DNA of 64,000 bases, taken from NCBI GenBank assembly GCA_002720865.1, contig PBIO01000011.1, forward strand, positions 124,001 to 188,000, read 5' to 3'. This document shows, one piece after another, positions 1 to 64,000 of this stretch. Positions within the stretch are counted from its first letter, which is position 1; each line of letters starts with the position of its first letter. The position numbers and the translations under genes were made by a program. The DNA is from Halobacteriovorax sp. (GTDB lineage Bacteria > Bdellovibrionota > Bacteriovoracia > Bacteriovoracales > Bacteriovoracaceae). The notes beneath the pieces are model-generated. The model ran no database searches. It was not told the DNA's origin and was given only the letters and a program-made list of their open reading frames with translations.

Positions 1-111
1 CATAAGCTAGATCTAGTAAAGCCGGACCTAGAGGAAATAAGAAGAATCTATACCTGTCAGACAGATAAAGTATTTGCGAGATCTTTAGAGCAATACCCTC
101 TGCCTAACTAA
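1..111 (+). CDS. C-terminal end of an unidentified protein (partial)
   Basis: An open frame enters from the left edge and stops at the TAA at 109-111. The 36 visible residues are charged and end in SLEQYPLPN, with no recognisable motif. It runs head-on into the gene at 118-1197 with only six bases between the two stop codons, which supports a real gene end. The function cannot be judged from this fragment. Confidence 0.6.
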   Translation, partial: HKLDLVKPDLEEIRRIYTCQTDKVFARSLEQYPLPN

Positions 112-117
112 AGAAAA

Positions 118-1197
118 TTATAAGTGATCTTTTCCAAAGTCCGTGGTTTTTAAATACTCCACGGCCTTCTTAACTTCCTGAGCCTTTTCTTTAGGCACCA
201 CAAGAACATTATCTTCTGTTGAAACGACCACAAGTCCATTTACATCTATTAAAGAGACAAACTTCCCAGGAGCAAAAACGATATTATCTTTTGCATCCTG
301 AAAAAATGTTCCTTTGGCCTGTCCAGTATAGTTGTCATTTTCTTTTTCTAAGACCGTTTCAAGGGCATCCCAAGAACCCAGATCATTCCAATCAAACTCG
401 GCCGGAATGGTCATCACTTCTTTAGACTTTTCCATGATGGCGTAATCGATAGAATCCTTAGGGATCTTCTCGTAGATTTCACCAGTCTTTTCAAAATCAT
501 TAGCATTCTCTTTTAAATCATTATAGTGAGAGAACATCTCAGGAGCGCAGCTTTCAAATTCCTTTAAGAGCCTTTCAATCGTTCCCACGAACATTCCAGC
601 ATTCCAGAAGTACTCCCCTGAGGCCACATAGTTTTTAGCTGTTTCAAGATCTGGCTTCTCCTTGAATTCTTTAACATCAAAAGAGCTGTCTCTAACTTCT
701 TCCCCTCGATGAATATAGCCAAAGCCCGTATGAGGAAAATTAGGCTTTATACCAATAGTTACAATTTTAGATAGACCAACCGAGAGCTCAGCTGCTTTCT
801 TTAAGGTATCTTTAAAACCGCGATGATTTAAAATCACATGATCACTTGGAACAATGGCCACAACATCAGATTCTGAAGCCCCATTGGCCACTAGGCTCGC
901 AAGACTTAAAAGAATACAGGGTCCTGTATTTCTTCCACTTGGCTCAAAAATAATTCCCTTCGTTCCAATTCGCTCACCGGCAGAATCCTTAACTAGCTGC
1001 TCTTGAGCCTTAACTGTAATGACATAACGATCCTCTGCTCCTACTAAGTCATCAAAGCGAATTAAGGTTTCTTCTAAGAGACTTTTATCGCTAACTAGAG
1101 GAAGATACTGTTTAGGTTTTTTAGTAACTGATGAGGGCCAGAAACGAGTTCCTTGACCACCGGCCATAACAAGACAATATAATTTTGATTCTTTCAT
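118..1197 (-). CDS. manC: Mannose-1-phosphate guanylyltransferase (ManC type)
   Basis: This enzyme makes GDP-mannose from mannose-1-phosphate and GTP in the cytoplasm, the donor for mannose-containing surface glycans. The N-terminus carries the nucleotidyltransferase signature MAGGQGTRFWP followed by KKPKQYLPL. Further family motifs are GFGYI (near residue 160), FKEKPD, FWNAGMF and, near 270, FDWNDLGSW. At 359 residues it has the guanylyltransferase domain only and lacks the C-terminal phosphomannose isomerase domain of long bifunctional ManC proteins. It lies six bases downstream of the SPOR-domain gene, so the two are probably co-transcribed. The GT22 and QTMAN-like genes in this window are plausible consumers of activated mannose, but that link is inferred. 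Confidence 0.93.
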   Translation of the reverse strand: MKESKLYCLVMAGGQGTRFWPSSVTKKPKQYLPLVSDKSLLEETLIRFDDLVGAEDRYVITVKAQEQLVKDSAGERIGTKGIIFEPSGRNTGPCILLSLASLVANGASESDVVAIVPSDHVILNHRGFKDTLKKAAELSVGLSKIVTIGIKPNFPHTGFGYIHRGEEVRDSSFDVKEFKEKPDLETAKNYVASGEYFWNAGMFVGTIERLLKEFESCAPEMFSHYNDLKENANDFEKTGEIYEKIPKDSIDYAIMEKSKEVMTIPAEFDWNDLGSWDALETVLEKENDNYTGQAKGTFFQDAKDNIVFAPGKFVSLIDVNGLVVVSTEDNVLVVPKEKAQEVKKAVEYLKTTDFGKDHL

Positions 1198-1203
1198 ATT
1201 AGG

Positions 1204-1812
1204 TTATTCGAAGCGCCCAATGACATAATCTTGACCACGGAAGAGTTCCATTTCTTTTTTAATATAGGCCTTCGCCTCCTCTATAGAGGAGAATACTCCT
1301 AAACTGGTTCTATACCAAGTCCCTCTGCCGCTAATATCGACCTCATTAATAATCGGGTTATATCCTCGGTATTTAAATCCATTAGCAAATTCTTCAGCTT
1401 CGGATTTAGAGCGATGAGAGCCTAGCTGAATAGTAAACTTTCCCGCAAAATCATCTCCTGAAACCTGAGTTGTTTCATTTCCCTCATCAGCAGCAGGAGT
1501 GGCCTCTACCTTCTCAGGAGCTTCTAACTCTTGCTTAAGTCTCTCTTCAAGGGCCTTATGAGTCTCATCCTTTAACTTCTGAGGATCAACCTGCTCTCGC
1601 TTTTCTATTGTTTTATTAAGCTGCTCTTCTTGGCCAGATAGCATATCCACTTTTGCCCGATCTTCAGGTGTATAACCTGCCTGTAGGTATGAATAGTTTT
1701 TTCCAATCTTTACCCCAAGGACAAATGCCGAAATGGCAATAAGCACCATAAAGATGAAAATTAGGGCAACCTCTTTTTTAGCGAAGACGTAAAGCTTTGT
1801 ATTTTCGTTCAT
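1204..1812 (-). CDS. SPOR-domain inner-membrane protein
   Basis: A 202-residue bitopic protein. A short cytoplasmic N-terminus is followed by one transmembrane helix (about residues 14-33), then a Glu/Lys-rich segment likely to be coiled coil or disordered (about 50-115), then a C-terminal SPOR domain (about 125-200) starting at FTIQLGSH and containing WYRTSLGVFSS. SPOR domains bind glycan strands of septal peptidoglycan lacking stem peptides, so a role at the division site is expected (FtsN/DedD-like architecture). The start is the ATG at 1812. It precedes manC in the same direction with a very short gap. Confidence 0.88.
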   Translation of the reverse strand: MNENTKLYVFAKKEVALIFIFMVLIAISAFVLGVKIGKNYSYLQAGYTPEDRAKVDMLSGQEEQLNKTIEKREQVDPQKLKDETHKALEERLKQELEAPEKVEATPAADEGNETTQVSGDDFAGKFTIQLGSHRSKSEAEEFANGFKYRGYNPIINEVDISGRGTWYRTSLGVFSSIEEAKAYIKKEMELFRGQDYVIGRFE

Positions 1813-1996
1813 ATGATAATTTTAAATTGAACTTATATTTGATGCAAAAAAAAACTGGGATCAAATTTTGCGCAGGTATTCAATTTATAAACCCCTCAAA
1901 TCAGAAGCCCAATAATTCCAACAGAACTACTCAAGAAAGCCGATTTCCAAAGATGCAACTCTCTTTAAGCCCATGAACAAAGGATGGAGAAACAAT

Positions 1997-2182
1997 ATGA
2001 AAAAAACAAACGCCGCAATTATGCTAAGAAATGAAAAAGGCCAAGGAGTTCTTGAGTACGTCATCCTCGCCAGCCTTATAGGAATATTCTGCCTAGCTGC
2101 CGTAAAACAATTTGGGTCAGTCATCAACACAAGAATTAATCACATGCGTAAAACTGTTGTCGAGCAAATCTCAACACAATAA
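1997..2182 (+). CDS. Flp-family type IVb pilin precursor
   Basis: A 61-residue precursor of a small Tad/Flp pilin. I prefer the ATG at 1997 to the upstream ATG at 1973, because GGAG at 1986-1989 sits seven bases before it. The class III prepilin signature is clear: a basic leader ending EKG, predicted cleavage after Gly15, Glu at mature position +5 followed by Tyr (QGVLEY), then a hydrophobic helix. Prepilin peptidase would remove the leader and the mature protein would polymerise into a thin adhesive pilus. It opens the pilus gene cluster that runs to 6377, and its stop codon overlaps an ATG at 2182. Confidence 0.87.
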   Translation: MKKTNAAIMLRNEKGQGVLEYVILASLIGIFCLAAVKQFGSVINTRINHMRKTVVEQISTQ

Positions 2183-2269
2183 TGGTGATCAACTGGATTT
2201 CAACGGCTTCATTTATCTGCATTGTCTTTTTCCAAATCATCCAACTTTTTAAGCAAGGATCTTGTCATC

Positions 2270-3034
2270 ATGAAGAAATCTATAGAGCATTCTCTCAAGT
2301 ATCAACAACCCTGCTTCAAAAAAGAGAAACAGGTCTCAAGAAATTTAAGACTTGTCAGAGAAAAAGTTCAATCAAGTTTACCAAGACAAGCTTTAAGGCA
2401 AAAACCTTTAAACTTAAAGCAGAATCTCTTCCGTAATGAAAATGGACTTTCTCATTTTTCGCTAGTTCTATCGGTGCTAATAATTTCTGCTGGCTATTTA
2501 GTTATCTTAAAAGCTTTAAACGAGAATTTAAGGATAAAGGAGAAAGCAAATCTCCTCCTTTGCCAAAAGGAATATGAGCTCTCCAAAAGATCTTATATAA
2601 AAAGAATGTCACAACTAAATATTGTCATTAAGGCGGCTTTTAATTTACGTTTTATCCCAGTGACCGCCCCTTACGCAACAAAACTACAAGAGGGAGCAAA
2701 AAAAGTTCAGCAGCTTTACCATTTAAGTGAAATTAAAAATCCCTTTGTCTTTAAGCACTGCTCTCCTCTCATTCGTGTTACCTACTTCAAGAACCTTCCC
2801 TACAAGTCTCAAAATAAAGTTCTCCTAAAGCGAAGACTTGATGGAACTGTCCCCGTAAGAAAAGAGAAATGGAACGAAATCATATGGTCAAAAAGAAAAC
2901 GTATTTTTATCAAAAGCCAATTTACTTTAAAAAGCAGGTTTCAAAAAGCACCAGAAGTAGAGCGAAAGCTTTACTCCAAGGAGGCTTTGCGGAGCTGGAG
3001 GGAGTCTTATGGATCCTCCTTTTTATCATCATAG
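2270..3034 (+). CDS. Pilus-locus membrane protein, possibly a divergent pseudopilin
   Basis: The frame encodes about 254 residues from the ATG at 2270 and could extend to a TTG at 2222. Residues 1-55 are basic; then NENG is followed by a hydrophobic helix at about 63-82, resembling a prepilin processing site, although Glu at +5 is missing. The rest is Lys/Arg-rich with no motif I recognise. Its last 166 bases overlap the next gene in another frame, and its first part overlaps an alternative frame from 2182 to 2436 that begins on the pilin stop codon. The position between pilin and TadE-like genes suggests a minor pilin or assembly factor; the exact start and even the full frame are uncertain. 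Confidence 0.5.
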   Translation: MKKSIEHSLKYQQPCFKKEKQVSRNLRLVREKVQSSLPRQALRQKPLNLKQNLFRNENGLSHFSLVLSVLIISAGYLVILKALNENLRIKEKANLLLCQKEYELSKRSYIKRMSQLNIVIKAAFNLRFIPVTAPYATKLQEGAKKVQQLYHLSEIKNPFVFKHCSPLIRVTYFKNLPYKSQNKVLLKRRLDGTVPVRKEKWNEIIWSKRKRIFIKSQFTLKSRFQKAPEVERKLYSKEALRSWRESYGSSFLSS

Positions 3035-3129
3035 CTTCTAGCCTTTGGGGAACCTACCTCACCATTGAAAGAAATAGTTTAAACAACTTAAAAGGATTCG
3101 AAATTGAGTGGAATAAAATTAAGAACTAA
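2869..3129 (+). CDS. TadE-like pseudopilin
   Basis: An 86-residue protein with a basic leader, then a class III prepilin site: cleavage predicted after Gly39, mature start FAELE with Glu at +5, and a hydrophobic helix (LWILLFIIIASSLWG). TadE/TadF pseudopilins have this pattern and are processed like Flp pilin. The mature part is very short, about 47 residues, against about 150 or more in typical TadE. The start is unclear: ATG at 2869 or 2884, both deep inside the preceding gene in another frame. No start codon lies closer to the cleavage site, so a long overlap or a frameshifted product has to be considered. Confidence 0.6.
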   Translation: MERNHMVKKKTYFYQKPIYFKKQVSKSTRSRAKALLQGGFAELEGVLWILLFIIIASSLWGTYLTIERNSLNNLKGFEIEWNKIKN

Positions 3130-3562
3130 AAAGATTTCCCCCTTAAAAATGGAGCGCTTTAAGTGGATCTGCATTCTACTTCTTTCTCATATTATCATTG
3201 CCATGCTAAATCTTGACCCTCCCACTGTGATCAATGAAGATGCTGCAACGCCTAGACCTGGTCATACTAGGCTTCAACTACAAATAAAAAGTAAAGTTCC
3301 CGTTTTAAAGCAAAAAATTAAAATTACTCTACTCACTAAAGATCTAGATCTTATCTCCAGAGAGGCCATCATTTTAAAGAGGCTTGGAAATGAGGATTCT
3401 ATCGACAGTTCCGGGGATCTCTATTTAGTCGAAATCCCTGAAACTGACTTAAACAATTTGGTTGAATTTAGAACAAAAAAACTTATCGCCTATCCCTCAT
3501 CGAAAAAGATTCTCACTAAGAAATCTAAACAAAGGAAAACAAACTATGAAATTTACTTTTAG
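3104..3562 (+). CDS. Tad-locus membrane-anchored protein, CpaB/RcpC position
   Basis: A 152-residue protein starting at the TTG at 3104, which has AAAGGA seven bases upstream; the ATG at 3149 is the alternative. A transmembrane helix near residues 19-35 anchors an extracytoplasmic region. In Tad loci, CpaB/RcpC (which stabilises the secretin) lies just before the secretin gene, and the segment ITLLTKDLDLISREAIIL vaguely resembles the CpaB beta-rich region. I cannot see a SAF domain, and the protein is about half the usual CpaB length, so this is a positional guess. It overlaps the preceding gene by 26 bases. Confidence 0.5.
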   Translation: MSGIKLRTKKISPLKMERFKWICILLLSHIIIAMLNLDPPTVINEDAATPRPGHTRLQLQIKSKVPVLKQKIKITLLTKDLDLISREAIILKRLGNEDSIDSSGDLYLVEIPETDLNNLVEFRTKKLIAYPSSKKILTKKSKQRKTNYEIYF

Positions 3563-3875
3563 TATCGGTCTTCTCATCATTTTTTATCTTATTCCCATTG
3601 AGGCTAAGGAGGTGATTCTCTTTTCTTATCACCCCTCTCAATCACAGATGAGTCAAACTCTTAAGAAAATCATGCATGAAAATATGGATTTTCCAGAAGA
3701 ACTTGTGGAGTTCATAGAAAGTGAAGAGCCCTGCAAAAGAAAAGAAGTTTCAGCGGCTCATATCTGCATAAAAGAAAATGGTGAGATGGACTTTCCCATC
3801 ATTTATACAGAAACAATGAAAGAAACCCTTGGTGTATTTTGGAGTGAATTTAAAGATGAACTTAAAGAAAAATAA
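3546..3875 (+). CDS. Small exported protein of the pilus locus
   Basis: A 109-residue protein starting at the ATG at 3546, nine bases after an AAAGGA motif, rather than at the upstream in-frame start at 3462. It has a Sec signal peptide ending near IEAKE. The mature part contains two Cys residues (EPCKRKE and HICIK) that could form a disulphide, and the segment DFPIIYTE. I do not recognise the family. It is tightly packed between the CpaB-position gene (17-base overlap) and the secretin gene (20-base overlap), so a role in pilus assembly is likely. Confidence 0.6.
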   Translation: MKFTFSIGLLIIFYLIPIEAKEVILFSYHPSQSQMSQTLKKIMHENMDFPEELVEFIESEEPCKRKEVSAAHICIKENGEMDFPIIYTETMKETLGVFWSEFKDELKEK

Positions 3876-5400
3876 GAGCCCGGATACTAAAAAGCATCAG
3901 GGCCTAAAAACTATATTTAAAGATTGGGCTTACTTATCTGGATGGATAGCAAACTTAGGAGTTGTTCCCTTATTGTTGTTTGCGGCCTTTCTTTTCTTAC
4001 CAGCATTTGTTTTTTTGCGGGCTCTTCTATTTTTTGTAACACGAGTATTTGAAACCATTTTAATTCTCCTTCAACGAATACAGCTGTGCGAACTTCGTAG
4101 AATCAAGTATTTACCGAGAATGCTCACATCTGTCAAAGCTTTAACTTTGGGAATTATACTCGCCTCAAGCGCTCATGCCCAGGACGGTTCCATTTCTATT
4201 AAAAAACAAAGCCTTATCCTCAGCATTGGGGAAGTTAAGGAGCTTCACCTCCCGAAACTGGAAAGGTTCACCATTGGCAACAATGACTCACTGTCCCATA
4301 AATTTTATCAAAAAAGAAAGAGTCTTCTCCTAAAAGGAAAAAAGCTAGGCCTATCTGAATTACATGTATGGAAGCAAAATGGAGAACATTTAATTTACCA
4401 GATCTATATTCTTTCTAAGGCCAATCAACTCAAGCTCTTAAGTCTAACTGAGTCTATTTTGAATATGGGACTCAATGTTCAGAATAAAGGACCTTGGCTT
4501 CTCTTAAGTGGAGAGCTAGAGCGAGTTACCCATTATAACCAACTTTTAAAGATTCTAAGGGCCAATAAAGAAAAGCTTCAACTTCAAATCAGCCTTAGCC
4601 CAGTCTTAAAAAAGAGACTTCTCTCTGAAGTTATAAAAGCTCTTTTTGACGATCATATCAGCGACTTTAAATGCCTCTTTAAAAATATTGAATTCATTTG
4701 TCATCTGAGTGACGGCAGAAGTCCTTCCCCGGAGCTTAAGAATTATTTAGAAAGTAAGTACGCTGTTAAGTTTATAAAACACAGAGCTCAGCATAGAGAA
4801 AATAATTATCGTCTTAAAATCAAAATAATCCAATTGGAGTCCACCGAAGCTGAGGCAGCAGGTTTTGGTCTTAACCAATTGTCTGGAAGCCTAAAAGGAA
4901 TTTTTGATCAGGGCTGGCAAACTCTATATGAACAAAACAAAGTCCTTTTAAAAGATCATGGAGTTGAAGCGGGACTTTTGGCAGAGCCTGTTATGCTCGC
5001 TAGACCTAATAAAAAGATGATGATTCAGGTTGGATCAGAGATCCCCTATCAATCAACCAGTACAGAGGGTCAAACCACAACTGACTTCAAGTTTGCCGGG
5101 CTAAGATTAAAGCTTCTTCTTGAAAAAGAAGGTGACGGGTTTCTTTTAAACTATACCGCTGAGATAACAAAACCAGGAAGCTCCGGAGAAATTAGCGGTA
5201 GTAAAGAGTCTGCATCTGCGAGAATTTCAGCAGGTATTCCAATAGAGCTTTTTGAAATTAGTTTTCAAACTGATGCCCTTAATAAAGAGAGTCTTCCCCT
5301 TGCCAATAAAATACCCCTCTTCGGGAGAATTTTTTCAAATAATCAGCAATCTAAAAGCTATAAGAAGATAACAGGTCTCGTTTTCATGGAGAAAATATAA
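3856..5400 (+). CDS. Tad/type II-like secretin (RcpA/CpaC) with N-terminal membrane extension
   Basis: A 514-residue outer-membrane secretin, the pore through which the Flp pilus leaves the cell. Residues 110-190 match the pilus-formation N-terminal domain of RcpA/CpaC (SILS-type beta strands around LILSIGEVKEL). The C-terminal third (about 320-514) is the secretin barrel, with VGSEIPYQS, FKFAGLRLKLLLE and LPLANKIPLFGRIF. Unusually, residues 1-88 form an extension with two hydrophobic helices (about 30-52 and 54-73) placed before what looks like the normal signal peptide (residues 89-108, ending SSAHAQ). A later start at the ATG at 4120 would give an ordinary secretin, so the extension may be a separate coupled peptide. 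The stop overlaps the tadA start (TAATG). Confidence 0.82.
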   Translation: MNLKKNKSPDTKKHQGLKTIFKDWAYLSGWIANLGVVPLLLFAAFLFLPAFVFLRALLFFVTRVFETILILLQRIQLCELRRIKYLPRMLTSVKALTLGIILASSAHAQDGSISIKKQSLILSIGEVKELHLPKLERFTIGNNDSLSHKFYQKRKSLLLKGKKLGLSELHVWKQNGEHLIYQIYILSKANQLKLLSLTESILNMGLNVQNKGPWLLLSGELERVTHYNQLLKILRANKEKLQLQISLSPVLKKRLLSEVIKALFDDHISDFKCLFKNIEFICHLSDGRSPSPELKNYLESKYAVKFIKHRAQHRENNYRLKIKIIQLESTEAEAAGFGLNQLSGSLKGIFDQGWQTLYEQNKVLLKDHGVEAGLLAEPVMLARPNKKMMIQVGSEIPYQSTSTEGQTTTDFKFAGLRLKLLLEKEGDGFLLNYTAEITKPGSSGEISGSKESASARISAGIPIELFEISFQTDALNKESLPLANKIPLFGRIFSNNQQSKSYKKITGLVFMEKI

Positions 5401-6377
5401 TGAAAAACTCTGCCCTTGAAGATTTTTATACGGAAGTTAATCAAAATCGCTCAGCCCTTCTTTTTAAAGACTTTAAGTCCTCCTGGAGTTTTTTGGGACT
5501 TAATCCAGAATACTTGGAAAAGGAGTCCTGTGAAAAATGGTACAAAGATGTTTTTCAATATAATTTTTTACTCCGTATAGTTCAAAATAATGATGCAAAT
5601 GAAATCTTTATTCATGAAGAGTCTAGTCTAAGCGATGAAGATTTATTATATGCATTAGAGAATATTGCCCTGGTTTATAATCAAAGCTGGAACACGAGGT
5701 TCCCCTACCTCTCAACAAAGGTTAAATTATTAAATCAAAGTTTTAGATTAACCCTTATCCACCCGCATATAATTTCAGAATCAAGACCTAGAGCTTTTCT
5801 TAGGCGTCACAAAACTGACCCACTCCCTTTAAATAATTATACTCATCATCCCCTTTTAAAAGAGTTTATAAGTTCCAAGAAAAATATTCTTATTTCTGGA
5901 AGCACGGGTTCAGGAAAAACAACGCTTGCCCAAAGTTTACTCTCTTCCTGTGATAAAAATGAACATTTAGTGATCCTTGAGGATACTCATGAGTTAAATG
6001 TAGAGCAAAAAAAATGCACCCATTTTTTAAGCAATGAGAAAAATTCTCTTGTTGATTTTTGCTCTTATGCCCTTCGAATCAGCCCCGACCGGATTATTTT
6101 AGGTGAACTAAGAGGAGAAGAAGTTTTACCCCTGACTTTAGCTATGAACACCGGTCATAACGGTTTTATAAGCACTATCCACTCAAATGATGCTATCGGT
6201 GCTCTTCATCGATTAAAAACCTTACTCGAGTTTTTCTCTCCAAAAACAAAAACTGGATTCCAGTTAATCTGTCAAAATATAGATGTGGTTATTCATATGG
6301 AGAACAAAAAGATAGCAGAAATCATTCAGATCATTGGCATTGACGGTGAGCAGCCAATATTCAAAAAGGTTTTTTAA
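5400..6377 (+). CDS. tadA: TadA/CpaF-type pilus assembly ATPase
   Basis: A 325-residue secretion ATPase that powers Flp pilus extrusion. It has Walker A GSTGSGKTT (from residue 167), an Asp box EDTHEL near 194, a Walker B-like RIILGELRGEE near 231 and the His box GHNGFISTIHSND near 252. These are the diagnostic motifs of the TadA/VirB11 family. The N-terminal domain is shorter than in many CpaF proteins, which are often over 400 residues. Translation is probably coupled to the secretin gene through the TAATG overlap at 5398. It ends convergently with lysC, sharing four bases. Confidence 0.92.
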   Translation: MKNSALEDFYTEVNQNRSALLFKDFKSSWSFLGLNPEYLEKESCEKWYKDVFQYNFLLRIVQNNDANEIFIHEESSLSDEDLLYALENIALVYNQSWNTRFPYLSTKVKLLNQSFRLTLIHPHIISESRPRAFLRRHKTDPLPLNNYTHHPLLKEFISSKKNILISGSTGSGKTTLAQSLLSSCDKNEHLVILEDTHELNVEQKKCTHFLSNEKNSLVDFCSYALRISPDRIILGELRGEEVLPLTLAMNTGHNGFISTIHSNDAIGALHRLKTLLEFFSPKTKTGFQLICQNIDVVIHMENKKIAEIIQIIGIDGEQPIFKKVF

Positions 6378-7471
6378 TAATGCGAGAGTACAAGCTTATG
6401 AAGTTCACTAAGAGCTTCATCAAGTTTTTCATCTTCAACTAGAAAGCTTTGACTTACAGGAGACTCTCCCACTTTTTTATAAGGAAGATCTAATGTTCCT
6501 AGCTCAGTTCCCACAAGAGAAAGAAGATTTCCTTCGCTATTTTTAAGAAAGCTTAAACCACGAGGTCCAACTTTTCTCTCACAGTTACCATGGATACGAG
6601 TTCCCCCGGCCTTTGGATCAAGTGTTGAGCCAACGAAGACTGGAATATTTTTTCTTTTGGCCGGAAATAATGTTTTAGGATAAAGAACCTTTGCCCCTAA
6701 AAGAGCGAGAGTTGACGCCTCCTCATAGGAAAGCTCTCCAATAAATCTGGTATTATCAATAAGCCTAGGATCAAAAGTCGCCACTCCGGCCACATCGGTC
6801 CAGATCTGAACTTCATTGGCACCGATGGCCTCTCCGATAAGAGTTGCCGAATAGTCAGAGCCTTCTCTACCTAAAGTTGTATTTCTTCCTTTTTCATCGG
6901 TTCCTATAAAACCTTGAGTGACTATAATCGTGTCGCTGGCCAGGTCCGGGATAAGTTCTTTTTCCACGGCGGATTTAATTTGGTCAACCTGTGCAACAGC
7001 TGCGCAAAAAGTAGAGTCAGTTTTAATAAACCGCCTAGCATCTTTTAGGATTACTTTTTTCTTTGTTTTTGATTGAAGGAGCTTAGAAAAAAGAAAACTG
7101 CTCATTCTCTCACCAAGACAATAGAGAGAATCCATATCTTCTTTTGAGTAGTCTTTCTTTTGAGCAATTTCTTTAACAAGCACTCTGGCCTCTTTTAAGA
7201 TCTCTCCTAAATAGGCTTTGTTCTCTGGAAGGTCTTCAATATCAGAGCAGATTTCGCAGTGGCGTTTTTCTAGTAGATCAACGAGACCAAGAGACTCAGA
7301 TACAAGCCCCTCTTTTGCCGTTCCAGCAATTAGCTCCAGTTCATTCGTGGTATTTTTTGTGGCCGAAACGACCACAACAGAAAGCGCTTCTTCAGCACAA
7401 ATAAGATCAGCACAGCGATTCATTGCGACGGCATCTTTAACAGAAGATCCACCAAATTTTGCTACTTTCAA
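6374..7471 (-). CDS. lysC: Aspartate kinase, short form
   Basis: Phosphorylates aspartate in the first step of lysine, threonine and methionine synthesis, and of diaminopimelate for peptidoglycan. The N-terminus KFGGSSV is the kinase signature. FIGTDEKGRNTTLGREGSD (near 195-215) and IWTDVAGVATFDPR (near 230) match the LysC/ThrA class. At 365 residues it is about 80 shorter than E. coli LysC: after the kinase domain only about 70 residues remain, enough for one degenerate ACT-like unit instead of two. Feedback regulation may therefore differ. The start is a TTG at 7471 with GAGGGA upstream. It follows ettA by 17 bases on the same strand. Confidence 0.9.
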   Translation of the reverse strand: MKVAKFGGSSVKDAVAMNRCADLICAEEALSVVVVSATKNTTNELELIAGTAKEGLVSESLGLVDLLEKRHCEICSDIEDLPENKAYLGEILKEARVLVKEIAQKKDYSKEDMDSLYCLGERMSSFLFSKLLQSKTKKKVILKDARRFIKTDSTFCAAVAQVDQIKSAVEKELIPDLASDTIIVTQGFIGTDEKGRNTTLGREGSDYSATLIGEAIGANEVQIWTDVAGVATFDPRLIDNTRFIGELSYEEASTLALLGAKVLYPKTLFPAKRKNIPVFVGSTLDPKAGGTRIHGNCERKVGPRGLSFLKNSEGNLLSLVGTELGTLDLPYKKVGESPVSQSFLVEDEKLDEALSELHKLVLSHY

Positions 7472-7488
7472 ACTTCCCTCGAGGTTTC

Positions 7489-9177
7489 TTAGTCTCGTTT
7501 TAGTTTCTTGTAGGTCAATCTTTTTGGATTAAGGGCCGCATCCCCTAAACGCTTGATTTTATCTTCTTCGTATTCAGAGAAGTTACCGTCAAACCATACG
7601 ACTTTTGAATCACCTTCAAAGGCCAAAATATGGGTAGCGATCCTGTCTAGAAAGAACCTATCGTGGGAGATTACTACCGCACAACCGGGATAGTCTAAAA
7701 GAGCATTCTCAAGAGCACGTAAAGTATTCACATCTAGGTCGTTGGTAGGCTCATCTAATAACAGTACGTTACCTTCTTCTTTAAGCATGGCCGCTAAATG
7801 AACACGATTTCTCTCACCGCCTGATAGCTCGGATACCTTTTTCTTTTGATCTTCACCAGAGAAGTTAAATTTAGCGATATAGGCTCGTCCGTTGATATCT
7901 CGTCCACCAAGTTTTAATAACTCAGTTCCGCCAGTAACCACATCAACGATGGTTTTATCTCCATCAAGCTCGCGCCCTTGATCAACATAAGCAATCTTGG
8001 CCGTATCACCAATTCTGAAATCTCCTTCATCAGGTTTTTCAGCACCAGTGATCATTTTAAACATAGTTGTTTTACCGGCACCGTTAGGACCAATAATTCC
8101 TACGATACCACCGGCAGGAAGTTTAAAATTTAGATCATCATAGAGAAGTTTATCACCAAAAGCTTTTCTAACATGATCAGCTTCAATAACAACATCTCCT
8201 AAGCGTGGTCCAGGTGGGATCCAAAGTTCTTTTGTTTCATTAGATGCACCTTTGGTTTGCTCATTTAATCTTTGTTCATAATCTTTTATACGAGCCTTAC
8301 TCTTTGCTTGTCTCGCCTTTGGAGAAGCCTTGATCCACTCAAGCTCTTCTTTCATTTTCTTTTGTCTTTTTGATTCTGTTTTTTCTTCTTTTTCTAATCT
8401 CTTCGCTTTAGTTTCTAGCCAATCAGAATAATTCCCTTCAAATGGAATTCCCTCACCTCTATCTAGCTCTAAGATCCAGCCGGCCACATTATCAAGAAAA
8501 TATCTATCGTGGGTAACGGCAATAACAGTTCCCTTGTACTGCTGTAAGTGTCTTTCAAGCCACCAAACAGTTTCAGCATCCAAATGGTTAGTAGGCTCAT
8601 CTAGCAATAAAATCTCTGGCTCTTGAAGTAGAAGTCTACAGAGAGCCACTCTTCTTTTTTCACCACCGGAAAGTGAACCACATTTTTGATCGTTAGGAGG
8701 ACAGTTAAGTGATTCCATCGCGAGGTCTAACCTAGAGTCTAGGTCCCAAGCATTGGCCGCATCTAATTTATCTTGAAGCTTTGCCTGTTTCGCTAAAAGC
8801 TTATCCATATCTTCATCGCTCATTTCTTCAGCGAATTTTTCATTAACTGCATCAAACTCTTTTAAAAGGTCTACAACTTCCTGGCAGCCTTCTGAAACTA
8901 TTTCCCTAACCGTTCTTTCAGGATCTAATTGAGGTTCTTGCTCAAGAAGACCAATACGATAACCTTTTTGCATTGTTGTTGTTCCGAGATGATCTTCATC
9001 TATTCCGGCCAAGATTCTTAAAAGGGTTGATTTACCAGAGCCATTAAGACCTAAGACTCCAATCTTCGCTCCATAAAAATAAGAAAGACTTATGTCTTTA
9101 AGAACATGTTTTTGTTTATAAACCTTTCCAACTTTATGCATGGAATAAATAATTTGCTTATCGCCACCATTACTCAT
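7489..9177 (-). CDS. ettA: Energy-dependent translational throttle protein EttA (ABC-F)
   Basis: A 562-residue soluble ABC-F ATPase that binds the ribosomal E site and gates entry into elongation according to the ATP/ADP ratio. It has two ABC cassettes: Walker A GLNGSGKST with signature LSGGEKRRVALCRLLL in the first, and GPNGAGKTT with LSGGERNRVHLA in the second. Both Walker B regions read LLLDEPTN. The start region YSMHKVGKVYKQKH and the total length match EttA closely rather than Uup or YheS. AAAGGA lies before the ATG at 9177. It is followed by lysC in what is probably one transcript. Confidence 0.94.
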   Translation of the reverse strand: MSNGGDKQIIYSMHKVGKVYKQKHVLKDISLSYFYGAKIGVLGLNGSGKSTLLRILAGIDEDHLGTTTMQKGYRIGLLEQEPQLDPERTVREIVSEGCQEVVDLLKEFDAVNEKFAEEMSDEDMDKLLAKQAKLQDKLDAANAWDLDSRLDLAMESLNCPPNDQKCGSLSGGEKRRVALCRLLLQEPEILLLDEPTNHLDAETVWWLERHLQQYKGTVIAVTHDRYFLDNVAGWILELDRGEGIPFEGNYSDWLETKAKRLEKEEKTESKRQKKMKEELEWIKASPKARQAKSKARIKDYEQRLNEQTKGASNETKELWIPPGPRLGDVVIEADHVRKAFGDKLLYDDLNFKLPAGGIVGIIGPNGAGKTTMFKMITGAEKPDEGDFRIGDTAKIAYVDQGRELDGDKTIVDVVTGGTELLKLGGRDINGRAYIAKFNFSGEDQKKKVSELSGGERNRVHLAAMLKEEGNVLLLDEPTNDLDVNTLRALENALLDYPGCAVVISHDRFFLDRIATHILAFEGDSKVVWFDGNFSEYEEDKIKRLGDAALNPKRLTYKKLKRD

Positions 9178-9238
9178 AGGTCGTATCCTTTATCGAAGAT
9201 TAATTTGCCCCTTAAACTAGTTTAATTTCTCCTCTTCA

Positions 9239-10105
9239 TCAATAGCTTAACGCCAGTTGTCTAATTAGCGATAAAGTAACTAATAAATAGCCCAGTAGAT
9301 AAAACACGACCATATGAATAAAACGAATTCCTCCTAGCTTGAGTTCAAACTTTCTTCTTCTCTCTTCCCTTAGAAAATTAATCTCCCCTAAGAGCTCGTC
9401 AAGCTCCAGATCAACCTGTGCTCCAGAGCTGGTCCACCTCTGGGAAAGCTTTAAAAGCTCTAGAGCAAGCTTTGAAATAAGCTTATCCTTTGTCTCAAGA
9501 ATCTGATCCGCTCTAGAGCGAGAAAGGACTTCTCCCACAGAAATCCCTACAGGTTTTAAAGTTTTAAAGAGAAATCCCCTCTCAAAGAGCTCCTCTAAGC
9601 TTGAGAAATATTTTCGTTTTTGATGTCTATAAAGAAAGAGAAAAGAGATGCCCCCTGCAATTTGAAGGAGGGAGAACTGCAGCCAACTTGATTGGACACC
9701 TAGGCTATATTTTGCATTCAAATAGAAGATCCAGGTGAAGGCCGAAAGGATAGCAAACTGGGCCAATGAGTTTTTAAGGATACTTTGGGTTTTTTCCTCG
9801 AATTGAATATCCTCTGCTAACCACTTTCTTAGACTGGTCAGAACTCGAGAGGCTCCGATTCCATGCTTTAACTGAAGCTCTCTAAGTTCCAAACATAAGG
9901 GGTTAAAAAATTTATACTGGGGTAAAAAAATTGAATCCCCCATTCCCGAAAAGAAGTCCCTAAGCTTTAGCTTAAGCTCCCTTCCTTTTTTTGGGCTATG
10001 CCCAAAACTCTTATAAAAAGCGATACTTGTATAAACAAGCTCCTCAAACTTCCTATGAAATAGGATCCCCAGCACTATTATTAAGAAAAGAATTATCAAC
10101 TTCAT
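9239..10105 (-). CDS. TadB/TadC-like inner-membrane platform protein
   Basis: A 288-residue membrane protein with a hydrophobic N-terminus (about 3-17), two helices at about 113-131 and 140-157, and a C-terminal helix at about 262-283. This 1+2+1 layout is typical of TadB/TadC, the GspF-like platform of the Flp pilus machine. The stretch LCLELRELQLKHGIGASR resembles the start of a T2SF domain. It sits about 3 kb from tadA, on the opposite strand, beyond lysC and ettA. Only one such gene is visible, although Tad systems usually have two. The ATG at 10105 has a near-perfect AAGGAGG. The family assignment is by topology and neighbourhood, not by strong motifs. Confidence 0.6.
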   Translation of the reverse strand: MKLIILFLIIVLGILFHRKFEELVYTSIAFYKSFGHSPKKGRELKLKLRDFFSGMGDSIFLPQYKFFNPLCLELRELQLKHGIGASRVLTSLRKWLAEDIQFEEKTQSILKNSLAQFAILSAFTWIFYLNAKYSLGVQSSWLQFSLLQIAGGISFLFLYRHQKRKYFSSLEELFERGFLFKTLKPVGISVGEVLSRSRADQILETKDKLISKLALELLKLSQRWTSSGAQVDLELDELLGEINFLREERRRKFELKLGGIRFIHMVVFYLLGYLLVTLSLIRQLALSY

Positions 10106-10181
10106 AAAACCTCCTTTCCAGTAGTTGCAAATATGACGCCGAGCTTTTGACTACTTGTCTTTACATTGGGAAACTCCGGAC

Positions 10182-10445
10182 ATGGTACCAAACGAAGCAA
10201 TGCATTCACCCGAGCAACCGACGCTCATCGATCTAAATATGTTAGAAAAACGCGTCAAAAAGCTTGAAAGGCTATGCCAAGAAGTAGATCCGTTTATCCC
10301 TCTTTCTGAAGAGCTAAAAAACGAACTCTCTCTCTTTGGGATCATCAACTGGAGAGATCCAGACCATCTAACAAAACAAATTATTCTTATGTTTGAAGAT
10401 TCAGTTAAAGAATTAAGGGATTTACAAGAATCTAAAATTCAATGA
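10182..10445 (+). CDS. Small protein of unknown function upstream of an rRNA methyltransferase
   Basis: An 87-residue acidic, probably helical protein (LEKRVKKLERLCQEVDPF followed by LSEELKNELSLFGI). The start is either the ATG at 10182 (GGGA ten bases before) or a TTG at 10155; neither has a convincing ribosome-binding site. It has no signal peptide or membrane segment. The stop codon overlaps the start of the methyltransferase gene as ATGA, so the two are translationally coupled. I do not recognise the family. Confidence 0.6.
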   Translation: MVPNEAMHSPEQPTLIDLNMLEKRVKKLERLCQEVDPFIPLSEELKNELSLFGIINWRDPDHLTKQIILMFEDSVKELRDLQESKIQ

Positions 10446-11665
10446 AAAACCTTCCTAAGACCAGAAAAGTAAAAATTCATCCAGCCTCCCTAAAGTATAT
10501 AAAAAAGGGACACCCTTGGATTACTGCCGATACTTTCACTAAAAAATTTCCTAAAGGCGAAGAGTTTCTTCAGGTGGATGAAAACAACACAAAGCTTTTA
10601 CTACTTCACGATCCAAATCATCCTAAGATAAAGGCCAGAGTTTGGGCCTTTGGGGACGGAAGAGAACATAGGTTCAATTTCCCAAGAGAATTAAAAGAAA
10701 GAATGAGTGCTGCCTTTAATCGCCGTATTGAACTTGGAGTAAGCGCGGATAGAGAAAACTTTTATTTAGTTTTTGGTGAAGCTGACTTAATTCCGGGCTT
10801 ATTTATTCAGGCCCTAGGGTCCCACGTCCTCGTTCAAACAACCTGTAATTTTTGGGTTCTTCATAAGAAGAGAATTGCTGATTTAGTTCGAGATCTTTGG
10901 GAAGAACATTTTCCAGATAAAAAATATATAAATGGCTGGTGGTCAGATAGAGACACTGGAGCCAAGAGTAAAATCACGGCCCTCAAGCAAGGAACTAGTC
11001 CGCCTGAACAAATCACCATTTCTGAGTTTGGAATAAATTATATTTTAAAACCTAGTTTGGCCCACGATCCGGGAATTTATACGGATATGTCCGCCATTAG
11101 AAAAAAGCTTTTTCCCATATTAGAAGAAGCTAAATCTGTTTTAAATCTTTATGCTTATACGGGAGCCTACTCTCTTGCGGCCCTAAAGTCTGGAGCTGAA
11201 GAAGTTCATAGTGTTGATTTGTCTCAAAATTATTTAGACTGGATAGATGAAAATTTAAAAGAGAATCCTGAGCTTGATAGTTCTAAACATATTTCCCATT
11301 GCTCTTCAGTTGAGGACGCCCTTAAAGCTTTTAAAGCCGAGGGAAAAAAGTTTGATCTCATTATTTGTGACCCTCCTTCTGCATCAAGCGATGGAAAAAA
11401 AATGGGGAAAGCCTCGGACTCATATTCAAGAGACCTTCCTCTCATGAATGAGCTTTTGAGCGACGATGGACATCTTGTTGTCTTTCTTAATACCCATAAT
11501 GTTTCATGGAAAAAATTCAACTCTAATCTAGATGAAGTTGTAAAAGCGAAGAAGCTAAAACTAGAGTCCAAAGAGCAGTTACGTTTAGCTGACGACTGCC
11601 CATTAAAAGGTGGCTTTGGGGAAGGTGATTATTTAAAGGGGCGAGTCTTCAAGAGGCTTAAATAG
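10442..11665 (+). CDS. Class I SAM-dependent rRNA methyltransferase, RlmI-like
   Basis: A 407-residue protein with an N-terminal PUA RNA-binding domain (about 1-75), a central beta-rich EEHEE-type region (about 85-200) and a C-terminal Rossmann methyltransferase domain. The SAM-binding loop is NLYAYTGAYSLAA near 235, and the catalytic-region motif is CDPPSASS near 310. This matches COG1092, whose E. coli member RlmI makes m5C1962 in 23S rRNA. The usual Lys in DPPKF is replaced here, so target and chemistry should be called RlmI-like only. The 3' end overlaps the convergent Wzz-like gene by 33 bases. Confidence 0.85.
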   Translation: MKNLPKTRKVKIHPASLKYIKKGHPWITADTFTKKFPKGEEFLQVDENNTKLLLLHDPNHPKIKARVWAFGDGREHRFNFPRELKERMSAAFNRRIELGVSADRENFYLVFGEADLIPGLFIQALGSHVLVQTTCNFWVLHKKRIADLVRDLWEEHFPDKKYINGWWSDRDTGAKSKITALKQGTSPPEQITISEFGINYILKPSLAHDPGIYTDMSAIRKKLFPILEEAKSVLNLYAYTGAYSLAALKSGAEEVHSVDLSQNYLDWIDENLKENPELDSSKHISHCSSVEDALKAFKAEGKKFDLIICDPPSASSDGKKMGKASDSYSRDLPLMNELLSDDGHLVVFLNTHNVSWKKFNSNLDEVVKAKKLKLESKEQLRLADDCPLKGGFGEGDYLKGRVFKRLK

Positions 11666-12874
11666 CTCAAAGAGATAAATTCCCGCTAGTCCGATAACTT
11701 GAGAAATCATAATTGCAATCAGCATCATCATCAAAAGCCCTGGACGAGAACGAACTCGGCTCATTCTATCACCTTCTAGAATCTCGACCTTATTTTTCAT
11801 ATAAGTTTTTTGTAAACCAATCTTAGCCAGGCTATCCCGTAAGTTTTCGTAAATCTTATATTCAAAGGTATAATTAGCTTTCATTCTTTCAATTTCTGAT
11901 TGCACTGGAAGAAGTTTTTTTCCTTTCCCCCCAAATCTTTTAAGATAGCTTTTCTTAGTTCGAAGTTTTGCCTTTAAGGCTTTATACTCGTCCGTCACCA
12001 TCTTTAGTCTACTGGCGGCTCCGAACTTATTTAGGGTCAAGTCTCCATTATACTTTTCTCTTTTAACTTTCTTTCTGAGTGAAACGACTTCCGTCCCGGC
12101 TTCAGTGATCTTCATTTCAATATCATTAATTTCTTTTTGAAGATTCGCTAAGTACTGACTAGTTTCACCTTTTTGCATTTCAACAGTAAGAGCCCCTTTT
12201 CCAGATAGCTTTCCAATTTGCTGTTCCTCAAGCTTTTCAAGTCTTGCTTTTACTTCCTCAATTTTTTCCTTGAAGTACCTTTCTGCCGAGTCAAAGTCTT
12301 GGAGCTCTCTTTCAACAAGCTTTTCCTTAGCTAAAGTTAAGGCATAGTTTACGATAAACACGGAACGATCTTTTCTCTTAGATTTTACTTTCAAAATTAT
12401 TTGACCGCCTTTACTCGGAGTAAAGGTTATTTTTGATCTGAGCCAATTTGCTACGCTCTGATTAAAATCTTCATGCCCAGGTTTGATTTTAAAAGAAGTG
12501 AAGATTTCATTTATCACCTTTTTATGCTCATCGGACGCATCTTCCTTTACATAGTTTTGCATTCCTTCAACCATGGATAAAAAGAAGTCATTGGTATCTA
12601 AAAAAGATGCCGCTTTAGTGGCCGTATCGTAACCTTTTGAAACACTAAGTCCTCCCACATTTCCCACCATTCCGGAAATAAAGGACTGGATCTGAGAGTT
12701 TTTAGGGTCTTTAATAAGTAGCTTTCCTTGTGATGGATAGACGGGAAAGAATTTATGCTTAACCAGAGCCCCTAGAATTCCAATTAAGGCCAATATCACC
12801 AAGTATTTCCATCTGCTGATAAAGATCTGCATTACCTGATACATGGATATTTCTTCGTTAATGTCCGTTTCCAC
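11633..12874 (-). CDS. Wzz-type polysaccharide chain-length/co-polymerase protein
   Basis: A 413-residue inner-membrane protein with a transmembrane helix near residues 25-43, a long periplasmic region with extended coiled coil (about 190-340) and a second helix near 385-405 after MSRVRSRPGL. This is the polysaccharide co-polymerase layout that controls chain length in Wzy-dependent polymer synthesis. No C-terminal tyrosine kinase domain is present. The start is a GTG at 12874 with AGGGG just upstream; an in-frame ATG lies ten codons later. It is divergent from the SLBB protein, and the two probably share the promoter region at 12875-12982. Confidence 0.82.
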   Translation of the reverse strand: METDINEEISMYQVMQIFISRWKYLVILALIGILGALVKHKFFPVYPSQGKLLIKDPKNSQIQSFISGMVGNVGGLSVSKGYDTATKAASFLDTNDFFLSMVEGMQNYVKEDASDEHKKVINEIFTSFKIKPGHEDFNQSVANWLRSKITFTPSKGGQIILKVKSKRKDRSVFIVNYALTLAKEKLVERELQDFDSAERYFKEKIEEVKARLEKLEEQQIGKLSGKGALTVEMQKGETSQYLANLQKEINDIEMKITEAGTEVVSLRKKVKREKYNGDLTLNKFGAASRLKMVTDEYKALKAKLRTKKSYLKRFGGKGKKLLPVQSEIERMKANYTFEYKIYENLRDSLAKIGLQKTYMKNKVEILEGDRMSRVRSRPGLLMMMLIAIMISQVIGLAGIYLFELFKPLEDSPL

Positions 12875-12982
12875 GATTCCCCTAACTTATTGAAAAATTT
12901 ATAATATCTATTCGGGAATATTGACTAAATACTTAAATTTAGACTAATTTGGCCTTTTCTACTTATAAAAAAGGTTGAGTAA

Positions 12983-13525
12983 ATGAACAGGAAATTTCTG
13001 GCCAGTCTTCTATCTGCCCTATTGATGGTGCTTTCGAATCAGGTCCTCGCATTTGAATTATCAGAGAGAAGTAGTCAGCAACTAAAGCTAGCTAGACCCA
13101 GTGAGTTTCTTTTTCAAAACTATAAGAACCAGGAGCTCATCTCAATTAGACTCCTTGGTGCTGTAAAAAAACCTGGTCTCTACCATGTTCCAAAGAACGT
13201 AAATCTCGTTACCCTTTTAACTCTCGCCGGTGGTCCCACTCAAAATGCGGATATCGAAAAGATTAAAATTGGAAATGACTCAAAGGCCTTTACCGGTAAA
13301 AAATCTGTAGCAACTTTTAAGCAAAAGAATTTAACACTTAACTTAAATAAAGCTATCACCGCAGGCTCTGACCCTAAGTACAGCCTTCAGACCAATGATA
13401 TCGTTTTAGTAAACCAAAAGAAGGCTTGGATTTCTAGCGACACCTTTAGATTGGTTTCAATTTTATCAGTAGTTTTAAGTGGAGTACTTACGGCCTTAGT
13501 GATCGACGATCGTTTAGAAAACTAG
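12983..13525 (+). CDS. SLBB-domain polysaccharide export-type protein
   Basis: A 180-residue protein with a Sec signal peptide (about 1-23, ending VLAF), an SLBB domain (about 50-140: VKKPGLYHVPKNVNLVTLL then LAGGPTQNADIEKI) and a hydrophobic C-terminus (about 153-172). SLBB domains occur in Wza-type exporters, but the Poly_export domain and the rest of Wza are absent. It may be an accessory periplasmic partner of the export channel. The divergent Wzz-like gene supports a polysaccharide role. The region upstream has TTGACT at 12921-12926 with ACTAAT 16 bases later, a possible promoter. Confidence 0.8.
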   Translation: MNRKFLASLLSALLMVLSNQVLAFELSERSSQQLKLARPSEFLFQNYKNQELISIRLLGAVKKPGLYHVPKNVNLVTLLTLAGGPTQNADIEKIKIGNDSKAFTGKKSVATFKQKNLTLNLNKAITAGSDPKYSLQTNDIVLVNQKKAWISSDTFRLVSILSVVLSGVLTALVIDDRLEN

Positions 13526-15744
13526 AAGCCAGTAAAGTCAGTTAGCGGATCTATTAAATAAAGTGAGTTCATATCAAAAGCGCCGCCATAAACCATCGGC
13601 GCAGAGATACTGCTTCCCCCTGGACCTGTAAGTGAGGTCGGTAAATCTGTCGTGGCATAAGAACCACAGGTCCCAGCATCCGTAAAACTTGTATAGGTAC
13701 AGGAATTATCTGGTGTGGAGCTAAAAAAAGCATCAGTATCGTTAAAGGTAACTCCATAATCATTTACATTAAAGTTAAATCCGGCCATATCAACACTTGC
13801 ACCAGTTCTACCAAAGTAAGCGCTACCTGCGTAATGTTCTATACTAAAAATTTCATAGGCCGTCGGACTAGTTTTTTGAAAATAAGTCCATTCAAGACTT
13901 TCAACAGATCCGCCAACATCTTCCCTATATTCAACTAGCTCTACAGCAGAGCTTGAAACTGAACCATGATTCAAGAAAACCTCTTCAAAAGAAGCTCCAT
14001 CTTCAGAATCCCCTTCTTCTTCCTCATAAAACCAGAGAGTGGCCGTATCACCATTTGTGCCACCTGGACAATTAAACTGAATGGCAAACTCATCTACTCC
14101 ATCGAGGCTTAGAACTACTTTTCTATCAAAGTTAGTCGAGTTAGAAGTCGTCATATAATCTGGTGCCTGCACGTCTCCTGCTGTTAAATCAACAGTGACA
14201 ATCTCAGGTGTCCCCTCAGTAACGATTTCCTTACTAAAACTTCCCGTATTAGTACAAACATCAGCAAGAGTCGTTAAGCCATTTTGAAAAAGAATCCCAC
14301 CTATAGGACCTAATAAGAGTTCTTTAATTTCAGGTACAGTTCCTTGATCTCTTCGCTCTTTTGTAAGATTAGTTACTCCACCAGAAAAGTTATTCGTCCC
14401 AGGCCCTTCTGTAAACGTAGTTGCACAAGCCGCCGAACAGGTCGCTGTAATGGAGGTTGAGCCAGTTAGGGCATTAACGGCCGTAACGACCTGAGCTCTT
14501 GTTTGAGAGCTATCATTATCAATAGTAAAGCTTCCATAGCTAGCGCTATGAACAGAGAACGTTGAAGCAGCTATTGTAATCGAGAAACTATTTCCCGATG
14601 AACCTTCTGTCGAAGTCGTAAAATCGATACCATCGATAGTGACTGAAGCATCTGAAAGATGTTCTGAGTCATAAGCGCTAATCTGATCATCCGTTCCAAA
14701 AAGATCAAAGATAACTTCTGACACATTATTTCTTGGAAACACACTTGAATAGGTTGTAGGAATAGCAGCGTTTTCACAGCGAGCTCCATTACAGTCTATA
14801 TAAGGAAGGATTACGTCGTTAGCCACACCTGAGGTAGGTCTAAAAGCAGAGTCGGCAATTCCTAAATAATTATCTGCAAAAACAATTCTTGCACTCGTAT
14901 CATCTGCCGGCGAGCCATCTTCACCTATAATCGTCGACGCCGTTTCACCGTCAGGAACTCCACCAAAGCCATGGGGGAAGTAGTAAGTAATATCTTCTTC
15001 ATCAGGGTCACAAGTAGGATCTTCATAAGTAATCATGTGAATCGGAAATGGAATCGTCGAACCATTTTGAACCGGTAATCTTAATGAAGAAGTAAATTTA
15101 GAAGACTTAAAATTTTGAGTCGCCGTATAAGTATCAAGCGCAAGACAAGAAGAACCTAAAGTCGTATCTGGAATTGGAAAATTCCCTACACTGTTTAGCT
15201 CTACTCTTAAAAACGTAGAGACTCCATGCTTCTTGCTTATTGTCGAGCTATCACATTCTGCCCCGTGATCACCGACCATACCGGCGATTGTTAGGCAGCT
15301 AATAAAGGTATTCATTTTAAAGCCGCCCGTAGGCAGGGCCGTCGTAAATGACTCTGGTCCTGCTACTTGTGCAAGCGCACAGTTAGCCATATTAAGATTA
15401 AAATTTACCGCTGTGTCTCCGCCGTTTAACTGAACACCTAGTTGAGCACCACAAACATTATCTCCAGTCATGGCCCCATTAGCCTGATTCTTCCAACCGA
15501 TAACATAAAAATCCCAGGTTCCATTTGGAAGAGCAATTGAAACATCATTTGCATTAGTCGTTGGGATAAAAAACTCATGTCCTAAACTGCTGGTCCCTCG
15601 CATGACAAGGCCACCATCAAGGGCTGCACCGGTTGAGATCGCTCCCATATTCACACTAAAACTTGTGGAAGTTTTACCAGACTTTCCACCGCAACCAGCG
15701 GCAGTAAAGCAAAGAAGGAATATTAGCATTAATCTTAAGTTCAT
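13522..15744 (-). CDS. Large surface lipoprotein of unknown function
   Basis: A 740-residue precursor with a lipoprotein signal peptide; the lipobox is TAAGC with Cys18. The mature protein is Ser/Thr/Gly/Asp-rich and low in basic residues, typical of an exposed beta-structured surface protein. A segment near residues 370-460 (VTIDGIDFTTS to NNFSGGVTNL) resembles a repeat-type beta module with the RAQVVTAVNAL helix, but I cannot name the family. Several Cys pairs could form disulphides. The gene converges on the SLBB gene with a four-base overlap. It lies inside the polysaccharide region, but no motif ties it to glycans. Confidence 0.75.
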   Translation of the reverse strand: MNLRLMLIFLLCFTAAGCGGKSGKTSTSFSVNMGAISTGAALDGGLVMRGTSSLGHEFFIPTTNANDVSIALPNGTWDFYVIGWKNQANGAMTGDNVCGAQLGVQLNGGDTAVNFNLNMANCALAQVAGPESFTTALPTGGFKMNTFISCLTIAGMVGDHGAECDSSTISKKHGVSTFLRVELNSVGNFPIPDTTLGSSCLALDTYTATQNFKSSKFTSSLRLPVQNGSTIPFPIHMITYEDPTCDPDEEDITYYFPHGFGGVPDGETASTIIGEDGSPADDTSARIVFADNYLGIADSAFRPTSGVANDVILPYIDCNGARCENAAIPTTYSSVFPRNNVSEVIFDLFGTDDQISAYDSEHLSDASVTIDGIDFTTSTEGSSGNSFSITIAASTFSVHSASYGSFTIDNDSSQTRAQVVTAVNALTGSTSITATCSAACATTFTEGPGTNNFSGGVTNLTKERRDQGTVPEIKELLLGPIGGILFQNGLTTLADVCTNTGSFSKEIVTEGTPEIVTVDLTAGDVQAPDYMTTSNSTNFDRKVVLSLDGVDEFAIQFNCPGGTNGDTATLWFYEEEEGDSEDGASFEEVFLNHGSVSSSAVELVEYREDVGGSVESLEWTYFQKTSPTAYEIFSIEHYAGSAYFGRTGASVDMAGFNFNVNDYGVTFNDTDAFFSSTPDNSCTYTSFTDAGTCGSYATTDLPTSLTGPGGSSISAPMVYGGAFDMNSLYLIDPLTDFTGF

Positions 15745-15927
15745 CTATTTACCCTAGTAATTCTATCGGTTAACCCACCCTTTAAGTTTAGCCTTTTCTC
15801 TAGGCTGGACTTGTAAATACGTGATCTTCTTAGGTTTTAAGGCCAACTTCATATTTGGAAATTGTGAAATTCGCCCAAGTTATTGGGCATCAAAAACATA
15901 CTTCTAGGTACTTACCTAACTTAGATT

Positions 15928-15933
15928 TATAAT
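15928..15933 (+). promoter_or_regulatory. Possible -10 box of the O-antigen ligase gene
   Basis: A perfect TATAAT lies only ten bases before the ATG at 15944, so initiation would give an almost leaderless message. A 14-base palindrome (TAGGTA-CT-TACCTA, 15905-15918) occupies the -35 position and could be an operator. The -35 match itself is poor. Confidence 0.35.
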
Positions 15934-15943
15934 AATCCCTAAG

Positions 15944-17293
15944 ATGCCGTTATCTCGATTTCAAAAATTTAAAATGCAAAAAAGCACTTTTACTGAAGGG
16001 CTCTGTTTATTTTTGATCGCCATGATGTTTATCTCAAAGATCTCTTTAAAATGGACGGGCGTCGTTCCTAGAAGTATTCCCCCTTTAATTTTTCAGCACG
16101 GACTTCATCCCTATATTAATTTCGGAATAAATTTTTTAGGTGGCTTCATTCTCTTCTTTATATATTTTCGAAAAAAGCACAGACCGAGTGTGAGTAAAAC
16201 TTATAAATTTCTTATATTTTCTATGCTGGCCATCTTAAGTATCCAAACGCTTTTTCAAATTGCCATGGTTAATATTACTTATTCGATGACAATGCAGTTA
16301 GGTGGTTTAATCATGGCCATCGCCGTTACTGCGATTTATGGGATTTTTATCCCGGCCCTCTTACCCCTAGATAGGATGGTTCACTTTACAAAAAGATTTG
16401 CGGTAACATTAGTTTTTATCAGCTTAATTCTTTTGCCGGTTCTTTCTCCTTATATGTTTAGAGGTGGTCGTTTTATTGGCGTTTTTAAACATATTCCGCA
16501 TATGGTGTCTGCCTCAACTTTTGCCTTTATCTTTTTTCTTCCGAGCGTATTCAACTACAGATCTTTTACTTGGAAGAAGAATAATATTCTCAATATCCTT
16601 GCTCTTATCTTGATTTTCTTTGCGGTTATTCTTACGGCCACGAAAGCGGCCCTAATAACTTGTTTAATTTCTGTGGGTGGAGCCATTTTAATTTACGGCT
16701 CTAAGAAAAAGTCCGTTAGAATGTTTAAGTTTTTCTTTATTGGATCAATCCTAACTTTCCTTGTTACCGTCGGTCCTTCTGTGGCGAACTTTGCTTATGA
16801 TGTGGCCACGGGACAAAAAGGATTTGGAATGAGACCGGCGCAAGATGGAATTGAATCAAGAATGGAAGAGATTCATCGAGGTTGGGGTCTATTTCAAGAA
16901 AGCCCTGCCTTTGGAAAAGGGATCCTCTATAAGTTTATGAATGCCGAGGGCGTGGACGTTCAAGGATATAACTCCTTTAAGGATCCCCATAACCTTTTTG
17001 TAAGTGCTGGGGTTATTGCAGGGTGGCCCTTTCTTATTTTTTCAGTCTTTGCCTATTTAGCCATGATTGCTGGTACTTTAAGGGGGCTCGCTAGTCATAG
17101 TCTTAATCAGCAAATGATGGCCTTATTTCTATTAAGCCATTTACCAGTCTTTCTGATCTACCATGTCCACTTAAGCCTAGGCGGTCTTGGAGACCGTATG
17201 TATTGGCTAGTTTTTGGATATCTTGCACTAAATCTCCCACAGAAATCACCTGTAACTCACCGAAATCAGGAAATGGTGCCGGCCCTCACTTGA
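15944..17293 (+). CDS. O-antigen ligase/polymerase family membrane protein (Wzy_C)
   Basis: A 449-residue inner-membrane protein with ten or more hydrophobic helices. Between late helices it has the large periplasmic loop typical of WaaL/Wzy proteins (about residues 290-345), including SRMEEIHRGWGLF, FGKGILY and DPHNLFVSAGV; the family's HN motif is in DPHNLF. Such proteins either polymerise repeat units or ligate the polymer to a lipid or protein acceptor; the sequence does not tell which. No clear Shine-Dalgarno site precedes the ATG at 15944, and the ATG at 15974 is an alternative. The Wzz-like gene nearby makes a polymerase role attractive. Confidence 0.85.
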   Translation: MPLSRFQKFKMQKSTFTEGLCLFLIAMMFISKISLKWTGVVPRSIPPLIFQHGLHPYINFGINFLGGFILFFIYFRKKHRPSVSKTYKFLIFSMLAILSIQTLFQIAMVNITYSMTMQLGGLIMAIAVTAIYGIFIPALLPLDRMVHFTKRFAVTLVFISLILLPVLSPYMFRGGRFIGVFKHIPHMVSASTFAFIFFLPSVFNYRSFTWKKNNILNILALILIFFAVILTATKAALITCLISVGGAILIYGSKKKSVRMFKFFFIGSILTFLVTVGPSVANFAYDVATGQKGFGMRPAQDGIESRMEEIHRGWGLFQESPAFGKGILYKFMNAEGVDVQGYNSFKDPHNLFVSAGVIAGWPFLIFSVFAYLAMIAGTLRGLASHSLNQQMMALFLLSHLPVFLIYHVHLSLGGLGDRMYWLVFGYLALNLPQKSPVTHRNQEMVPALT

Positions 17294-17359
17294 AAAAGTA
17301 GTCATAATTTTACATGGGGGGCTTTTCAAATCTACATTTTTTGATAGAGTGCGCCACTA

Positions 17360-17387
17360 TTGAAATTGGCTTAATTAAAAAAATAAT
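17360..17387 (+). promoter_or_regulatory. Predicted promoter of the 31-residue peptide gene
   Basis: TTGAAA (17360-17365) and AATAAT (17382-17387) are each one base off the sigma-70 consensus, separated by 16 bases. Initiation near 17394 would give a 5' leader of about 26 bases before the ATG at 17420. Confidence 0.5.
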
Positions 17388-17419
17388 CCGTGTGGGGCTT
17401 TGGCGTGGGAATTACAAAA

Positions 17420-17515
17420 ATGAAGAAAATAGATTTAATTATTTTTAGTTTAATATCATTAATCATATTAGTCAGCACAAAGGCTCAAGCAGCCGCCTTG
17501 GTTGCTCTGAACTAA
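17420..17515 (+). CDS. 31-residue secreted micropeptide precursor
   Basis: A short gene: ATG at 17420, TAA at 17513, with GGGA nine bases before the start. The product begins MKKIDLIIF, continues as a hydrophobic core and ends in a signal-peptidase I-like site KAQA (Ala at -3 and -1). Cleavage there would release a seven-residue tail, AALVALN. It has its own promoter-like sequence (17360-17387) and a strong hairpin downstream (17558-17589), so it looks like an independent transcription unit of about 200 bases. A six-base inverted repeat (TGCTCT/AGAGCA) brackets the stop codon. It could act as a signal peptide-derived pheromone, a small membrane peptide or a regulatory leader; none is proven. 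The family is unknown to me. Confidence 0.55.
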   Translation: MKKIDLIIFSLISLIILVSTKAQAAALVALN

Positions 17516-17557
17516 GAGCATCCTTGAGGGGTGTTGAATAATAGTCCGTCCGTATAG

Positions 17558-17589
17558 AGGGCTCCTAAATGGTAACGTTTAGGGGCCCT
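17558..17589. terminator. Strong hairpin between convergent units
   Basis: A 12-base-pair stem (AGGGCTCCTAAA with TTTAGGGGCCCT, one G-T pair) with an eight-base loop lies directly downstream of the FkbM gene stop and after the 31-residue peptide gene. It lacks a long T-run on either side, so it is probably a bidirectional but imperfect terminator or an mRNA-stabilising hairpin. Confidence 0.6.
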
Positions 17590-18435
17590 TTAACATTTTG
17601 GGACATAAAGATAATTGCAGTCCTCGATACCTTTTCCAGAAAAAATATCTACTAAAGAGCTCAAATCATTTTCAGTTAATAATCCTTCTTTCTCAGAAGA
17701 AAAAACTTCATAAGAAATGCCTGTTTCCTTTTCTAGAAACTTAAGAAAACTTAGTGACTCCTTAGAAGAAACTTCAATCAACATCTTTGGACGAAATTTT
17801 TGAATTGTTTGTTTAGCCCCTTGAATAAAAAGCTTTTCTGCTCCTTGTACATCAACCTTCATAAAATCAACTTTTTCAAAGTTGTAGCTATCTAAAGTCT
17901 TCAGTTTAACCTTTACACTTTTACCAGTAGAGCCTCTTTTAGATACCTTATCTTTGAGAAGAGAATGTCCCCCATCATTAAAGGTATCGATAAAGAATTC
18001 ATCATCGCCACTATGATCACTAAGGGCCACTTTATGATGTTCTACATCTGTAATTTTATTCTTTTCAATGGTCGTTTGAATACAATCTCCAAGCCAGGGG
18101 ATCGGCTCAAAAAGATGACATTTTAAATTTGGATACTTCTTTTTAAAATAAAAACTAAAATGACCTATATTGGCCCCAACATCTAAAAAGACATCCCCAT
18201 CAGCTATATGTTTTTCAATTAAATCTTTGTCTGTTTTTTCGTATTGATAAAATGCTTTGGTTTTATCATAGCTTAAATCAAAGCTAGGCCCAGAGACATC
18301 CACCATAGAAAGGAACATTTTAAAGTCAGACTCGACCTGAACATAGGCCATCTCGGGCATTAATGCTCGAAAGTATTTCTTCATCCAACGCTTAGATGAT
18401 ATAAATAACTTAATCTCATTGCTAATATCTGACAC
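17590..18435 (-). CDS. FkbM-family SAM-dependent methyltransferase
   Basis: A 281-residue cytoplasmic methyltransferase. The SAM-binding motif is FLDVGANIGHFSFYF (near 85-100), followed by CHLFEPIPW and the FkbM hallmark FMKVDVQGAEKLFIQGA (near 200). FkbM enzymes O-methylate sugars or other small metabolites, and many lie in polysaccharide clusters. The neighbours (O-antigen ligase, GT22) suggest glycan methylation. The start is a GTG at 18435 with AGGTG upstream, only nine bases from the start of the divergent GT22 gene. An ATG at residue 18 would be a later alternative. Confidence 0.87.
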   Translation of the reverse strand: MSDISNEIKLFISSKRWMKKYFRALMPEMAYVQVESDFKMFLSMVDVSGPSFDLSYDKTKAFYQYEKTDKDLIEKHIADGDVFLDVGANIGHFSFYFKKKYPNLKCHLFEPIPWLGDCIQTTIEKNKITDVEHHKVALSDHSGDDEFFIDTFNDGGHSLLKDKVSKRGSTGKSVKVKLKTLDSYNFEKVDFMKVDVQGAEKLFIQGAKQTIQKFRPKMLIEVSSKESLSFLKFLEKETGISYEVFSSEKEGLLTENDLSSLVDIFSGKGIEDCNYLYVPKC

Positions 18436-18444
18436 TTTGCACCT

Positions 18445-19848
18445 ATGGAAGTACTAAAACGCTTAAATGATAAGTCACTGTTTATCCTTAGTCTATTAAT
18501 GACTATCGTAGGAAGCTACTTCTCATACGGCTTTCTCCATCCAGACGAACAGTATTACGCCATAGATTTCGCGGCCTTTAAGGCCGGACTCATCCCCGAA
18601 ATAACGACTTGGGAGTACAGCACTAAGTTAAGACCCTGGCTACTCCCTGCCATATTCACCCCATTTTTAAAGCTCTTTAAACTTATGGATTTCAGCCCTT
18701 TTACTATGGCCTGGATGCTAAGATTGATTTCAGGAATTTTTTCTTGGTGGGCATTAGTTAGGTTAAACAAGAAACTTAAAGATCATTTCCCTGGGAGCAT
18801 CTCTTATAATATCTTTGTTTTCTTTACTCATTTTTCATTTTTCTGTTTTTTTATGCAGCTTCGAACCAGTTCGGAAAACTGGTCTACGGCCTTTCTCGTT
18901 TTTGCCTTTTCGCTTCTCCTAAGAAAAGCCCCATATTTAAACGACTTTATCTTCGGGGGACTCTTTCTAGGTCTCGCCTTTAGTATTCGCCACCAAACCG
19001 GGCTTATTGCCCTAGGCTTTGGACTCTGGCTTTTAATAGTAAAACAAATTGGATTTAAAAATTGGTTCGGCTTCTTTGTCCCTTCAATTTTAGCGGGAGT
19101 CCTCATTGGAATCGGTGCTGATTGGTGGGGTTATGGAGAGCTTACATTTACCCCTTGGAATTATATTTACCAAAACTTAGTTCTCGATAAAATTTCTCAG
19201 TTTGGAACCTCTCCTTTTTATGCTTATTTTATCTGGCTCTTTAAAACCCTGACCCCCTTTTGGGCCATTATTATTCTAATCGGTTTTATTAGACTTCTCA
19301 TGCAAGAAGCTACCAATTGGGTGGTCTGGAGTGTCTTTCCTTTTATCCTAGTTCACTTTTTTATTGGTCATAAGGAGCTTCGCTTTCTCTATCCGGTTGT
19401 TCCTTTTCTTCTTTATTCAGGAGCTCAATTTTTTCCTGAAAGAAAGCTTAGCTTTGAGCCACTAAGGAGATATTTTTATTTAGGCACTGTTTATCTAAAC
19501 ATGATCCTCTTCGTTTATTTATTTTTTAAGCCGGCCTATACACCACTTGGTTTTTATAAATACCTGTATGATAACGATATTAGAGAGATTAGAGTTTTTA
19601 AAAATAAACAGGGACAAGTACCAACACTAGAAATGCCTTTTTATAAGAAAGAAGACTTAAACGTAGTAATTGACTCGGGCCTTGCTAAGACTGGTTATTT
19701 TTTTACCACAAAGTATGCCGAGCTTGATTACTTCACCGGTGGAAACTGTGAAACTCTTTATTCAACTTATCCAGAGTGGCTTTTTCAGTTCAATTATTTT
19801 GGATGGCTTAAAAGATCTAGTATTTGGATACTCACTAAATGCCAATAA
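18445..19848 (+). CDS. GT22-family (ALG9/PIG-B-like) polytopic mannosyltransferase
   Basis: A 467-residue membrane glycosyltransferase with about ten hydrophobic helices. It carries the GT22 landmarks in order: HPDE (32-35) in the first extracytoplasmic loop, TWEY (55-58), LRPWLLP (62-68), DWWGYG followed by FTPWNY (226-240) and HKELRFLYP (309-317). In eukaryotes this family transfers mannose from dolichol-phosphate-mannose to lipid-linked glycans. A polyprenyl-phosphate-mannose donor would be expected here, acting on the periplasmic face. Its acceptor is unknown; the polysaccharide or lipid A are candidates. No Shine-Dalgarno is visible before the ATG at 18445, and its promoter must lie inside the divergent gene. 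Confidence 0.83.
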   Translation: MEVLKRLNDKSLFILSLLMTIVGSYFSYGFLHPDEQYYAIDFAAFKAGLIPEITTWEYSTKLRPWLLPAIFTPFLKLFKLMDFSPFTMAWMLRLISGIFSWWALVRLNKKLKDHFPGSISYNIFVFFTHFSFFCFFMQLRTSSENWSTAFLVFAFSLLLRKAPYLNDFIFGGLFLGLAFSIRHQTGLIALGFGLWLLIVKQIGFKNWFGFFVPSILAGVLIGIGADWWGYGELTFTPWNYIYQNLVLDKISQFGTSPFYAYFIWLFKTLTPFWAIIILIGFIRLLMQEATNWVVWSVFPFILVHFFIGHKELRFLYPVVPFLLYSGAQFFPERKLSFEPLRRYFYLGTVYLNMILFVYLFFKPAYTPLGFYKYLYDNDIREIRVFKNKQGQVPTLEMPFYKKEDLNVVIDSGLAKTGYFFTTKYAELDYFTGGNCETLYSTYPEWLFQFNYFGWLKRSSIWILTKCQ

Positions 19849-19871
19849 AAAAGGCCCATAAAAATGGGCCT
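19845..19871 (-). terminator. Intrinsic terminator of the nuoBCDI operon
   Basis: On the minus strand an eight-base-pair stem (AGGCCCAT/ATGGGCCT, four-base loop) is followed by a T-rich run. It overlaps the stop codon of the convergent GT22 gene. Confidence 0.8.
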
Positions 19872-19896
19872 CAATATTTAGTCATTTAATTCTTAC

Positions 19897-20460
19897 TTAA
19901 TCTTTAACGATACGATCTCTCCAAGCACGAATATCATCTGCAAGGTAGTCATACTTCATATTATCTAATGTGTATGAAGCAAACTCGTAGTCTGTTGTAT
20001 GAGTTAAGCACTCTGTAGGACAAACAGTCGTACAAAGACCACAGTACATACAAAGAGCTGTATCGATTGTGTATTGCTGAAGATCAAGTCTGATAGGTGT
20101 ACCATCTTTAGTTTTGATCTTCTCTGCATCCTTATCTCTTCTTGTGGCCGTAATATAAATACAGTCAACAGGACAAGCATTGGCACATTGAAGACAAGAG
20201 ATACAGTTCTCAGCATCATTAAAGAGACGAGAGCGGGAGTTCTCTGGAAGAACTTCTCTAACCTCAGGGTACTCAATTGTTACAGGCTTTTCTGCCCAAA
20301 CATATCTAAAGGTAATATACATACCCTTTGATACTGAAACAATTGATCTCCAAATATTGCTAAACCAACCTTTAAAAGTTAGCTCTTGCTCATATCTTTT
20401 TGAGTTCTCGGCAAATTGGGCATGTAAGTCGGGCGTTAAGCCGCTGGTCTTATTATTCAT
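19897..20460 (-). CDS. nuoI: NADH-quinone oxidoreductase subunit I
   Basis: A 187-residue electron-transfer subunit carrying the two tetranuclear clusters N6a and N6b of complex I. Both motifs are present: CISCLQCANACP and CMYCGLCTTVCP, each C-x2-C-x2-C-x3-CP. It passes electrons towards NuoB at the Q site on the cytoplasmic face of the inner membrane. The gene starts four bases inside nuoD and is the last of the four-gene operon, followed by a terminator. NuoH, which often sits between nuoD and nuoI, is absent here. Confidence 0.95.
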   Translation of the reverse strand: MNNKTSGLTPDLHAQFAENSKRYEQELTFKGWFSNIWRSIVSVSKGMYITFRYVWAEKPVTIEYPEVREVLPENSRSRLFNDAENCISCLQCANACPVDCIYITATRRDKDAEKIKTKDGTPIRLDLQQYTIDTALCMYCGLCTTVCPTECLTHTTDYEFASYTLDNMKYDYLADDIRAWRDRIVKD

Positions 20461-21599
20461 CTATCAACCTCTCCAAGAACGATATCGATACTACCAATTG
20501 TAGCAACAAAGTCGGCAATCATTTGTCCCGGAGCCATTTCTCCAAGCATTGATGTATGAGTAAAACACGAAGATTTTACTTTTAATCTATAAGGAGTTTT
20601 TCCACCATCAGAAATAAGATGGTATCCAAGCTCACCACGAGGACATTCAGTTCTCATATAGGTTTCCCCTTCAGGAACCTTGATGATCTTTGGAACTTTC
20701 CCCATAACTGGACCTTCTTCAATCCCGTCAAGGCATTGCTCGATAATCTTAATAGACTCGTGCATCTCTCTCATTCTAACGTAGTAGCGATCCCAGCAAT
20801 CTCCAAGAGTCCCTTTTTCTCCATGACCTACTTGAACATCAAAATCAAATTCTTCGTAGATACTATAAGGTCTGTCTTTTCTAAGATCCCACTTAATACC
20901 TGAACCTCTCATAACAGGACCAGTTGCCCCGTAAGAGTAAATTTGCTCTGGTGTTAACTTCGCCACATTGGCAGTTCTGTCGATAAAGATTTTATTCTCA
21001 CCAACAAGAGTGTGATACTTATCAAGCTCAGTTTTCATTTCATCAACAAACTTGGCAATTCTTCTTAATTGTCCGTCGTTGATGTCATTCCAAACACCGC
21101 CAATCCAATAATAATTATAAAGAAGTCTAGCACCGCTAAGTTCCTCAAAAATTCTTAAGATAAATTCACGTTTTTGAAAGGCATAAAGAAAAGGAGAAAA
21201 AGCCCCAAGGTCGATAGCATAAACACCAAAGAACATAAGGTGTGAAGCTAGTCTTTGTAATTCCCCTACCATGACTCTGATATACTCAGCACGTCTAGGT
21301 ACTTCCGTTCCAAGCATCTTTTCTACAGTTAGAGCGTAGCCCCATTCCATAGACATGGCCGCTAGGTAGTCCATTCGATCACAAAAAGGAATGACTCCTC
21401 TGTAGTCTAGGTTTTCTGAATGCTTTTCTTTGCATCTGTGAAGGTAACCAATATGTGGAATTGCTTCAGCAACGATTTCTGAATCCGTTTTAATTTCAAC
21501 TCTTAAAACACCGTGAGTGGCCGGATGCTGAGGCCCCATATTTAGTGTAAGAAGGTCTGACTTAATAGATTCGCCGTTTTCAATTAATTCAATGGCCAT
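20457..21599 (-). CDS. nuoD: NADH-quinone oxidoreductase subunit D
   Basis: A 380-residue, 49-kDa-type Q-module subunit that forms the quinone-binding cavity with NuoB. MGPQHPATHGVLR near the N-terminus contains the conserved HPATHG quinone-site loop, and IGYLHRCKEKHSE, RPYSIYEEFDFDV and ECPRGELG are further family blocks. The length fits separate NuoD, not a NuoCD fusion. It starts two bases after the nuoC stop and overlaps nuoI by four. Confidence 0.96.
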   Translation of the reverse strand: MAIELIENGESIKSDLLTLNMGPQHPATHGVLRVEIKTDSEIVAEAIPHIGYLHRCKEKHSENLDYRGVIPFCDRMDYLAAMSMEWGYALTVEKMLGTEVPRRAEYIRVMVGELQRLASHLMFFGVYAIDLGAFSPFLYAFQKREFILRIFEELSGARLLYNYYWIGGVWNDINDGQLRRIAKFVDEMKTELDKYHTLVGENKIFIDRTANVAKLTPEQIYSYGATGPVMRGSGIKWDLRKDRPYSIYEEFDFDVQVGHGEKGTLGDCWDRYYVRMREMHESIKIIEQCLDGIEEGPVMGKVPKIIKVPEGETYMRTECPRGELGYHLISDGGKTPYRLKVKSSCFTHTSMLGEMAPGQMIADFVATIGSIDIVLGEVDR

Positions 21600-21601
21600 C
21601 T

Positions 21602-22180
21602 CTACTCTCCCTTCCAGCTGAATGAAACTTTCTTTGGATCTTCCTGAGTTTCTTGAATCTTTTTAAAGAAGTGATGATCAGCATTGTTGATCTTATGCTC
21701 AGGATTGATTTTCATTCCATGATATTCTTCGGCCACAACATAATCTTTTCTAAGCGGCCATCCTTCCCAATCTTCTGGGCAAAGAATCCTTTTAAGATTC
21801 GGATGATTCTTAAAGATCACACCGACCATGTCGTAACATTCTCTTTCTTGCCAGTCTGCCGCTTTCCAAACACTGCAAACACTATCAATTTCTGGAACTG
21901 AGTTAGTATCAGCTTTTGGAAGCTTCACTTTCAAGATAAGTTCATTATTTTTAGTAAAGCTACAAAGAACATAGCTTACTTCTATTCTATCTTCGTAATC
22001 AGTTCCTGTAATAACTTGAAGAGTATGCATCTCCCAATCACCTGTTGCTAAGTCTTCACATACTTTTAAAATATGAGCACTATCAACAAAGATTGAAGAA
22101 TCTCCAACTTCAGCGATAACGGCCGTAGCGTTACAGCCAGGAACGGCACTATTTAAGTGGCTTACAATTTCATTATGCAT
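21602..22180 (-). CDS. nuoC: NADH-quinone oxidoreductase subunit C
   Basis: A 192-residue 30-kDa-type Q-module subunit. The family block [20 protein letters not shown] is followed by [18 protein letters not shown], both diagnostic. It stabilises the NuoB/D interface and has no cofactor of its own. It overlaps nuoB by eight bases. Confidence 0.95.
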
Positions 22181-22655
22181 TCTTCACCCACTTATCTCTA
22201 AGAAGTCTCTCGTTCGCGATTTTCTTTTGAAGAGTCATTAGTCCTTCAATAAGAGCTTCAGGTCTTGGAGGACATCCAGGAACATAAACATCAACAGGAA
22301 CAATTTCATCAACACCTTTTAGAACATGATAGCCATGCTGCCAGTATGGACCACCCTTGTTTGCACAAGAACCCATGCTGATAACATACTTTGGTTCAGG
22401 CATTTGTTCATAAAGAGTTTGAATTCTTTCGGACATTTTCAAAGTTACCGTACCGGCAACGATCATGAGGTCAGCACGTCGTGGGGTTGCCATAAAAGCA
22501 CCACAACCAAATCTCTCAAGGTCATATTTTGAAGCACCTGTTGCCATCATTTCGATAGCACAACAAGCAAGTCCGAAGGTCATAGGCCAAAGCGAATTTT
22601 TACGGCCCCAGTTGAGGAAATCATCAACTTTCGCTAGAACGACACTGTCCTGCAT
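22173..22655 (-). CDS. nuoB: NADH-quinone oxidoreductase subunit B
   Basis: A 160-residue subunit holding cluster N2, the last iron-sulphur centre before quinone. Key Cys residues are visible in [20 protein letters not shown] and [15 protein letters not shown] place the start at the ATG at 22655, six bases after AAAGGA, rather than at a TTG six codons upstream. It leads the nuoB-C-D-I operon. NuoA, normally first, is not adjacent. Confidence 0.95.
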
Positions 22656-22700
22656 TAAAGATCCTTTGATCAAAGTTAAACGTCTAAAATTGTACCTATA

Positions 22701-22729
22701 TTTTTACTTTTATGGGGTAAAACCGTCAA
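22701..22729 (-). promoter_or_regulatory. Predicted promoter of nuoBCDI
   Basis: On the minus strand TTGACG (22729-22724) and TAAAAA (22706-22701) are separated by 17 bases, about 45 bases before the nuoB ATG. The -10 match is moderate. Confidence 0.4.
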
Positions 22730-22787
22730 CGAACTCGACCAAAAAAATCTGGTGTTTTTGTCTAAGTTTGCATTGCGTAGAATTTTG

Positions 22788-23765
22788 TTAAGGAGTGTTA
22801 ATAAAGCTATTACAGCGTAAAGAGAAATTGTTTTTCATCCTAGAAAGCGAAGACTGTCTCGAGTGAACAAAGTCAGTTCCTTCACTTGCAGGAGACCTAT
22901 TAGTGCCCCTAGATAGGACTGCAAGCCTTCTATAGTCATTTTGACAGGCTTTCCCCATTATCGTGACATACTCTTCTAAGGCTGCAATAGGGTAAGGCTT
23001 CCCATAAGCTGAGCTGATAAAGTCGCTATCATCTTCACTTAAATAAGGGAATTCATGACTCTCTATGCCAAATCTTTCAAGATCTCTTTTAAATTTTCTG
23101 ACGAATTGCCCAACTTTATAAAACTGCTGTGCTCCAAGTTTTTTAGATAATTTTCCAGTTTCTTGGTCCGTCACCTTATTACAATTTGAGCTCGAATTAT
23201 TCTGCTTTGGAAATAACTCCTGCTTAACTTTGCATTCAATCATATAAGCATCAACCTCTCCGCCCTTACCTTCAACAGTTGAATGAATAAACTCGTGAAG
23301 CTTAAAGTTTTGTCTATACGGATTAAAGGGCTCTCTATAAGTGAAGTGAGTTAGTTCATGGGCCAAGTCAAGGACCGCATCCATCGTGTTTAAATTTTGA
23401 TTAACAAAAACTTTTGTCTTTGTTTCATAGTCAATCTGCTCTGGATTAGAAGGAGAAAACCTTCGAACTAAAGTCGTATCAGTTAAAGAGCCTTCTCCCA
23501 CTTTGATCACCTCTAAAAGAGTTTCTCCTTGGGCCGCGGCTTTTTCTTTAGCTAGATATAATAATTTTTTTCCAGTTTTAGATTTTAATAAAAGTTTAAC
23601 CAGATGCCTTACGCCTTCTTCTTCTGACATATTTCCTTTAATCCAATTCTCTTGAAGCGTAGATGAGCTATCAGTAAAAAGCACCTTGGCTTTTCTTTCA
23701 AACATTCTAGCCTCTGCTGAATTGATAAAAATGAAAATGGCTGTCGATAGTAAGAGTAAACGCAT
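22788..23765 (-). CDS. Secreted protein with HELTH and HEFIH motifs, putative metallopeptidase
   Basis: A 325-residue protein with a Sec signal peptide (about 1-19, INSAEA). Two zinc-binding-type motifs lie close together, HELTH (136-140) and HEFIH (157-161), followed by GGEVDAY (168-174), whose Glu could be a third ligand. Cys residues at the C-terminus and middle may form disulphides. It could be a zinc-dependent protease secreted to the periplasm or to prey, but which HExxH is catalytic is not evident. The family is not one I can name. It is a single gene between nuoB and the lipoprotein operon. Confidence 0.7.
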   Translation of the reverse strand: MRLLLLSTAIFIFINSAEARMFERKAKVLFTDSSSTLQENWIKGNMSEEEGVRHLVKLLLKSKTGKKLLYLAKEKAAAQGETLLEVIKVGEGSLTDTTLVRRFSPSNPEQIDYETKTKVFVNQNLNTMDAVLDLAHELTHFTYREPFNPYRQNFKLHEFIHSTVEGKGGEVDAYMIECKVKQELFPKQNNSSSNCNKVTDQETGKLSKKLGAQQFYKVGQFVRKFKRDLERFGIESHEFPYLSEDDSDFISSAYGKPYPIAALEEYVTIMGKACQNDYRRLAVLSRGTNRSPASEGTDFVHSRQSSLSRMKNNFSLRCNSFINTP

Positions 23766-23839
23766 ACCCTAACTCTTCGACTAATTAACAACTTCCTCTT
23801 AATTTTTAACGGATTGCCTTAGGTGGGGGAAGAATTTAC

Positions 23840-25561
23840 CTAGTTAAGTGAGCGAAAGTTTACCAAAGTACTTTTGGTCTCTTTAGCTACTTCTAATGGC
23901 CCAATATGAGTCTCTTTTTGAGCCCCAGAATGATGACTTTTTATAAAAACTTGATACTTTCCTTCTGGTAATTTTAATTTACCCATCCATACATCTGACG
24001 GAAGAGTGCTCCAATAACGGGTATCGGCTCGCTCACTTGCCTCAATTCCTTTTGCCGTAGCGATATATTGAAAAACAGCAGCTTGCCTGGCAAAGAAAGC
24101 ATTATTCTTATTTTTGCTCATTAGCTTATAGGTAGCATAGGCTGCAGCAATGGCCGCCACATGTTTGACTGCAAGTCTAGCCCCCACTCTTCCATAAAGA
24201 GAGGCCGCGTTCTCTGCTACTGCCTGTTCAGCAATATCCCCAAGAGGAGCAACTAGAGACAGCGGTCTCGTGGCAACAACTTTTCCTTCGGCATTCTTAA
24301 CGACCACATGGTTTACCGAATCAACTCCGTGATTTTGAATTTTTGGAAGTTCAAAACTTATGGCCGCATTTGTAACCGCGACTTCAGCAACTCTTAAGCC
24401 AAGGTAAGCTCCTGCAGGTCTATAAGATCTAGGAGGAGGGAGGAGCCCTAATTGCTTGGCCGCGAATACGGTTAAAACAGCCGCTCCAATCTGGGCGGCA
24501 GCATTATCCTTCGCTGCTTTTCCTAAACCAAAGTATTCCTTTTGGGCAACCTTTAGTGGAATGACTCCATTTTGAAAAAGGATTGTGACATTAGCGTTTC
24601 GATTAGCTTTTGCTGATTTTATAATATCTTCTGAAATGGAATAGCGTTTTTTAATTTTGTTTAAGGAGCGAGGTCGGATACTCAAACTTAAGTCTACAAT
24701 TCTTTCATTTAGATAGTTTTTTAAATTCTTTGCGTATCCTGTTTCATTGATAAACTGCGCCTGAACATTTCTTTCCCCTAACTTTGGAAATTTTTTATAG
24801 TTCTCATTGTATTTTTGATAGAGAGTATTAAAGCTTTTATAGGCACCATAGTTTCTAATTAGAAGTGTATGACAATCTTTGTAAAGCTGAAGAGCGATTT
24901 GTAGATCCGTCGGAGTACCAATCATCTCATGTATATAAGCGCCAAAAACTTTAGCTAAGAGATCATTTTTAAAAACACTAGCTCCGCTTCTAGAAGACTT
25001 TAAGTCTTTTAAAAAAGAATCCCAGGCCAAAACTTCAGCCCTTGCTGACATTTGTCTGGTCCTAATTTCTGAAGCAGTTAATACTCTCTTGGGAATATTT
25101 CTAACTCCATCCTTTCCTTCACTAACCGTATGAGCTTCATAAAACCCTTGATTCGCAATAAGTAGATGATTCAAGGCCTGATAAAAATGAATAAGAGAAA
25201 TTTCATACCTTTCCCCGTAATAAATATCGTAATTATCATTAGCAATCATCTTTTGAACTTTATTAGAAATACTTGTTGTATAAAGCTTTCGCCCAAGCTC
25301 TCTAGCTTCCTCTAGAATCTTTGAAGATTGATAGTACTTCCCTGCAGAATGTAAAAGTAAGCCCTTCTCCATTAAGAAGAGGAGCTTATTGTCTTTTTCT
25401 TTATAAACCTTACTATTCTCTATGACTTTTATGGCCTCATCAAACTGGGAAGTTTTTATGAGAGAGCGCAGTTGATTACGCTCTTTCTTTCCCCCACTGG
25501 CGCAGGAGAAGAAAAAGAGTGCTAAAAAGAGATATAGGTAAAAGGGCTTCTGAATTACCAC
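23840..25561 (-). CDS. COG3014-like lipoprotein
   Basis: A 573-residue precursor with lipobox FFFSC. An N-terminal helical, TPR-like segment (about 25-150, LIKTSQFDEAIKVIE and LLLHSAGKYYQSSKILEEA) is followed by a central region with a hydrophobic Ala-rich stretch (about 355-385) and a C-terminal beta-domain (VWMGKLKLPEGKYQVFIK). The arrangement of a large TPR-containing lipoprotein next to LpoB-like and LPP20-like lipoproteins is recurrent in Gram-negative genomes. The function is unknown. Its start overlaps the LpoB-like gene by seven bases, indicating translational coupling. Confidence 0.75.
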   Translation of the reverse strand: MVIQKPFYLYLFLALFFFSCASGGKKERNQLRSLIKTSQFDEAIKVIENSKVYKEKDNKLLFLMEKGLLLHSAGKYYQSSKILEEARELGRKLYTTSISNKVQKMIANDNYDIYYGERYEISLIHFYQALNHLLIANQGFYEAHTVSEGKDGVRNIPKRVLTASEIRTRQMSARAEVLAWDSFLKDLKSSRSGASVFKNDLLAKVFGAYIHEMIGTPTDLQIALQLYKDCHTLLIRNYGAYKSFNTLYQKYNENYKKFPKLGERNVQAQFINETGYAKNLKNYLNERIVDLSLSIRPRSLNKIKKRYSISEDIIKSAKANRNANVTILFQNGVIPLKVAQKEYFGLGKAAKDNAAAQIGAAVLTVFAAKQLGLLPPPRSYRPAGAYLGLRVAEVAVTNAAISFELPKIQNHGVDSVNHVVVKNAEGKVVATRPLSLVAPLGDIAEQAVAENAASLYGRVGARLAVKHVAAIAAAYATYKLMSKNKNNAFFARQAAVFQYIATAKGIEASERADTRYWSTLPSDVWMGKLKLPEGKYQVFIKSHHSGAQKETHIGPLEVAKETKSTLVNFRSLN

Positions 25562-26166
25562 CCGGATCCGCTTTGCTCAGAATACTTTGAAAGTTTAGAA
25601 CGAGTTCTTAAAACCTCGATCCCTTTTTCAAGATCCGTCATTCGGATATTAACGGCGTATTGCTTAATGGTTTTACCTTTACGAGTAGCCGGCTTCATAT
25701 AAACATTTCCAAAGATAAGAAGATCTGCTCCCGTTTGTCTTCCTACTCTTTTAGCAGTAGACGGGTCCACCATTCCATCGTGTTGATAGGTGATCTCTTT
25801 TAAAAGAGCCTCTCTTGCCGCTGCATCAACGAGAATAAAATCACCTGAAGCTGAAATTTCATTTAAAAATTCATCGTTAATATCATTGATTGGAAAATAG
25901 GCTTCAGACGTTAAGTTCTGAACATTTGAAATAAAAACTGTAGGTGTTTTCCCATGAGTTCTTAAGTACCTTTGGAATCCCTTATGCTTCTTAATAGAAG
26001 CGAGGATATCAGAAACAACTTTCTCCGTATCTCTTTGAACCCATTGGTCAGTTATCTCAAGTGCCTTTTCATCAGACTCTTCATTATCCACACGTTCAGC
26101 TTTAAAACTTGAACAACTAGTTAGAGTCATAAATCCGATAAGGATTATTGGTAGTAATTTAATCAT
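25555..26166 (-). CDS. LpoB-like penicillin-binding-protein activator lipoprotein
   Basis: A 203-residue precursor with lipobox LTSC (Cys18). The mature domain matches the LpoB/PF13036 pattern: PTVFISNVQNLTSEAYFPI, then FILVDAAAREALLKE, then VGRQTGADLLIFGNV and a last beta block with DLEKGIEVL. LpoB spans the periplasm from the outer membrane and stimulates PBP1b. This protein is similar in size to E. coli LpoB and lacks its long Pro-rich linker, so the partner may be different. It lies in a four-lipoprotein operon. Confidence 0.83.
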   Translation of the reverse strand: MIKLLPIILIGFMTLTSCSSFKAERVDNEESDEKALEITDQWVQRDTEKVVSDILASIKKHKGFQRYLRTHGKTPTVFISNVQNLTSEAYFPINDINDEFLNEISASGDFILVDAAAREALLKEITYQHDGMVDPSTAKRVGRQTGADLLIFGNVYMKPATRKGKTIKQYAVNIRMTDLEKGIEVLRTRSKLSKYSEQSGSGW

Positions 26167-26190
26167 TATATGCTCCCTATTTAATAAATA

Positions 26191-26877
26191 TTAAATCTCG
26201 CCTCTTTTGGCCTTAACAAAGTTTGCAGATGCGTCTTTCATGGCTTTTCTAACAGCCTCTTTAGTTTCAGGATCATCAGCACGTTTTACAACATGGTTAG
26301 CAGCTTCATCGATAGCTCTATTTAGTCTCTCACTAGGCATACGAATATAAACGGCACAAGTCCATGCGGTAAAATCCTTCTTTGCACCTTTGTCTTTTAG
26401 GTACTTTCTTTTTTCCCAATAAGTCTTTTCAACTGCCGCCCCATGAATCAAAGCTTGAATTTTTTCTGAAAGAGTATTTTCAACGTACTCGCGAAGTTCT
26501 TGAATATTAGGGTTGTTCTCATCGATATTTGCGTTTCCTTGGGTCGAAGCTCCAAGCTGCTTGTCTATAAAGGTTGTAATCTCTCCAGCAATATCAGTTC
26601 GAGCGTTGGCCTTAGCTAAGTTACAGCTAATATTACGACTAACTTTAGGATCAGTTTCGTAAGAAAAGTATCTAAACTTATTAGTGTCCTTACTATGATT
26701 TCTCGACCAAAGCTCAGCATCTTCAATCCAACCTGGTCTAAACTTAGAGCTTGCATCTCTAACCACATAATCTCTAGCGATTTCTTCATGCTCTCTTTCT
26801 TCAAGTTTTCTGTCATCTTTTGAGGCACAGGAAACGGCAACGGCACTCATCATTAAAAGCATTAACATTTTTTTCAT
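26191..26877 (-). CDS. LPP20-like lipoprotein
   Basis: A 228-residue precursor with lipobox AVSC (Cys17). The segment RPGWIEDAELWSRNH, then an aromatic-rich strand and an Ala/Arg-rich helix (AKANARTDIAGEITTFI) are the LPP20 pattern (PW box, then the A..AR helix). It contains two further Cys residues (SCNLAKAN and WTCAVYI). It lies 24 bases upstream of the LpoB-like gene. The function is unknown. Confidence 0.72.
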   Translation of the reverse strand: MKKMLMLLMMSAVAVSCASKDDRKLEEREHEEIARDYVVRDASSKFRPGWIEDAELWSRNHSKDTNKFRYFSYETDPKVSRNISCNLAKANARTDIAGEITTFIDKQLGASTQGNANIDENNPNIQELREYVENTLSEKIQALIHGAAVEKTYWEKRKYLKDKGAKKDFTAWTCAVYIRMPSERLNRAIDEAANHVVKRADDPETKEAVRKAMKDASANFVKAKRGEI

Positions 26878-26894
26878 ATAATTCTCCTATTCAG

Positions 26895-27896
26895 CTAGTC
26901 GATATTCAACTCACCTAATTTATCATCTAAAAACTGTCTTATTTCTGGCATCGCATTTTCGTAAGCATGCTGAAGATTTCTTCCGGTTTGAACCGTATCA
27001 AAATCCAAGGCACCAATTTTTTCCCCATTTTTATTTTGAGATTTCAACTGAAGAAAAAACTTGTAACGTTTAAAGCCTTTCACATTCATATGTTGTTGTT
27101 CTTTTTTTAAGCTTCCTAATATGGAAAATTTTGAGTTTCTATTATCTCCCGTCACTACCTTAAAGTCGTTCTCTAACAAATGACTAATAATAAGGTGATT
27201 CACCTCTGAAATTCCCCCGACCTCTGAAAATTTAACCTTTACTGTTGTTCCGAGTTCTCTTTTCTTGCGTTTTTTATTTAAAATTGTTCTCAGTGATACA
27301 GGAGAACTTATCCTTCTTCCTGAAAGAAACTGATGTCTTTCATTTAAATTATTGCGAAGATAATATTTTTTTAGAGCTTTATTTAAAGAGGAGCGTCTTC
27401 CATCATTTAAGTAGGCACGCATCTCTGTATCTACGGCCTCAATTTCTGAGGCTATTCTTTTTGCTGCTTGTTTTTTGTTTAAGACTGCAAGAGCAAAAAA
27501 TGAGTCCTTCCCTTCAAAAATTTCATTAATCTGAACACCTCTTAAAACTTGATCTGTTTGTTCTCGAATCTTTTCTTGAACGTCTTCATCTACTCTTCCC
27601 GTAACGACTTCTTCCTTAACAGTCGAACTAGAAGTGGTGTTTATATTTAGTTCCGAACTAACTTTCGTTTCAAATATTTTTGCGAGGTTTTTCCTAGCGG
27701 CAACATCGGCCCCTAGACTTCCGGCTGCTTCACCTACAGCGCAAAGCTCATATGACTTACAGGCCTTACCAGGTTCAAAGATCCACTCTGGTCTTTCACC
27801 AGGTTTAAGAGCGACCTTTTTTTTCTTACTCTGTGATCCACAAGAGCTTATAGAAATTAAGACTGCTACTGAAAAAATAAATACCATACTGCGCAT
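26895..27896 (-). CDS. LPP20-like lipoprotein, first gene of the operon
   Basis: A 333-residue precursor with lipobox SISSC (Cys19). RPEWIFEPGKACKSYELC leads into AVGEAAGSLGADVAARKNLA, the LPP20 signature. A C-terminal part (about 215-333) resembles the beta-alpha fold of LpoB/CsgG-type proteins, with VKVKFSEVGGISEVNHLI and FSILGSLKKE. So this protein may combine LPP20 and LpoB-like domains. It is the first of four lipoprotein genes read to 23840. Confidence 0.7.
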   Translation of the reverse strand: MRSMVFIFSVAVLISISSCGSQSKKKKVALKPGERPEWIFEPGKACKSYELCAVGEAAGSLGADVAARKNLAKIFETKVSSELNINTTSSSTVKEEVVTGRVDEDVQEKIREQTDQVLRGVQINEIFEGKDSFFALAVLNKKQAAKRIASEIEAVDTEMRAYLNDGRRSSLNKALKKYYLRNNLNERHQFLSGRRISSPVSLRTILNKKRKKRELGTTVKVKFSEVGGISEVNHLIISHLLENDFKVVTGDNRNSKFSILGSLKKEQQHMNVKGFKRYKFFLQLKSQNKNGEKIGALDFDTVQTGRNLQHAYENAMPEIRQFLDDKLGELNID

Positions 27897-28038
27897 ATCA
27901 ACTTCCCTTCCCTAGAGCTTAAAAGCAGCCCAATAAGACTAACTAAATCCTGTCTAAGATTCATTAAAAAACTGTCAAAACTTGGTCAATTTACGGCTCA
28001 GTTAGTCAGGTTTTGCCCCCTGTGTAGAGAATGTTTAC

Positions 28039-28067
28039 TTGCGAAAACCGTGGTCTCCCACTACACT
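28039..28067 (+). promoter_or_regulatory. Predicted sodB promoter
   Basis: TTGCGA (28039-28044) and TACACT (28062-28067) are separated by exactly 17 bases, about 40 bases before the sodB start. Both boxes match sigma-70 consensus at four of six positions. Confidence 0.5.
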
Positions 28068-28104
28068 TCAAAGCGTTTGAACAAGTCTAAAAAGGAGAAA
28101 TTTT

Positions 28105-28680
28105 ATGGCCCATCAATTACCAGAGCTACCATGGTCTAATGACGCATTAGCACCGCACATCTCACCAGAGACTATTGAGTACCATTATGGAAAACACCAC
28201 AATGCTTACGTAACAAAACTTAACGCTGCTATCGAAGGCACTGAATATGCTGAAATGTCACTAGAAGACATTATTAAAAAAGCTGACGGTGGACTTTTTA
28301 ATAATGCGGCCCAAGTTTATAACCATACTTTCTATTGGAATTGCCTAGCTCCAAATGCTGGTGGAGCACCAAGCGGAGCTATCGCTGATGCCATCAATGG
28401 AAAATGGGGATCATTTGATAAATTCAAAGAAGAATTTTCTGCCTCGGCTGCCGGTAACTTCGGTTCAGGTTGGACTTGGTTAGTTAAAAATGGTTCAGGT
28501 GAACTTGAAATCGTAAATACTGACGATGCCGGTTGCCCACTTACAGCGGGACAAACACCAGTACTAACAATCGATGTTTGGGAACATGCTTACTATGTTG
28601 ATTATAGAAATGCTCGTCCTAAATATATTGAAGCCTTCTGGAATCTTGTAAACTGGGATTTTGCGAATAAGAATTTATAA
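28105..28680 (+). CDS. sodB: Iron superoxide dismutase
   Basis: A 191-residue cytoplasmic enzyme that converts superoxide to peroxide and oxygen. Metal ligands are His27, His74, Asp157 and His161 (DVWEHAYY). The block NNAAQVYNHTFYWNC with Gln70 is the Fe-type signature, as in E. coli SodB. AAAGGAG is seven bases before the ATG. It is monocistronic, with a predicted promoter and a strong terminator. Confidence 0.96.
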   Translation: MAHQLPELPWSNDALAPHISPETIEYHYGKHHNAYVTKLNAAIEGTEYAEMSLEDIIKKADGGLFNNAAQVYNHTFYWNCLAPNAGGAPSGAIADAINGKWGSFDKFKEEFSASAAGNFGSGWTWLVKNGSGELEIVNTDDAGCPLTAGQTPVLTIDVWEHAYYVDYRNARPKYIEAFWNLVNWDFANKNL

Positions 28681-28704
28681 GACAATTTTAAAATGATGAA
28701 TAAT

Positions 28705-28734
28705 AAAGGCCACTAGTTTAGTGGCCTTTTTTTT
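28705..28734 (+). terminator. Intrinsic terminator of sodB
   Basis: An 11-base-pair stem (AAAGGCCACTA/TAGTGGCCTTT) with a three-base loop is followed by a run of T. Its end overlaps the stop codon of the convergent gene. Confidence 0.92.
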
Positions 28735-29104
28735 AATGCAATCTAAAAGCTCTATGCTTCTTTGAGTCCATAATCACTTTAGATTTATAAGCTTTGATAT
28801 AAGTCTCAGATCTTTCAAAAAGTTTTTCATTTTCTCTTTTAAACACTAGCCTTAAAATTAATCTTGGAGCAAAACTCAAAAATCTAAAGAATGCCCAAGC
28901 AATCCTTTGGAAGTCAATCTCAACTTTAAAAAGTGGCTTCTCAACCTGGCTAGGTTTTATGGTTTCTCTTAAGGACTGATCCTCAAGGGGCTTTTCTTTT
29001 TTAGCCTTTGCGTGGTTGGCCTTGGTTGAATCAACCCAAACCTTATTGCGCTCTCTCTTGGCCCTTACCTGTTCTAGTTTTTTATCTAAATCATCCATAA
29101 ACAT
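28733..29104 (-). CDS. Small basic protein of unknown function
   Basis: A 123-residue highly charged protein. The N-terminal half is helical and Lys-rich (MDDLDKKLEQVRAKRERNK), and a moderately hydrophobic amphipathic stretch (about 65-90, FQRIAWAFFRFLSFAPRLIL) could associate with the membrane. No signal peptide or known domain is visible. The start is the ATG at 29104 or the ATG two codons later. It converges with sodB. Confidence 0.6.
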   Translation of the reverse strand: MFMDDLDKKLEQVRAKRERNKVWVDSTKANHAKAKKEKPLEDQSLRETIKPSQVEKPLFKVEIDFQRIAWAFFRFLSFAPRLILRLVFKRENEKLFERSETYIKAYKSKVIMDSKKHRAFRLH

Positions 29105-29327
29105 ATGTTAACAGCCTTCTTTAATCCTCAATTCTTAATCAACAAAGTCAATAGTTTCAATAACTTGCAAGTAGAACGTTTATTTAATTGTCAAAAAACC
29201 TGCCTCAAAAATTGGTCAAAATTGAAGAATTTCCGATCCTCTAAATAACTGCAATAACTGGAAGAGCTTCATATCTTGATGTTTTTAGGGCTTCTCTCAT
29301 AATTGAATCTCGATTGGGAGGTCTCAA

Positions 29328-29972
29328 ATGAAAACCTATGCTCATGCAGCACTAGCTGTTTTCTTTGTTGTCTTAGGCGTGAAGATGTACGGACTCAAGG
29401 TTCAAAAGACTATGCAGTCTAATATAACTGAGTCTCGTGAACCTATCCTTGAAACAACTTCAGCTCAGGTTGATTTAAGTAAGCTTCAGATGGTTGATGA
29501 GATGAATATTGAAAGGAAGCTGGCCACTCTTAATGAAACTGGCGAGGAGACTCTGGCCACAAGATTATCTCAACTTGATCAGTTGGCCCTTGAGCTTGAA
29601 CAAGCTTTTTTAGAGACAGGAGATAATTTTGAAATGATCGCTCATCTTAAATCTAAAATAGCCTCAATTAAAAATGATGCCTCCTTAGGGCTTAGTAATA
29701 TCGAAGAATGGGAAATGGAACTGGTCTATTTTTTAATCATAGAGGAGCAAATGACCTTAGAAGAAATCAATGCTCTAAGCTCACCTGGTGACTTAAACAT
29801 GAGTGAGCATGAATGGGATGTAATCTTAACCCAAAGTCAATCTTCAAACTTTAAAAGAAAAATAATGGAATACAAAGATTTGGAACAATCAGCGATTAAC
29901 AAACATATCAATGGACTTACAAATGAATCAGATCAAGAAGAGCTTATTGAAGAGATCTGGGGCGAGGAGTAG
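29328..29972 (+). CDS. Membrane-anchored acidic protein of unknown function
   Basis: A 214-residue protein with an N-terminal hydrophobic anchor or signal (about 5-24) and a strongly acidic, helical remainder rich in Leu and Glu. A good GGGAGG precedes the ATG at 29328. It is followed after two bases by a HAMP-like membrane protein, so the two are co-translated and may interact in the envelope. The 223 bases upstream (29105-29327) contain no gene I can see. Confidence 0.65.
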   Translation: MKTYAHAALAVFFVVLGVKMYGLKVQKTMQSNITESREPILETTSAQVDLSKLQMVDEMNIERKLATLNETGEETLATRLSQLDQLALELEQAFLETGDNFEMIAHLKSKIASIKNDASLGLSNIEEWEMELVYFLIIEEQMTLEEINALSSPGDLNMSEHEWDVILTQSQSSNFKRKIMEYKDLEQSAINKHINGLTNESDQEELIEEIWGEE

Positions 29973-29974
29973 AC

Positions 29975-30490
29975 GTGGAAAAAGAAAAAAGAAATCCATT
30001 TATCAACAAAATTTTCGGTAAGCAATTTCTGATTAATCCGAATTTTCAATATAAGTTTATGTTCTCACTCACGATGGCAGCAGTTCTCTCAATGTCTGTT
30101 CTTTACGCTGCTCAATCTTATTTTTTCCAATACTTCTTAAACCGAGCGCAAACGGCAGAACTTCCTCCAAATCATGTTTTCTTTCATTTACTAAAAGAGC
30201 AACAAATGATTATGGGGCAAATCTTTTTTGTAAGCACGATTGTCATTGGGGCTATCTTATTTTTCTGGGGTCTATTTTATTCTCACCGAATTGCAGGACC
30301 TCTGTATCGAATTGACCGAGACCTACGCGAGGCTGCAAGTAACGGACAATCATTGATGAGTCTCAAAACAAGAGATAGTGATTTTTTTCAAGAGATTCCA
30401 GAAGCCATCAATTTATATTGCCACTCCCATGATGGGTGGGGCTTTGTTAGAAAAAATAATGAGGAAGAAGAGGATAAAGTAGCTTCTTAG
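29975..30490 (+). CDS. Two-helix membrane protein with HAMP-like segment
   Basis: A 171-residue inner-membrane protein: transmembrane helices at about 27-48 and 82-107 enclose a short periplasmic loop, then SHRIAGPLYRIDRDLREA, which is typical of HAMP linkers after a second helix. No kinase, GGDEF or methyl-accepting domain follows. Such stand-alone HAMP proteins may pair with other signalling proteins. The start is a GTG at 29975 with GAGGAG upstream. It ends inside a perfect palindrome shared with the convergent gene. Confidence 0.72.
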   Translation: MEKEKRNPFINKIFGKQFLINPNFQYKFMFSLTMAAVLSMSVLYAAQSYFFQYFLNRAQTAELPPNHVFFHLLKEQQMIMGQIFFVSTIVIGAILFFWGLFYSHRIAGPLYRIDRDLREAASNGQSLMSLKTRDSDFFQEIPEAINLYCHSHDGWGFVRKNNEEEEDKVAS

Positions 30491-30500
30491 CTACTTTATC
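30473..30500. terminator. Perfect palindromic terminator spanning two stop codons
   Basis: A perfect 12-base-pair inverted repeat (GATAAAGTAGCT/AGCTACTTTATC) with a TCTT loop covers the stop codons of both convergent genes. It is followed by TTTA on the plus strand. Confidence 0.75.
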
Positions 30501-31441
30501 TTTAAGTCTAAGCTTAAATACTCATTATCATAAAAATGGAAGTTTAATAGAAGATCTCTATCTTCAGTCCAAATCGCACTTGTATTTAGCTCGAGGCAAC
30601 GAACTCTAAGCCACGCATTATAGCCTAAGATAAAAACGCCACGATCACTTCTAAACCGTTCCCAATGGGGATTTGCTATCTCAAACCCAATAGCAAGGCT
30701 CTTCTTTCTTTTACAAGTAAGCTCGCTTCTTATTCTTGAAGTTAAAGGAATGATAGTTCCGTTATATGAGAAAAAGACTTCTGCATTAAAATCTACTTTT
30801 TGTAAGTTAAAAATACGAACTTGGGCCATTAGTCCATTCACGTCGTAAGAATTAACCCGAGTATCTTGTGTTAAATAATCTCTAAGCTTTGCACCCATTT
30901 CATCTAGCTCACTATGGGACTTAACCCCAATTTGATGGCCTAATTCGTGCACAAGCAAGGCAATCATCGTGCTAAATTCAATGGAAGGTTTATTATCAAT
31001 ATAAAGTAAGTCTAAATTAACAAAGATTGGGGCTCCTGGAATGAAGGCTGTTTTCGCAATTCGTATTTCAGAATCATTTGAGTCTCTAAAAAAACCAGGA
31101 TATTTTGATTCAGATAAAAAGATAAGCCTATCTTTTAGATTTAAAAATTTTGAAGCCACTTCTTTAATTTTAATAAGCCTTGTACGCTCGAGACCTGAAA
31201 AAGGACAAAACTGAGATTCTTCGCAAATCTCAATAATTTTAGGAAGCCTCCTGTAAGCAAAACGAAACTCCTGCTCTACTAAACCACCTCCATTGCCAAT
31301 GATATCTCCGCCGCTTAGCCTCGCCGCTAGCTCTGGCGATAAGTCCATGGCCTCAATAACATCCTGAGGGATCTTAATAGTGTAATCATTTGAAAAACAA
31401 ATGCTCGTACTTAAAATATAAAAAAGGATTAGCTTCTTCAC
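30491..31441 (-). CDS. Secreted HELGH protein, putative metallopeptidase
   Basis: A 316-residue protein with a Sec signal peptide (about 1-17). HELGHQIGVKSH (165-176) is a zinc-binding motif close to the metzincin pattern but with one extra residue before the third His. GGDIIGNGGGLVEQEF (near 44-59) resembles the GNGG motif I associate with many exported Bdellovibrionota proteins. Cys73 and Cys79 are close together and could pair. The substrate is unknown. Its start overlaps the stop of the TIGR02147-type gene (ATGA), so the pair is co-translated. Confidence 0.72.
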   Translation of the reverse strand: MKKLILFYILSTSICFSNDYTIKIPQDVIEAMDLSPELAARLSGGDIIGNGGGLVEQEFRFAYRRLPKIIEICEESQFCPFSGLERTRLIKIKEVASKFLNLKDRLIFLSESKYPGFFRDSNDSEIRIAKTAFIPGAPIFVNLDLLYIDNKPSIEFSTMIALLVHELGHQIGVKSHSELDEMGAKLRDYLTQDTRVNSYDVNGLMAQVRIFNLQKVDFNAEVFFSYNGTIIPLTSRIRSELTCKRKKSLAIGFEIANPHWERFRSDRGVFILGYNAWLRVRCLELNTSAIWTEDRDLLLNFHFYDNEYLSLDLKIK

Positions 31442-32304
31442 GATTCGACACCTTCATTTGTATGGGGAAATAACTGCATATTAAGCTGATAAACATCGGA
31501 ACTATCATCAGTAAAAAACTTACGATCAAATTCTTCTAAGAGCTTAAATAAGTAGTCTTGAGCCTCATTCATCCGTGAAGCGGGCATCTTTAGGGTTAGA
31601 GAACAAACCTGTCTTTTTTCTACAGGAAGTTCAGTTAAAGCATGAAAGCCTTGCTCTATCATTCCACCATGGTGGGATTGAAGAGCTGCGCTTTGATTGC
31701 CATTTGGAAGCCTTAAGCTCTTCTTCGTTGGACTTAGCCTTCCTGCCTCATCTCTAACTATAAGCTCTAATTCTTCAAGTGTAGTCAAAGCGTATTCTAT
31801 ATTTCTTTTTGAAACTCGCTTTCTTAATTTTCTATGAATCCAGTCCAGATCTTCAATAAAATCTGGCGCTCCAACAAGCTGCCTTAAAACTAAAAAGTAC
31901 CACTTTGAAACCAAACTAAATTCCTTAAGTGGCATTTGAAAAGAATCTCTCCCCCCGGAAAGTCTACTAAGCTTCTCATGTAGTTCAGAGTCAAACTTAC
32001 CTTTCTTTTCACCTTTTTCTTTCTCTATCATTAACTCAAAGAATTCAGCTTCCTTGGCATTAAGTGAAAGGTCTTTGATTAGGGCCCTTTGCATTTCACG
32101 ACTTGGGAGACGACTTCCCTTGAGAACCATATTCAGGCTACTCGGTGATTTATATCCTAGTCGATTGGCCCATTTTTGAAGTGTGTTCGAGCGCGTATTG
32201 TAGCTTCCATCTGGAAACCCGGCTGCCATGAGGTAATCCCTAAAGTTGTTAAACTCAAAGATATTAACGATAGGTTTTTTAAATTTGTTAGTTTCTGGAT
32301 TCAT
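31438..32304 (-). CDS. TIGR02147-family protein, probable transcriptional regulator
   Basis: About 288 residues. The N-terminus FNNFRDYLMAAG leads into LQKWANRLGYKSPSSLNMVL, LPSREMQRALIKDLSLNAKE and AEFFELMIE, the TIGR02147 pattern known mainly from Fibrobacter and Bdellovibrio relatives. The middle (KWYFLVLRQLVGAPDF and RNIEYALTTLEELELIV) resembles a winged helix. It is co-translated with the secreted HELGH protein. I use the ATG at 32304; a GTG at 32316 is an alternative. A terminator-like hairpin and nine T residues lie directly upstream. Confidence 0.82.
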   Translation of the reverse strand: MNPETNKFKKPIVNIFEFNNFRDYLMAAGFPDGSYNTRSNTLQKWANRLGYKSPSSLNMVLKGSRLPSREMQRALIKDLSLNAKEAEFFELMIEKEKGEKKGKFDSELHEKLSRLSGGRDSFQMPLKEFSLVSKWYFLVLRQLVGAPDFIEDLDWIHRKLRKRVSKRNIEYALTTLEELELIVRDEAGRLSPTKKSLRLPNGNQSAALQSHHGGMIEQGFHALTELPVEKRQVCSLTLKMPASRMNEAQDYLFKLLEEFDRKFFTDDSSDVYQLNMQLFPHTNEGVES

Positions 32305-32335
32305 AAAAAAAAACACTTCTCCCTTTCGGGAGAAG
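32305..32335 (-). terminator. Terminator hairpin abutting a start codon
   Basis: On the minus strand CTTCTCCC and GGGAGAAG pair around a four-base loop (GAAA) and are followed two bases later by nine T residues. The ATG of the TIGR02147 gene follows the last T immediately. It probably ends the upstream 160-residue gene, or attenuates the regulator. Confidence 0.8.
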
Positions 32336-32352
32336 CGCTATCGAAAACAATT

Positions 32353-32835
32353 CTAGTTACAAGCAGGAATTGTAAAGTTTTTAGTGAAAAGGTAACGACC
32401 TGGCATTTCATCTCCACGTTGTCTTCTCATTTTTGAAACTTCAATGTCGTATTCTGTATCAATTGAGTAAGAAACTTCTTCCCATCTTGTACAACGGTCA
32501 TTATCTCTACCTTGCCAACGAGTACATACTTTACGAGTTCCATTCATTGGCTTTGAAGGAAAAATCTGTGCCCACTGTACGCAACGATCATTTCTTCCTC
32601 TGTACTCAACACATTTTTTCTTCATTGTCTTAGTTCTAAGAGTGTCACCATCAACACAAACACCTGGAGCTCTTACGAAAAATCCGTGGCTAAGGGCAAA
32701 TTGTGGGTACTCAAAATAAACTCTCATGTCACGATCAAGGTCATTCCATGAAGTGTTTTCTGTAGGCATTGGTCTAGCTTCTGCTGTTGTTGCAAGACCA
32801 AAAGCAAGGGCTGCTAATACTAAAAGATTTTTCAT
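32353..32835 (-). CDS. Small secreted Cys/Trp protein with an internal duplication
   Basis: A 160-residue protein with a Sec signal peptide ending TTAEA. The mature part contains a tandem imperfect repeat, CVEYRGRNDRCVQW and CTRWQGRDNDRCTRW, both of form C-x3-x-GR-x-DRC-x2-W, plus CVDGD and a C-terminal PACN. The Cys pairs suggest small disulphide loops. Its Shine-Dalgarno (GGAGAG) is strong, suggesting high expression. I do not recognise the family. A terminator follows before the TIGR02147 gene. Confidence 0.75.
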   Translation of the reverse strand: MKNLLVLAALAFGLATTAEARPMPTENTSWNDLDRDMRVYFEYPQFALSHGFFVRAPGVCVDGDTLRTKTMKKKCVEYRGRNDRCVQWAQIFPSKPMNGTRKVCTRWQGRDNDRCTRWEEVSYSIDTEYDIEVSKMRRQRGDEMPGRYLFTKNFTIPACN

Positions 32836-32946
32836 CTCTCTCTCCTTAAAGAACTACTTAAAAAGTAGTGGTGATTAATTTGTTAAGGCTTTTATAAAAA
32901 GGATGAGAAAAACTAACAATTGATTTTCACAAATTGAACAAGATAT

Positions 32947-32991
32947 CTTTCACAGATTGTGAAAGCTCGTCACCTAGAAGTAGTGACGAGC
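32947..32991 (-). terminator. Two adjoining hairpins downstream of the TIGR03545 gene
   Basis: A nine-base-pair stem (32965-32991, GCTCGTCAC/GTGACGAGC) adjoins an eight-base-pair stem (32947-32965, CTTTCACA/TGTGAAAG). The T-run is weak, but the position just after the stop at 33000 fits a terminator. Confidence 0.6.
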
Positions 32992-32999
32992 CTAACTCC

Positions 33000-34943
33000 T
33001 TAAAACTTAAACTTCTTAAATAGATCTTTAACTTTTTCTTTTGCTTTTTGCTTCACTGCGCCCCTCGGAGTTGCAGCCTTTTGTCCACCAGCTGCTGAAG
33101 AAACGGCACTATCCTTGGCAGAAGTTACTTCATCCTCTTTTGACTTAAGAAGATTACTCATTTTATTTTTAAGATCATCAAACTTCTTTGTTAGCTCAGC
33201 TTTCTTTGGACCAATTTTATCGTCAATTAGCTTTCGGGCCTTATCTTTAGCCTCATCAACTTTAGCTTTGACTTGCCCTTTAACTCCGTCAGCCAATTGC
33301 TTTCCTAAACTAGAACTAATTCCCCAATTTAATTTTTCCCAGGTGCCACTGGCCCTGGCCTTTACCTGAAACCGTGGAATACCATTTACTACGTTAGTTA
33401 AAGTTTCTTTCACCACTTTATTTTTTGCATCCACTTCATAAGCGACTGACTTAAAGGTGTTAACTAAGTTTATATTAACTTCTTTGCCTTTAACCTCAGC
33501 ATTTAACTTTGCCGCAGCTCTTGCATCTTTAATAGCAAATTTAACCTTTTCACTTTTAGATAAAGTTCTTCCGGCCACTGGAAATGAATCAACTCTGGCA
33601 CTAAGAGTTTGAACAGGAATATCTTTTGTATGGTCTAAAATAGCTTTTGCGTCCACTCCACTAATCTTTTGCTTTGGAAAATTTCCTTTAAGGGTTATTA
33701 CGGCGGGACGTCCAAGGAAAACTGGATCGCTGGTTACATCTATAATTTTGCCATCTAGGTCACCACTAAATTCACTCGCTCCTGATTTAGAAGAAATTCT
33801 CCCTTCTTTCATCCAAAAAAGAGGATAGCCATTTTTTACCGTAAACTTATAGTTCTTACCCTCACCTCGCTTCTTTGGAACTAGCCCTTCTTTTTTCTCT
33901 GTTTTTTTAGGTGGCATATATTCTTTGGCAATTTCAAGGTACTTATAAATATCCTTAACTTTTTCTTGAAAGAGTCTGCCAAATAAGGCTTTTGAAAAAT
34001 CTTGAAAATCGAGACTTGGAATTTTAAATCGATTTTGAAGATCACTCATATCTTCTTTTATAAGGTCATCGATATTATTCATGGCACTTGAATAAGTTTT
34101 TACATCGTTCTTTAGATCGCTACTAAGACTCTTATATTCATTAAAAACAGACTTGGCTTCTTTAGCCACGGCCTTATACTCTTTTAAACTTTTCCAGGGC
34201 TTCTTCTTATCAAACTTAATTGATTTAGCCTTGGCTGTTACTCTATCAAGTTGTTCTTTGTGATCTAGTCCATCAATTCGTTTTTTCCATTCCTCTTCTT
34301 TATCTTTTAGACCAGTTTCAAGTTCTTGAATCTTCTTTTCCGCTTTTAATTCACCTTGAATACTTTTAATTTGGTCTTTGGGATCTGCTCCCCCAAGAAC
34401 CTCAGCCACATCTCCAAGAGCATTCCCTTGCAGTTCTTCCTTACTTTGCTCTAATACTGATTCTTCAAGTTTAGATAGTGCTTTTGATTCCTTCTTGTAT
34501 TCTTCCTGAGGTACTATATAGCCAGGCTTCTTTCTAGGGGATTGAATTTCGATATCTAGAATTGAAGCTTCACTAACGACAAACTTTGCCCTTAAAAGTG
34601 CATCCCATAAAAAGCCGAAGTTCATCTGACCAATTTTAACCATATTGTTTTGAGGATTCTTTTTATCAGTAACCTGAAGACCACTCAGTTTAAAACTTCC
34701 TCCAAAAACACTAGTTTTAATATTCTTAATATTAACTTCAGCACCGTGAATATAAGTGGCCGTCCACTCCATTCCTTTTTTCAAGTGAGAATCAAAGAAG
34801 AATTTTCCATAGAGCCCAAACAGGGTGGCAATAATGAGAATTGTCCCAATAGCTTCGACTCTTATCGGTCCTTTAGGCTTTTTAACTTTTTGTTTCTTTT
34901 CCGGAGTTCCGGAGTCTTCATTAGACTGAGTAGAGGCTGTCAT
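33000..34943 (-). CDS. TIGR03545-family envelope protein (AsmA-like layout)
   Basis: A 647-residue protein anchored by one N-terminal helix (about 30-50, IGTILIIATLFGLYGKFF). The periplasmic part starts with a beta-rich region (YIHGAEVNIKNIKTSVFGGSFKLSGLQV) like AsmA/DUF748-type lipid-transfer proteins, then a long Lys/Glu coiled coil (about 150-310), then more beta structure and a basic tail. TIGR03545 proteins are almost always next to TIGR03546, as here, with the start overlapping that gene by 23 bases. The joint function is not known; an envelope lipid or outer-membrane role is inferred from the fold. Confidence 0.8.
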   Translation of the reverse strand: MTASTQSNEDSGTPEKKQKVKKPKGPIRVEAIGTILIIATLFGLYGKFFFDSHLKKGMEWTATYIHGAEVNIKNIKTSVFGGSFKLSGLQVTDKKNPQNNMVKIGQMNFGFLWDALLRAKFVVSEASILDIEIQSPRKKPGYIVPQEEYKKESKALSKLEESVLEQSKEELQGNALGDVAEVLGGADPKDQIKSIQGELKAEKKIQELETGLKDKEEEWKKRIDGLDHKEQLDRVTAKAKSIKFDKKKPWKSLKEYKAVAKEAKSVFNEYKSLSSDLKNDVKTYSSAMNNIDDLIKEDMSDLQNRFKIPSLDFQDFSKALFGRLFQEKVKDIYKYLEIAKEYMPPKKTEKKEGLVPKKRGEGKNYKFTVKNGYPLFWMKEGRISSKSGASEFSGDLDGKIIDVTSDPVFLGRPAVITLKGNFPKQKISGVDAKAILDHTKDIPVQTLSARVDSFPVAGRTLSKSEKVKFAIKDARAAAKLNAEVKGKEVNINLVNTFKSVAYEVDAKNKVVKETLTNVVNGIPRFQVKARASGTWEKLNWGISSSLGKQLADGVKGQVKAKVDEAKDKARKLIDDKIGPKKAELTKKFDDLKNKMSNLLKSKEDEVTSAKDSAVSSAAGGQKAATPRGAVKQKAKEKVKDLFKKFKF

Positions 34944-35448
34944 ATTTTGCGTACCACTTGAATAGGGCCGTTGCTTTTACGGCCTTCCAGAATTTAGTTT
35001 CTTTGAATCGTTCAACTACAACGACTCTGTATTTTTGAATTAAGATTTTAGAACCTATAAAAACAAAGGGAGACAAGGCGAATGCCACGACACCAGAGCC
35101 CATCACTAAGGAGTTATAAAATCTTGTGTAGGGAATAATTGGCATATTATAGAGACTCGTCCATAAACTCTTTAAGCCTTCACTCTCAAGTAAACTGGAG
35201 CCCACACTATTAAATACAGGATCAAGTAAATAGGCCGGGAAAGCGAAAAAGAATGCCCCTAACAACGCCGCTCCAACTTGAATCCTAAAAAAGAGAATCA
35301 ACAATATAATTGTGATGGTCTGAAGAGAAAAAGCGGGAGTCATCCCAAGAACAAAGCCCGCGGCCACACCGGCGGCCAGTTGGTTGGTACCGGTGTCGGA
35401 GTTTAAGAGCTTTAAAAAACCAAAGATTTGCTTTAATAAAAGAGTCAT
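34921..35448 (-). CDS. TIGR03546-family membrane protein
   Basis: A 175-residue inner-membrane protein with three or four hydrophobic helices. GTNQLAAGVAAGFVLGMTPAF near the N-terminus and PAYLLDPVFNSVG in the middle are the TIGR03546/DUF2062-like landmarks. It is the usual partner of TIGR03545, encoded immediately downstream with overlapping frames, so the two proteins probably form a complex. Confidence 0.83.
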   Translation of the reverse strand: MTLLLKQIFGFLKLLNSDTGTNQLAAGVAAGFVLGMTPAFSLQTITIILLILFFRIQVGAALLGAFFFAFPAYLLDPVFNSVGSSLLESEGLKSLWTSLYNMPIIPYTRFYNSLVMGSGVVAFALSPFVFIGSKILIQKYRVVVVERFKETKFWKAVKATALFKWYAKYDSLYSV

Positions 35449-35582
35449 TATTCACCTCTGAATTGAATCAAAATTATGAAGGAAAAAGCTCTATAAAGAT
35501 AAGTGCTCCGCGCAAGTACCTGATAACCCTCTGCGAAAAACACGTTTTTTGTATAAGAAAGGTCAAAATAATTTATTGTTGT

Positions 35583-35606
35583 GACTCTTGATTGACTTTA
35601 AGAGTC
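35583..35606 (+). promoter_or_regulatory. Inverted repeat around a -35 box upstream of the PTS operon
   Basis: GACTCTT and AAGAGTC form a seven-base-pair inverted repeat whose loop contains TTGACT (35592-35597). TAAAAA follows at 35615 after 17 bases. An operator overlapping the promoter of the PTS genes is a reasonable guess; a T-rich stretch after it also allows a weak terminator. Confidence 0.4.
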
Positions 35607-35662
35607 GGTTTTTCTAAAAATCAGCTTGTCTTGGGAAAAATCTATTATAGAGAGAGAAAAAC

Positions 35663-38194
35663 TTGAACACGCTACGCCTTAAGTCTCCATTAAGTGGAGT
35701 TTTAGTTCCAATTGAAAATGTACCTGATGAAGTCTTTGCTAAAAAAATGGTAGGAGATGGAGTTGGAATTGACCCAACTGGAAATACCTTAACTTCTCCA
35801 TGCCATGGAAAAATTGTGCAGCTGCACGAATCTCGCCATGCCATTACTGTTGAAAATGAAAATGGACAACAGATTCTTCTTCATATTGGTATCGACACCG
35901 TAAACTTAAAAGGCCAAGGCTTTAAGGCCTTTGTAAATGTTGGTGAACAAGTTGTGACTGGTCAAAAACTTATAGAGTTTGACCAAGACTTAATCGTGAC
36001 TAGTGGATTATCTCTAGTTAGCGTAATGGTTTTTATCGAAGGACAAAATCAACCAAGCTTTAAAATTGTCGACCAGGAAAAAGTAATCTCCGGTGAAACC
36101 TCAATTGCCAATTTAGAGTATGAACAAAAAGAAGAGGTCACAGATTTAAGCACCTCAATTGATAGGGCCTATGAATCAGTTCCTTTTTTCGTAAGAATGC
36201 CTTCTGGAATGCACGCTAGGCCTGCTGCTAAACTTGCAGAGATTGGAAAAAAGTTTTCTTCTAGTATTGAAATTATTAAAGGAAATAAATCTGCCCCAAT
36301 TTCCAGCATAATTTCGGTTCTTGGATTAGAGATCGCTAAAGATGACGAGATAATTATTCTGGCCATAGGGTCCGATTGCCAACAAGCCGTCAAAGAAGTA
36401 TTGAGCACTCTCGTTAAAATAGAAGAGGATGAGCTTGAGAGCTTTAATAAAGATTCAAAGCCAACTCAAACAAAAAAGCTTCTTGAAGTAAAAAGCGACG
36501 AAAGAACTCTCGTGGGAACAAGTGCTTCAGATGGGGTTGTTATTGGAGTTATTTCGAAATTAGGTAAGCTAGATCTCACCTATTCTGAAAAAGGCGAAGA
36601 CCCCGATGCAGAGAGACTAATACTTGAAAATGCCATTATCGATGCAACCAATGAACTCAATATAATTGAAAACAAACTAAGCTTAAATGAGCACGATGCA
36701 GGAAAGGCTGCAATTTTTTCAGCTCATATAGAAATGCTTCAAGACCCAGAACTTCTTGAAGAAAGTGTTAAGCAAATTAATAGCGGATATTCGGCAGCTC
36801 ATGCCTGGGATAAAACTATTAAACACAGGGCCCAAAGGCTTGAAGGCCTAAAGAATGAGCTTATAGCTGGAAGAGCAAACGACTTAAGAGATATTGGCGG
36901 ACGGGTTCTAAAGAAAATTCTAGGAATAGAAGAAGAAAACGGAGTTCAAGGTGAAAACGTTATCTTGGTTGCTGAGGATCTAACACCCTCTGATACCATT
37001 AAACTTGATCGCTCCAAAGTTCTTGGTTTTTGTACTACCTCTGGTGGAGCCACTTCACATGTGGCAATTTTAGCACGCTCGATGGGGATTCCCGCCATCG
37101 CAGGAATTGAAAACCGAGTCCTAGATCTCAAAGACGGTGAAGAAGTCATTCTTGATGGTGAGCACGGTGCTCTTTACCTAAGCCCTACAAGTGAAGAAAA
37201 AGAAAATGTTTTAAAAAGACAAGAGGCCCTAAGAATCAAAAAAGAAGATGCCCTTGAACACTCAATGGAGCTTGCTCAAACGAAAGACGGTCATCGTATC
37301 GAAGTCGTTGCTAATATTAGCGGTGTTTCTGATGCTCTTAAAGCCGTTGAAGTCGGCGGTGAAGGTGTCGGTCTTCTTAGAACTGAATTTCTTTTCCTCG
37401 ATAGAGATCATGCTCCAACTGAAGAAGAACAGCACGAAATTTACCAAGGAATTGCAGATGCACTTGGTGATCGTCCTCTGATTATTAGAACTTTAGATAT
37501 CGGTGGAGACAAAGCTCTCAATTATATGCCAATGCCTGAAGAGGAAAATCCATTTTTAGGAGTTAGAGGAATTAGGCTTTGTTTTCAAAAGGAAGAAATC
37601 TTTAGAGAACAACTAAGGGCCATCCTTAAAGTGAAATCATCAAAGCCTATTCACATTATGTTTCCAATGATCGGGCAAATGTTCGAACTTATAAAAGCAA
37701 AAAAGATTTTGGAAGAAGAGCGCTTAAACCTAAATGCACCTATTCCAAAAGTTGGGATGATGATAGAAGTCCCCTCTGCAGCAGTGATGGCCGAGCAGTT
37801 TGCAAAAGAAGTAGATTTCTTTTCAATTGGAACTAATGACTTAACTCAATATACTATGGCCATGGACCGTGGACATAACGAATTAGCGAAACAGGTTGAT
37901 GGTCTTCATCCGGCCGTACTTAACCTCATCGCGATGACGGCGGATGCAGCTCATAGGCACGGAAAATGGGTTGGTGTTTGCGGTGGAATCGCAAGTGAAA
38001 CTAAGGCCATTCCAGTTCTTTTAAGTTTAGGAGTGGATGAGCTTAGTTTAAGTATTCCAAATATTCCTATGATCAAAGCATCGATTAGAGAGTTAAAAAT
38101 TAGCGAATGTAAAAATATGCGTCAGCAATTCTTGTCTGCAAAGTCAGGGAAAGAAGTGCGAGAAATAGTTTTAAACAATTGGCCTCAATTATAA
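35663..38194 (+). CDS. PTS EIIA(Glc)-HPr-EI fusion protein
   Basis: An 843-residue cytoplasmic phosphotransfer protein with three domains. EIIA(Glc)-type spans about 1-150, with active-site His74 in LLHIGIDTV and a second His59. HPr spans about 172-255, with His185 in GMHARPAA. Enzyme I spans about 283-843, with His467 in GGATSHVAI, then LLRTEFLFLDRD and the PEP-binding VGVCGG region near the end. It relays phosphate from PEP to PtsG, encoded 16 bases downstream. Fusing all soluble components suggests a dedicated glucose system. Start: TTG at 35663; its ribosome-binding site is weak. Ser residues after the HPr helix could be regulatory, but no HPr kinase gene is visible here. Confidence 0.93.
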   Translation: MNTLRLKSPLSGVLVPIENVPDEVFAKKMVGDGVGIDPTGNTLTSPCHGKIVQLHESRHAITVENENGQQILLHIGIDTVNLKGQGFKAFVNVGEQVVTGQKLIEFDQDLIVTSGLSLVSVMVFIEGQNQPSFKIVDQEKVISGETSIANLEYEQKEEVTDLSTSIDRAYESVPFFVRMPSGMHARPAAKLAEIGKKFSSSIEIIKGNKSAPISSIISVLGLEIAKDDEIIILAIGSDCQQAVKEVLSTLVKIEEDELESFNKDSKPTQTKKLLEVKSDERTLVGTSASDGVVIGVISKLGKLDLTYSEKGEDPDAERLILENAIIDATNELNIIENKLSLNEHDAGKAAIFSAHIEMLQDPELLEESVKQINSGYSAAHAWDKTIKHRAQRLEGLKNELIAGRANDLRDIGGRVLKKILGIEEENGVQGENVILVAEDLTPSDTIKLDRSKVLGFCTTSGGATSHVAILARSMGIPAIAGIENRVLDLKDGEEVILDGEHGALYLSPTSEEKENVLKRQEALRIKKEDALEHSMELAQTKDGHRIEVVANISGVSDALKAVEVGGEGVGLLRTEFLFLDRDHAPTEEEQHEIYQGIADALGDRPLIIRTLDIGGDKALNYMPMPEEENPFLGVRGIRLCFQKEEIFREQLRAILKVKSSKPIHIMFPMIGQMFELIKAKKILEEERLNLNAPIPKVGMMIEVPSAAVMAEQFAKEVDFFSIGTNDLTQYTMAMDRGHNELAKQVDGLHPAVLNLIAMTADAAHRHGKWVGVCGGIASETKAIPVLLSLGVDELSLSIPNIPMIKASIRELKISECKNMRQQFLSAKSGKEVREIVLNNWPQL

Positions 38195-38210
38195 GAGGTA
38201 GGAGAATTTT

Positions 38211-39932
38211 ATGAATCTTGGAAAAACATCTTTTTCATTACTTCAGAAAATCGGAAAGTCCCTAATGCTCCCGGTTTCTGTGCTACCTGTGGCAGGTATT
38301 TTACTTGGAGTTGGTGCCGCCAACTTTTCTTGGATGCCCGAAATAGTTTCTCAGCTTATGGAAACTTCAGGTGGGGCAATCTTTGGAACTATGCCTCTTA
38401 TTTTTGCTATCGGTGTGGCCCTTGGACTAACTAAAAATGATGGCGTCAGTGCTCTAGCTGCAACAATCGGTTATTTTATCTTGATAGGTACGATGGGAGT
38501 TTGTGCAAAAGCCATGGGAATTGAAACTCATGCTGTTATGGGTGTTCAAACTATTAAAACCGGAATTTTTGGAGGTATTTGGATAGGGATTGTTTCTGCA
38601 TGGTTATTCAATCGATACTACAGGATAAACCTTCCCCCTTATTTAGGTTTCTTTGGAGGTAAAAGATTCGTACCAATTGTAACTGCCTTTGCGGCTATTA
38701 TTTCTGGTATTGCGATGGCCTTTATCTGGCCTCCACTCGGTGCTGGAATTAAGTCCATGTCTCTTTGGGCCTCAAGCGAATCGCCAATGACCGCCTTCTC
38801 TGTTTACGGAGTTATTGAAAGAGCCCTTATTCCTCTTGGACTTCACCATATCTGGAACGCTCCTTTCTTTTTCGAAATTGGAACTTATATAGATCCAAAC
38901 ACTGGTAAAGAGATTACCGGTGAAATTGCAAGGTATCTTCAGGGTGACCCAGCAGCTGGTAACTTAGCTGGTGGTTATCTTTTTAAGATGTGGGGACTTC
39001 CTGCAGCGGCCCTTGCGATCTGGCATACAGCAAAACCAGAAAACAAAAAGAAGATCGGCGGGATCATGATTTCTGCTGCCTTAACATCTTTTTTAACAGG
39101 TATTACTGAGCCAATTGAATTTGCTTTTCTATTTGTTGCACCAGTTCTTTATGTTCTTCACGCTTTCCTTTCAGGAGCAGCTTTCGCCGTTTGTTTGGCC
39201 CTAGAAATTAAGCACGGAACAACTTTTTCCCATGGGTTAATCGATTATATTGTACTTTTCCCACAGTCATCTAAAGCACTTTGGCTCTTAATGATTGGTC
39301 CCATGTGGGGAGCACTTTACTACTCAGTTTTTAGAGTCGTGATTCAAAAATTCAATCTTAAGACTCCAGGTAGAGAGGATGAAAACGCGGTACTCGTAGA
39401 GTCAACTACTGAAGATTCCCTTTCTGGAGAGCTTGTCATGGCCTTCGGTGGGGCAAAAAATATTCTCACTCTAGACTCTTGTATTACGAGATTAAGAGTT
39501 GAAGTAGAGAACAAAGACCTCGTTAACAAAGAAAAATTAAAGTCCTTAGGAGCTTCTGGGGTTGTAGTTGTAGGATCAGGAATTCAAGCTATTTTTGGAA
39601 CTCGTTCAGGTAATTTAAAAGCAGATATGGAAATGTATCTTAAGGCCCCTAAAACAGCCGTAGCAAAGCCTATTCAAAAACTAGACCCTAGCTCTTATAT
39701 TGAACAGGCTGAAAGAATCAAAAAAGCACTTGGTGGAGCGCATAACTTAAGATCACTTCAATCTGTGGCCAAGACGAGACTAAGAGTTGAGCTAAATGAT
39801 GATTCTAATTTAAACTTAGAGAATCTTGAAATGGAAGCCGGTGTACAAGCAGCGGTTAATATTAGCCCAGGTGTATATCATTTGATTATCGGTCACCAAG
39901 CAGATCAACTAGGTGAAATTCTAAATTCTTAA
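38211..39932 (+). CDS. ptsG: Glucose-specific PTS permease EIICB with a second, degenerate EIIB
   Basis: A 573-residue inner-membrane transporter that imports and phosphorylates glucose. EIIC covers about 1-385, with [15 protein letters not shown] and GITEPIEF (299-304 region) as in E. coli PtsG. EIIB follows at about 405-475, with the phosphorylated Cys424 in [10 protein letters not shown] second EIIB-like unit (about 497-573, [20 protein letters not shown]) has Ala520 where Cys would be, so it cannot carry phosphate the same way. Such degenerate copies may be regulatory. It ends in a strong terminator. Confidence 0.93.
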
Positions 39933-39941
39933 ATATAGTGG

Positions 39942-39975
39942 GTGTCCGGTTTATTTTAACCGGACACTATTTTTT
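39942..39975 (+). terminator. Intrinsic terminator of ptsG
   Basis: A ten-base-pair stem (GTGTCCGGTT/AACCGGACAC) with a six-base loop is followed by a T-rich run. The convergent gene at 39951 ends inside the loop. Confidence 0.92.
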
Positions 39976-40619
39976 ATTGCCTTTCTAGCTTTCTCAATTT
40001 CTCTTTCGATTATTTTTTGCTTACTTCTTGCCACATCATTAATTCTAATCGCCTCAGGCAAAACCAATAAATCCACTTCATCTATATTCTTCTCTCCAAA
40101 GTGTTTTATATCAGCTGTTCTCTTACAGAATTCTTGAATATTAATTTCAGAGGCAAAAAACGGCATCGCTCCGTTTTCCAGAAAATCTTTTTTATTAAGG
40201 GCAGCAGTTAAGAAATCCGTTTTATAATTAATGAGCTCCAAATAAGGATTTACCAGGTAGTCAAATAGACTTTTTAAGTCATCACCTTTAAGAGCAAGGT
40301 CTGATCTTAAGATGAATGAAGAGCTAAGAGCATCTTCTTTAATAAACTTATCTGATATTTTTAGAAGAAGTTCGTACCCATCTTTTTCGCATTGTAACTG
40401 AGTTCTTCTATTGGCAAGGAGAACAAGTTCTTCTTTGGTATGTCCACCAAGCTCTGTGATTGCAATTATGCCTCTAAGCTTACTGCTAGATTCTTTTGAC
40501 CTGGCACTAAAGTACTCAGCCGAATCTTTAATCACATGCCTAAGAGTTTCAATTTCCTCTACAGCGAAAGCGCCGATACTTAGAAAAAGTATATTAATGG
40601 CCACAATTAAAGCTTTCAT
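39951..40619 (-). CDS. Secreted protein of unknown function
   Basis: A protein of about 222 residues starting at the ATG at 40619, which has GGAG five bases upstream, rather than at a TTG five codons earlier. A Sec signal peptide ends at GAFA. The mature part is mostly helical and charged, with two Cys (TQLQCEKDGYE and IQEFCKRTAD). I do not recognise a family. It converges with ptsG and overlaps its terminator. Confidence 0.65.
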   Translation of the reverse strand: MKALIVAINILFLSIGAFAVEEIETLRHVIKDSAEYFSARSKESSSKLRGIIAITELGGHTKEELVLLANRRTQLQCEKDGYELLLKISDKFIKEDALSSSFILRSDLALKGDDLKSLFDYLVNPYLELINYKTDFLTAALNKKDFLENGAMPFFASEINIQEFCKRTADIKHFGEKNIDEVDLLVLPEAIRINDVARSKQKIIEREIEKARKAIKNSVRLK

Positions 40620-40739
40620 CCTCACTCCTCTCAAAAATAAGATTTACCTATTAAGGAGCAAGATTTAGGCCAAAACAAAGGCGCTAAACTACTGTAATCA
40701 CGAGTGTAATTTGTCAAAACTCTATACAATATATTGAAA

Positions 40740-41915
40740 CTACTTAACTTTAGACAGTATTCGACTGAGGATCGAATCAATCTTGGAGGGCTCCATTTCA
40801 TCACCTGGGTTATTCCAAGTTATAGAAACACAAAACGAGTCTTTAGAACTTTTTGGGACCACCAGCTGAGTGTATTGAATAATTCCAGGTGCGCGTCCCA
40901 TCTTAAAGGCGGCAGCTTTCCAGCCCCCTCTTTGAGCAAGCCCTGGGTTTACCCCTGCATAGGGCTCATTTCTTAGAGAATGTATAATTTGGCATAGCTC
41001 TTTGGTAGTACCAAACCAACCGATTGAATCAATTTCAAAGCTATCACTAACTGTGCTTAATTCTTCAATAGATTTTTTTTCCAAAGTATTTAAGATCTCT
41101 CTCTTCTCTTTTATTTTCTTTTTTGAGAAACCAAGAACCTTATCACCCCTAAGTTTATGGTAATCCAAAGTTTTTAAAAAAGGTCTATTTCTCGGTGAAG
41201 CTTTTTCTAAGTTCTTTCTACCCACTAAGTTAAAAACATGATCAAAAGCAGTCTCATCTGAATAGGCCATTAACATAGTCGCTAAAGTTTGAACTGTTAC
41301 GGGAGCCTTCGTAGGCCAATCATATAATCGTCCCCCAGGAACGCTTTTAAATTTCGAATTTAACTTTAAGCTACTGTTCCAATTTAGTTTTGTCTTATCC
41401 ACTTTTTGAGAAAGAAGCTTTAATAAAAAAAGGCTCGAACTTAGTTCTATCGCTAAGGGCAAGTCGGGATTATGTGAAAGAATTTCAGCTTTCCCATTTT
41501 TTAAATAGGTTAAAGAAGTTTTACCAGGAAGTTTTTTCAACTCATCAACTACGGTAGAAAGTTTTTCTCCATAAGAGGTAGCATTGCCAAACCATAGGCC
41601 TCTGATTTTTTCATTTTTATCAAGGTAAAGTTGCATTGCTCTTTGACTTTTGTCTGTTGTGTACAAAAAGTTTTTAGCATCAACTTTTTCGATATTTACA
41701 CACTTCCCTTCCTGACTTTTAAAACCCTTTAAAATCCCTACGAGCTTGTCGGTAGGCAGTTTAGATAAAAAATAAGGATTTATATGACTGGCGAGATTTG
41801 CATTTTCGAAGTGACATAATGCCTTTAAAACAGCCGCCTCCCCTTTGGGTTTTTCACCGAAAAGGGGGGCAGTAAAAATAAAATAGAAAAGAAAGTATTT
41901 TGAAAAATTATTCAA
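40740..41915 (-). CDS. Secreted beta-lactamase-fold protein with lost catalytic residues
   Basis: A 391-residue protein with a signal peptide (about 1-20), a small alpha/beta domain (about 25-110) and a class A beta-lactamase-like domain (about 130-390). The fold is suggested by SLTYLKNGKAEILSHNPD then DLPLAIELSSSLF, and by MLMAYSDETAFDHVF where active enzymes have an SDN motif. The catalytic SxxK is S161-L-F-L164, so the Lys is missing, and SDN reads SDE (219-221). It is therefore probably a pseudoenzyme or binding protein. It overlaps the GH15 gene by eight bases and is co-translated, so a role with glucan breakdown is possible. Confidence 0.7.
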   Translation of the reverse strand: MNNFSKYFLFYFIFTAPLFGEKPKGEAAVLKALCHFENANLASHINPYFLSKLPTDKLVGILKGFKSQEGKCVNIEKVDAKNFLYTTDKSQRAMQLYLDKNEKIRGLWFGNATSYGEKLSTVVDELKKLPGKTSLTYLKNGKAEILSHNPDLPLAIELSSSLFLLKLLSQKVDKTKLNWNSSLKLNSKFKSVPGGRLYDWPTKAPVTVQTLATMLMAYSDETAFDHVFNLVGRKNLEKASPRNRPFLKTLDYHKLRGDKVLGFSKKKIKEKREILNTLEKKSIEELSTVSDSFEIDSIGWFGTTKELCQIIHSLRNEPYAGVNPGLAQRGGWKAAAFKMGRAPGIIQYTQLVVPKSSKDSFCVSITWNNPGDEMEPSKIDSILSRILSKVK

Positions 41916-44046
41916 TTACATTCTCAACATTCTTCTTCTTATCGAGTGACCAAAGTAGTTTTACATATTCGGCGTGACTCCAAGCGAGAGGTGTCGCCGC
42001 ACCAGTACCTACTCCATTTGATTCAAAAACTTGTTCTGGAATCATAAGACCATCATTAGCAAAACCTAAATAACTATCAACGATAGGTCTCGTCTTCTTC
42101 AATGTTTCTTGCCAACTAAGAGTCTTATCAAAGAACTGCTCGATGGCCATCCTACCATGCTCACCAGAAAGAAGGGGCCATAAACGTCCTTTTCCTTCTT
42201 CACCATAAGCATCAAATGAATATCGGTACCAGCCTCTTCCTTTAGGAGTAACCACACTTATATGCTTATCTACTAAGCTTTTCGTTTTTTGGATCTTCCA
42301 ATCATTTGCTGGCTTTAATCCCATTAAGGCTAGCTTCATAAATCCTTGATCTAAAATAAGACTCTGCTCCACTCTCCTACTTGAGTTTGCGATATGAGTT
42401 TCGCTACGATCATTAGGATTCCAAGTTGCACCAAAGCTTGAGCCACCGGCAATCCTTAAATAATACTGACCATCTCCATAACGACCATTTGTCGTAAAAG
42501 TCCAAGTATCAATATTGTCCCCTGGAGTATAAAGCCACTGGTTTGCAGTATTCCTACTTTTTTCTCCAAGCTTTGTACCTGGAAAAAGTCTACTTCCCAA
42601 ATAAAGTGCAGAAGTCGCCACCGAAAATGAGGAAGGCGATATTCCAAAGTTCTCTTCCCATCTTTCTTGCTGTGTCCAAGGACCATATTTGAGAATAAAA
42701 GAAAGGGCCTTCTTAAGCATATCTCCAAACTCATTTAGCATTTCGATTCTTTGCTTTGGAGAAACTTTTAAAAAAGTTTGATAAAATAAATGAATAGGAT
42801 AACCGACTTGGTCTAATTGAAGACCTCCCCAGTACTCCTCACCGCTAACCCAGGTGTTTTGAGGAAAAGCTCCTTCCTTAAGAATATACCTTGGTCCTAA
42901 GTCCCAAGCTCCAGAATGCTTCTTGTACTGAATCTTTTTTAGGAACCTAAGAGCGTTCATAGCTGTGACATGGTCTCCTGAGTGAAGCATAGCGATTGCA
43001 ACATGGTAATGATCACGAGGCCAAATTAAATGATAACCTCCAATTTTATTTCCAGGTTGCTCTGTTTGTTGCTCTCCCCAAGGTATTGAAAGAGAAGCAA
43101 TTAAAGCCCCTCTTACTCTCTTATCTTCATGTACTTTAAGAGTATAAATAGATCTCTTATAAAGAAGAAGTTCCCTATCTGATAATCCCTTCGGAGTTTT
43201 AAGTGAAGAAATATATTTTTCCCACGATGTTTCGTATTTTTTCTTCTCTACTTCATAGGCATTTTTAAGCTTATCTGAACTTTGCTCAATATTTTCGCTA
43301 AAGGTATAAACGATATAGAACTTATAAGTTCCTTTCTTTGCTGGAATATTGATTTCACCCGTTGTGGCAATATTTCCATCTCTTGCCGAGGTAAAATTAT
43401 AAGTCATTTTTTTATTTTTACTTATATCTTGCCATCCATCAGATTTGCCAACGAAGCCAACTGACATTTGCTTAAAGCCAACTGTTGATTGAATTTTAAG
43501 CCCTGTGCTTCCCTGCTTAACTAAAAAAGCTCCCTCTCTTGTAAAAGCACTATCTTTATATCCGGTGTTATTAATATGAGGATTTGTTAAATGATAATAT
43601 CTAATTCCGTCTTTAAACGATTTTACTTCTATTTCATCTACCAGAATTGGAGAATTCTCTAGTGTAAAAAAAGTATGAGAGATTTCAAATCTTCCCTTTT
43701 TATCTTTATTAATCAATTTTACGATAGAGCTAGAAAGCACTTCAACTTTATGGTCAGTTTCTTTCTTTTCTTCGACAAAGAAATTTCCATCAGAAACTAA
43801 AAACTGAGCATCTTTAATTTGTCCCGTATCAATAGTTGGAAAGAAAACTTCTGTCAGAGCACCGTCTGCATTGGTAAACCAAAGAGGTGATTTTGCTCCC
43901 TCTGCTTCAAATGAAGTTCCCACTTGAACATTTCTGGCCGTGGCCCAATTAGGTGTAATCCCTGGTCGTCCAAAAGCTTCTTTAGCCAAGGCCGATTGAA
44001 ACACGCTTAAAAATGCGCAAAAAATTATTGAAATCATTATTTTCAT
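41908..44046 (-). CDS. Exported GH15-family glucoamylase/glucodextranase
   Basis: A 712-residue protein with a Sec signal peptide (about 1-21, SALAKEAFG). An N-terminal beta-sandwich domain (about 25-270, starting GRPGITPNW and PLWFTNADGALTEVFFPT) is followed by the (alpha/alpha)6 barrel. The catalytic-acid region is SGEEYWGGLQLDQVG and the base region is PLAWSHAEYVKL close to the C-terminus. Such enzymes release glucose from the non-reducing ends of alpha-glucans. Located in the periplasm or outside, it would feed the nearby glucose PTS. The upstream 228 bases (44047-44274) are a divergent promoter region. Confidence 0.93.
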   Translation of the reverse strand: MKIMISIIFCAFLSVFQSALAKEAFGRPGITPNWATARNVQVGTSFEAEGAKSPLWFTNADGALTEVFFPTIDTGQIKDAQFLVSDGNFFVEEKKETDHKVEVLSSSIVKLINKDKKGRFEISHTFFTLENSPILVDEIEVKSFKDGIRYYHLTNPHINNTGYKDSAFTREGAFLVKQGSTGLKIQSTVGFKQMSVGFVGKSDGWQDISKNKKMTYNFTSARDGNIATTGEINIPAKKGTYKFYIVYTFSENIEQSSDKLKNAYEVEKKKYETSWEKYISSLKTPKGLSDRELLLYKRSIYTLKVHEDKRVRGALIASLSIPWGEQQTEQPGNKIGGYHLIWPRDHYHVAIAMLHSGDHVTAMNALRFLKKIQYKKHSGAWDLGPRYILKEGAFPQNTWVSGEEYWGGLQLDQVGYPIHLFYQTFLKVSPKQRIEMLNEFGDMLKKALSFILKYGPWTQQERWEENFGISPSSFSVATSALYLGSRLFPGTKLGEKSRNTANQWLYTPGDNIDTWTFTTNGRYGDGQYYLRIAGGSSFGATWNPNDRSETHIANSSRRVEQSLILDQGFMKLALMGLKPANDWKIQKTKSLVDKHISVVTPKGRGWYRYSFDAYGEEGKGRLWPLLSGEHGRMAIEQFFDKTLSWQETLKKTRPIVDSYLGFANDGLMIPEQVFESNGVGTGAATPLAWSHAEYVKLLWSLDKKKNVENVIE

Positions 44047-44274
44047 TTATTCCCCCGAATCGCGAATTGAGCCAATATTTAACCAAAAAAATCAGGTTTT
44101 ATAAACGAAATTTACTAGTTAATTGTTTGATTTTATTGAGAGGTATTTATCCTAAATGCGGAGCATTAAAGCTCCTATCTACTTAATAACTGGCCCTATA
44201 TAAATAAGTAAAAGAGAGGTGGCTGTCGGTCTTTGTTATCGTATAGTTCAGAAAATTCTTTGGGGAGAATACGC

Positions 44275-44709
44275 GTGCTGCACAAAAATACTATATTAAT
44301 AATCTTATTGGGTTTATCTATTGAGGCTTTCTCTAGTACGAGAACGAACTTCTTAAATTCGTTTGATGGTATGCCGTCAACTTGTGACAAAATTGAAATC
44401 AAAAAATCTTACGACGGGGACGAAGCTATTGTGAAGATTGTCCTTCACGATTTAGCAGAGCTAGGAAATGAAGAGTTTACATCAGGTGTTCCTCTTAAAA
44501 AATTTGAATTTGAAGATTCAAGAACTTTAGTCGCTAAAAGATTCTCTAGATATGACGGCGTAAGAGTCAAAGAAGTATATACTTTCAAAAAAGATGAAAA
44601 TAATAAAACAAGCTTAGTTCAGCTAAAAAGATTCAAAAGAAGTCTTGTTCGCTACACTTATCCTCTCGGAGGAATTGTTTGTCGCTTTCAGGCTCCTATT
44701 TTCGAATAA
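44275..44709 (+). CDS. Small secreted protein of unknown function
   Basis: A 144-residue protein. I choose the GTG at 44275, since GGGGAG lies about eight bases upstream and the product then starts with a signal peptide (LHKNTILIILLGLSIEAFSS). The upstream ATG at 44233 would bury the signal. The mature part has two Cys (STCDKIEIKK and GIVCRF) likely to pair, and is otherwise beta-rich. The 3' end overlaps the convergent DUF962 gene by 14 bases. Confidence 0.65.
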   Translation: MLHKNTILIILLGLSIEAFSSTRTNFLNSFDGMPSTCDKIEIKKSYDGDEAIVKIVLHDLAELGNEEFTSGVPLKKFEFEDSRTLVAKRFSRYDGVRVKEVYTFKKDENNKTSLVQLKRFKRSLVRYTYPLGGIVCRFQAPIFE

Positions 44710-45160
44710 GCCCTTTATACATGGGATAAAAAACCCAAAGTGGTCCAACAAGAAGAAACTGAAGATCCTCAAAAAATGATGGTTTTTTGCCTTCGATTTT
44801 ATGTCCGATAAATTGTCCTACCCAAGCTAAGATAAAAATAACTAGGCTCGAGTAAAAAATAGATATATTTTCAAAATTATCAACTATGAAGCAAGCATAT
44901 AGCATAATCGCTCCTACTATTAGCATGAAGACACCAGTTACCATTCCTAACATAAAATAAAAGACCATACAGCAAGCAATAAAGAGTGATGCCCAGTTTA
45001 GAAAAGGACTAACGTCAAACAAACTTGGCACCGGTATGGCCCACATCATTCCTAGAATTGAATACATAATTAAAGGTACGCAAATATTATGTATTTTTTT
45101 GTTGGTGGGGTTTTTGTGACTTACAGAATAATCCCTTAACCAATTATTTAAATTCTTCAT
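44696..45160 (-). CDS. DUF962/Mpo1-like membrane protein
   Basis: A 154-residue inner-membrane protein with four hydrophobic helices. YSVSHKNPTNKKIHNICVPL at the N-terminus and FIGHKIEGKKPSFFEDLQFLLVGPLWV at the C-terminus hold the conserved His residues of the Mpo1/DUF962 family. Yeast Mpo1 is an Fe(II)-dependent dioxygenase that shortens 2-hydroxy fatty acids. Bacterial members are common and mostly uncharacterised. It follows the beta-barrel gene at 45171 by ten bases. Confidence 0.87.
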   Translation of the reverse strand: MKNLNNWLRDYSVSHKNPTNKKIHNICVPLIMYSILGMMWAIPVPSLFDVSPFLNWASLFIACCMVFYFMLGMVTGVFMLIVGAIMLYACFIVDNFENISIFYSSLVIFILAWVGQFIGHKIEGKKPSFFEDLQFLLVGPLWVFYPMYKGLIRK

Positions 45161-45170
45161 GTGGAGTTCC

Positions 45171-46103
45171 TCAAAAGAAAGCGCTAAATCCTAAACTAAT
45201 ATCACTATTTAAATAATAGTTGCTATAAGCCCCAATAATAAAGCGTTTTTTTATCATATATTGAAGACCGAGAAAGCCAAAAGTTCTTGAGGTATCAGTT
45301 GGGTCGGTTACTGTGACAAATTCATTCGAAAATACAATTGAAGGATGTCCATGCTCTTCGGTTCGCCTACCGTAGGTGAACATGATCTTTTTAAAGAAGA
45401 GACTCGCTGAAAAGATCTTTGCATAGGTTCTAGTAGGAGTATTATTTTGAATATAAGTCCAATCCACTGCCAAGTTGGCAATTTTAAAGCCTGCCGAAAG
45501 TGTGTCTGAGTAATAGCTTATTATTTGGTCTTCGTCTGGCCTTCCGTCATCTCGAACTCTTGTATAACTAGCACTTAAAGGTCCAAATTTTAATGTTGTT
45601 CCGATTCCGCCGTTTGGTTTTGATGTTTTGGAGTTATACTTTCCTACAAGCCCAACGCTGGCTGAAAACATTTTTTTTCTTTTTGATTTACCAAAAAGGT
45701 TTAAGGCCACGACGCCATTATACTTTTGGCTTTTAAACTTATCAGATCTAATACGCCTTACTAAGTATTCAGCGTCAGACTCTAGCGGTACGTTTCCAAA
45801 AAATGTGCCCTCATTATTGGTAGTAGAAAAGCCAGAGCCCACCACACCAGTTCCTGCGACAAAATTAACATCATAAGAGCCTACGTATTTTATGACTTCC
45901 ACTCCAGTTCTATCTACGTTGGCAATACTCGCCGGAACAGAACTTAGTGAAGCTCCCTGGCTTGGTACCGAAGCTCCCGAGCTTCTATTTCCTGAGAAAA
46001 CATCGGGGCAGTCCAAAAAGTCGAACTTATCGCACATTCTGTCGGCAGAAAAACTTTGAGGAGAAAGGGTGACTATTACGATCAAGATTAAAAGCTTATT
46101 CAC
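45171..46103 (-). CDS. Predicted outer-membrane beta-barrel protein
   Basis: A 310-residue protein with a Sec signal peptide (about 1-19), a Ser/Ala-rich linker with two Cys (MCDKFDFLDCPD) and about ten alternating beta strands. The last residue is Phe in a typical C-terminal strand (LGFSAFF), the BAM recognition signal. No family can be named. It lies upstream of the Mpo1-like gene in the same direction. Confidence 0.7.
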   Translation of the reverse strand: MNKLLILIVIVTLSPQSFSADRMCDKFDFLDCPDVFSGNRSSGASVPSQGASLSSVPASIANVDRTGVEVIKYVGSYDVNFVAGTGVVGSGFSTTNNEGTFFGNVPLESDAEYLVRRIRSDKFKSQKYNGVVALNLFGKSKRKKMFSASVGLVGKYNSKTSKPNGGIGTTLKFGPLSASYTRVRDDGRPDEDQIISYYSDTLSAGFKIANLAVDWTYIQNNTPTRTYAKIFSASLFFKKIMFTYGRRTEEHGHPSIVFSNEFVTVTDPTDTSRTFGFLGLQYMIKKRFIIGAYSNYYLNSDISLGFSAFF

Positions 46104-46184
46104 GCCCTATTCTACCGTCTAAAAGTGAAATTCCCAATCGGTAAGATTTTGTCTTAGAAGCCGTTTTAGGTTAAATTTTTCTTA

Positions 46185-46712
46185 ATGAAATTTCTTATAT
46201 TTATAGCGATCTTAGCGAGCTTCAACCTAAAGGCTGAAGTTAAAGACATTCATCTTTCCCTTATTAGTACAAATTATGTCGATAAGACCTATAGCCTTTA
46301 TGTCGGAGTCGATAAAAAAAATGAGATCCAATATATAAAAACAATTAATAATAAAAAAAATAAGCAAAAAATCTATCCCAATAATGTACTAAAAAATAAT
46401 GTCCCATTAGTTAAGGCAGCTGGAATTGAATTGGTCACTTTAAGATGTGAAAATTTTGATCCAAATATAGGTTGCCCCATAACAATTAAGTATCCCATTA
46501 ACGTCATTGTCATGGCCTTTAAAAGTTTTAAAGCTGAAATAAAAAAAGTTGATAATAAATGGGGTCTTTATATTGGTCCCAAAAAATTTACTAAGATGCA
46601 TTTAATTGCAAGAAAGACTTTGGGGTTACTTATAGGGGTCAAAAGAATAGAAGTCTCTCAGTTAAGTGAAAACTCATCATCATATTCTTTGGCCATAAAC
46701 TCCCAAGAATAA
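46185..46712 (+). CDS. Secreted protein of unknown function
   Basis: A 175-residue Lys/Asn-rich protein with a signal peptide (FLIFIAILASFNLKAEV). Two Cys (LRCENFDPNIGCPI) ten residues apart may form a loop. There is no recognisable domain and no Shine-Dalgarno before the ATG at 46185. The last 55 bases overlap the convergent glycosyltransferase gene. Confidence 0.6.
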   Translation: MKFLIFIAILASFNLKAEVKDIHLSLISTNYVDKTYSLYVGVDKKNEIQYIKTINNKKNKQKIYPNNVLKNNVPLVKAAGIELVTLRCENFDPNIGCPITIKYPINVIVMAFKSFKAEIKKVDNKWGLYIGPKKFTKMHLIARKTLGLLIGVKRIEVSQLSENSSSYSLAINSQE

Positions 46713-47722
46713 GACTTTATTTTCTCCATATCCTTAAAAGAGAGGTCCTTAGGACTTTCAATCAGCTCCCTTAAGGCAGTCAAAAACTCTCCATCCTCAC
46801 TGAAAAAGTATTCCTTCGGAAAATGTTCTGGATAAGCTAATCTCTTTGGAAGAAGCGGTCTAACCCCAGCGGCAGCGGCCTCAATAACTGAGATTCCAAA
46901 AAAGTCTTGATTAGAGGTTACTGGCAAAAGAGTAGCCTGATGAACAATTCGTTCGTAATCCTCTCGACTTTGAAATCCCCAATATTTAATTTTATTCTTC
47001 AATCGCTCCTTCGCTGTTTCAAAGATAGCGGGACTAGTTCTAAAGCTTTCTCCCAGAATAGCCAATTCAAAATCCAAGCCTTCATCATCTAATTCAAATA
47101 ATGTTTCAAAAAAAAGCTCTGGGTTTTTATCGTACTCCCATCGATGATTCCACAGAAGAAGCGGTGGAGTTGTCATTTTTTGAACCTCCACTTTTTTTAG
47201 GTAATCCATTCCAAGAGCGAGAACTTTAGACTTCTTTCTTATCTCTTCAACCCACTCAGCATTAGAAAAGTCGGGCATCTTTTTTACTAGCTTTAATGAA
47301 CCTTCCAAGAAGGTTTTTAGATTATATTCAGAATTGAAGTAAACTTTATCCGCCACAAGAGCAGATTTCATATTGATAAAGCTAAAATGCTCGTTTCTTT
47401 TACCATCCTGATAATCTGAATGAGGATAAGCAAATTGATTCTCATGAAAGTATAATTGCATTGGTACATTCGAAAAACGAGAAGGCAATAGTGACTTGAA
47501 TAGAGGTAAGTCGATCATTCCAGAGATTAAAAAGAGATCCGGAACCTCGCATCCCTCTTCAACTTTCTTGGCAAGAGTTATGGCCCCTCCATGCATTCGC
47601 CATTTCCAATGCCTTGCGGGCAACCCAACGACTGCAATCTCATTTGAGCTATGTTTTTTATAACCTTCTATCCAGTGTTTATGAGAGAATCCTAAATATG
47701 GCTCGATATAGCAAATTTTCAA
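46658..47722 (-). CDS. tRNA-queuosine mannosyltransferase homologue (QTMAN/GTDC1, DUF3524)
   Basis: A 354-residue cytoplasmic GT-B glycosyltransferase. The N-terminal domain IEPYLGFSHKHWIEGY, LPARHWKWRMHGGA and LYFHENQFAYPH is the DUF3524 signature of GTDC1. The C-terminal GT4-like domain has LLWNHRWEYDKNPELFF and the donor-site region FFGISVIEAAAAGVRPLLP. The animal enzyme adds mannose from GDP-mannose to queuosine in the anticodon of tRNA-Asp. GDP-mannose would be supplied by ManC at 118-1197. It overlaps the YkgJ-like gene by four bases. Confidence 0.85.
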   Translation of the reverse strand: MKICYIEPYLGFSHKHWIEGYKKHSSNEIAVVGLPARHWKWRMHGGAITLAKKVEEGCEVPDLFLISGMIDLPLFKSLLPSRFSNVPMQLYFHENQFAYPHSDYQDGKRNEHFSFINMKSALVADKVYFNSEYNLKTFLEGSLKLVKKMPDFSNAEWVEEIRKKSKVLALGMDYLKKVEVQKMTTPPLLLWNHRWEYDKNPELFFETLFELDDEGLDFELAILGESFRTSPAIFETAKERLKNKIKYWGFQSREDYERIVHQATLLPVTSNQDFFGISVIEAAAAGVRPLLPKRLAYPEHFPKEYFFSEDGEFLTALRELIESPKDLSFKDMEKIKSYSWEFMAKEYDDEFSLN

Positions 47723-48246
47723 TTTGGTAGCTTATCCCATTCAAGAAGCGCCATTGGTATAGGCAATTTTTCCCAATAAAGACCATAAAGACTTGTAAGC
47801 TCTTTATTAAGTTTATCTTCATCTTCACTTTCTCTCTTGCTCAAAAGGTCTAGATCACTTTTGCAATTTTCACCGTCACTTACTCCTGATGAAATCGCAT
47901 TAAAGGCTAAACATCCGTATGGTTTTACTTCTGGAGGAATTGGACAGCCTAGAGATTCATGTTTAAAAAAGGGACAGGTATAACTTCTTCTAAAACTCGT
48001 ATTTCTGCCCGTTGAAATTTCTTTATCAAGACGAAATTCAACAATATTCTCATTTAGTCTTTGAACAAGAGCCTCAGTCCAAAGTGAATTTTCATTTAGA
48101 TATTCATAAAGATCTTGAGTCTCAAGTGGAGTCATCTGCATAGAATTAGCCTGGTAGGTACAACACCTACCAGAACAATCCTTACAGGATATATTTTGAT
48201 TCTCGAGGGACTGCATCCCCTCAAGCAATAGACTTCTTCGACTCAT
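47719..48246 (-). CDS. YkgJ-type Cys-cluster protein
   Basis: A 175-residue cytoplasmic protein with a CKDCSGRCC cluster near residue 20 and a second set, CPFFKHESLGCPIPPEVKP followed by GCLAFN. This is the YkgJ/zinc- or iron-chelating pattern (CxxCxxxCC...C...C...C). The role in this family is poorly known. It is co-translated with the QTMAN-like gene (four-base overlap), a partnership worth testing for tRNA modification. Confidence 0.82.
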   Translation of the reverse strand: MSRRSLLLEGMQSLENQNISCKDCSGRCCTYQANSMQMTPLETQDLYEYLNENSLWTEALVQRLNENIVEFRLDKEISTGRNTSFRRSYTCPFFKHESLGCPIPPEVKPYGCLAFNAISSGVSDGENCKSDLDLLSKRESEDEDKLNKELTSLYGLYWEKLPIPMALLEWDKLPN

Positions 48247-48293
48247 TTTAACTAAATAGGACGATTCTTCTTAAAGTTCAAGTTTCTAATGCT

Positions 48294-49514
48294 CTACTTC
48301 TTTAAAACTCCATAGGGATCAGCTGCTTTTTCAATAAGATAGAGAGCAGGAAGGATATTTGCGCGAAATGTCGGTTCAATAACTTTTGCTCCAGGGTAAA
48401 AGCCCCCAGTCCATCTTGTTTTTGGCGTTAGCTCGAATGTAAAACAAAATATGCCATGCTCTCCATAGGCCCAGTCACAAGTGTCGCCTGTGGCTACATA
48501 GAGTCCGCTCGCTTGCATCGGTTTGTACTTATTCCATTTAGACATCGTTTGAGCCATGGTCTCAAATACTCTTCCATCTTTTCCTAAGACGCCCGTTTTC
48601 TTCCCACCCCAAGGATAAAGAATTAATTCTGAGAAGGTATGAAAGCTTAAAATAATTCTAATATTGGCATGCTCTTCAACGAATTTTTTAACGGCGATAG
48701 TTTCGGGCTCGCTAAATGGCTTTGGACCCATATAAACATCACTAGTCTCTCTTCTGGAAGAACCGCCTGTTCCCCAACCAAATGAATAGTTTCGATTTAA
48801 ATCGACTCCAAAACTTCCTCGTGAGTTAGGAACTCTATTTTTTCTCCACATCTTATATTTTCGTCCCTTTATATCGTGCATGGCCCCATCGGGATTTAGC
48901 ATTGGAACAAAGTAAATATCACGAGTATTTACAAGTTTAGTTATTCTTTCGTCTTTTCCGTAGTTTTCTAAAATGAACTTCAATAAGAGAAGAGGAACTT
49001 CTGTAGATAAATGTTCTCTTGCATGATGAGCCCCAACAAAAAAGATTCCGGGGACAAAGGCCTTAGAGTTTAAGTTTGCTTCCCCAGTAATTCTAATTCC
49101 TTTTAACTGTCTTCCTTCAACGGAGGTTCCTAAGTTAAAGATTGAAGAGATTTTTGGATAGGTTCTAGAAAGCTCATCAAGTAACCCTATGGTTTCTTTA
49201 TAGGTATGAAACTTTTCATCTTTTGCTGGAAATTCAACTTCGTCCCCGCTTTTTGTCTGAGGAATCTTATATAAGTGAGATTCAAAAATAAGATGACCCA
49301 TCTCTTTTTTAAGTACTTTAAAGTCTTCATTATTAACAACTGCATAAACCGAATCTTCAACCACCTGGTCTATATGTATAATATTTGCAATTTTTGATCT
49401 TTGCTCGGGGTTCTTTACCTTTAAGTGGACAAAGTGCATCGTTCCTGAGAATTTGGCAAAAAGATTATGGGTTAAAAAAAAGCTGAAAAAAACGAGTAGT
49501 ATTTTTGTTTTCAT
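48294..49514 (-). CDS. Secreted M14 zinc carboxypeptidase
   Basis: A 406-residue precursor: signal peptide (about 1-20), a prodomain-like segment (about 22-100) and an M14 peptidase domain. The zinc ligands are visible as H164-A-R-E167 and His292 (SFHTFSELI). Substrate Arg and Asn lie in VDLNRNYSFGW (237-247), and catalytic Glu361 is in FTFELTPKTRW. The family removes C-terminal residues from peptides, so a nutritional or prey-digesting role is likely. It has no obvious operon partner. Confidence 0.93.
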   Translation of the reverse strand: MKTKILLVFFSFFLTHNLFAKFSGTMHFVHLKVKNPEQRSKIANIIHIDQVVEDSVYAVVNNEDFKVLKKEMGHLIFESHLYKIPQTKSGDEVEFPAKDEKFHTYKETIGLLDELSRTYPKISSIFNLGTSVEGRQLKGIRITGEANLNSKAFVPGIFFVGAHHAREHLSTEVPLLLLKFILENYGKDERITKLVNTRDIYFVPMLNPDGAMHDIKGRKYKMWRKNRVPNSRGSFGVDLNRNYSFGWGTGGSSRRETSDVYMGPKPFSEPETIAVKKFVEEHANIRIILSFHTFSELILYPWGGKKTGVLGKDGRVFETMAQTMSKWNKYKPMQASGLYVATGDTCDWAYGEHGIFCFTFELTPKTRWTGGFYPGAKVIEPTFRANILPALYLIEKAADPYGVLKK

Positions 49515-49604
49515 TGAAAATCCTCAGTTGGCCCTACTGGCCGTTAAAAATTCCTTTTTTGGATCTCTCAATCTTTTCAATCAAATAAGGTAAGATCAAA
49601 GGCT

Positions 49605-50324
49605 ATGGAAGAAAGTAACGAATTGTTAGTTGATAAAGCAGCTCAGCTAAAGCCAGAAGATATTCAAATCATGTATCAAGATGAAAACATCGTCATAGTC
49701 GACAAGCCTAGTTGGTTAATCGTTCATCCTTTCAAAAGGTTTCATCACGAAAGAACAAACCTTATGAAGCTAGTTAGAGATAGGCTTGACCAGTATGTAT
49801 ACCCTATCCATAGATTAGATAGACAAGTTTCCGGTCCTATTATTTTTGGCCTTAGCTCAAACGCGGCAAAGGAGATTCAATCTCATTGGCATGGGGACCA
49901 AACAAAGAAAGAGTACCTTACCCTTTGTAAAGGAAAGCTAGAAGGAAATGGGCAGTTTAACTTTCCTCTCAGAGATGGAAAATTTAAAAAGAAATCTTTA
50001 ACTCTTTATAGAGTCATGGAGCATTTAGACGACTCCAGCTTAGTCAGAGTTGAAATCAAAACAGGAAGAAGACATCAGATTAGAAGACATTTTTCTCGTC
50101 GTATGCATCATATTATTGGGGATAGAAGGTATGGGCATAAAGATCTAAATGATCAGTACTTAAACGACTTTGGTCTTGAAAGAATTTTTTTACATTCCTA
50201 TAAACTGCGAATCCCCAATCCTTGGACTATGAAAATGGTAGAAGTCACCAGTCCCCTACCGCCCGAGTTAAAGTCTGTTCTGGAGAAAAAAGGCATGGCT
50301 CAATCTATCCTTTCCGAGATATAA
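49605..50324 (+). CDS. RluA-family pseudouridine synthase, TruC-like
   Basis: A 239-residue enzyme isomerising uridine to pseudouridine in tRNA or rRNA. IMYQDENIVIVDKPSWLIVH near residue 20, HRLDRQVSG (catalytic Asp) near 68 and TGRRHQIRRHF near 155 are the RluA landmarks. There is no S4 domain, and the short length plus the VHPF/HRLDRQVSG spacing fits TruC (tRNA U65). It is followed after seven bases by the YciO-like gene. Confidence 0.85.
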   Translation: MEESNELLVDKAAQLKPEDIQIMYQDENIVIVDKPSWLIVHPFKRFHHERTNLMKLVRDRLDQYVYPIHRLDRQVSGPIIFGLSSNAAKEIQSHWHGDQTKKEYLTLCKGKLEGNGQFNFPLRDGKFKKKSLTLYRVMEHLDDSSLVRVEIKTGRRHQIRRHFSRRMHHIIGDRRYGHKDLNDQYLNDFGLERIFLHSYKLRIPNPWTMKMVEVTSPLPPELKSVLEKKGMAQSILSEI

Positions 50325-50331
50325 TAACGGA

Positions 50332-50961
50332 ATGATTGAATATGTAATTCCTAATAACCCTGATGATAGAATTCTTCAAAAAGCAGCAGATCAGCTTTCG
50401 GCAGGAAATTTGGTTATTTTACCTACTGATACAAATTGGATTGTAGTCGCTGACCCTTTCTCCAAAAAGGGAGTTGATAACCTCTACTCATTCAAAGGTG
50501 AAGATAAAAGTCATCACTTTAGCCTCCTTTGTGACACCATAAAGAGGGCCAGTGAATCTGCCTATATTGACGACAATGCATATAAGATACTGCGTAATAA
50601 GATTCCCGGTCCTTTTACATTTATTTTTGAATCTAGAAAAGCAATGAATAAAGCACTAAAAGCGTCCAAAACAGATCATCAAATCGGTGTCAGATTTAGC
50701 CCAAGTCCCCTTGTCATAAAATTAATAGATTTTTATGAAAAGCCTCTAGTATCTACTAATATCCCAACAGAGAAAATTGAAGTGGCCGAGGGTGAAGAGC
50801 TCTATGGCTTTCAAATTGAAGAAGCGCTCGGCCATATGACTCTAGTTTTGGATCCAGGAGAATTGGAGTTCCTTGGGCAAAGTACAATCATAGATTTCTC
50901 AAGCGGTGTTATGGAACTAGTAAGAGAAGGGGCAGGGGATCCTAAAATATTTGGTCTTTAG
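50332..50961 (+). CDS. YciO/Sua5/YrdC-family protein
   Basis: A 209-residue single-domain protein. LVILPTDTNWIVVADP, the FKGEDKSHHFSLLCD basic loop, PGPFTFIF and RFSPSPLVIKLI fit the YrdC fold; the extended N-terminus and details fit YciO better than TsaC/Sua5. YrdC proteins make threonylcarbamoyl-AMP for tRNA t6A, while the role of YciO is unclear. The KxR-SxN motif of active enzymes is altered here. It is co-transcribed with the pseudouridine synthase gene. Confidence 0.85.
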   Translation: MIEYVIPNNPDDRILQKAADQLSAGNLVILPTDTNWIVVADPFSKKGVDNLYSFKGEDKSHHFSLLCDTIKRASESAYIDDNAYKILRNKIPGPFTFIFESRKAMNKALKASKTDHQIGVRFSPSPLVIKLIDFYEKPLVSTNIPTEKIEVAEGEELYGFQIEEALGHMTLVLDPGELEFLGQSTIIDFSSGVMELVREGAGDPKIFGL

Positions 50962-50963
50962 TT

Positions 50964-51395
50964 CTAGATTAGATTTAGTCGTCCCAACTCAGTAAGCATC
51001 ATTTCTACTCTCATTCGTGGTATACATAAGCGATTAATTATCTTCTCTTCTTTTAATCCAAATCCTTTTAGCTCTAAAACAGCAAAAGCTAGCCACTGGT
51101 TTCGATCCTCAATATTACGAAGCACGACTAAGGATTGCTCTACCTCTAGAACTAAATCATTGAACTCCTGCTTCTGCCCGTTAAAAAGTCCTAGTTCCGA
51201 TAATTTCGAGAATATATACTCCATAGATTCTAAACTTGGTTTCTTTCGCTTAAAGTAAATATCTGATAGAGCCAAATAGGAGATATCTAAGAGATCGGCT
51301 AAATCAAAAAGTGAAAAGTCCTCCCCCTTTTTAGATTGAGAGCTTAGAGTTTCGGACAATAAAAATGTGAATCGTTTTAAAGTTTTCATACTCAA
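50964..51395 (-). CDS. Predicted DNA-binding protein of unknown family
   Basis: A 143-residue protein, all helical. LFDLADLLDISYLALSDIYF (about residues 28-47) followed by KRKKPSLESM resembles the helix-turn-helix and basic arm of XRE-type or TIGR02147 N-terminal regions. A second helical motif at the C-terminus (KIINRLCIPRMRVEMMLTEL) resembles a winged-helix recognition segment. An inverted repeat lies 45-76 bases upstream of its start and could be its operator. It is next to the secreted-protein island at 51.5 kb. Confidence 0.6.
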   Translation of the reverse strand: MSMKTLKRFTFLLSETLSSQSKKGEDFSLFDLADLLDISYLALSDIYFKRKKPSLESMEYIFSKLSELGLFNGQKQEFNDLVLEVEQSLVVLRNIEDRNQWLAFAVLELKGFGLKEEKIINRLCIPRMRVEMMLTELGRLNLI

Positions 51396-51439
51396 ATTGT
51401 ATGAAAGAACTGGAATTAAATTTAGGGAGTTATTTGAAA

Positions 51440-51471
51440 CGTATTTGCCATACTAATGCATGACAAATACG
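51440..51471. promoter_or_regulatory. Inverted repeat upstream of the predicted regulator
   Basis: CGTATTTG and CAAATACG form a perfect eight-base inverted repeat with a 16-base spacer. It lies between the regulator gene start (51395) and the stop of the secreted Cys-protein gene (51487). An operator or a terminator are both possible. Confidence 0.45.
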
Positions 51472-51486
51472 CCTATATAATGATGC

Positions 51487-52032
51487 TTATTTATCTATTG
51501 TTTTACTATCTTCTGACTCTTTTTCACTAGAATCAGACTTACTACAAGGTTTTGAGACTGAATACTTACTTAGTGAAGCTTCTTTCTCGTCAACAATCTT
51601 ATTACAGTATTTGGTGGCATACTTTTTCCAGGCCGCCTTGGACATCTTACATTCCTTATCAAATTCCTTAAAGATTGTTTTAACGTTCTTACAAGTGAAC
51701 AGAACCGCTTTGTAAGCCATTTTTTTCTTATCAACCACAATATCGCTAGGCTTTTTAAAATCCTTCTTTTTCTTATTCTTTAACTTTTCTACTTGGATCT
51801 TTTTAATCCCACATTTCTTTTTGTCCGCAGTACATTTATCCTTACAAAAGTTTTTAGATCTCTCTCTCCACTCTTTATAAGATTTCCCACTATTATTATC
51901 GAAATCTTTCTTTAAGTTGTTGTGACATTTAATACTAACCTTTTTAAACTTCTTCGCTTCTTCTTCAGCACTTAAGCTCAGACTAAAACTAATACAGCAA
52001 ATAGCAATAAAAACTGTTTTTAATAACTTCAT
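51487..52032 (-). CDS. Secreted Lys/Cys-rich protein, paralogue 1
   Basis: A 181-residue precursor with a signal peptide (about 1-22) and a very basic mature protein. Cys residues are patterned in two modules: KCHN...FCKDKCTADKKKCGI, then FTCKNVKTIFKEFDKEC, WKKYATKYCNKI and YSVSKPC. The second module is shared with the genes at 52227 and 52896. The tail is Ser/Glu/Asp-rich. I know of no named family. It is read in the opposite direction to its two paralogues, and the divergent promoters must lie in 52033-52226. Confidence 0.75.
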   Translation of the reverse strand: MKLLKTVFIAICCISFSLSLSAEEEAKKFKKVSIKCHNNLKKDFDNNSGKSYKEWRERSKNFCKDKCTADKKKCGIKKIQVEKLKNKKKKDFKKPSDIVVDKKKMAYKAVLFTCKNVKTIFKEFDKECKMSKAAWKKYATKYCNKIVDEKEASLSKYSVSKPCSKSDSSEKESEDSKTIDK

Positions 52033-52226
52033 CTTTAGAATCCTTTTTTAATGTTCTTTTAGAAATTCTACTCTGAGGGGCCCTTTCTCCCTACAGGAAA
52101 TTCTTACCAACAAGATAAGTGCCTGATTTTAAAGAGTTTTAAATATAGTGCGCTTTAAAAATCTCCCTAAATTACGTGAAGAGAAAGAGGCATTATGGCT
52201 ATAGAACTTCAAAACAGGAGACAGAC

Positions 52227-52772
52227 ATGAAGACGACACTAATTTTAATGGCAACTGTAATTGCATTTACCTCTTCAGTCGTATTGGCCGAAGATACTAA
52301 AAAGAAACCAAACCTTTCCGTTGAAGTAAAAGAGATCTCTCATTATACCAGAGCAACTTTTACATGTTATGACGGCGAAGGAGTAAGTTTCAAAGATAAA
52401 GTAGGTCTTCCTGCTAAGATCTATAGAAAGAAAGGTGAAGTTTTTTGTAAAAATAGATGCTCTAAAGTTACTAATAAATGCGGTATTAATAGCTCGCAAA
52501 TCACTGGCTTTGCTGGACTTTATAGAAATGATCTATTTAGAAAGCTCCTCTATACTTGCCAAGGTGTAAAAACGATTTTCACCGAATTTGGAAACTCTTG
52601 TAAAACAAGAGCTGAGTGGAAAAAATTTGCCTTCAAAAGATGTAGAAAACTAGTGGGAAAACTTCCTGACGCATTAAATGGCTATGAAGTTAGTCACAAA
52701 TGTAAAAAGAGAAAAACACTTGAAAATCGTCTAGAGAGAAGAGACGCTGCTTCAAGTTCCCTAAAAAAATAA
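52227..52772 (+). CDS. Secreted Lys/Cys-rich protein, paralogue 2
   Basis: A 181-residue precursor starting at the ATG at 52227 after CAGGAG; the ATG at 52176 lacks a ribosome-binding site. A signal peptide ends at VLAED. Module 1 has TCYDGEG, then VFCKNRCSKVTNKCGI. Module 2 has YTCQGVKTIFTEFGNSCK, then EWKKFAFKRCRKLV and YEVSHKC, matching paralogue 1 residue by residue in spacing. The C-terminus is basic. Eight Cys suggest four disulphides. It ends in a terminator, so it is monocistronic. Confidence 0.77.
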   Translation: MKTTLILMATVIAFTSSVVLAEDTKKKPNLSVEVKEISHYTRATFTCYDGEGVSFKDKVGLPAKIYRKKGEVFCKNRCSKVTNKCGINSSQITGFAGLYRNDLFRKLLYTCQGVKTIFTEFGNSCKTRAEWKKFAFKRCRKLVGKLPDALNGYEVSHKCKKRKTLENRLERRDAASSSLKK

Positions 52773-52798
52773 TCCTCCATCCAACTCAATACTTAGAA

Positions 52799-52823
52799 GG
52801 CCCGCCAAGCGGGTCTTTTTTTT
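52799..52823 (+). terminator. Intrinsic terminator after paralogue 2
   Basis: A seven-base-pair GC-rich stem (GGCCCGC/GCGGGTC, one G-T pair) with loop CAA is followed by eight or more T residues. Confidence 0.92.
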
Positions 52824-52895
52824 GTCTCAAAAAACTCCCTAAAAAAAAATCATAAATCTTACTAATATTAAAACAACCAAAAACAGGAGAGAATG

Positions 52896-53378
52896 ATGAA
52901 CACATTAAAAACGATATTGATTACTCTTAGCTTAATTATTGGATTCTCAAGCCTGGCTTCAGCCGGTGAAGAAGCCCTTTTTAAGGGAGTTCAGTACAAA
53001 TGTAAAAACTATAAAACTGGAAAAATAAAAGACGCCAAAGGACTCTCAAGGTCATCGTTAATTAAGAAAGCAAAAAAGCTATGCGGGCATATTGGTCTAA
53101 AAGAATTTCATATATTTGGTTTTTTAGGTGCTTTTAAAGCCGACCAATACGAGGTTTTAAGTTACACCTGTCAAGACTTTAACAAAGCTTTCCAAGAAAG
53201 AGACCCAAAATGTAAATCTCAAAAAGAATGGAAAGAAATTGCCAAAAAAAGATGTGCCAAGATCAGCCTAATGCCAAGAAAGCTTACTTCTTATAAAGTA
53301 AGTAAAAAATGTAAAATTAGAAGTTTAAAGAAAGAAGTTACTCCATCGCGGACTTTTTTCAGAAGATCTTCTAAATAG
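52896..53378 (+). CDS. Secreted Lys/Cys-rich protein, paralogue 3
   Basis: A 160-residue precursor from the ATG at 52896 (AGGAG with six-base spacing; an ATG one codon earlier is closer than ideal). A signal peptide ends at ASAGE. Module 1 is reduced, with only KCKNYKTG and KLCGHIGL. Module 2 is complete: YTCQDFNKAFQERDPKCK, EWKEIAKKRCAKI and YKVSKKC. The tail is Arg/Lys-rich. The loss of two Cys in module 1 compared with paralogues 1 and 2 implies one disulphide fewer. A terminator follows. Confidence 0.77.
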   Translation: MNTLKTILITLSLIIGFSSLASAGEEALFKGVQYKCKNYKTGKIKDAKGLSRSSLIKKAKKLCGHIGLKEFHIFGFLGAFKADQYEVLSYTCQDFNKAFQERDPKCKSQKEWKEIAKKRCAKISLMPRKLTSYKVSKKCKIRSLKKEVTPSRTFFRRSSK

Positions 53379-53386
53379 GGTAGTTT

Positions 53387-53416
53387 AAAGGGCCTTCGGA
53401 TGTGAGGCCCTTTTTT
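53387..53416. terminator. Bidirectional terminator
   Basis: A nine-base-pair stem (AAAGGGCCT/AGGCCCTTT) with a nine-base loop ends in six T residues, between paralogue 3 and the convergent TPR gene. The flanking A and T runs allow function in both directions. Confidence 0.88.
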
Positions 53417-54986
53417 AAGATGCTTTTTTGATTGAATAAATTTTCGCTTTTCCATTACCACTAGAGCTAATCATTTCTTTTTCTTCCCACTCTCCTATCC
53501 ACCTATTGGCCATAGATTTAGTAATAGAAAAAAAGTTCTCTAAGTCAGACCTCTTAAACTCTTCACCTGGACAGTTCTTCATAAAGTAGGCAAATTGTCC
53601 GCGGATTTTATTGTCCATGGGCAAGATAATTTGAACCTTACTAGAGTCTATTTTAAAGTGCCTATCCTTAGTTTCAATTTCAAAGCCCTTCGTTTTTAAC
53701 TGCTTTACAATTTTTTTAATTCTGTCCACTCCAACAGAGGGGTGAATAAATTCTTGCCTATAGACATAGTCGATCAAGGCCCATTCTGAAACTCCAGCAC
53801 TCCCGCTACCAATTATAATATTGAGTGTGCTACTTTCAATCTCTGTCAGAAAAGTAAAGCTTTCGTTGATATTAATAAGCCCTGAGCACAGATCCCAAAA
53901 GTTTTTATTCTCTTCAATTCTAAGCTCATCATATATCGCCGGTAAGATTTCACTTCCATCCAATAGCCAACAATCCGCTGAGTTTTGGACGTACTGTTTT
54001 TCAATCCATTTAGGGAGAGGGTTTTTGTTATTCGGATTAAGACTTTTACCGAGCAAATATCGATAGGGTGAAAAAGAGTGATGTGCCCGAACCATGACTT
54101 TATCTTCAAACTCCAGGTCATTATAGCCGCTTTTCTCTAACCAATAATAAAGGCTCATCTTTGCGATGGGTTGAGAATTCTTTTTGTTTAATATCTCTAT
54201 TCCTTTCAGAAGTTCTACTTGTGCTTTTTCGTCTTCTCCTGCAAGGACATAGCAGGCACCTGACATTTGACAGAGATAAGCCATATCCTTGGACTCATTT
54301 TTATCCTTAAGGTACTTCCAAGCTGAATTAAATTCAAGCCTTGCTCTAGAGAGATTACCTTCAAACAGATAACATTCTCCAAGAACTTCGTGACACATCG
54401 ATTTTAAAGAGATCTCTTCACTTGAAAGCTCACTAAGCAGGCCTTCTACTAACGACTTAGAACTCTCATATTCCCCTAAGCCATTATAACAATCAGCAAG
54501 ACTAACTTTTACTACGGCCATATTTAGGCGATTAGAAAAGCTATTTAACTCTATCGCTTTTTCAAAAAAAGTTGCTGCTTCTTTAAACATATAGGCACTT
54601 AGAAAAACTTTTCCCTTGGTCTCAAAGTACTTTGGATAGATTGTTGAGATTGGAATATTTCTCTCGTTAACTATTTTATCAATAACTTCAAAGTGCTTCA
54701 TTGCCACATACTTTGCTCCAAGAAAGTTTAGGAGATAGGCATGTCGAATCTGTAGTGGAATTTCTTCTTGATTGATATTAAGTAACTCACTTTCTGAGGC
54801 CAGGTCCCCTAAAATCTTAAGAGCTTTATCGGGTTCATTCGCCCAAAGATACCATTCAGATAATCTCAACTTATCCTTAACACAAAACGAGCGAACACCT
54901 TTAAGTTTCGAGAGTTCTTTGACCACAATTTCAAAATTATTCTCCAAAATGGCCTGTTCAATAAGTTTTACAAAATCTTCTTTCAA
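53415..54986 (-). CDS. TPR protein with C-terminal winged-helix domains, predicted regulator
   Basis: A 523-residue cytoplasmic protein. Residues about 1-300 are a helical repeat array of TPR type (AATFFEKAIELNSFSNRL, LADCYNGLGEYESSKSLVE, LGECYLFEGNLSRARLEF). Residues about 400-455 (ALIDYVYRQEFIHPSVGVDR to FEIETKDRHFKID) resemble the winged helix of OmpR-type output domains. A last segment (about 465-520, FKRSDLENFFSITKSMANRW to GKAKIYSI) looks like a second winged helix. It is flanked by the secreted Cys-protein genes and may regulate them; that is inference from position. No sensor domain other than the TPRs is visible. Confidence 0.72.
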   Translation of the reverse strand: MKEDFVKLIEQAILENNFEIVVKELSKLKGVRSFCVKDKLRLSEWYLWANEPDKALKILGDLASESELLNINQEEIPLQIRHAYLLNFLGAKYVAMKHFEVIDKIVNERNIPISTIYPKYFETKGKVFLSAYMFKEAATFFEKAIELNSFSNRLNMAVVKVSLADCYNGLGEYESSKSLVEGLLSELSSEEISLKSMCHEVLGECYLFEGNLSRARLEFNSAWKYLKDKNESKDMAYLCQMSGACYVLAGEDEKAQVELLKGIEILNKKNSQPIAKMSLYYWLEKSGYNDLEFEDKVMVRAHHSFSPYRYLLGKSLNPNNKNPLPKWIEKQYVQNSADCWLLDGSEILPAIYDELRIEENKNFWDLCSGLININESFTFLTEIESSTLNIIIGSGSAGVSEWALIDYVYRQEFIHPSVGVDRIKKIVKQLKTKGFEIETKDRHFKIDSSKVQIILPMDNKIRGQFAYFMKNCPGEEFKRSDLENFFSITKSMANRWIGEWEEKEMISSSGNGKAKIYSIKKAS

Positions 54987-55160
54987 AAAAATTCCTCCAT
55001 CTCCTTATCGGCCAATCTGGCCAAGGTCTAAAGAGGCTGACGAAATCACTCAGAATGTTATAGAATAGCCCCTAAACGCATTTTTACACTTTTTAGGGAG
55101 AAATTTGAGTCGATTTGCATTCAATTGGACTCCCCTCTATTATTGGGACAGGAGTTAATT

Positions 55161-55580
55161 ATGATCAAGCTATTCGCCATAAGTATTTTCCTTTTTTCCA
55201 CAATTACCTTTGCTTCTGAGGAAGCAATAAAACAAGTTAAAAAATTAGAAGTTGAAATTTCTAAAATTGAAAAAGACTCTCACTCTTGCAAAAAGCTTGA
55301 GAGTAAAGAGCAAGTGCCTTGTCACAAGAAAAAAGACCGAGCTCTTTCTAAAGCTCAATATAAAAAGCTAGCTATCTCAAAATGTTTAAAAACGAAAAAA
55401 GACCAAGTTAAATGTTTAAAGAAAATTGATGCAAAGACTGATGACTGTCTTTTCTTAAAAAAAGGAAATATCGTTTGTAAAAATGGAAATCGTTTTCTTA
55501 CTGTCAACGATGGAAAGAAAGTAGATGAGCCAAGCTCGACCACTGAAAATAGTAGCAACCAAAACACGAATAAAAAATAG
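55161..55580 (+). CDS. Secreted protein with three C-x9/10-C hairpins
   Basis: A 139-residue precursor from the ATG at 55161 (ACAGGAG upstream). A signal peptide ends at TFASE. Six Cys form three pairs: C-x10-C (SCKKLESKEQVPC), C-x9-C (KCLKTKKDQVKC) and C-x9-C (DCLFLKKGNIVC), each in a Lys-rich predicted helix or loop. The last pair is followed by KNGNRFLTVN, a motif repeated at the end of the next gene with identical spacing. The tail is Asn/Ser/Thr-rich. It is two bases upstream of that gene, so they form an operon. Confidence 0.75.
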   Translation: MIKLFAISIFLFSTITFASEEAIKQVKKLEVEISKIEKDSHSCKKLESKEQVPCHKKKDRALSKAQYKKLAISKCLKTKKDQVKCLKKIDAKTDDCLFLKKGNIVCKNGNRFLTVNDGKKVDEPSSTTENSSNQNTNKK

Positions 55581-55582
55581 AT

Positions 55583-56338
55583 ATGAAAAAGCAATCACTA
55601 ATCATCATATTTCTTTTTACTATCTTTGCTGGGATAGCGGCGGCTTTAAGTATTAATAGTAAGCAAAAATGTCTTACTTTAGACTCAAACATGTCAAAAC
55701 TTAAGTGTATTGCCAAAATCCGAGATACCAAGATTCAAAAGATAAATACTTTGGTTGCTAAAAAATGTAAGAGCTGGGTCAAACCAGAAGAAAAAGTCGC
55801 CTGCTTTGAGCAACAAATTATCAAAATCTGTGGTTCGCATATAAAAGACAAAGATAAATGCTTAGGTCTAATTAAGCTTGAATATCCAAATTTTCCTAAA
55901 TACTGTTCTCGATTTTCAAGAAATCAAAGTAAGAAAAACTGTTTAAAGGACTCTAAGGATTTAGAAGTTAGATGGAAACTCGTTACTAGAAATTATTGGA
56001 TTGATAAAAAGAAGTGCGGGTCCAAAAAATACGTCAATAACTGTATTGATGTTGCGAGAAGATCAAGATTAAAAGAAAAATTCTATATTCATCAAAGTGA
56101 GAAATGCTTTAAAGCCGATACCCAAAAGTCTCGCTCTGTCTGCTTAAGTCTCTATCGTAAGAAAAGTAAACTAAACCTTCCTCTTGATATTAGTAAAAAC
56201 CCCAACGAACAATGTATAAAAATTAACAATGAACAATTACTTTGCCGGGACGGATCTTTATTTCAATTAGTAAATGAAGTTAACCCTGTTCAATTAGAAT
56301 CTTCTTTAAAAATGGGTGACGGAGATCGGGGTGGATAA
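55583..56338 (+). CDS. Secreted protein with seven C-xn-C hairpin repeats
   Basis: A 251-residue precursor with a hydrophobic signal peptide (about 5-23). All 14 Cys fall into seven consecutive pairs with spacings of 11, 11, 9, 11, 8, 11 and 9 residues, mostly preceded by Lys and followed by a hydrophobic residue after the second Cys. This is a tandem repeat of small, probably helical, disulphide-linked hairpins. The last pair is followed by RDGSLFQLVN, matching the end of the 55161 product. No family is known to me. A hairpin without a T-run follows at 56348-56367. Confidence 0.77.
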   Translation: MKKQSLIIIFLFTIFAGIAAALSINSKQKCLTLDSNMSKLKCIAKIRDTKIQKINTLVAKKCKSWVKPEEKVACFEQQIIKICGSHIKDKDKCLGLIKLEYPNFPKYCSRFSRNQSKKNCLKDSKDLEVRWKLVTRNYWIDKKKCGSKKYVNNCIDVARRSRLKEKFYIHQSEKCFKADTQKSRSVCLSLYRKKSKLNLPLDISKNPNEQCIKINNEQLLCRDGSLFQLVNEVNPVQLESSLKMGDGDRGG

Positions 56339-56347
56339 TCCGAAATT

Positions 56348-56367
56348 CTGCCCATATCGGTGGGCAG
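56348..56367 (+). terminator. Weak hairpin downstream of the seven-hairpin gene
   Basis: A seven-base-pair stem (CTGCCCA/TGGGCAG) with a six-base loop lies ten bases after the stop codon. No T-run follows, so termination is uncertain. Confidence 0.45.
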
Positions 56368-56482
56368 CCTTGAAAGAAAAGTCTCCCTAGAAAATCCCCC
56401 TAACCAATTAAAATTACTCCAAAATCTCAATGAAACACTCTATTCCCTAAGCTAGAATTAAGAAATAACCGATAATTCTACT

Positions 56483-59218
56483 ATGAAATACTATAAAGAA
56501 ATCCTTCTTTTAACTATCGCTTCGCTGCTGCCCCTTCTGGCCTTTAGTGAAGAGGGACTTGTCGAATGCCCTAAGACAGTATTTCCAAACACAGAGCTCG
56601 GTTCAATTACTGAGGTCGGCCAAAAATTTGTAGGTTGTGATAGCCAGTTTATCCCAGAAGCGGAACTATGTAAGTGTGCCCAGTCAAACGCCACTCTTTT
56701 AAGTGAGAGTCCTCAAAAAGAAGCTCTTGCGAGAATTTCGAAGGAAGAATCGAAAAAAGCGTGGACTAAAAGTTATAAGAAAGAGTTCCTAAATATAGCT
56801 CAAAGTCTTTTTGATTTAGATGCCATGACAAAAAATAATATCGAGGACGCCGCTTATTTAAAGGATAACTTAAGCCCAACTTGTAATATTTCAAGCATCC
56901 TTTCTTCTCTTAGTGCTTTTGGTTCTTCTGAGGGCTGTGATCAAGATACATTTAAAAACAGGGTCAAAGAAGTTTTCGGAAGTGAGGACTTAAGTGCTAT
57001 TCAAAAAGACTATAGCTCTAGACTATCAAGACTTATTGAAAATCAAGTCCCATCTAATTTAAAAAGTGATCCAAATATTTGTCTTCCCTACTCTACTTAT
57101 AATTATTCTAAAAACTTAAATATCTTAAATTCCAAGAATAAGGGATTTGTCTCAGATAAAATTGAAGAGACAGTAGTTGCCATGAAAGTGGCTGAACTAA
57201 ATGGAAGATGCACGAGCTTACAGGGCCCTAATGTAAGTAATATCTTTTGTAAAAAAGAGCTCCCCGATCTTCCGCTTGATGTATATCAAGCAAGTGTTTC
57301 TCCTGCCCTTTCAAGTAACGATAGCTTCGCTATGGCGAACCTTGTTTCAGCCAGAGCTTACTGCAATAGCGAAGGACCTAAAGAAGTTGGAAGTGAATCA
57401 GCACCAGCTTTTAATGTGGAAAATACGAGAGAAACTGACTTTGAAACTTTTATCAATGGTGAAGGTGGAGATTATCAAAAGTTCAATCAGTCCGTTTGTA
57501 AGTTTCTACCTGAATGTGATAATGGCCAGAGCACGGATAAATCCTGCCGGAATATCTTAAACCTAAGGCAGATGACTCTATCAAATTTAGAGGAAAAAAT
57601 TAGGGGGATTAGACCAAAACTAGAAGCAAAAGTGATTGAGGACCTGATAGAGAAGTTTGCTTATGACCCAGAGTCTATTCTATTTGACTCAAATATCGCT
57701 AAAGTTATGGATAAAAGTGAGCTTGCAGACTTAAAAGGATTTTTAGCGTATTTAAATAACTTTATAATTGATAAGGCCAATGGAAATCAAACACTTCGTG
57801 AGATGGCAGGCCAAGATAGTACTGAAGTAAAAAATCTTAAAGACCCACTGCTACTTGCAGAAAAACGAAAGAGAATCTTAAAGGAAGCCACTTTTGCTAG
57901 TACTCTTACACCAATTGAAAAGGATGACCCAAAATTAGCAAGAGTAAAAAAACCTGTTACCCAAAAACCAGATAAGCCTGATCCTGAAGGTGAACTTGAC
58001 TTAAAAGCCTTTAATGAAAAAAGAAGGCTGTCGGCGGCTCAGTTTAATTTAAATGATATTGAAGATTCTGAGTTAGCTAAAAAATTCCTTGAAGGACCAG
58101 CCGTTCAGAATCCAACCTTTGTGGAACCCCCTAAACCTGAAAACATAACACCTACAAATGTGGTAGTAACGCCGCCGAGAAATGCTCCAAGCGTACCAGC
58201 AAGAAATGTAGACACCCAAGCGAATTTACCTAGTAATGATTTCATCCCCCCAACGAGAAGGTCATCTAATAAAGTCTCTAATTCTTTTAAACCGTCGAGT
58301 ACAATTAATTCACCTGCGACAACGAATGCAGGAAGAAGTTTTAACACAGTTCCTTTTCCAAGCTCAGCCTCAAGCTTTGTACCTAAAGCACCTAGTTCAA
58401 CTTCTAATTCTTCTAGCGGCTTTAAAAGTGCTTCTCGAGGAAAAAAGGCCAATCAGACGAACAGGGACCTTGCTTCTAGTTTTGGCGGTGGACGAAGTCT
58501 CAATAATGAAATCTCAAGATATAAAAATGTAATAGGAAATCTTCCATCAGATATTTCCTCAGCCCCAACGAATTCAGGTCCAGTGACGCCAAGTGAATTT
58601 GAACAAGCTCAACGGAAGCTGGCGGGAGTCCCTGACGGGATAAAACCCGAAAGCGATTTTGAAAAAGAAGAAACGAGTAAAAAAGGAAAAGGTACACCTG
58701 GTACTAAAGGTACAAATGCTTCAAATAAAAAGCTGGACAAGGAAAAAGAGAAAGACGCTAGTGACAAGCTCGCCGCAAAAGGCAAAAAAGGCTTAACCGA
58801 TAAAAATGGAAAGTTCACACCACAGTATATGTACAAATATGTGCTTCCTCATTTAATTGTAGATGTGTTTGGAGTTGAAGAGGTGGTAAAAAAATATAAT
58901 CTATATGGAAAGAGATTTCACACTTTAGAAATCACTGACGAAGAAACATTTATCTTACATACCTATGATTTTGAAAGTTCTTCTGTTCCATTTGTTAGTG
59001 GCTTTGAAGACCAGGAGTATAATCTGGTTAGGCTTGAGATCCTTGAGCAAGTACAAGCAACTTTAGCAGAATCGCGTTCAAGTGCTGTTATTAATAAAAT
59101 TCTAGAGAATACCTCTCACCGAGAAGAACGAGTTGTAAAAACAGAGGTTGAGCAGATCAGACTCTCTGAGAATATGATTCCTTTTGAGGATGTGGAAAAA
59201 AGGTTTGCTCAAAACTAG
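56483..59218 (+). CDS. Large secreted protein with Cys-rich N-domain and disordered centre
   Basis: A 911-residue precursor with a signal peptide (about 1-22). Residues about 25-360 contain all 13 Cys (for example LCKCAQ and VCKFLPECD) and are mostly helical. Residues about 490-690 are Pro/Ser/Asn/Thr-rich and probably disordered; about 725-770 are Lys/Gly-rich. A C-terminal folded domain (about 775-911) begins FTPQYMYKYVLPHLIVDVFG. No family is recognised. No ribosome-binding site precedes the ATG at 56483, and GATAAT lies seven bases before it, so the message may be leaderless. The serine protease gene starts two bases after its stop. Confidence 0.75.
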   Translation: MKYYKEILLLTIASLLPLLAFSEEGLVECPKTVFPNTELGSITEVGQKFVGCDSQFIPEAELCKCAQSNATLLSESPQKEALARISKEESKKAWTKSYKKEFLNIAQSLFDLDAMTKNNIEDAAYLKDNLSPTCNISSILSSLSAFGSSEGCDQDTFKNRVKEVFGSEDLSAIQKDYSSRLSRLIENQVPSNLKSDPNICLPYSTYNYSKNLNILNSKNKGFVSDKIEETVVAMKVAELNGRCTSLQGPNVSNIFCKKELPDLPLDVYQASVSPALSSNDSFAMANLVSARAYCNSEGPKEVGSESAPAFNVENTRETDFETFINGEGGDYQKFNQSVCKFLPECDNGQSTDKSCRNILNLRQMTLSNLEEKIRGIRPKLEAKVIEDLIEKFAYDPESILFDSNIAKVMDKSELADLKGFLAYLNNFIIDKANGNQTLREMAGQDSTEVKNLKDPLLLAEKRKRILKEATFASTLTPIEKDDPKLARVKKPVTQKPDKPDPEGELDLKAFNEKRRLSAAQFNLNDIEDSELAKKFLEGPAVQNPTFVEPPKPENITPTNVVVTPPRNAPSVPARNVDTQANLPSNDFIPPTRRSSNKVSNSFKPSSTINSPATTNAGRSFNTVPFPSSASSFVPKAPSSTSNSSSGFKSASRGKKANQTNRDLASSFGGGRSLNNEISRYKNVIGNLPSDISSAPTNSGPVTPSEFEQAQRKLAGVPDGIKPESDFEKEETSKKGKGTPGTKGTNASNKKLDKEKEKDASDKLAAKGKKGLTDKNGKFTPQYMYKYVLPHLIVDVFGVEEVVKKYNLYGKRFHTLEITDEETFILHTYDFESSSVPFVSGFEDQEYNLVRLEILEQVQATLAESRSSAVINKILENTSHREERVVKTEVEQIRLSENMIPFEDVEKRFAQN

Positions 59219-59220
59219 TC

Positions 59221-60003
59221 ATGAATTTTAAATTACTCCTTCTTATTCTTTTATACTTCTTCCCTTTTACTTTATCCGCTCAAATGATCATTGGCCTAAA
59301 AGATCAAAGCTACGTTAACTCATTGAGAAAACAGGCTACTGTACGTATTGCTATTTTTAATAAAAACTTAGACGAAGTATCTGTTGGGGCAGGTTTATAT
59401 TTAGGGAAAAAAGGGATGCTCTTAACCAATTATCATGTGTTAAGAGATTTCTTACTAAACCCAGAGTATAAGATACAAATTAAAAATAGCGATGGATCAT
59501 TAGTTAAGAACTTAAGCGTGATCAATTGTGATAAGGAAAACCAACAGGACCTTTGCTTACTAATCACAAAACCTAATAAAAACTTCTTTCCAATTTTAAA
59601 AACAAAAGTTGGAACAGGTCATCTTTTGAGCCTTATTGGTCACTGTGGAAAAGAAAATTTCAATATTAAAAAAGGTAAAGTTCTAGAGTACTACAAAAAA
59701 GACTCGAACAAATTTAAGCTAGCTCAAGATGAGTTGAATTACATGACTGAGTTAATTCAAACAAGTGCCAGGCAATGTCCAGGAGATAGTGGTGGACCAT
59801 TTTTCTCCTCTCAAGGCGAGCTTTTAGGGATCGCCTCAATTGTGTTTAAAAGAAATAACTCTAAAAAGCAATACAATATCGGCATCACGAATAATGAAAT
59901 CTTAAGCTTTATAAAGAAAAAAAGAAATCCGAAAACTGTTGAAAAAAATCGAATAATAAAGGGATCAAAATCTGAGGCAAAGCTTTTGAAATTCCTAGAT
60001 TAG
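59221..60003 (+). CDS. Secreted trypsin-like serine protease
   Basis: A 260-residue precursor with a signal peptide (about 1-20). The chymotrypsin-fold triad is complete: His72 in TNYHVL, Asp110 in QQDLCLL and Ser190 in CPGDSGGP. Four Cys (ICD, DLCLL, GHCG, RQCPG) are conserved-looking. There is no PDZ domain. It is translated together with the 911-residue protein, so processing of that protein or joint secretion is plausible. Confidence 0.9.
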   Translation: MNFKLLLLILLYFFPFTLSAQMIIGLKDQSYVNSLRKQATVRIAIFNKNLDEVSVGAGLYLGKKGMLLTNYHVLRDFLLNPEYKIQIKNSDGSLVKNLSVINCDKENQQDLCLLITKPNKNFFPILKTKVGTGHLLSLIGHCGKENFNIKKGKVLEYYKKDSNKFKLAQDELNYMTELIQTSARQCPGDSGGPFFSSQGELLGIASIVFKRNNSKKQYNIGITNNEILSFIKKKRNPKTVEKNRIIKGSKSEAKLLKFLD

Positions 60004-60023
60004 GACCAGTACTATACTGGTCC
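60003..60023. terminator. Perfect hairpin between convergent genes
   Basis: A nine-base-pair perfect stem (GGACCAGTA/TACTGGTCC) with loop CTA starts within the stop codon of the protease gene. The T-run is not immediate. Confidence 0.7.
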
Positions 60024-60041
60024 CAATTCTAACTTTTCCTT

Positions 60042-60563
60042 TTAGTCGTTTGAGTTTCTGGGGATGCTCCCATCCAGTCCCATGCTATTACACAGGTCCT
60101 CGGCAGCGTCTCCAAGACGATAAACTTTATCGTTGTTAGGTCCATCATTATGATTCCTCGCTTTTTTAACATTGGCCGTGTGACCAAATTCATGAATTAT
60201 TGTATCTGCTAATGCACAAAACGCATTATTACCCATGACACTTCTTATCCTGTTATAACAAATGACCACAGCTGAATTAAACATATGCCTTGAAACACCT
60301 CCCCTATCACTATGATTCTTACAAACCGGTTTGTGGTCCATACATTTAATATTTACATTTTTAGCTTTTTTCCTAAGTTTCTTTTTCTCTTTCGAAGTCA
60401 TTCCAGAGGTGTCACTCATAATTGTTTCAAGATTATTTTTTACGAAATTTAAGGCTTCTCTCACTTCAGACTTGGCAGAACTGCCACAATGTTTAATTCG
60501 TTGCTTTGCGTGTACGTTAAAAGTTAATGCTAATAAAAAACCTACTAAGATAGCCTTCTTCAT
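60042..60563 (-). CDS. Small secreted HEFGH protein, putative metallopeptidase
   Basis: A 173-residue precursor from the ATG at 60563, which has AGGAG upstream, not from 60605. A signal peptide ends at VHAKQ. HEFGHTANV (124-132) is a zinc-binding motif; a third ligand could be His138 or the Glu155 of GDAAEDLC. Five Cys suggest disulphides (HCGSS, KCMDHKPVC, ICYNRI, FCALAD, LCNSMG). Small size and layout recall deuterolysin/EcxA-like small metalloendopeptidases, but I do not claim that family. It closes the secreted-protein island. Confidence 0.72.
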   Translation of the reverse strand: MKKAILVGFLLALTFNVHAKQRIKHCGSSAKSEVREALNFVKNNLETIMSDTSGMTSKEKKKLRKKAKNVNIKCMDHKPVCKNHSDRGGVSRHMFNSAVVICYNRIRSVMGNNAFCALADTIIHEFGHTANVKKARNHNDGPNNDKVYRLGDAAEDLCNSMGLDGSIPRNSND

Positions 60564-60704
60564 TTCTCTCTCCTTTTGAAATTGGCAATAATTGGAATAA
60601 AGCAAGCCTCATGCCAAAAAAAGAAAGAGATAACGCTCAATGTGAAGACATTATGATTCTGATTTCAGAAATAAATCGCACCTTGCAGTGCAGTTATGGT
60701 GTCA

Positions 60705-61619
60705 TTAAAGTCCAGAAAGATTTTTTTCAAAAAAAGAAATAAATCGATCTAGTTTTCTACTCTGAGATCGCTTTTGGTGATAAAGAAGAAAAACTGAATA
60801 GGCCGGTAATCGATAACTATTAAAAAGTGAAACTAATTCTCCTGACTCGATTTCATCCTCAACTAAGTATCGTGGGATATTTGCGATTCCAAGTCCCCCT
60901 TTAACAGCTTCTATCAAGGCTAAGAGATTATTCGTTTTATAATTTCCATTAATCGGTACATTTAACTCCTTTTTACCTTTGTTAAATCTCCAGGAAGTTA
61001 GGGCCGTCCCTCTTATAAAGACTAATGAATTATGTTTTTCTAAATCAGTTATTCTTTTTGGATTTCCAAACTTGTCTAGATATTCTGGAGATGCGCAAAC
61101 GACTCTTGAAATCTCTCCCAGGTTCTTTTGAAAAAGCCCTGAATCGTTTAGACCAAAGCTAGTTCTAAAGCTTATATCGAACCCCTCTTCCACTATATCG
61201 ATAACTCTATCCGTTAAAACTAGCTCAACATCAATATAAGGGTTTTCTTTTTGAAACTCCGCGACGAGTCCTGAAAGCATCCTTTGTCCTAAAATAGCGG
61301 GAGCTGTTATCCTCAAATGACCTCTGGCCACAGCACCTCTTTGATGAATATTCTGCTCAGCTTCTTCTAATGACGAAATAATACTTTTAGCATCTGATAA
61401 GAAAATCTTTCCTTCTTCAGTTAAAGAAATCTTTCTAGTTGTTCTAAAGAAAAGGCTTGCCCCTAAGTGTTCCTCAAGCTTTTTAAGCTCCTTGGTGACC
61501 GAACTAGGAGCTATCCCAAGACGCTCTGAGGCCCTTCTAAAGCTCCCCTCATGGGCAATTCGGATAAAGATTCGAAGAGAATTAAATAGGTCAAACTCAA
61601 TAAGCTCGTTCTGAATCAT
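60705..61619 (-). CDS. LysR-type transcriptional regulator
   Basis: A 304-residue regulator. The N-terminal helix-turn-helix FIRIAHEGSFRRASERLG and SSVTKELKKLEEHLGASLFF is the LysR signature. The C-terminal substrate domain starts near residue 95 (GHLRITAPAILGQRMLSG) and resembles the CrgA/AaeR-like subgroup. AAGGAA precedes the ATG at 61619. It is divergent from the DUF1992 gene with only about 90 bases between them; a binding site there would be typical of LysR regulation. Confidence 0.93.
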   Translation of the reverse strand: MIQNELIEFDLFNSLRIFIRIAHEGSFRRASERLGIAPSSVTKELKKLEEHLGASLFFRTTRKISLTEEGKIFLSDAKSIISSLEEAEQNIHQRGAVARGHLRITAPAILGQRMLSGLVAEFQKENPYIDVELVLTDRVIDIVEEGFDISFRTSFGLNDSGLFQKNLGEISRVVCASPEYLDKFGNPKRITDLEKHNSLVFIRGTALTSWRFNKGKKELNVPINGNYKTNNLLALIEAVKGGLGIANIPRYLVEDEIESGELVSLFNSYRLPAYSVFLLYHQKRSQSRKLDRFISFFEKNLSGL

Positions 61620-61712
61620 ATTATTTCCTTATATGAAATTATCTATTAACAAATCAGTACATTGTTTCCAACCTTAAGTAAAGCTATTCTTAATTCACCA
61701 AAGGAGGAACCA

Positions 61713-62048
61713 ATGGATGAAGACAAGTTTATGAGTATGGCAGAACGAGAAATGCAAAAAAGCCTCAAGGAAGGAAAGCTGGATAACCTAAAGCTTAAAG
61801 GAAAGCCTATTAACCTAAGGCCAGATATTTGGACCCCTGAAGACTTAAGGGTGCAATACAAAATTTATAAAAATGCCGGGATTCTCCCTCCAGAAGTTAA
61901 AGCCAAGGTCGACATTGAGAACTGGAAAGAGGAGCTAAAAAGCAATAATAGTCTAACAGAGGAAGAAAGGAGTGCTTTGAGAAAAAAGATTCAACTTGCT
62001 GATGTCCAGCTAAATATAAAACTGGACCACCTTAAAAAGAGTATTTAA
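61713..62048 (+). CDS. DUF1992 protein (DnaJ-homologue-domain family)
   Basis: A 111-residue cytoplasmic protein. FMSMAEREMQKSLKEGKLDN followed by LKGKPINL matches the DUF1992/YhdN pattern (AE..I..A...G.FD.L.G.GKPL). The start is the ATG at 61713, with a perfect AAAGGAGG upstream, not the TTG at 61662. The role is unknown. It lies next to the LysR gene, which may control it. Confidence 0.85.
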   Translation: MDEDKFMSMAEREMQKSLKEGKLDNLKLKGKPINLRPDIWTPEDLRVQYKIYKNAGILPPEVKAKVDIENWKEELKSNNSLTEEERSALRKKIQLADVQLNIKLDHLKKSI

Positions 62049-62093
62049 TTGATAAGGGGCACCGAAGTTCTCTGGTGCCCCTTGCTATCAATT
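62047..62093 (+). terminator. Long composite hairpin after the DUF1992 gene
   Basis: An inner stem (AGGGGCACC/GGTGCCCCT) is extended by an outer stem (AATTGATA/TATCAATT) across a three-base bulge. It overlaps the stop codon and has no T-run. It is a terminator or a stabilising structure. Confidence 0.7.
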
Positions 62094-62115
62094 GTGGGAC
62101 TTATTATAATCCTTT

Positions 62116-62985
62116 ATGGCCAACCTAAGAAATAAACGAAATAAGAATGCTGAAGGTAACTTCTTTGTCGATAATAGCTGCATTGATTGCGGCACCTGCT
62201 ATTGGATGGCACCTCAAGTTTTCAAAGAAGATGATGGGATGAGCCTAGTTTATGAACAACCAAAGCCCAATCAAGAAGTTAGGGCCATGGAAGCACTCTT
62301 TAGCTGTCCAACCAATTCCATAGGCTATACTGGGGCGCGAGTTGAGATGAGAAAAATTTCAAAAACCTTTCCCATTCCAGTCTCCGAAAATGTCTTTCAC
62401 AATGGTTATCACTCAGAGAGCTCCTATGGAGCTGCAAGTTATTTTATTCAAAGAGATAATGGTAATGTGCTCGTAGATTCTCCTCGCTATTCAAGTGTTA
62501 TCTCTAAAAATATTAAAGACATGGGAGGGGTCGTGCTTCAGTATTTAACTCATCGAGATGACGTTGCTGATACGGACCTCTATCAAAAAGATTTTCTCTC
62601 TAAAAGGTTGATGCATAAAGACGATATCTCAAAAAAGACTGAGCACTTTGAGATCATTTTAGATGGCCAAGAGGACTATCAGATCGATGACGACCTTCTA
62701 GTCATCACAGTTCCAGGTCATACAAAAGGTCATACCGTCCTTCTCTACAAAGAAAAATATTTATTTACAGGAGATCATCTCGCTTTTCAAAGACATCAAA
62801 AACACCTCTACGCTTTCAAGACCGCTTGTTGGTATGATTGGGATATTCAAATCAAAAGTATGGAAAAGCTCTTAAATTATAATTTTAGTCATGTTCTTCC
62901 TGGTCACGGTGCCCCCTACAAAGCAAATAGTTCAGCTGATATGAAGCTAGAGCTCGAAAAATGCATCGAGTGGATGAAAAGCTGA
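62116..62985 (+). CDS. Ferredoxin-MBL fold fusion protein
   Basis: A 289-residue cytoplasmic protein. An N-terminal ferredoxin domain (about 15-70) has Cys22, Cys25, Cys28 and Cys64 (CIDCGTC and SCPTNSIG), enough for one 4Fe-4S cluster. The metallo-beta-lactamase domain follows from about 85, with THRDDVAD (145-152) in place of the usual HxHxDH, PGHTKGHT (200-207), FTGDH (217-221) and LPGHGAPY. This fusion is also known in plants and cyanobacteria, with the same THRDDVAD variation. A redox or sulphur function is suspected. The stop overlaps the next start (TGATG). Confidence 0.88.
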   Translation: MANLRNKRNKNAEGNFFVDNSCIDCGTCYWMAPQVFKEDDGMSLVYEQPKPNQEVRAMEALFSCPTNSIGYTGARVEMRKISKTFPIPVSENVFHNGYHSESSYGAASYFIQRDNGNVLVDSPRYSSVISKNIKDMGGVVLQYLTHRDDVADTDLYQKDFLSKRLMHKDDISKKTEHFEIILDGQEDYQIDDDLLVITVPGHTKGHTVLLYKEKYLFTGDHLAFQRHQKHLYAFKTACWYDWDIQIKSMEKLLNYNFSHVLPGHGAPYKANSSADMKLELEKCIEWMKS

Positions 62986-63614
62986 TGCTTCTCCTAAGAA
63001 TTAAAGACTTCTTTAAAACTCTCTTAGACAAAGGCTTCTTATCGACTCTCAAACTTTTATTTTCTACATTCAAAGATAGGGTCTCTAATAAACCTTTTGC
63101 AAGAGAGACCGTTTTTGAACCTCAAGATGTGAACCCAGAGATTTCCCCATATTTGCCTTCCAGGTATGAACCACTTGTTGAAGTGTTAAAAAGAATCTCG
63201 TTCTCTAGTAAAGATGTCTTTGTTGACGTCGGTGCTGGTAAAGGTCGCGCTATGATCATTGCATCGAAAATGGGTTTTAAAAAAGTTAAGGGGATAGAGC
63301 TCTCAAGGCCTCTGTTTATTAAAGCTAATAAAATTTTAGAAAAAGCTAATTTAAACTACGAATTGATCAATTCTAATATTTTGGACTATAAGATTAAGGA
63401 AGAAGATAACTTCTTTTATCTCTACGATCCATTTCAGGATGATATCCTCAAGGCCTTTTTAAATAATTTAGTCCAAAGCAATCTAAAGGTTCGAATCCTA
63501 TATCATAACAATATCAGCAACAAGAGTGAGCTTTTTTGTAAGTTCCCAAACATAAGCCTAAACTCAAGCTTCGAAATTATGGGTAATCACTATTCCCTTT
63601 TCCATTTAAATTGA
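62985..63614 (+). CDS. SAM-dependent methyltransferase domain protein
   Basis: About 209 residues from the ATG at 62985; the alternative ATG at 62961 adds eight residues. The Rossmann motif is FVDVGAGKGRAMIIAS, followed by KVKGIELSRPLFIKA and the acidic loop NSNILDYKI, with YLYDPFQDD in the position of motif IV. This pattern occurs in class I methyltransferases of uncertain substrate, distantly DOT1-like. It is translationally coupled to the ferredoxin-MBL gene. Confidence 0.75.
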   Translation: MLLLRIKDFFKTLLDKGFLSTLKLLFSTFKDRVSNKPFARETVFEPQDVNPEISPYLPSRYEPLVEVLKRISFSSKDVFVDVGAGKGRAMIIASKMGFKKVKGIELSRPLFIKANKILEKANLNYELINSNILDYKIKEEDNFFYLYDPFQDDILKAFLNNLVQSNLKVRILYHNNISNKSELFCKFPNISLNSSFEIMGNHYSLFHLN

Positions 63615-63823
63615 AATTCAATTTCTTCTTCGTCGCTAGAGCGCTCGTGCTCAATATTAAAAACCGCACTTACTGGAACATGAATCCTTTCTCCAGCAAT
63701 CTGAATAGCAAAATACTTATCATTTTCTAAGCAATCCGCTAACCTTCTAAGCTTATTAATCATTTCTTTTTTCGAATAGGTTTTCTCTAAATCTCTTTTC
63801 TTCTTCTTTTTTAACTTAGGCAT
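63590..63823 (-). CDS. amphi-Trp domain protein
   Basis: A 77-residue protein. After a very basic start (KLKKKKKRDLEK), the domain reads SKKEMINKLRRLADCLE, then IQIAGERIHVPVSAVF and a final acidic strand EIEFQFKW. This matches the amphi-Trp family, whose last strand alternates acidic residues and ends in a hydrophobic-Lys-Trp. Function unknown. Its end overlaps the convergent methyltransferase gene by 25 bases. Confidence 0.83.
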   Translation of the reverse strand: MPKLKKKKKRDLEKTYSKKEMINKLRRLADCLENDKYFAIQIAGERIHVPVSAVFNIEHERSSDEEEIEFQFKWKRE

Positions 63824-63847
63824 GCATATTCCTTTGATGATTCTAAT

Positions 63848-64000
63848 TTATAACTGTATCGCTAAAATTATTAACACCACCAGCATTAATAATTTGAAAA
63901 TTTTTAATGAACTCGAGATTTTAACGGCTGGAACCACCGCCCCATTCAGATCTCCCAAGCTATTCGCCATTTCAGATTCTTTATGAATTCTTCTAATGAT
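63848..64000 (-). CDS. C-terminal end of a membrane-anchored protein (partial)
   Basis: An open frame enters from the right edge and ends at the TAA at 63850-63848. The last 50 residues are visible: a polar region (EMANSLGDLNG), then a C-terminal hydrophobic helix of about 15-18 residues ending ILAIQL. It is probably a protein with a C-terminal membrane anchor. The function cannot be determined. Confidence 0.6.
   Translation of the reverse strand: MIRRIHKESEMANSLGDLNGAVVPAVKISSSLKIFKLLMLVVLIILAIQL

Follow-up and report, generated by a model that had tools for sequence, protein, structure and literature searches.

Two adjacent genes of Halobacteriovorax sp. (source genome, 4.9 Mb) encode exported proteins, P0001 and P0002, whose cysteines fall into consecutive, narrowly spaced pairs, and which are quite likely built as chains of hairpins, each stapled by a disulfide. 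The spacing of the cysteines, its conservation, and one moderate structural model support this architecture. Unless another locus is named, positions given below refer to the window, the 64,000-nucleotide stretch of contig PBIO01000011.1 that was analyzed.

Cysteine layout and a shared ending

A sequence-only reading of this DNA had described the 14 Cys of P0002 as seven consecutive pairs separated by 11, 11, 9, 11, 8, 11, and 9 residues, which a recount confirmed. It had also given the upstream product, P0001, three pairs (10, 9, and 9) and placed the two genes two bases apart (55161-55580 and 55583-56338), both correctly. The cysteines occupy positions 43, 54, 75, 85, 96, and 106 of P0001, leaving successive gaps of 10, 20, 9, 10, and 9 residues, and positions 30, 42, 62, 74, 83, 93, 108, 120, 145, 154, 175, 187, 211, and 221 of P0002, with gaps of 11, 19, 11, 8, 9, 14, 11, 24, 8, 20, 11, 23, and 9. 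In both proteins the odd gaps, those within pairs, are tight (8-11), and the even gaps, those between pairs, are loose (8 to 24); pair starts in P0002 are spaced 32, 21, 25, 37, 30, and 36 residues. Both proteins open with a hydrophobic, signal-peptide-like stretch, as judged by eye, which supports the earlier proposal that they are exported, and AGGAG precedes the P0001 ATG at 55161. The features of the two genes are as follows.

55161-55580 (+): P0001, 139-aa exported protein with a signal-peptide-like N-terminus, three Cys pairs, and a low-complexity tail (from the ORF, Cys gaps, orthologue, and model)
55287-55322 (+): P0001 pair 1, C43/C54, predicted helical hairpin turn (model helices H20-45 and H48-78)
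55383-55415 (+): P0001 pair 2, C75/C85, predicted helical hairpin turn (model helices H48-78 and H82-95; Cys symmetric about the turn)
55440-55511 (+): P0001 shared ending DDCLFLKKGNIVCKNGNRFLTVND, with pair 3, C96/C106, modeled as a beta-hairpin (strands E96-98 and E104-106, pLDDT about 59-69; alignment of the endings)
55583-56338 (+): P0002, 251-aa exported protein with 14 Cys as seven consecutive pairs (ORF, Cys gaps, and orthologue)
55670-55708 (+): P0002 pair 1, C30/C42 (x11), from the Cys gaps, as for pairs 2 to 6
55766-55804 (+): P0002 pair 2, C62/C74 (x11)
55829-55861 (+): P0002 pair 3, C83/C93 (x9)
55904-55942 (+): P0002 pair 4, C108/C120 (x11)
56015-56044 (+): P0002 pair 5, C145/C154 (x8)
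56105-56143 (+): P0002 pair 6, C175/C187 (x11)
56207-56278 (+): P0002 shared ending EQCIKINNEQLLCRDGSLFQLVNE, with pair 7, C211/C221 (x9), probably a beta-hairpin (alignment, low-confidence model, and BLASTP)

The last pair belongs to an ending of the form C-x9-C-[KR]-[ND]-G-[NS]-x-F-x-x-V-N, which has identical spacing in P0001 (CKNGNRFLTVN) and P0002 (CRDGSLFQLVN). This common ending had been noticed from the sequence; it proved real and is retained in both orthologues with small changes, one of them reading NNGNRFLSIN, where IN replaces the final VN. Pairwise homology between the endings of the two proteins is weak, with a BLASTP E value of 0.011 (for a single comparison) and an hhalign E value of 0.06. 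A degenerate DNA pattern of the ending matched 8 sites in the genome, compared with 4 for the reversed control, and two of the 8 were the P0001 and P0002 genes themselves. P0003, a protein of another genus (genome G028) ending in GKISCKNGNRYKLI, was considered as a wider member and rejected (E value of 0.055 per genome with a profile built without P0003), and the remaining matches to the ending profile were attributed to chance. The P0003 gene (locus L008, 1306-1890) encodes a 194-aa exported Cys-rich protein adjoining fatty-acid synthesis genes, which had no match in any other genome of the family.

Conservation and expectation by chance

Homologues were sought in a set of 129 genomes, which served for the family, order, and class searches alike. 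The P0001 and P0002 genes were found in only one other genome of this set, a Halobacteriovorax MAG (G037); its contig 205 and the independently found JAIBDQ010000070.1 were taken as one record and counted once because their gene content is identical. The P0001 orthologue is 52% identical and retains 6/6 Cys and all spacings, and the P0002 orthologue is 76% identical and retains 14/14 Cys, again at every spacing. Homologues breaking the paired spacing would have spoken against the sequence-only reading; the single relative keeps all 20 Cys and the spacings between them. Between the orthologues, synonymous differences (pS) were 0.73 and nonsynonymous differences (pN) 0.31 for P0001, and 0.85 and 0.15, respectively, for P0002. 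Synonymous sites are thus saturated or nearly so while nonsynonymous differences are lower, indicating that both genes are under protein-level constraint. Weaker genome matches, such as L005 and L053, lay in broken or unrelated frames and were discarded, and a search of viral contigs, plasmids, and phages gave no match to P0001 or P0002.

The exact probability that cysteines placed randomly in the mature chain leave all odd gaps within 8-11 residues is 7.4e-7 for the seven gaps of P0002 and 0.0019 for P0001; summed over any band four residues wide, these values become 2.8e-5 and 0.039. In a census of 214 ORFs of at least 100 aa, drawn from the window and the fetched loci, 49 encoded at least 6 Cys, and among these 49 only P0001, P0002, and their orthologues had at least three consecutive odd gaps of 8-11. 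The six non-terminal pair segments of P0002 are also slightly alike beyond composition (shuffle P of about 0.001).

Predicted structure and known stapled hairpins

Neither protein could be credibly assigned to a family by searches of Pfam, NCBIfam, PHROGs, and PADLOC; a PADLOC match of P0002 (E value of 0.0056) begins in the signal peptide and was set aside. Neither Sel1 (PF08238) nor the NCBIfam Hcp models matched P0001 or P0002 at E values up to 1. LprI-type domains (PF07007) are periplasmic and helical and carry a Cys pair at similar spacing, but they too had no Pfam match to P0001 or P0002 at E values up to 1. In profile searches of PDB sequences, Hcp and Csep1 chains were absent from the matches at E values up to 5, in a copy of the database that may lack Csep1, and the only match was a small TIM subunit (E values of 0.11-0.17), which aligned two Cys, was not significant, and was rejected.

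AlphaFold models of both proteins were built on two-sequence alignments. The P0001 model had a mean pLDDT of 65.6 (block means 81-88 for residues 21-70 and 69-77 for residues 71-100) and contained helices 20-45, 48-78, and 82-95, followed by strands 96-98 and 104-106. In this model C43/C54 and C75/C85 flank helical turns, C75/C85 symmetrically, and C96/C106 close a short beta-hairpin. The P0002 model was poor (pLDDT 49, pTM 0.26); in it, the helices break between the two cysteines of every pair, and the last pair lies on strands. As judged from these models, stapled helical hairpins are likely in P0001 and plausible in P0002, and the hairpin closed by the last pair common to both proteins is probably of the beta and not the helical type. 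Foldseek comparison with the PDB returned no match for the P0001 model (best E value of 1.7) or for the low-confidence P0002 model (best E value of 0.6). A DsbB-like oxidase is encoded in 3/3 genomes of the genus, which makes it feasible for disulfides to form in the envelope. The tandem disulfide-stapled hairpins of the sequence-only reading are thus upheld in part: the conserved spacing, the oxidase, and pairs 1 and 2 of P0001, which in the model bracket helix-turn-helix bends, favor them, but the last pair of both proteins appears beta-hairpin-like and not helical.

The same reading had failed to recognize such an architecture in bacteria. This was wrong, since Hcp and Csep1 proteins are precedents (PMC12904459, PMC3851747). 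HcpB and HcpC, which Helicobacter pylori secretes, are solenoids in which every alpha-hairpin contains its own disulfide (PMC12904459, PMC3851747), HcpC measuring 267 residues after signal cleavage (PMC3851747). Csep1P of Campylobacter concisus is a secreted alpha-solenoid whose three alpha-hairpins each contain a C-x8-C disulfide (Cys-59/68, 97/106, and 156/165) and which lacks the Sel1 sequence signature (PMC12904459). Like the Hcp proteins, P0001 and P0002 would be exported bacterial proteins of consecutive alpha-hairpins with a disulfide each, the bonds being predicted here, and HcpC is similar in size to P0002; unlike them, they have a pitch of 21-37 residues instead of the Sel1-like 36-38, no Sel1 match in place of the Sel1 signature, and probably a beta-hairpin end. 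With the solenoid of Csep1P, which also has an extra-solenoidal subdomain, they share secretion, the lack of a Sel1 signature, and, if the predictions hold, Cys-paired alpha-hairpins with disulfides, but Csep1P has three pairs of 8 where P0002 has seven of 8-11, and no PDB sequence match links them. Because there is no Sel1 match and no PDB sequence match, and because the pitch is irregular and the end different, we do not assign P0001 and P0002 to the Hcp or Csep1 proteins; they are a variant of the stapled alpha-hairpin design that is lineage-restricted and apparently unrelated, irregular in pitch and probably ending in a beta-hairpin.

Gene neighborhood and competing explanations

P0001 and P0002 lie in a block of five genes, encoding a TPR protein, P0001, P0002, a 911-aa protein, and a trypsin-like protease, whose order is the same in the genome of the window and in G037. 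The next gene rightward differs, with a short secreted-looking ORF and a LysR gene in the window and a metallo-beta-lactamase-like gene in G037. Besides P0001 and P0002, the block has the following features.

53415-54986 (-): 523-aa TPR protein with a winged-helix-like C-terminal end, divergent, probable regulator (Pfam TPR_19, 3.2e-6; orthologue 80% identical and at the corresponding position)
55095-55126 (+): upstream block, candidate promoter/operator (31/32 identical in the sister species, the surrounding DNA having diverged)
56348-56367 (+): 8-bp RNA hairpin directly after the P0002 stop (also in the sister species, where alone a T-run follows)
56483-59218 (+): 911-aa exported Ser/Pro-rich protein, conserved block (59% identical orthologue)
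59221-60003 (+): 260-aa exported trypsin-like serine protease with a GDSGGP motif, conserved block (Pfam Trypsin_2, 4e-13; 62% identical orthologue)

The winged-helix assignment was made from the sequence by eye. The 32-base block at 55095-55126 holds an imperfect palindrome, TTGA...TCAA, and is overlapped by a promoter-like match at 55114-55143; it is possibly the operator of the divergent TPR-containing regulator. The RNA hairpin at 56348-56367 had a z score of -2.4 in the window and -4.2 in the relative, and its presence after P0002 in both genomes suggests that transcription of the four secreted genes may be divided between two units. Neither the TPR regulator nor the 911-aa protein had a match in G038, the third genome of the genus. 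In another genus, a short contig (G078 contig 215, locus L070) carries a frame whose product is distantly related to the 911-aa protein (29% identical over residues 63-207), next to a gene for a trypsin-like exported protease in divergent orientation (minus-strand frame matched at 1968-2366; 3274-5025 on the plus strand), which hints that the 911-aa protein and the protease are functionally linked. No Cys-pair genes were present on that contig.

In the explanation that we favor, P0001 and P0002 would be exported and would fold oxidatively in the envelope. Every non-terminal Cys pair would bracket the turn of a helical hairpin, as modeled moderately for P0001 and weakly for P0002, the last pair would bracket a short beta-hairpin ending C-x-[ND]-G-x-x-F-x-x-V-N, and each pair would be a disulfide stapling its own hairpin, so that P0002 would form a short, irregular, stable alpha-solenoid. 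The two proteins may then serve as rigid extracytoplasmic binding or adaptor scaffolds, a function suggested by the gene neighborhood and by the fact that alpha-solenoids serve as binding surfaces, and one that we put forward as doubtful. They and two further products, the 911-aa protein and the trypsin-like protease, would make up a small secreted cassette under the divergent TPR-containing regulator. For this explanation as a whole, oxidatively folded stapled-hairpin scaffolds in a secreted cassette, we judge the balance to be about even, counting against it the poor P0002 model, the single independent homologue, the lack of a fold match, and the hairpin that possibly splits the transcript.

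The cysteines of a pair might instead sit on one helix or on neighboring helices without bonding each other, and form bonds with those of the next pair, yielding a differently cross-linked helical bundle. Twin CX9C and small TIM proteins, in which the bonds join two helices that each carry CX9C or CX3C, resemble P0001 and P0002 in having Cys pairs about 9 residues apart, short helices, and oxidative folding, but they are mitochondrial, and P0001 and P0002 gave no Pfam or significant match. An x9 spacing does occur four times across the two proteins, even gaps of 8, 14, and 19 could fit spacing within a helix, and the sole PDB sequence match was to a small TIM subunit; that alignment, however, covers two Cys only, the odd gaps are tight where the even gaps are irregular, and the pairs in the P0001 model bracket turns instead of falling within one helix. 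We regard such cross-linking as unlikely. Very unlikely, in our view, is that the pattern is decorative, its regularity arising partly by chance in a secreted protein that is rich in Cys and Lys, specific to the lineage, and evolving fast. The extremely narrow distribution of P0001 and P0002 and the low confidence of the P0002 model would agree with this, but the P0002 spacing has a chance of about 7e-7, all Cys are conserved in the relative under protein-level constraint, and the adjacent gene has the same spacing.

A different role is conceivable for the same fold. P0001 and P0002 could act on a protease, either the trypsin-like one encoded next to them or one of the prey, as inhibitors, as cofactors, or as chaperones resembling propeptides, with stapled hairpins that withstand digestion and the C-terminal beta-hairpin loop as the contact. 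The arrangement of the genes next to those for the protease and the 911-aa protein, kept in both genomes, would suit such a role, as would the short Cys-closed beta-hairpin end, the clearest part common to both proteins, and the protease gene beside the distant 911-aa relative of G078. The possible terminator hairpin nevertheless separates the two gene pairs, known inhibitor families in Pfam and NCBIfam have no similarity to P0001 or P0002, and the short G078 contig combines the 911-aa relative and the protease without Cys-pair genes; we rate this role as rather unlikely. Improbable, as we see it, would be a new sequence-unrelated family of extracytoplasmic stapled hairpin chains with a C-terminal beta-hairpin tag (C-x9-C-x-[ND]-G-x-x-F-x-x-V-N), acting as a modular scaffold or protease partner in predation.

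If the stapled-hairpin architecture holds, stapled alpha-hairpin solenoids would have arisen outside the Hcp and Csep1 lineages, in a predatory marine bacterium, and P0001 and P0002, with their irregular pitch and capping beta-hairpin, would be naturally occurring secreted scaffolds of great stability. The five-gene block is likewise a candidate secreted system of Halobacteriovorax, lineage-specific and open to testing.

Near P0001 and P0002, three exported proteins that are rich in Cys and paralogous to one another are encoded at 52893-53378 (+), 52224-52772 (+), and 51487-52032 (-). The product of 52893-53378 scored above the Pfam cutoff for APP_Cu_bd, the copper-binding domain of amyloid precursor protein (E value of 8.2e-7; 30.0 bits versus 26.4). 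Conserved His ligands were not evident in these paralogues, and a PDB sequence search returned no APP chain. The three share the motif C-x5-W-K-x2-A-x3-C...L-x2-Y-x-V-S-x2-C, with small variations in length.
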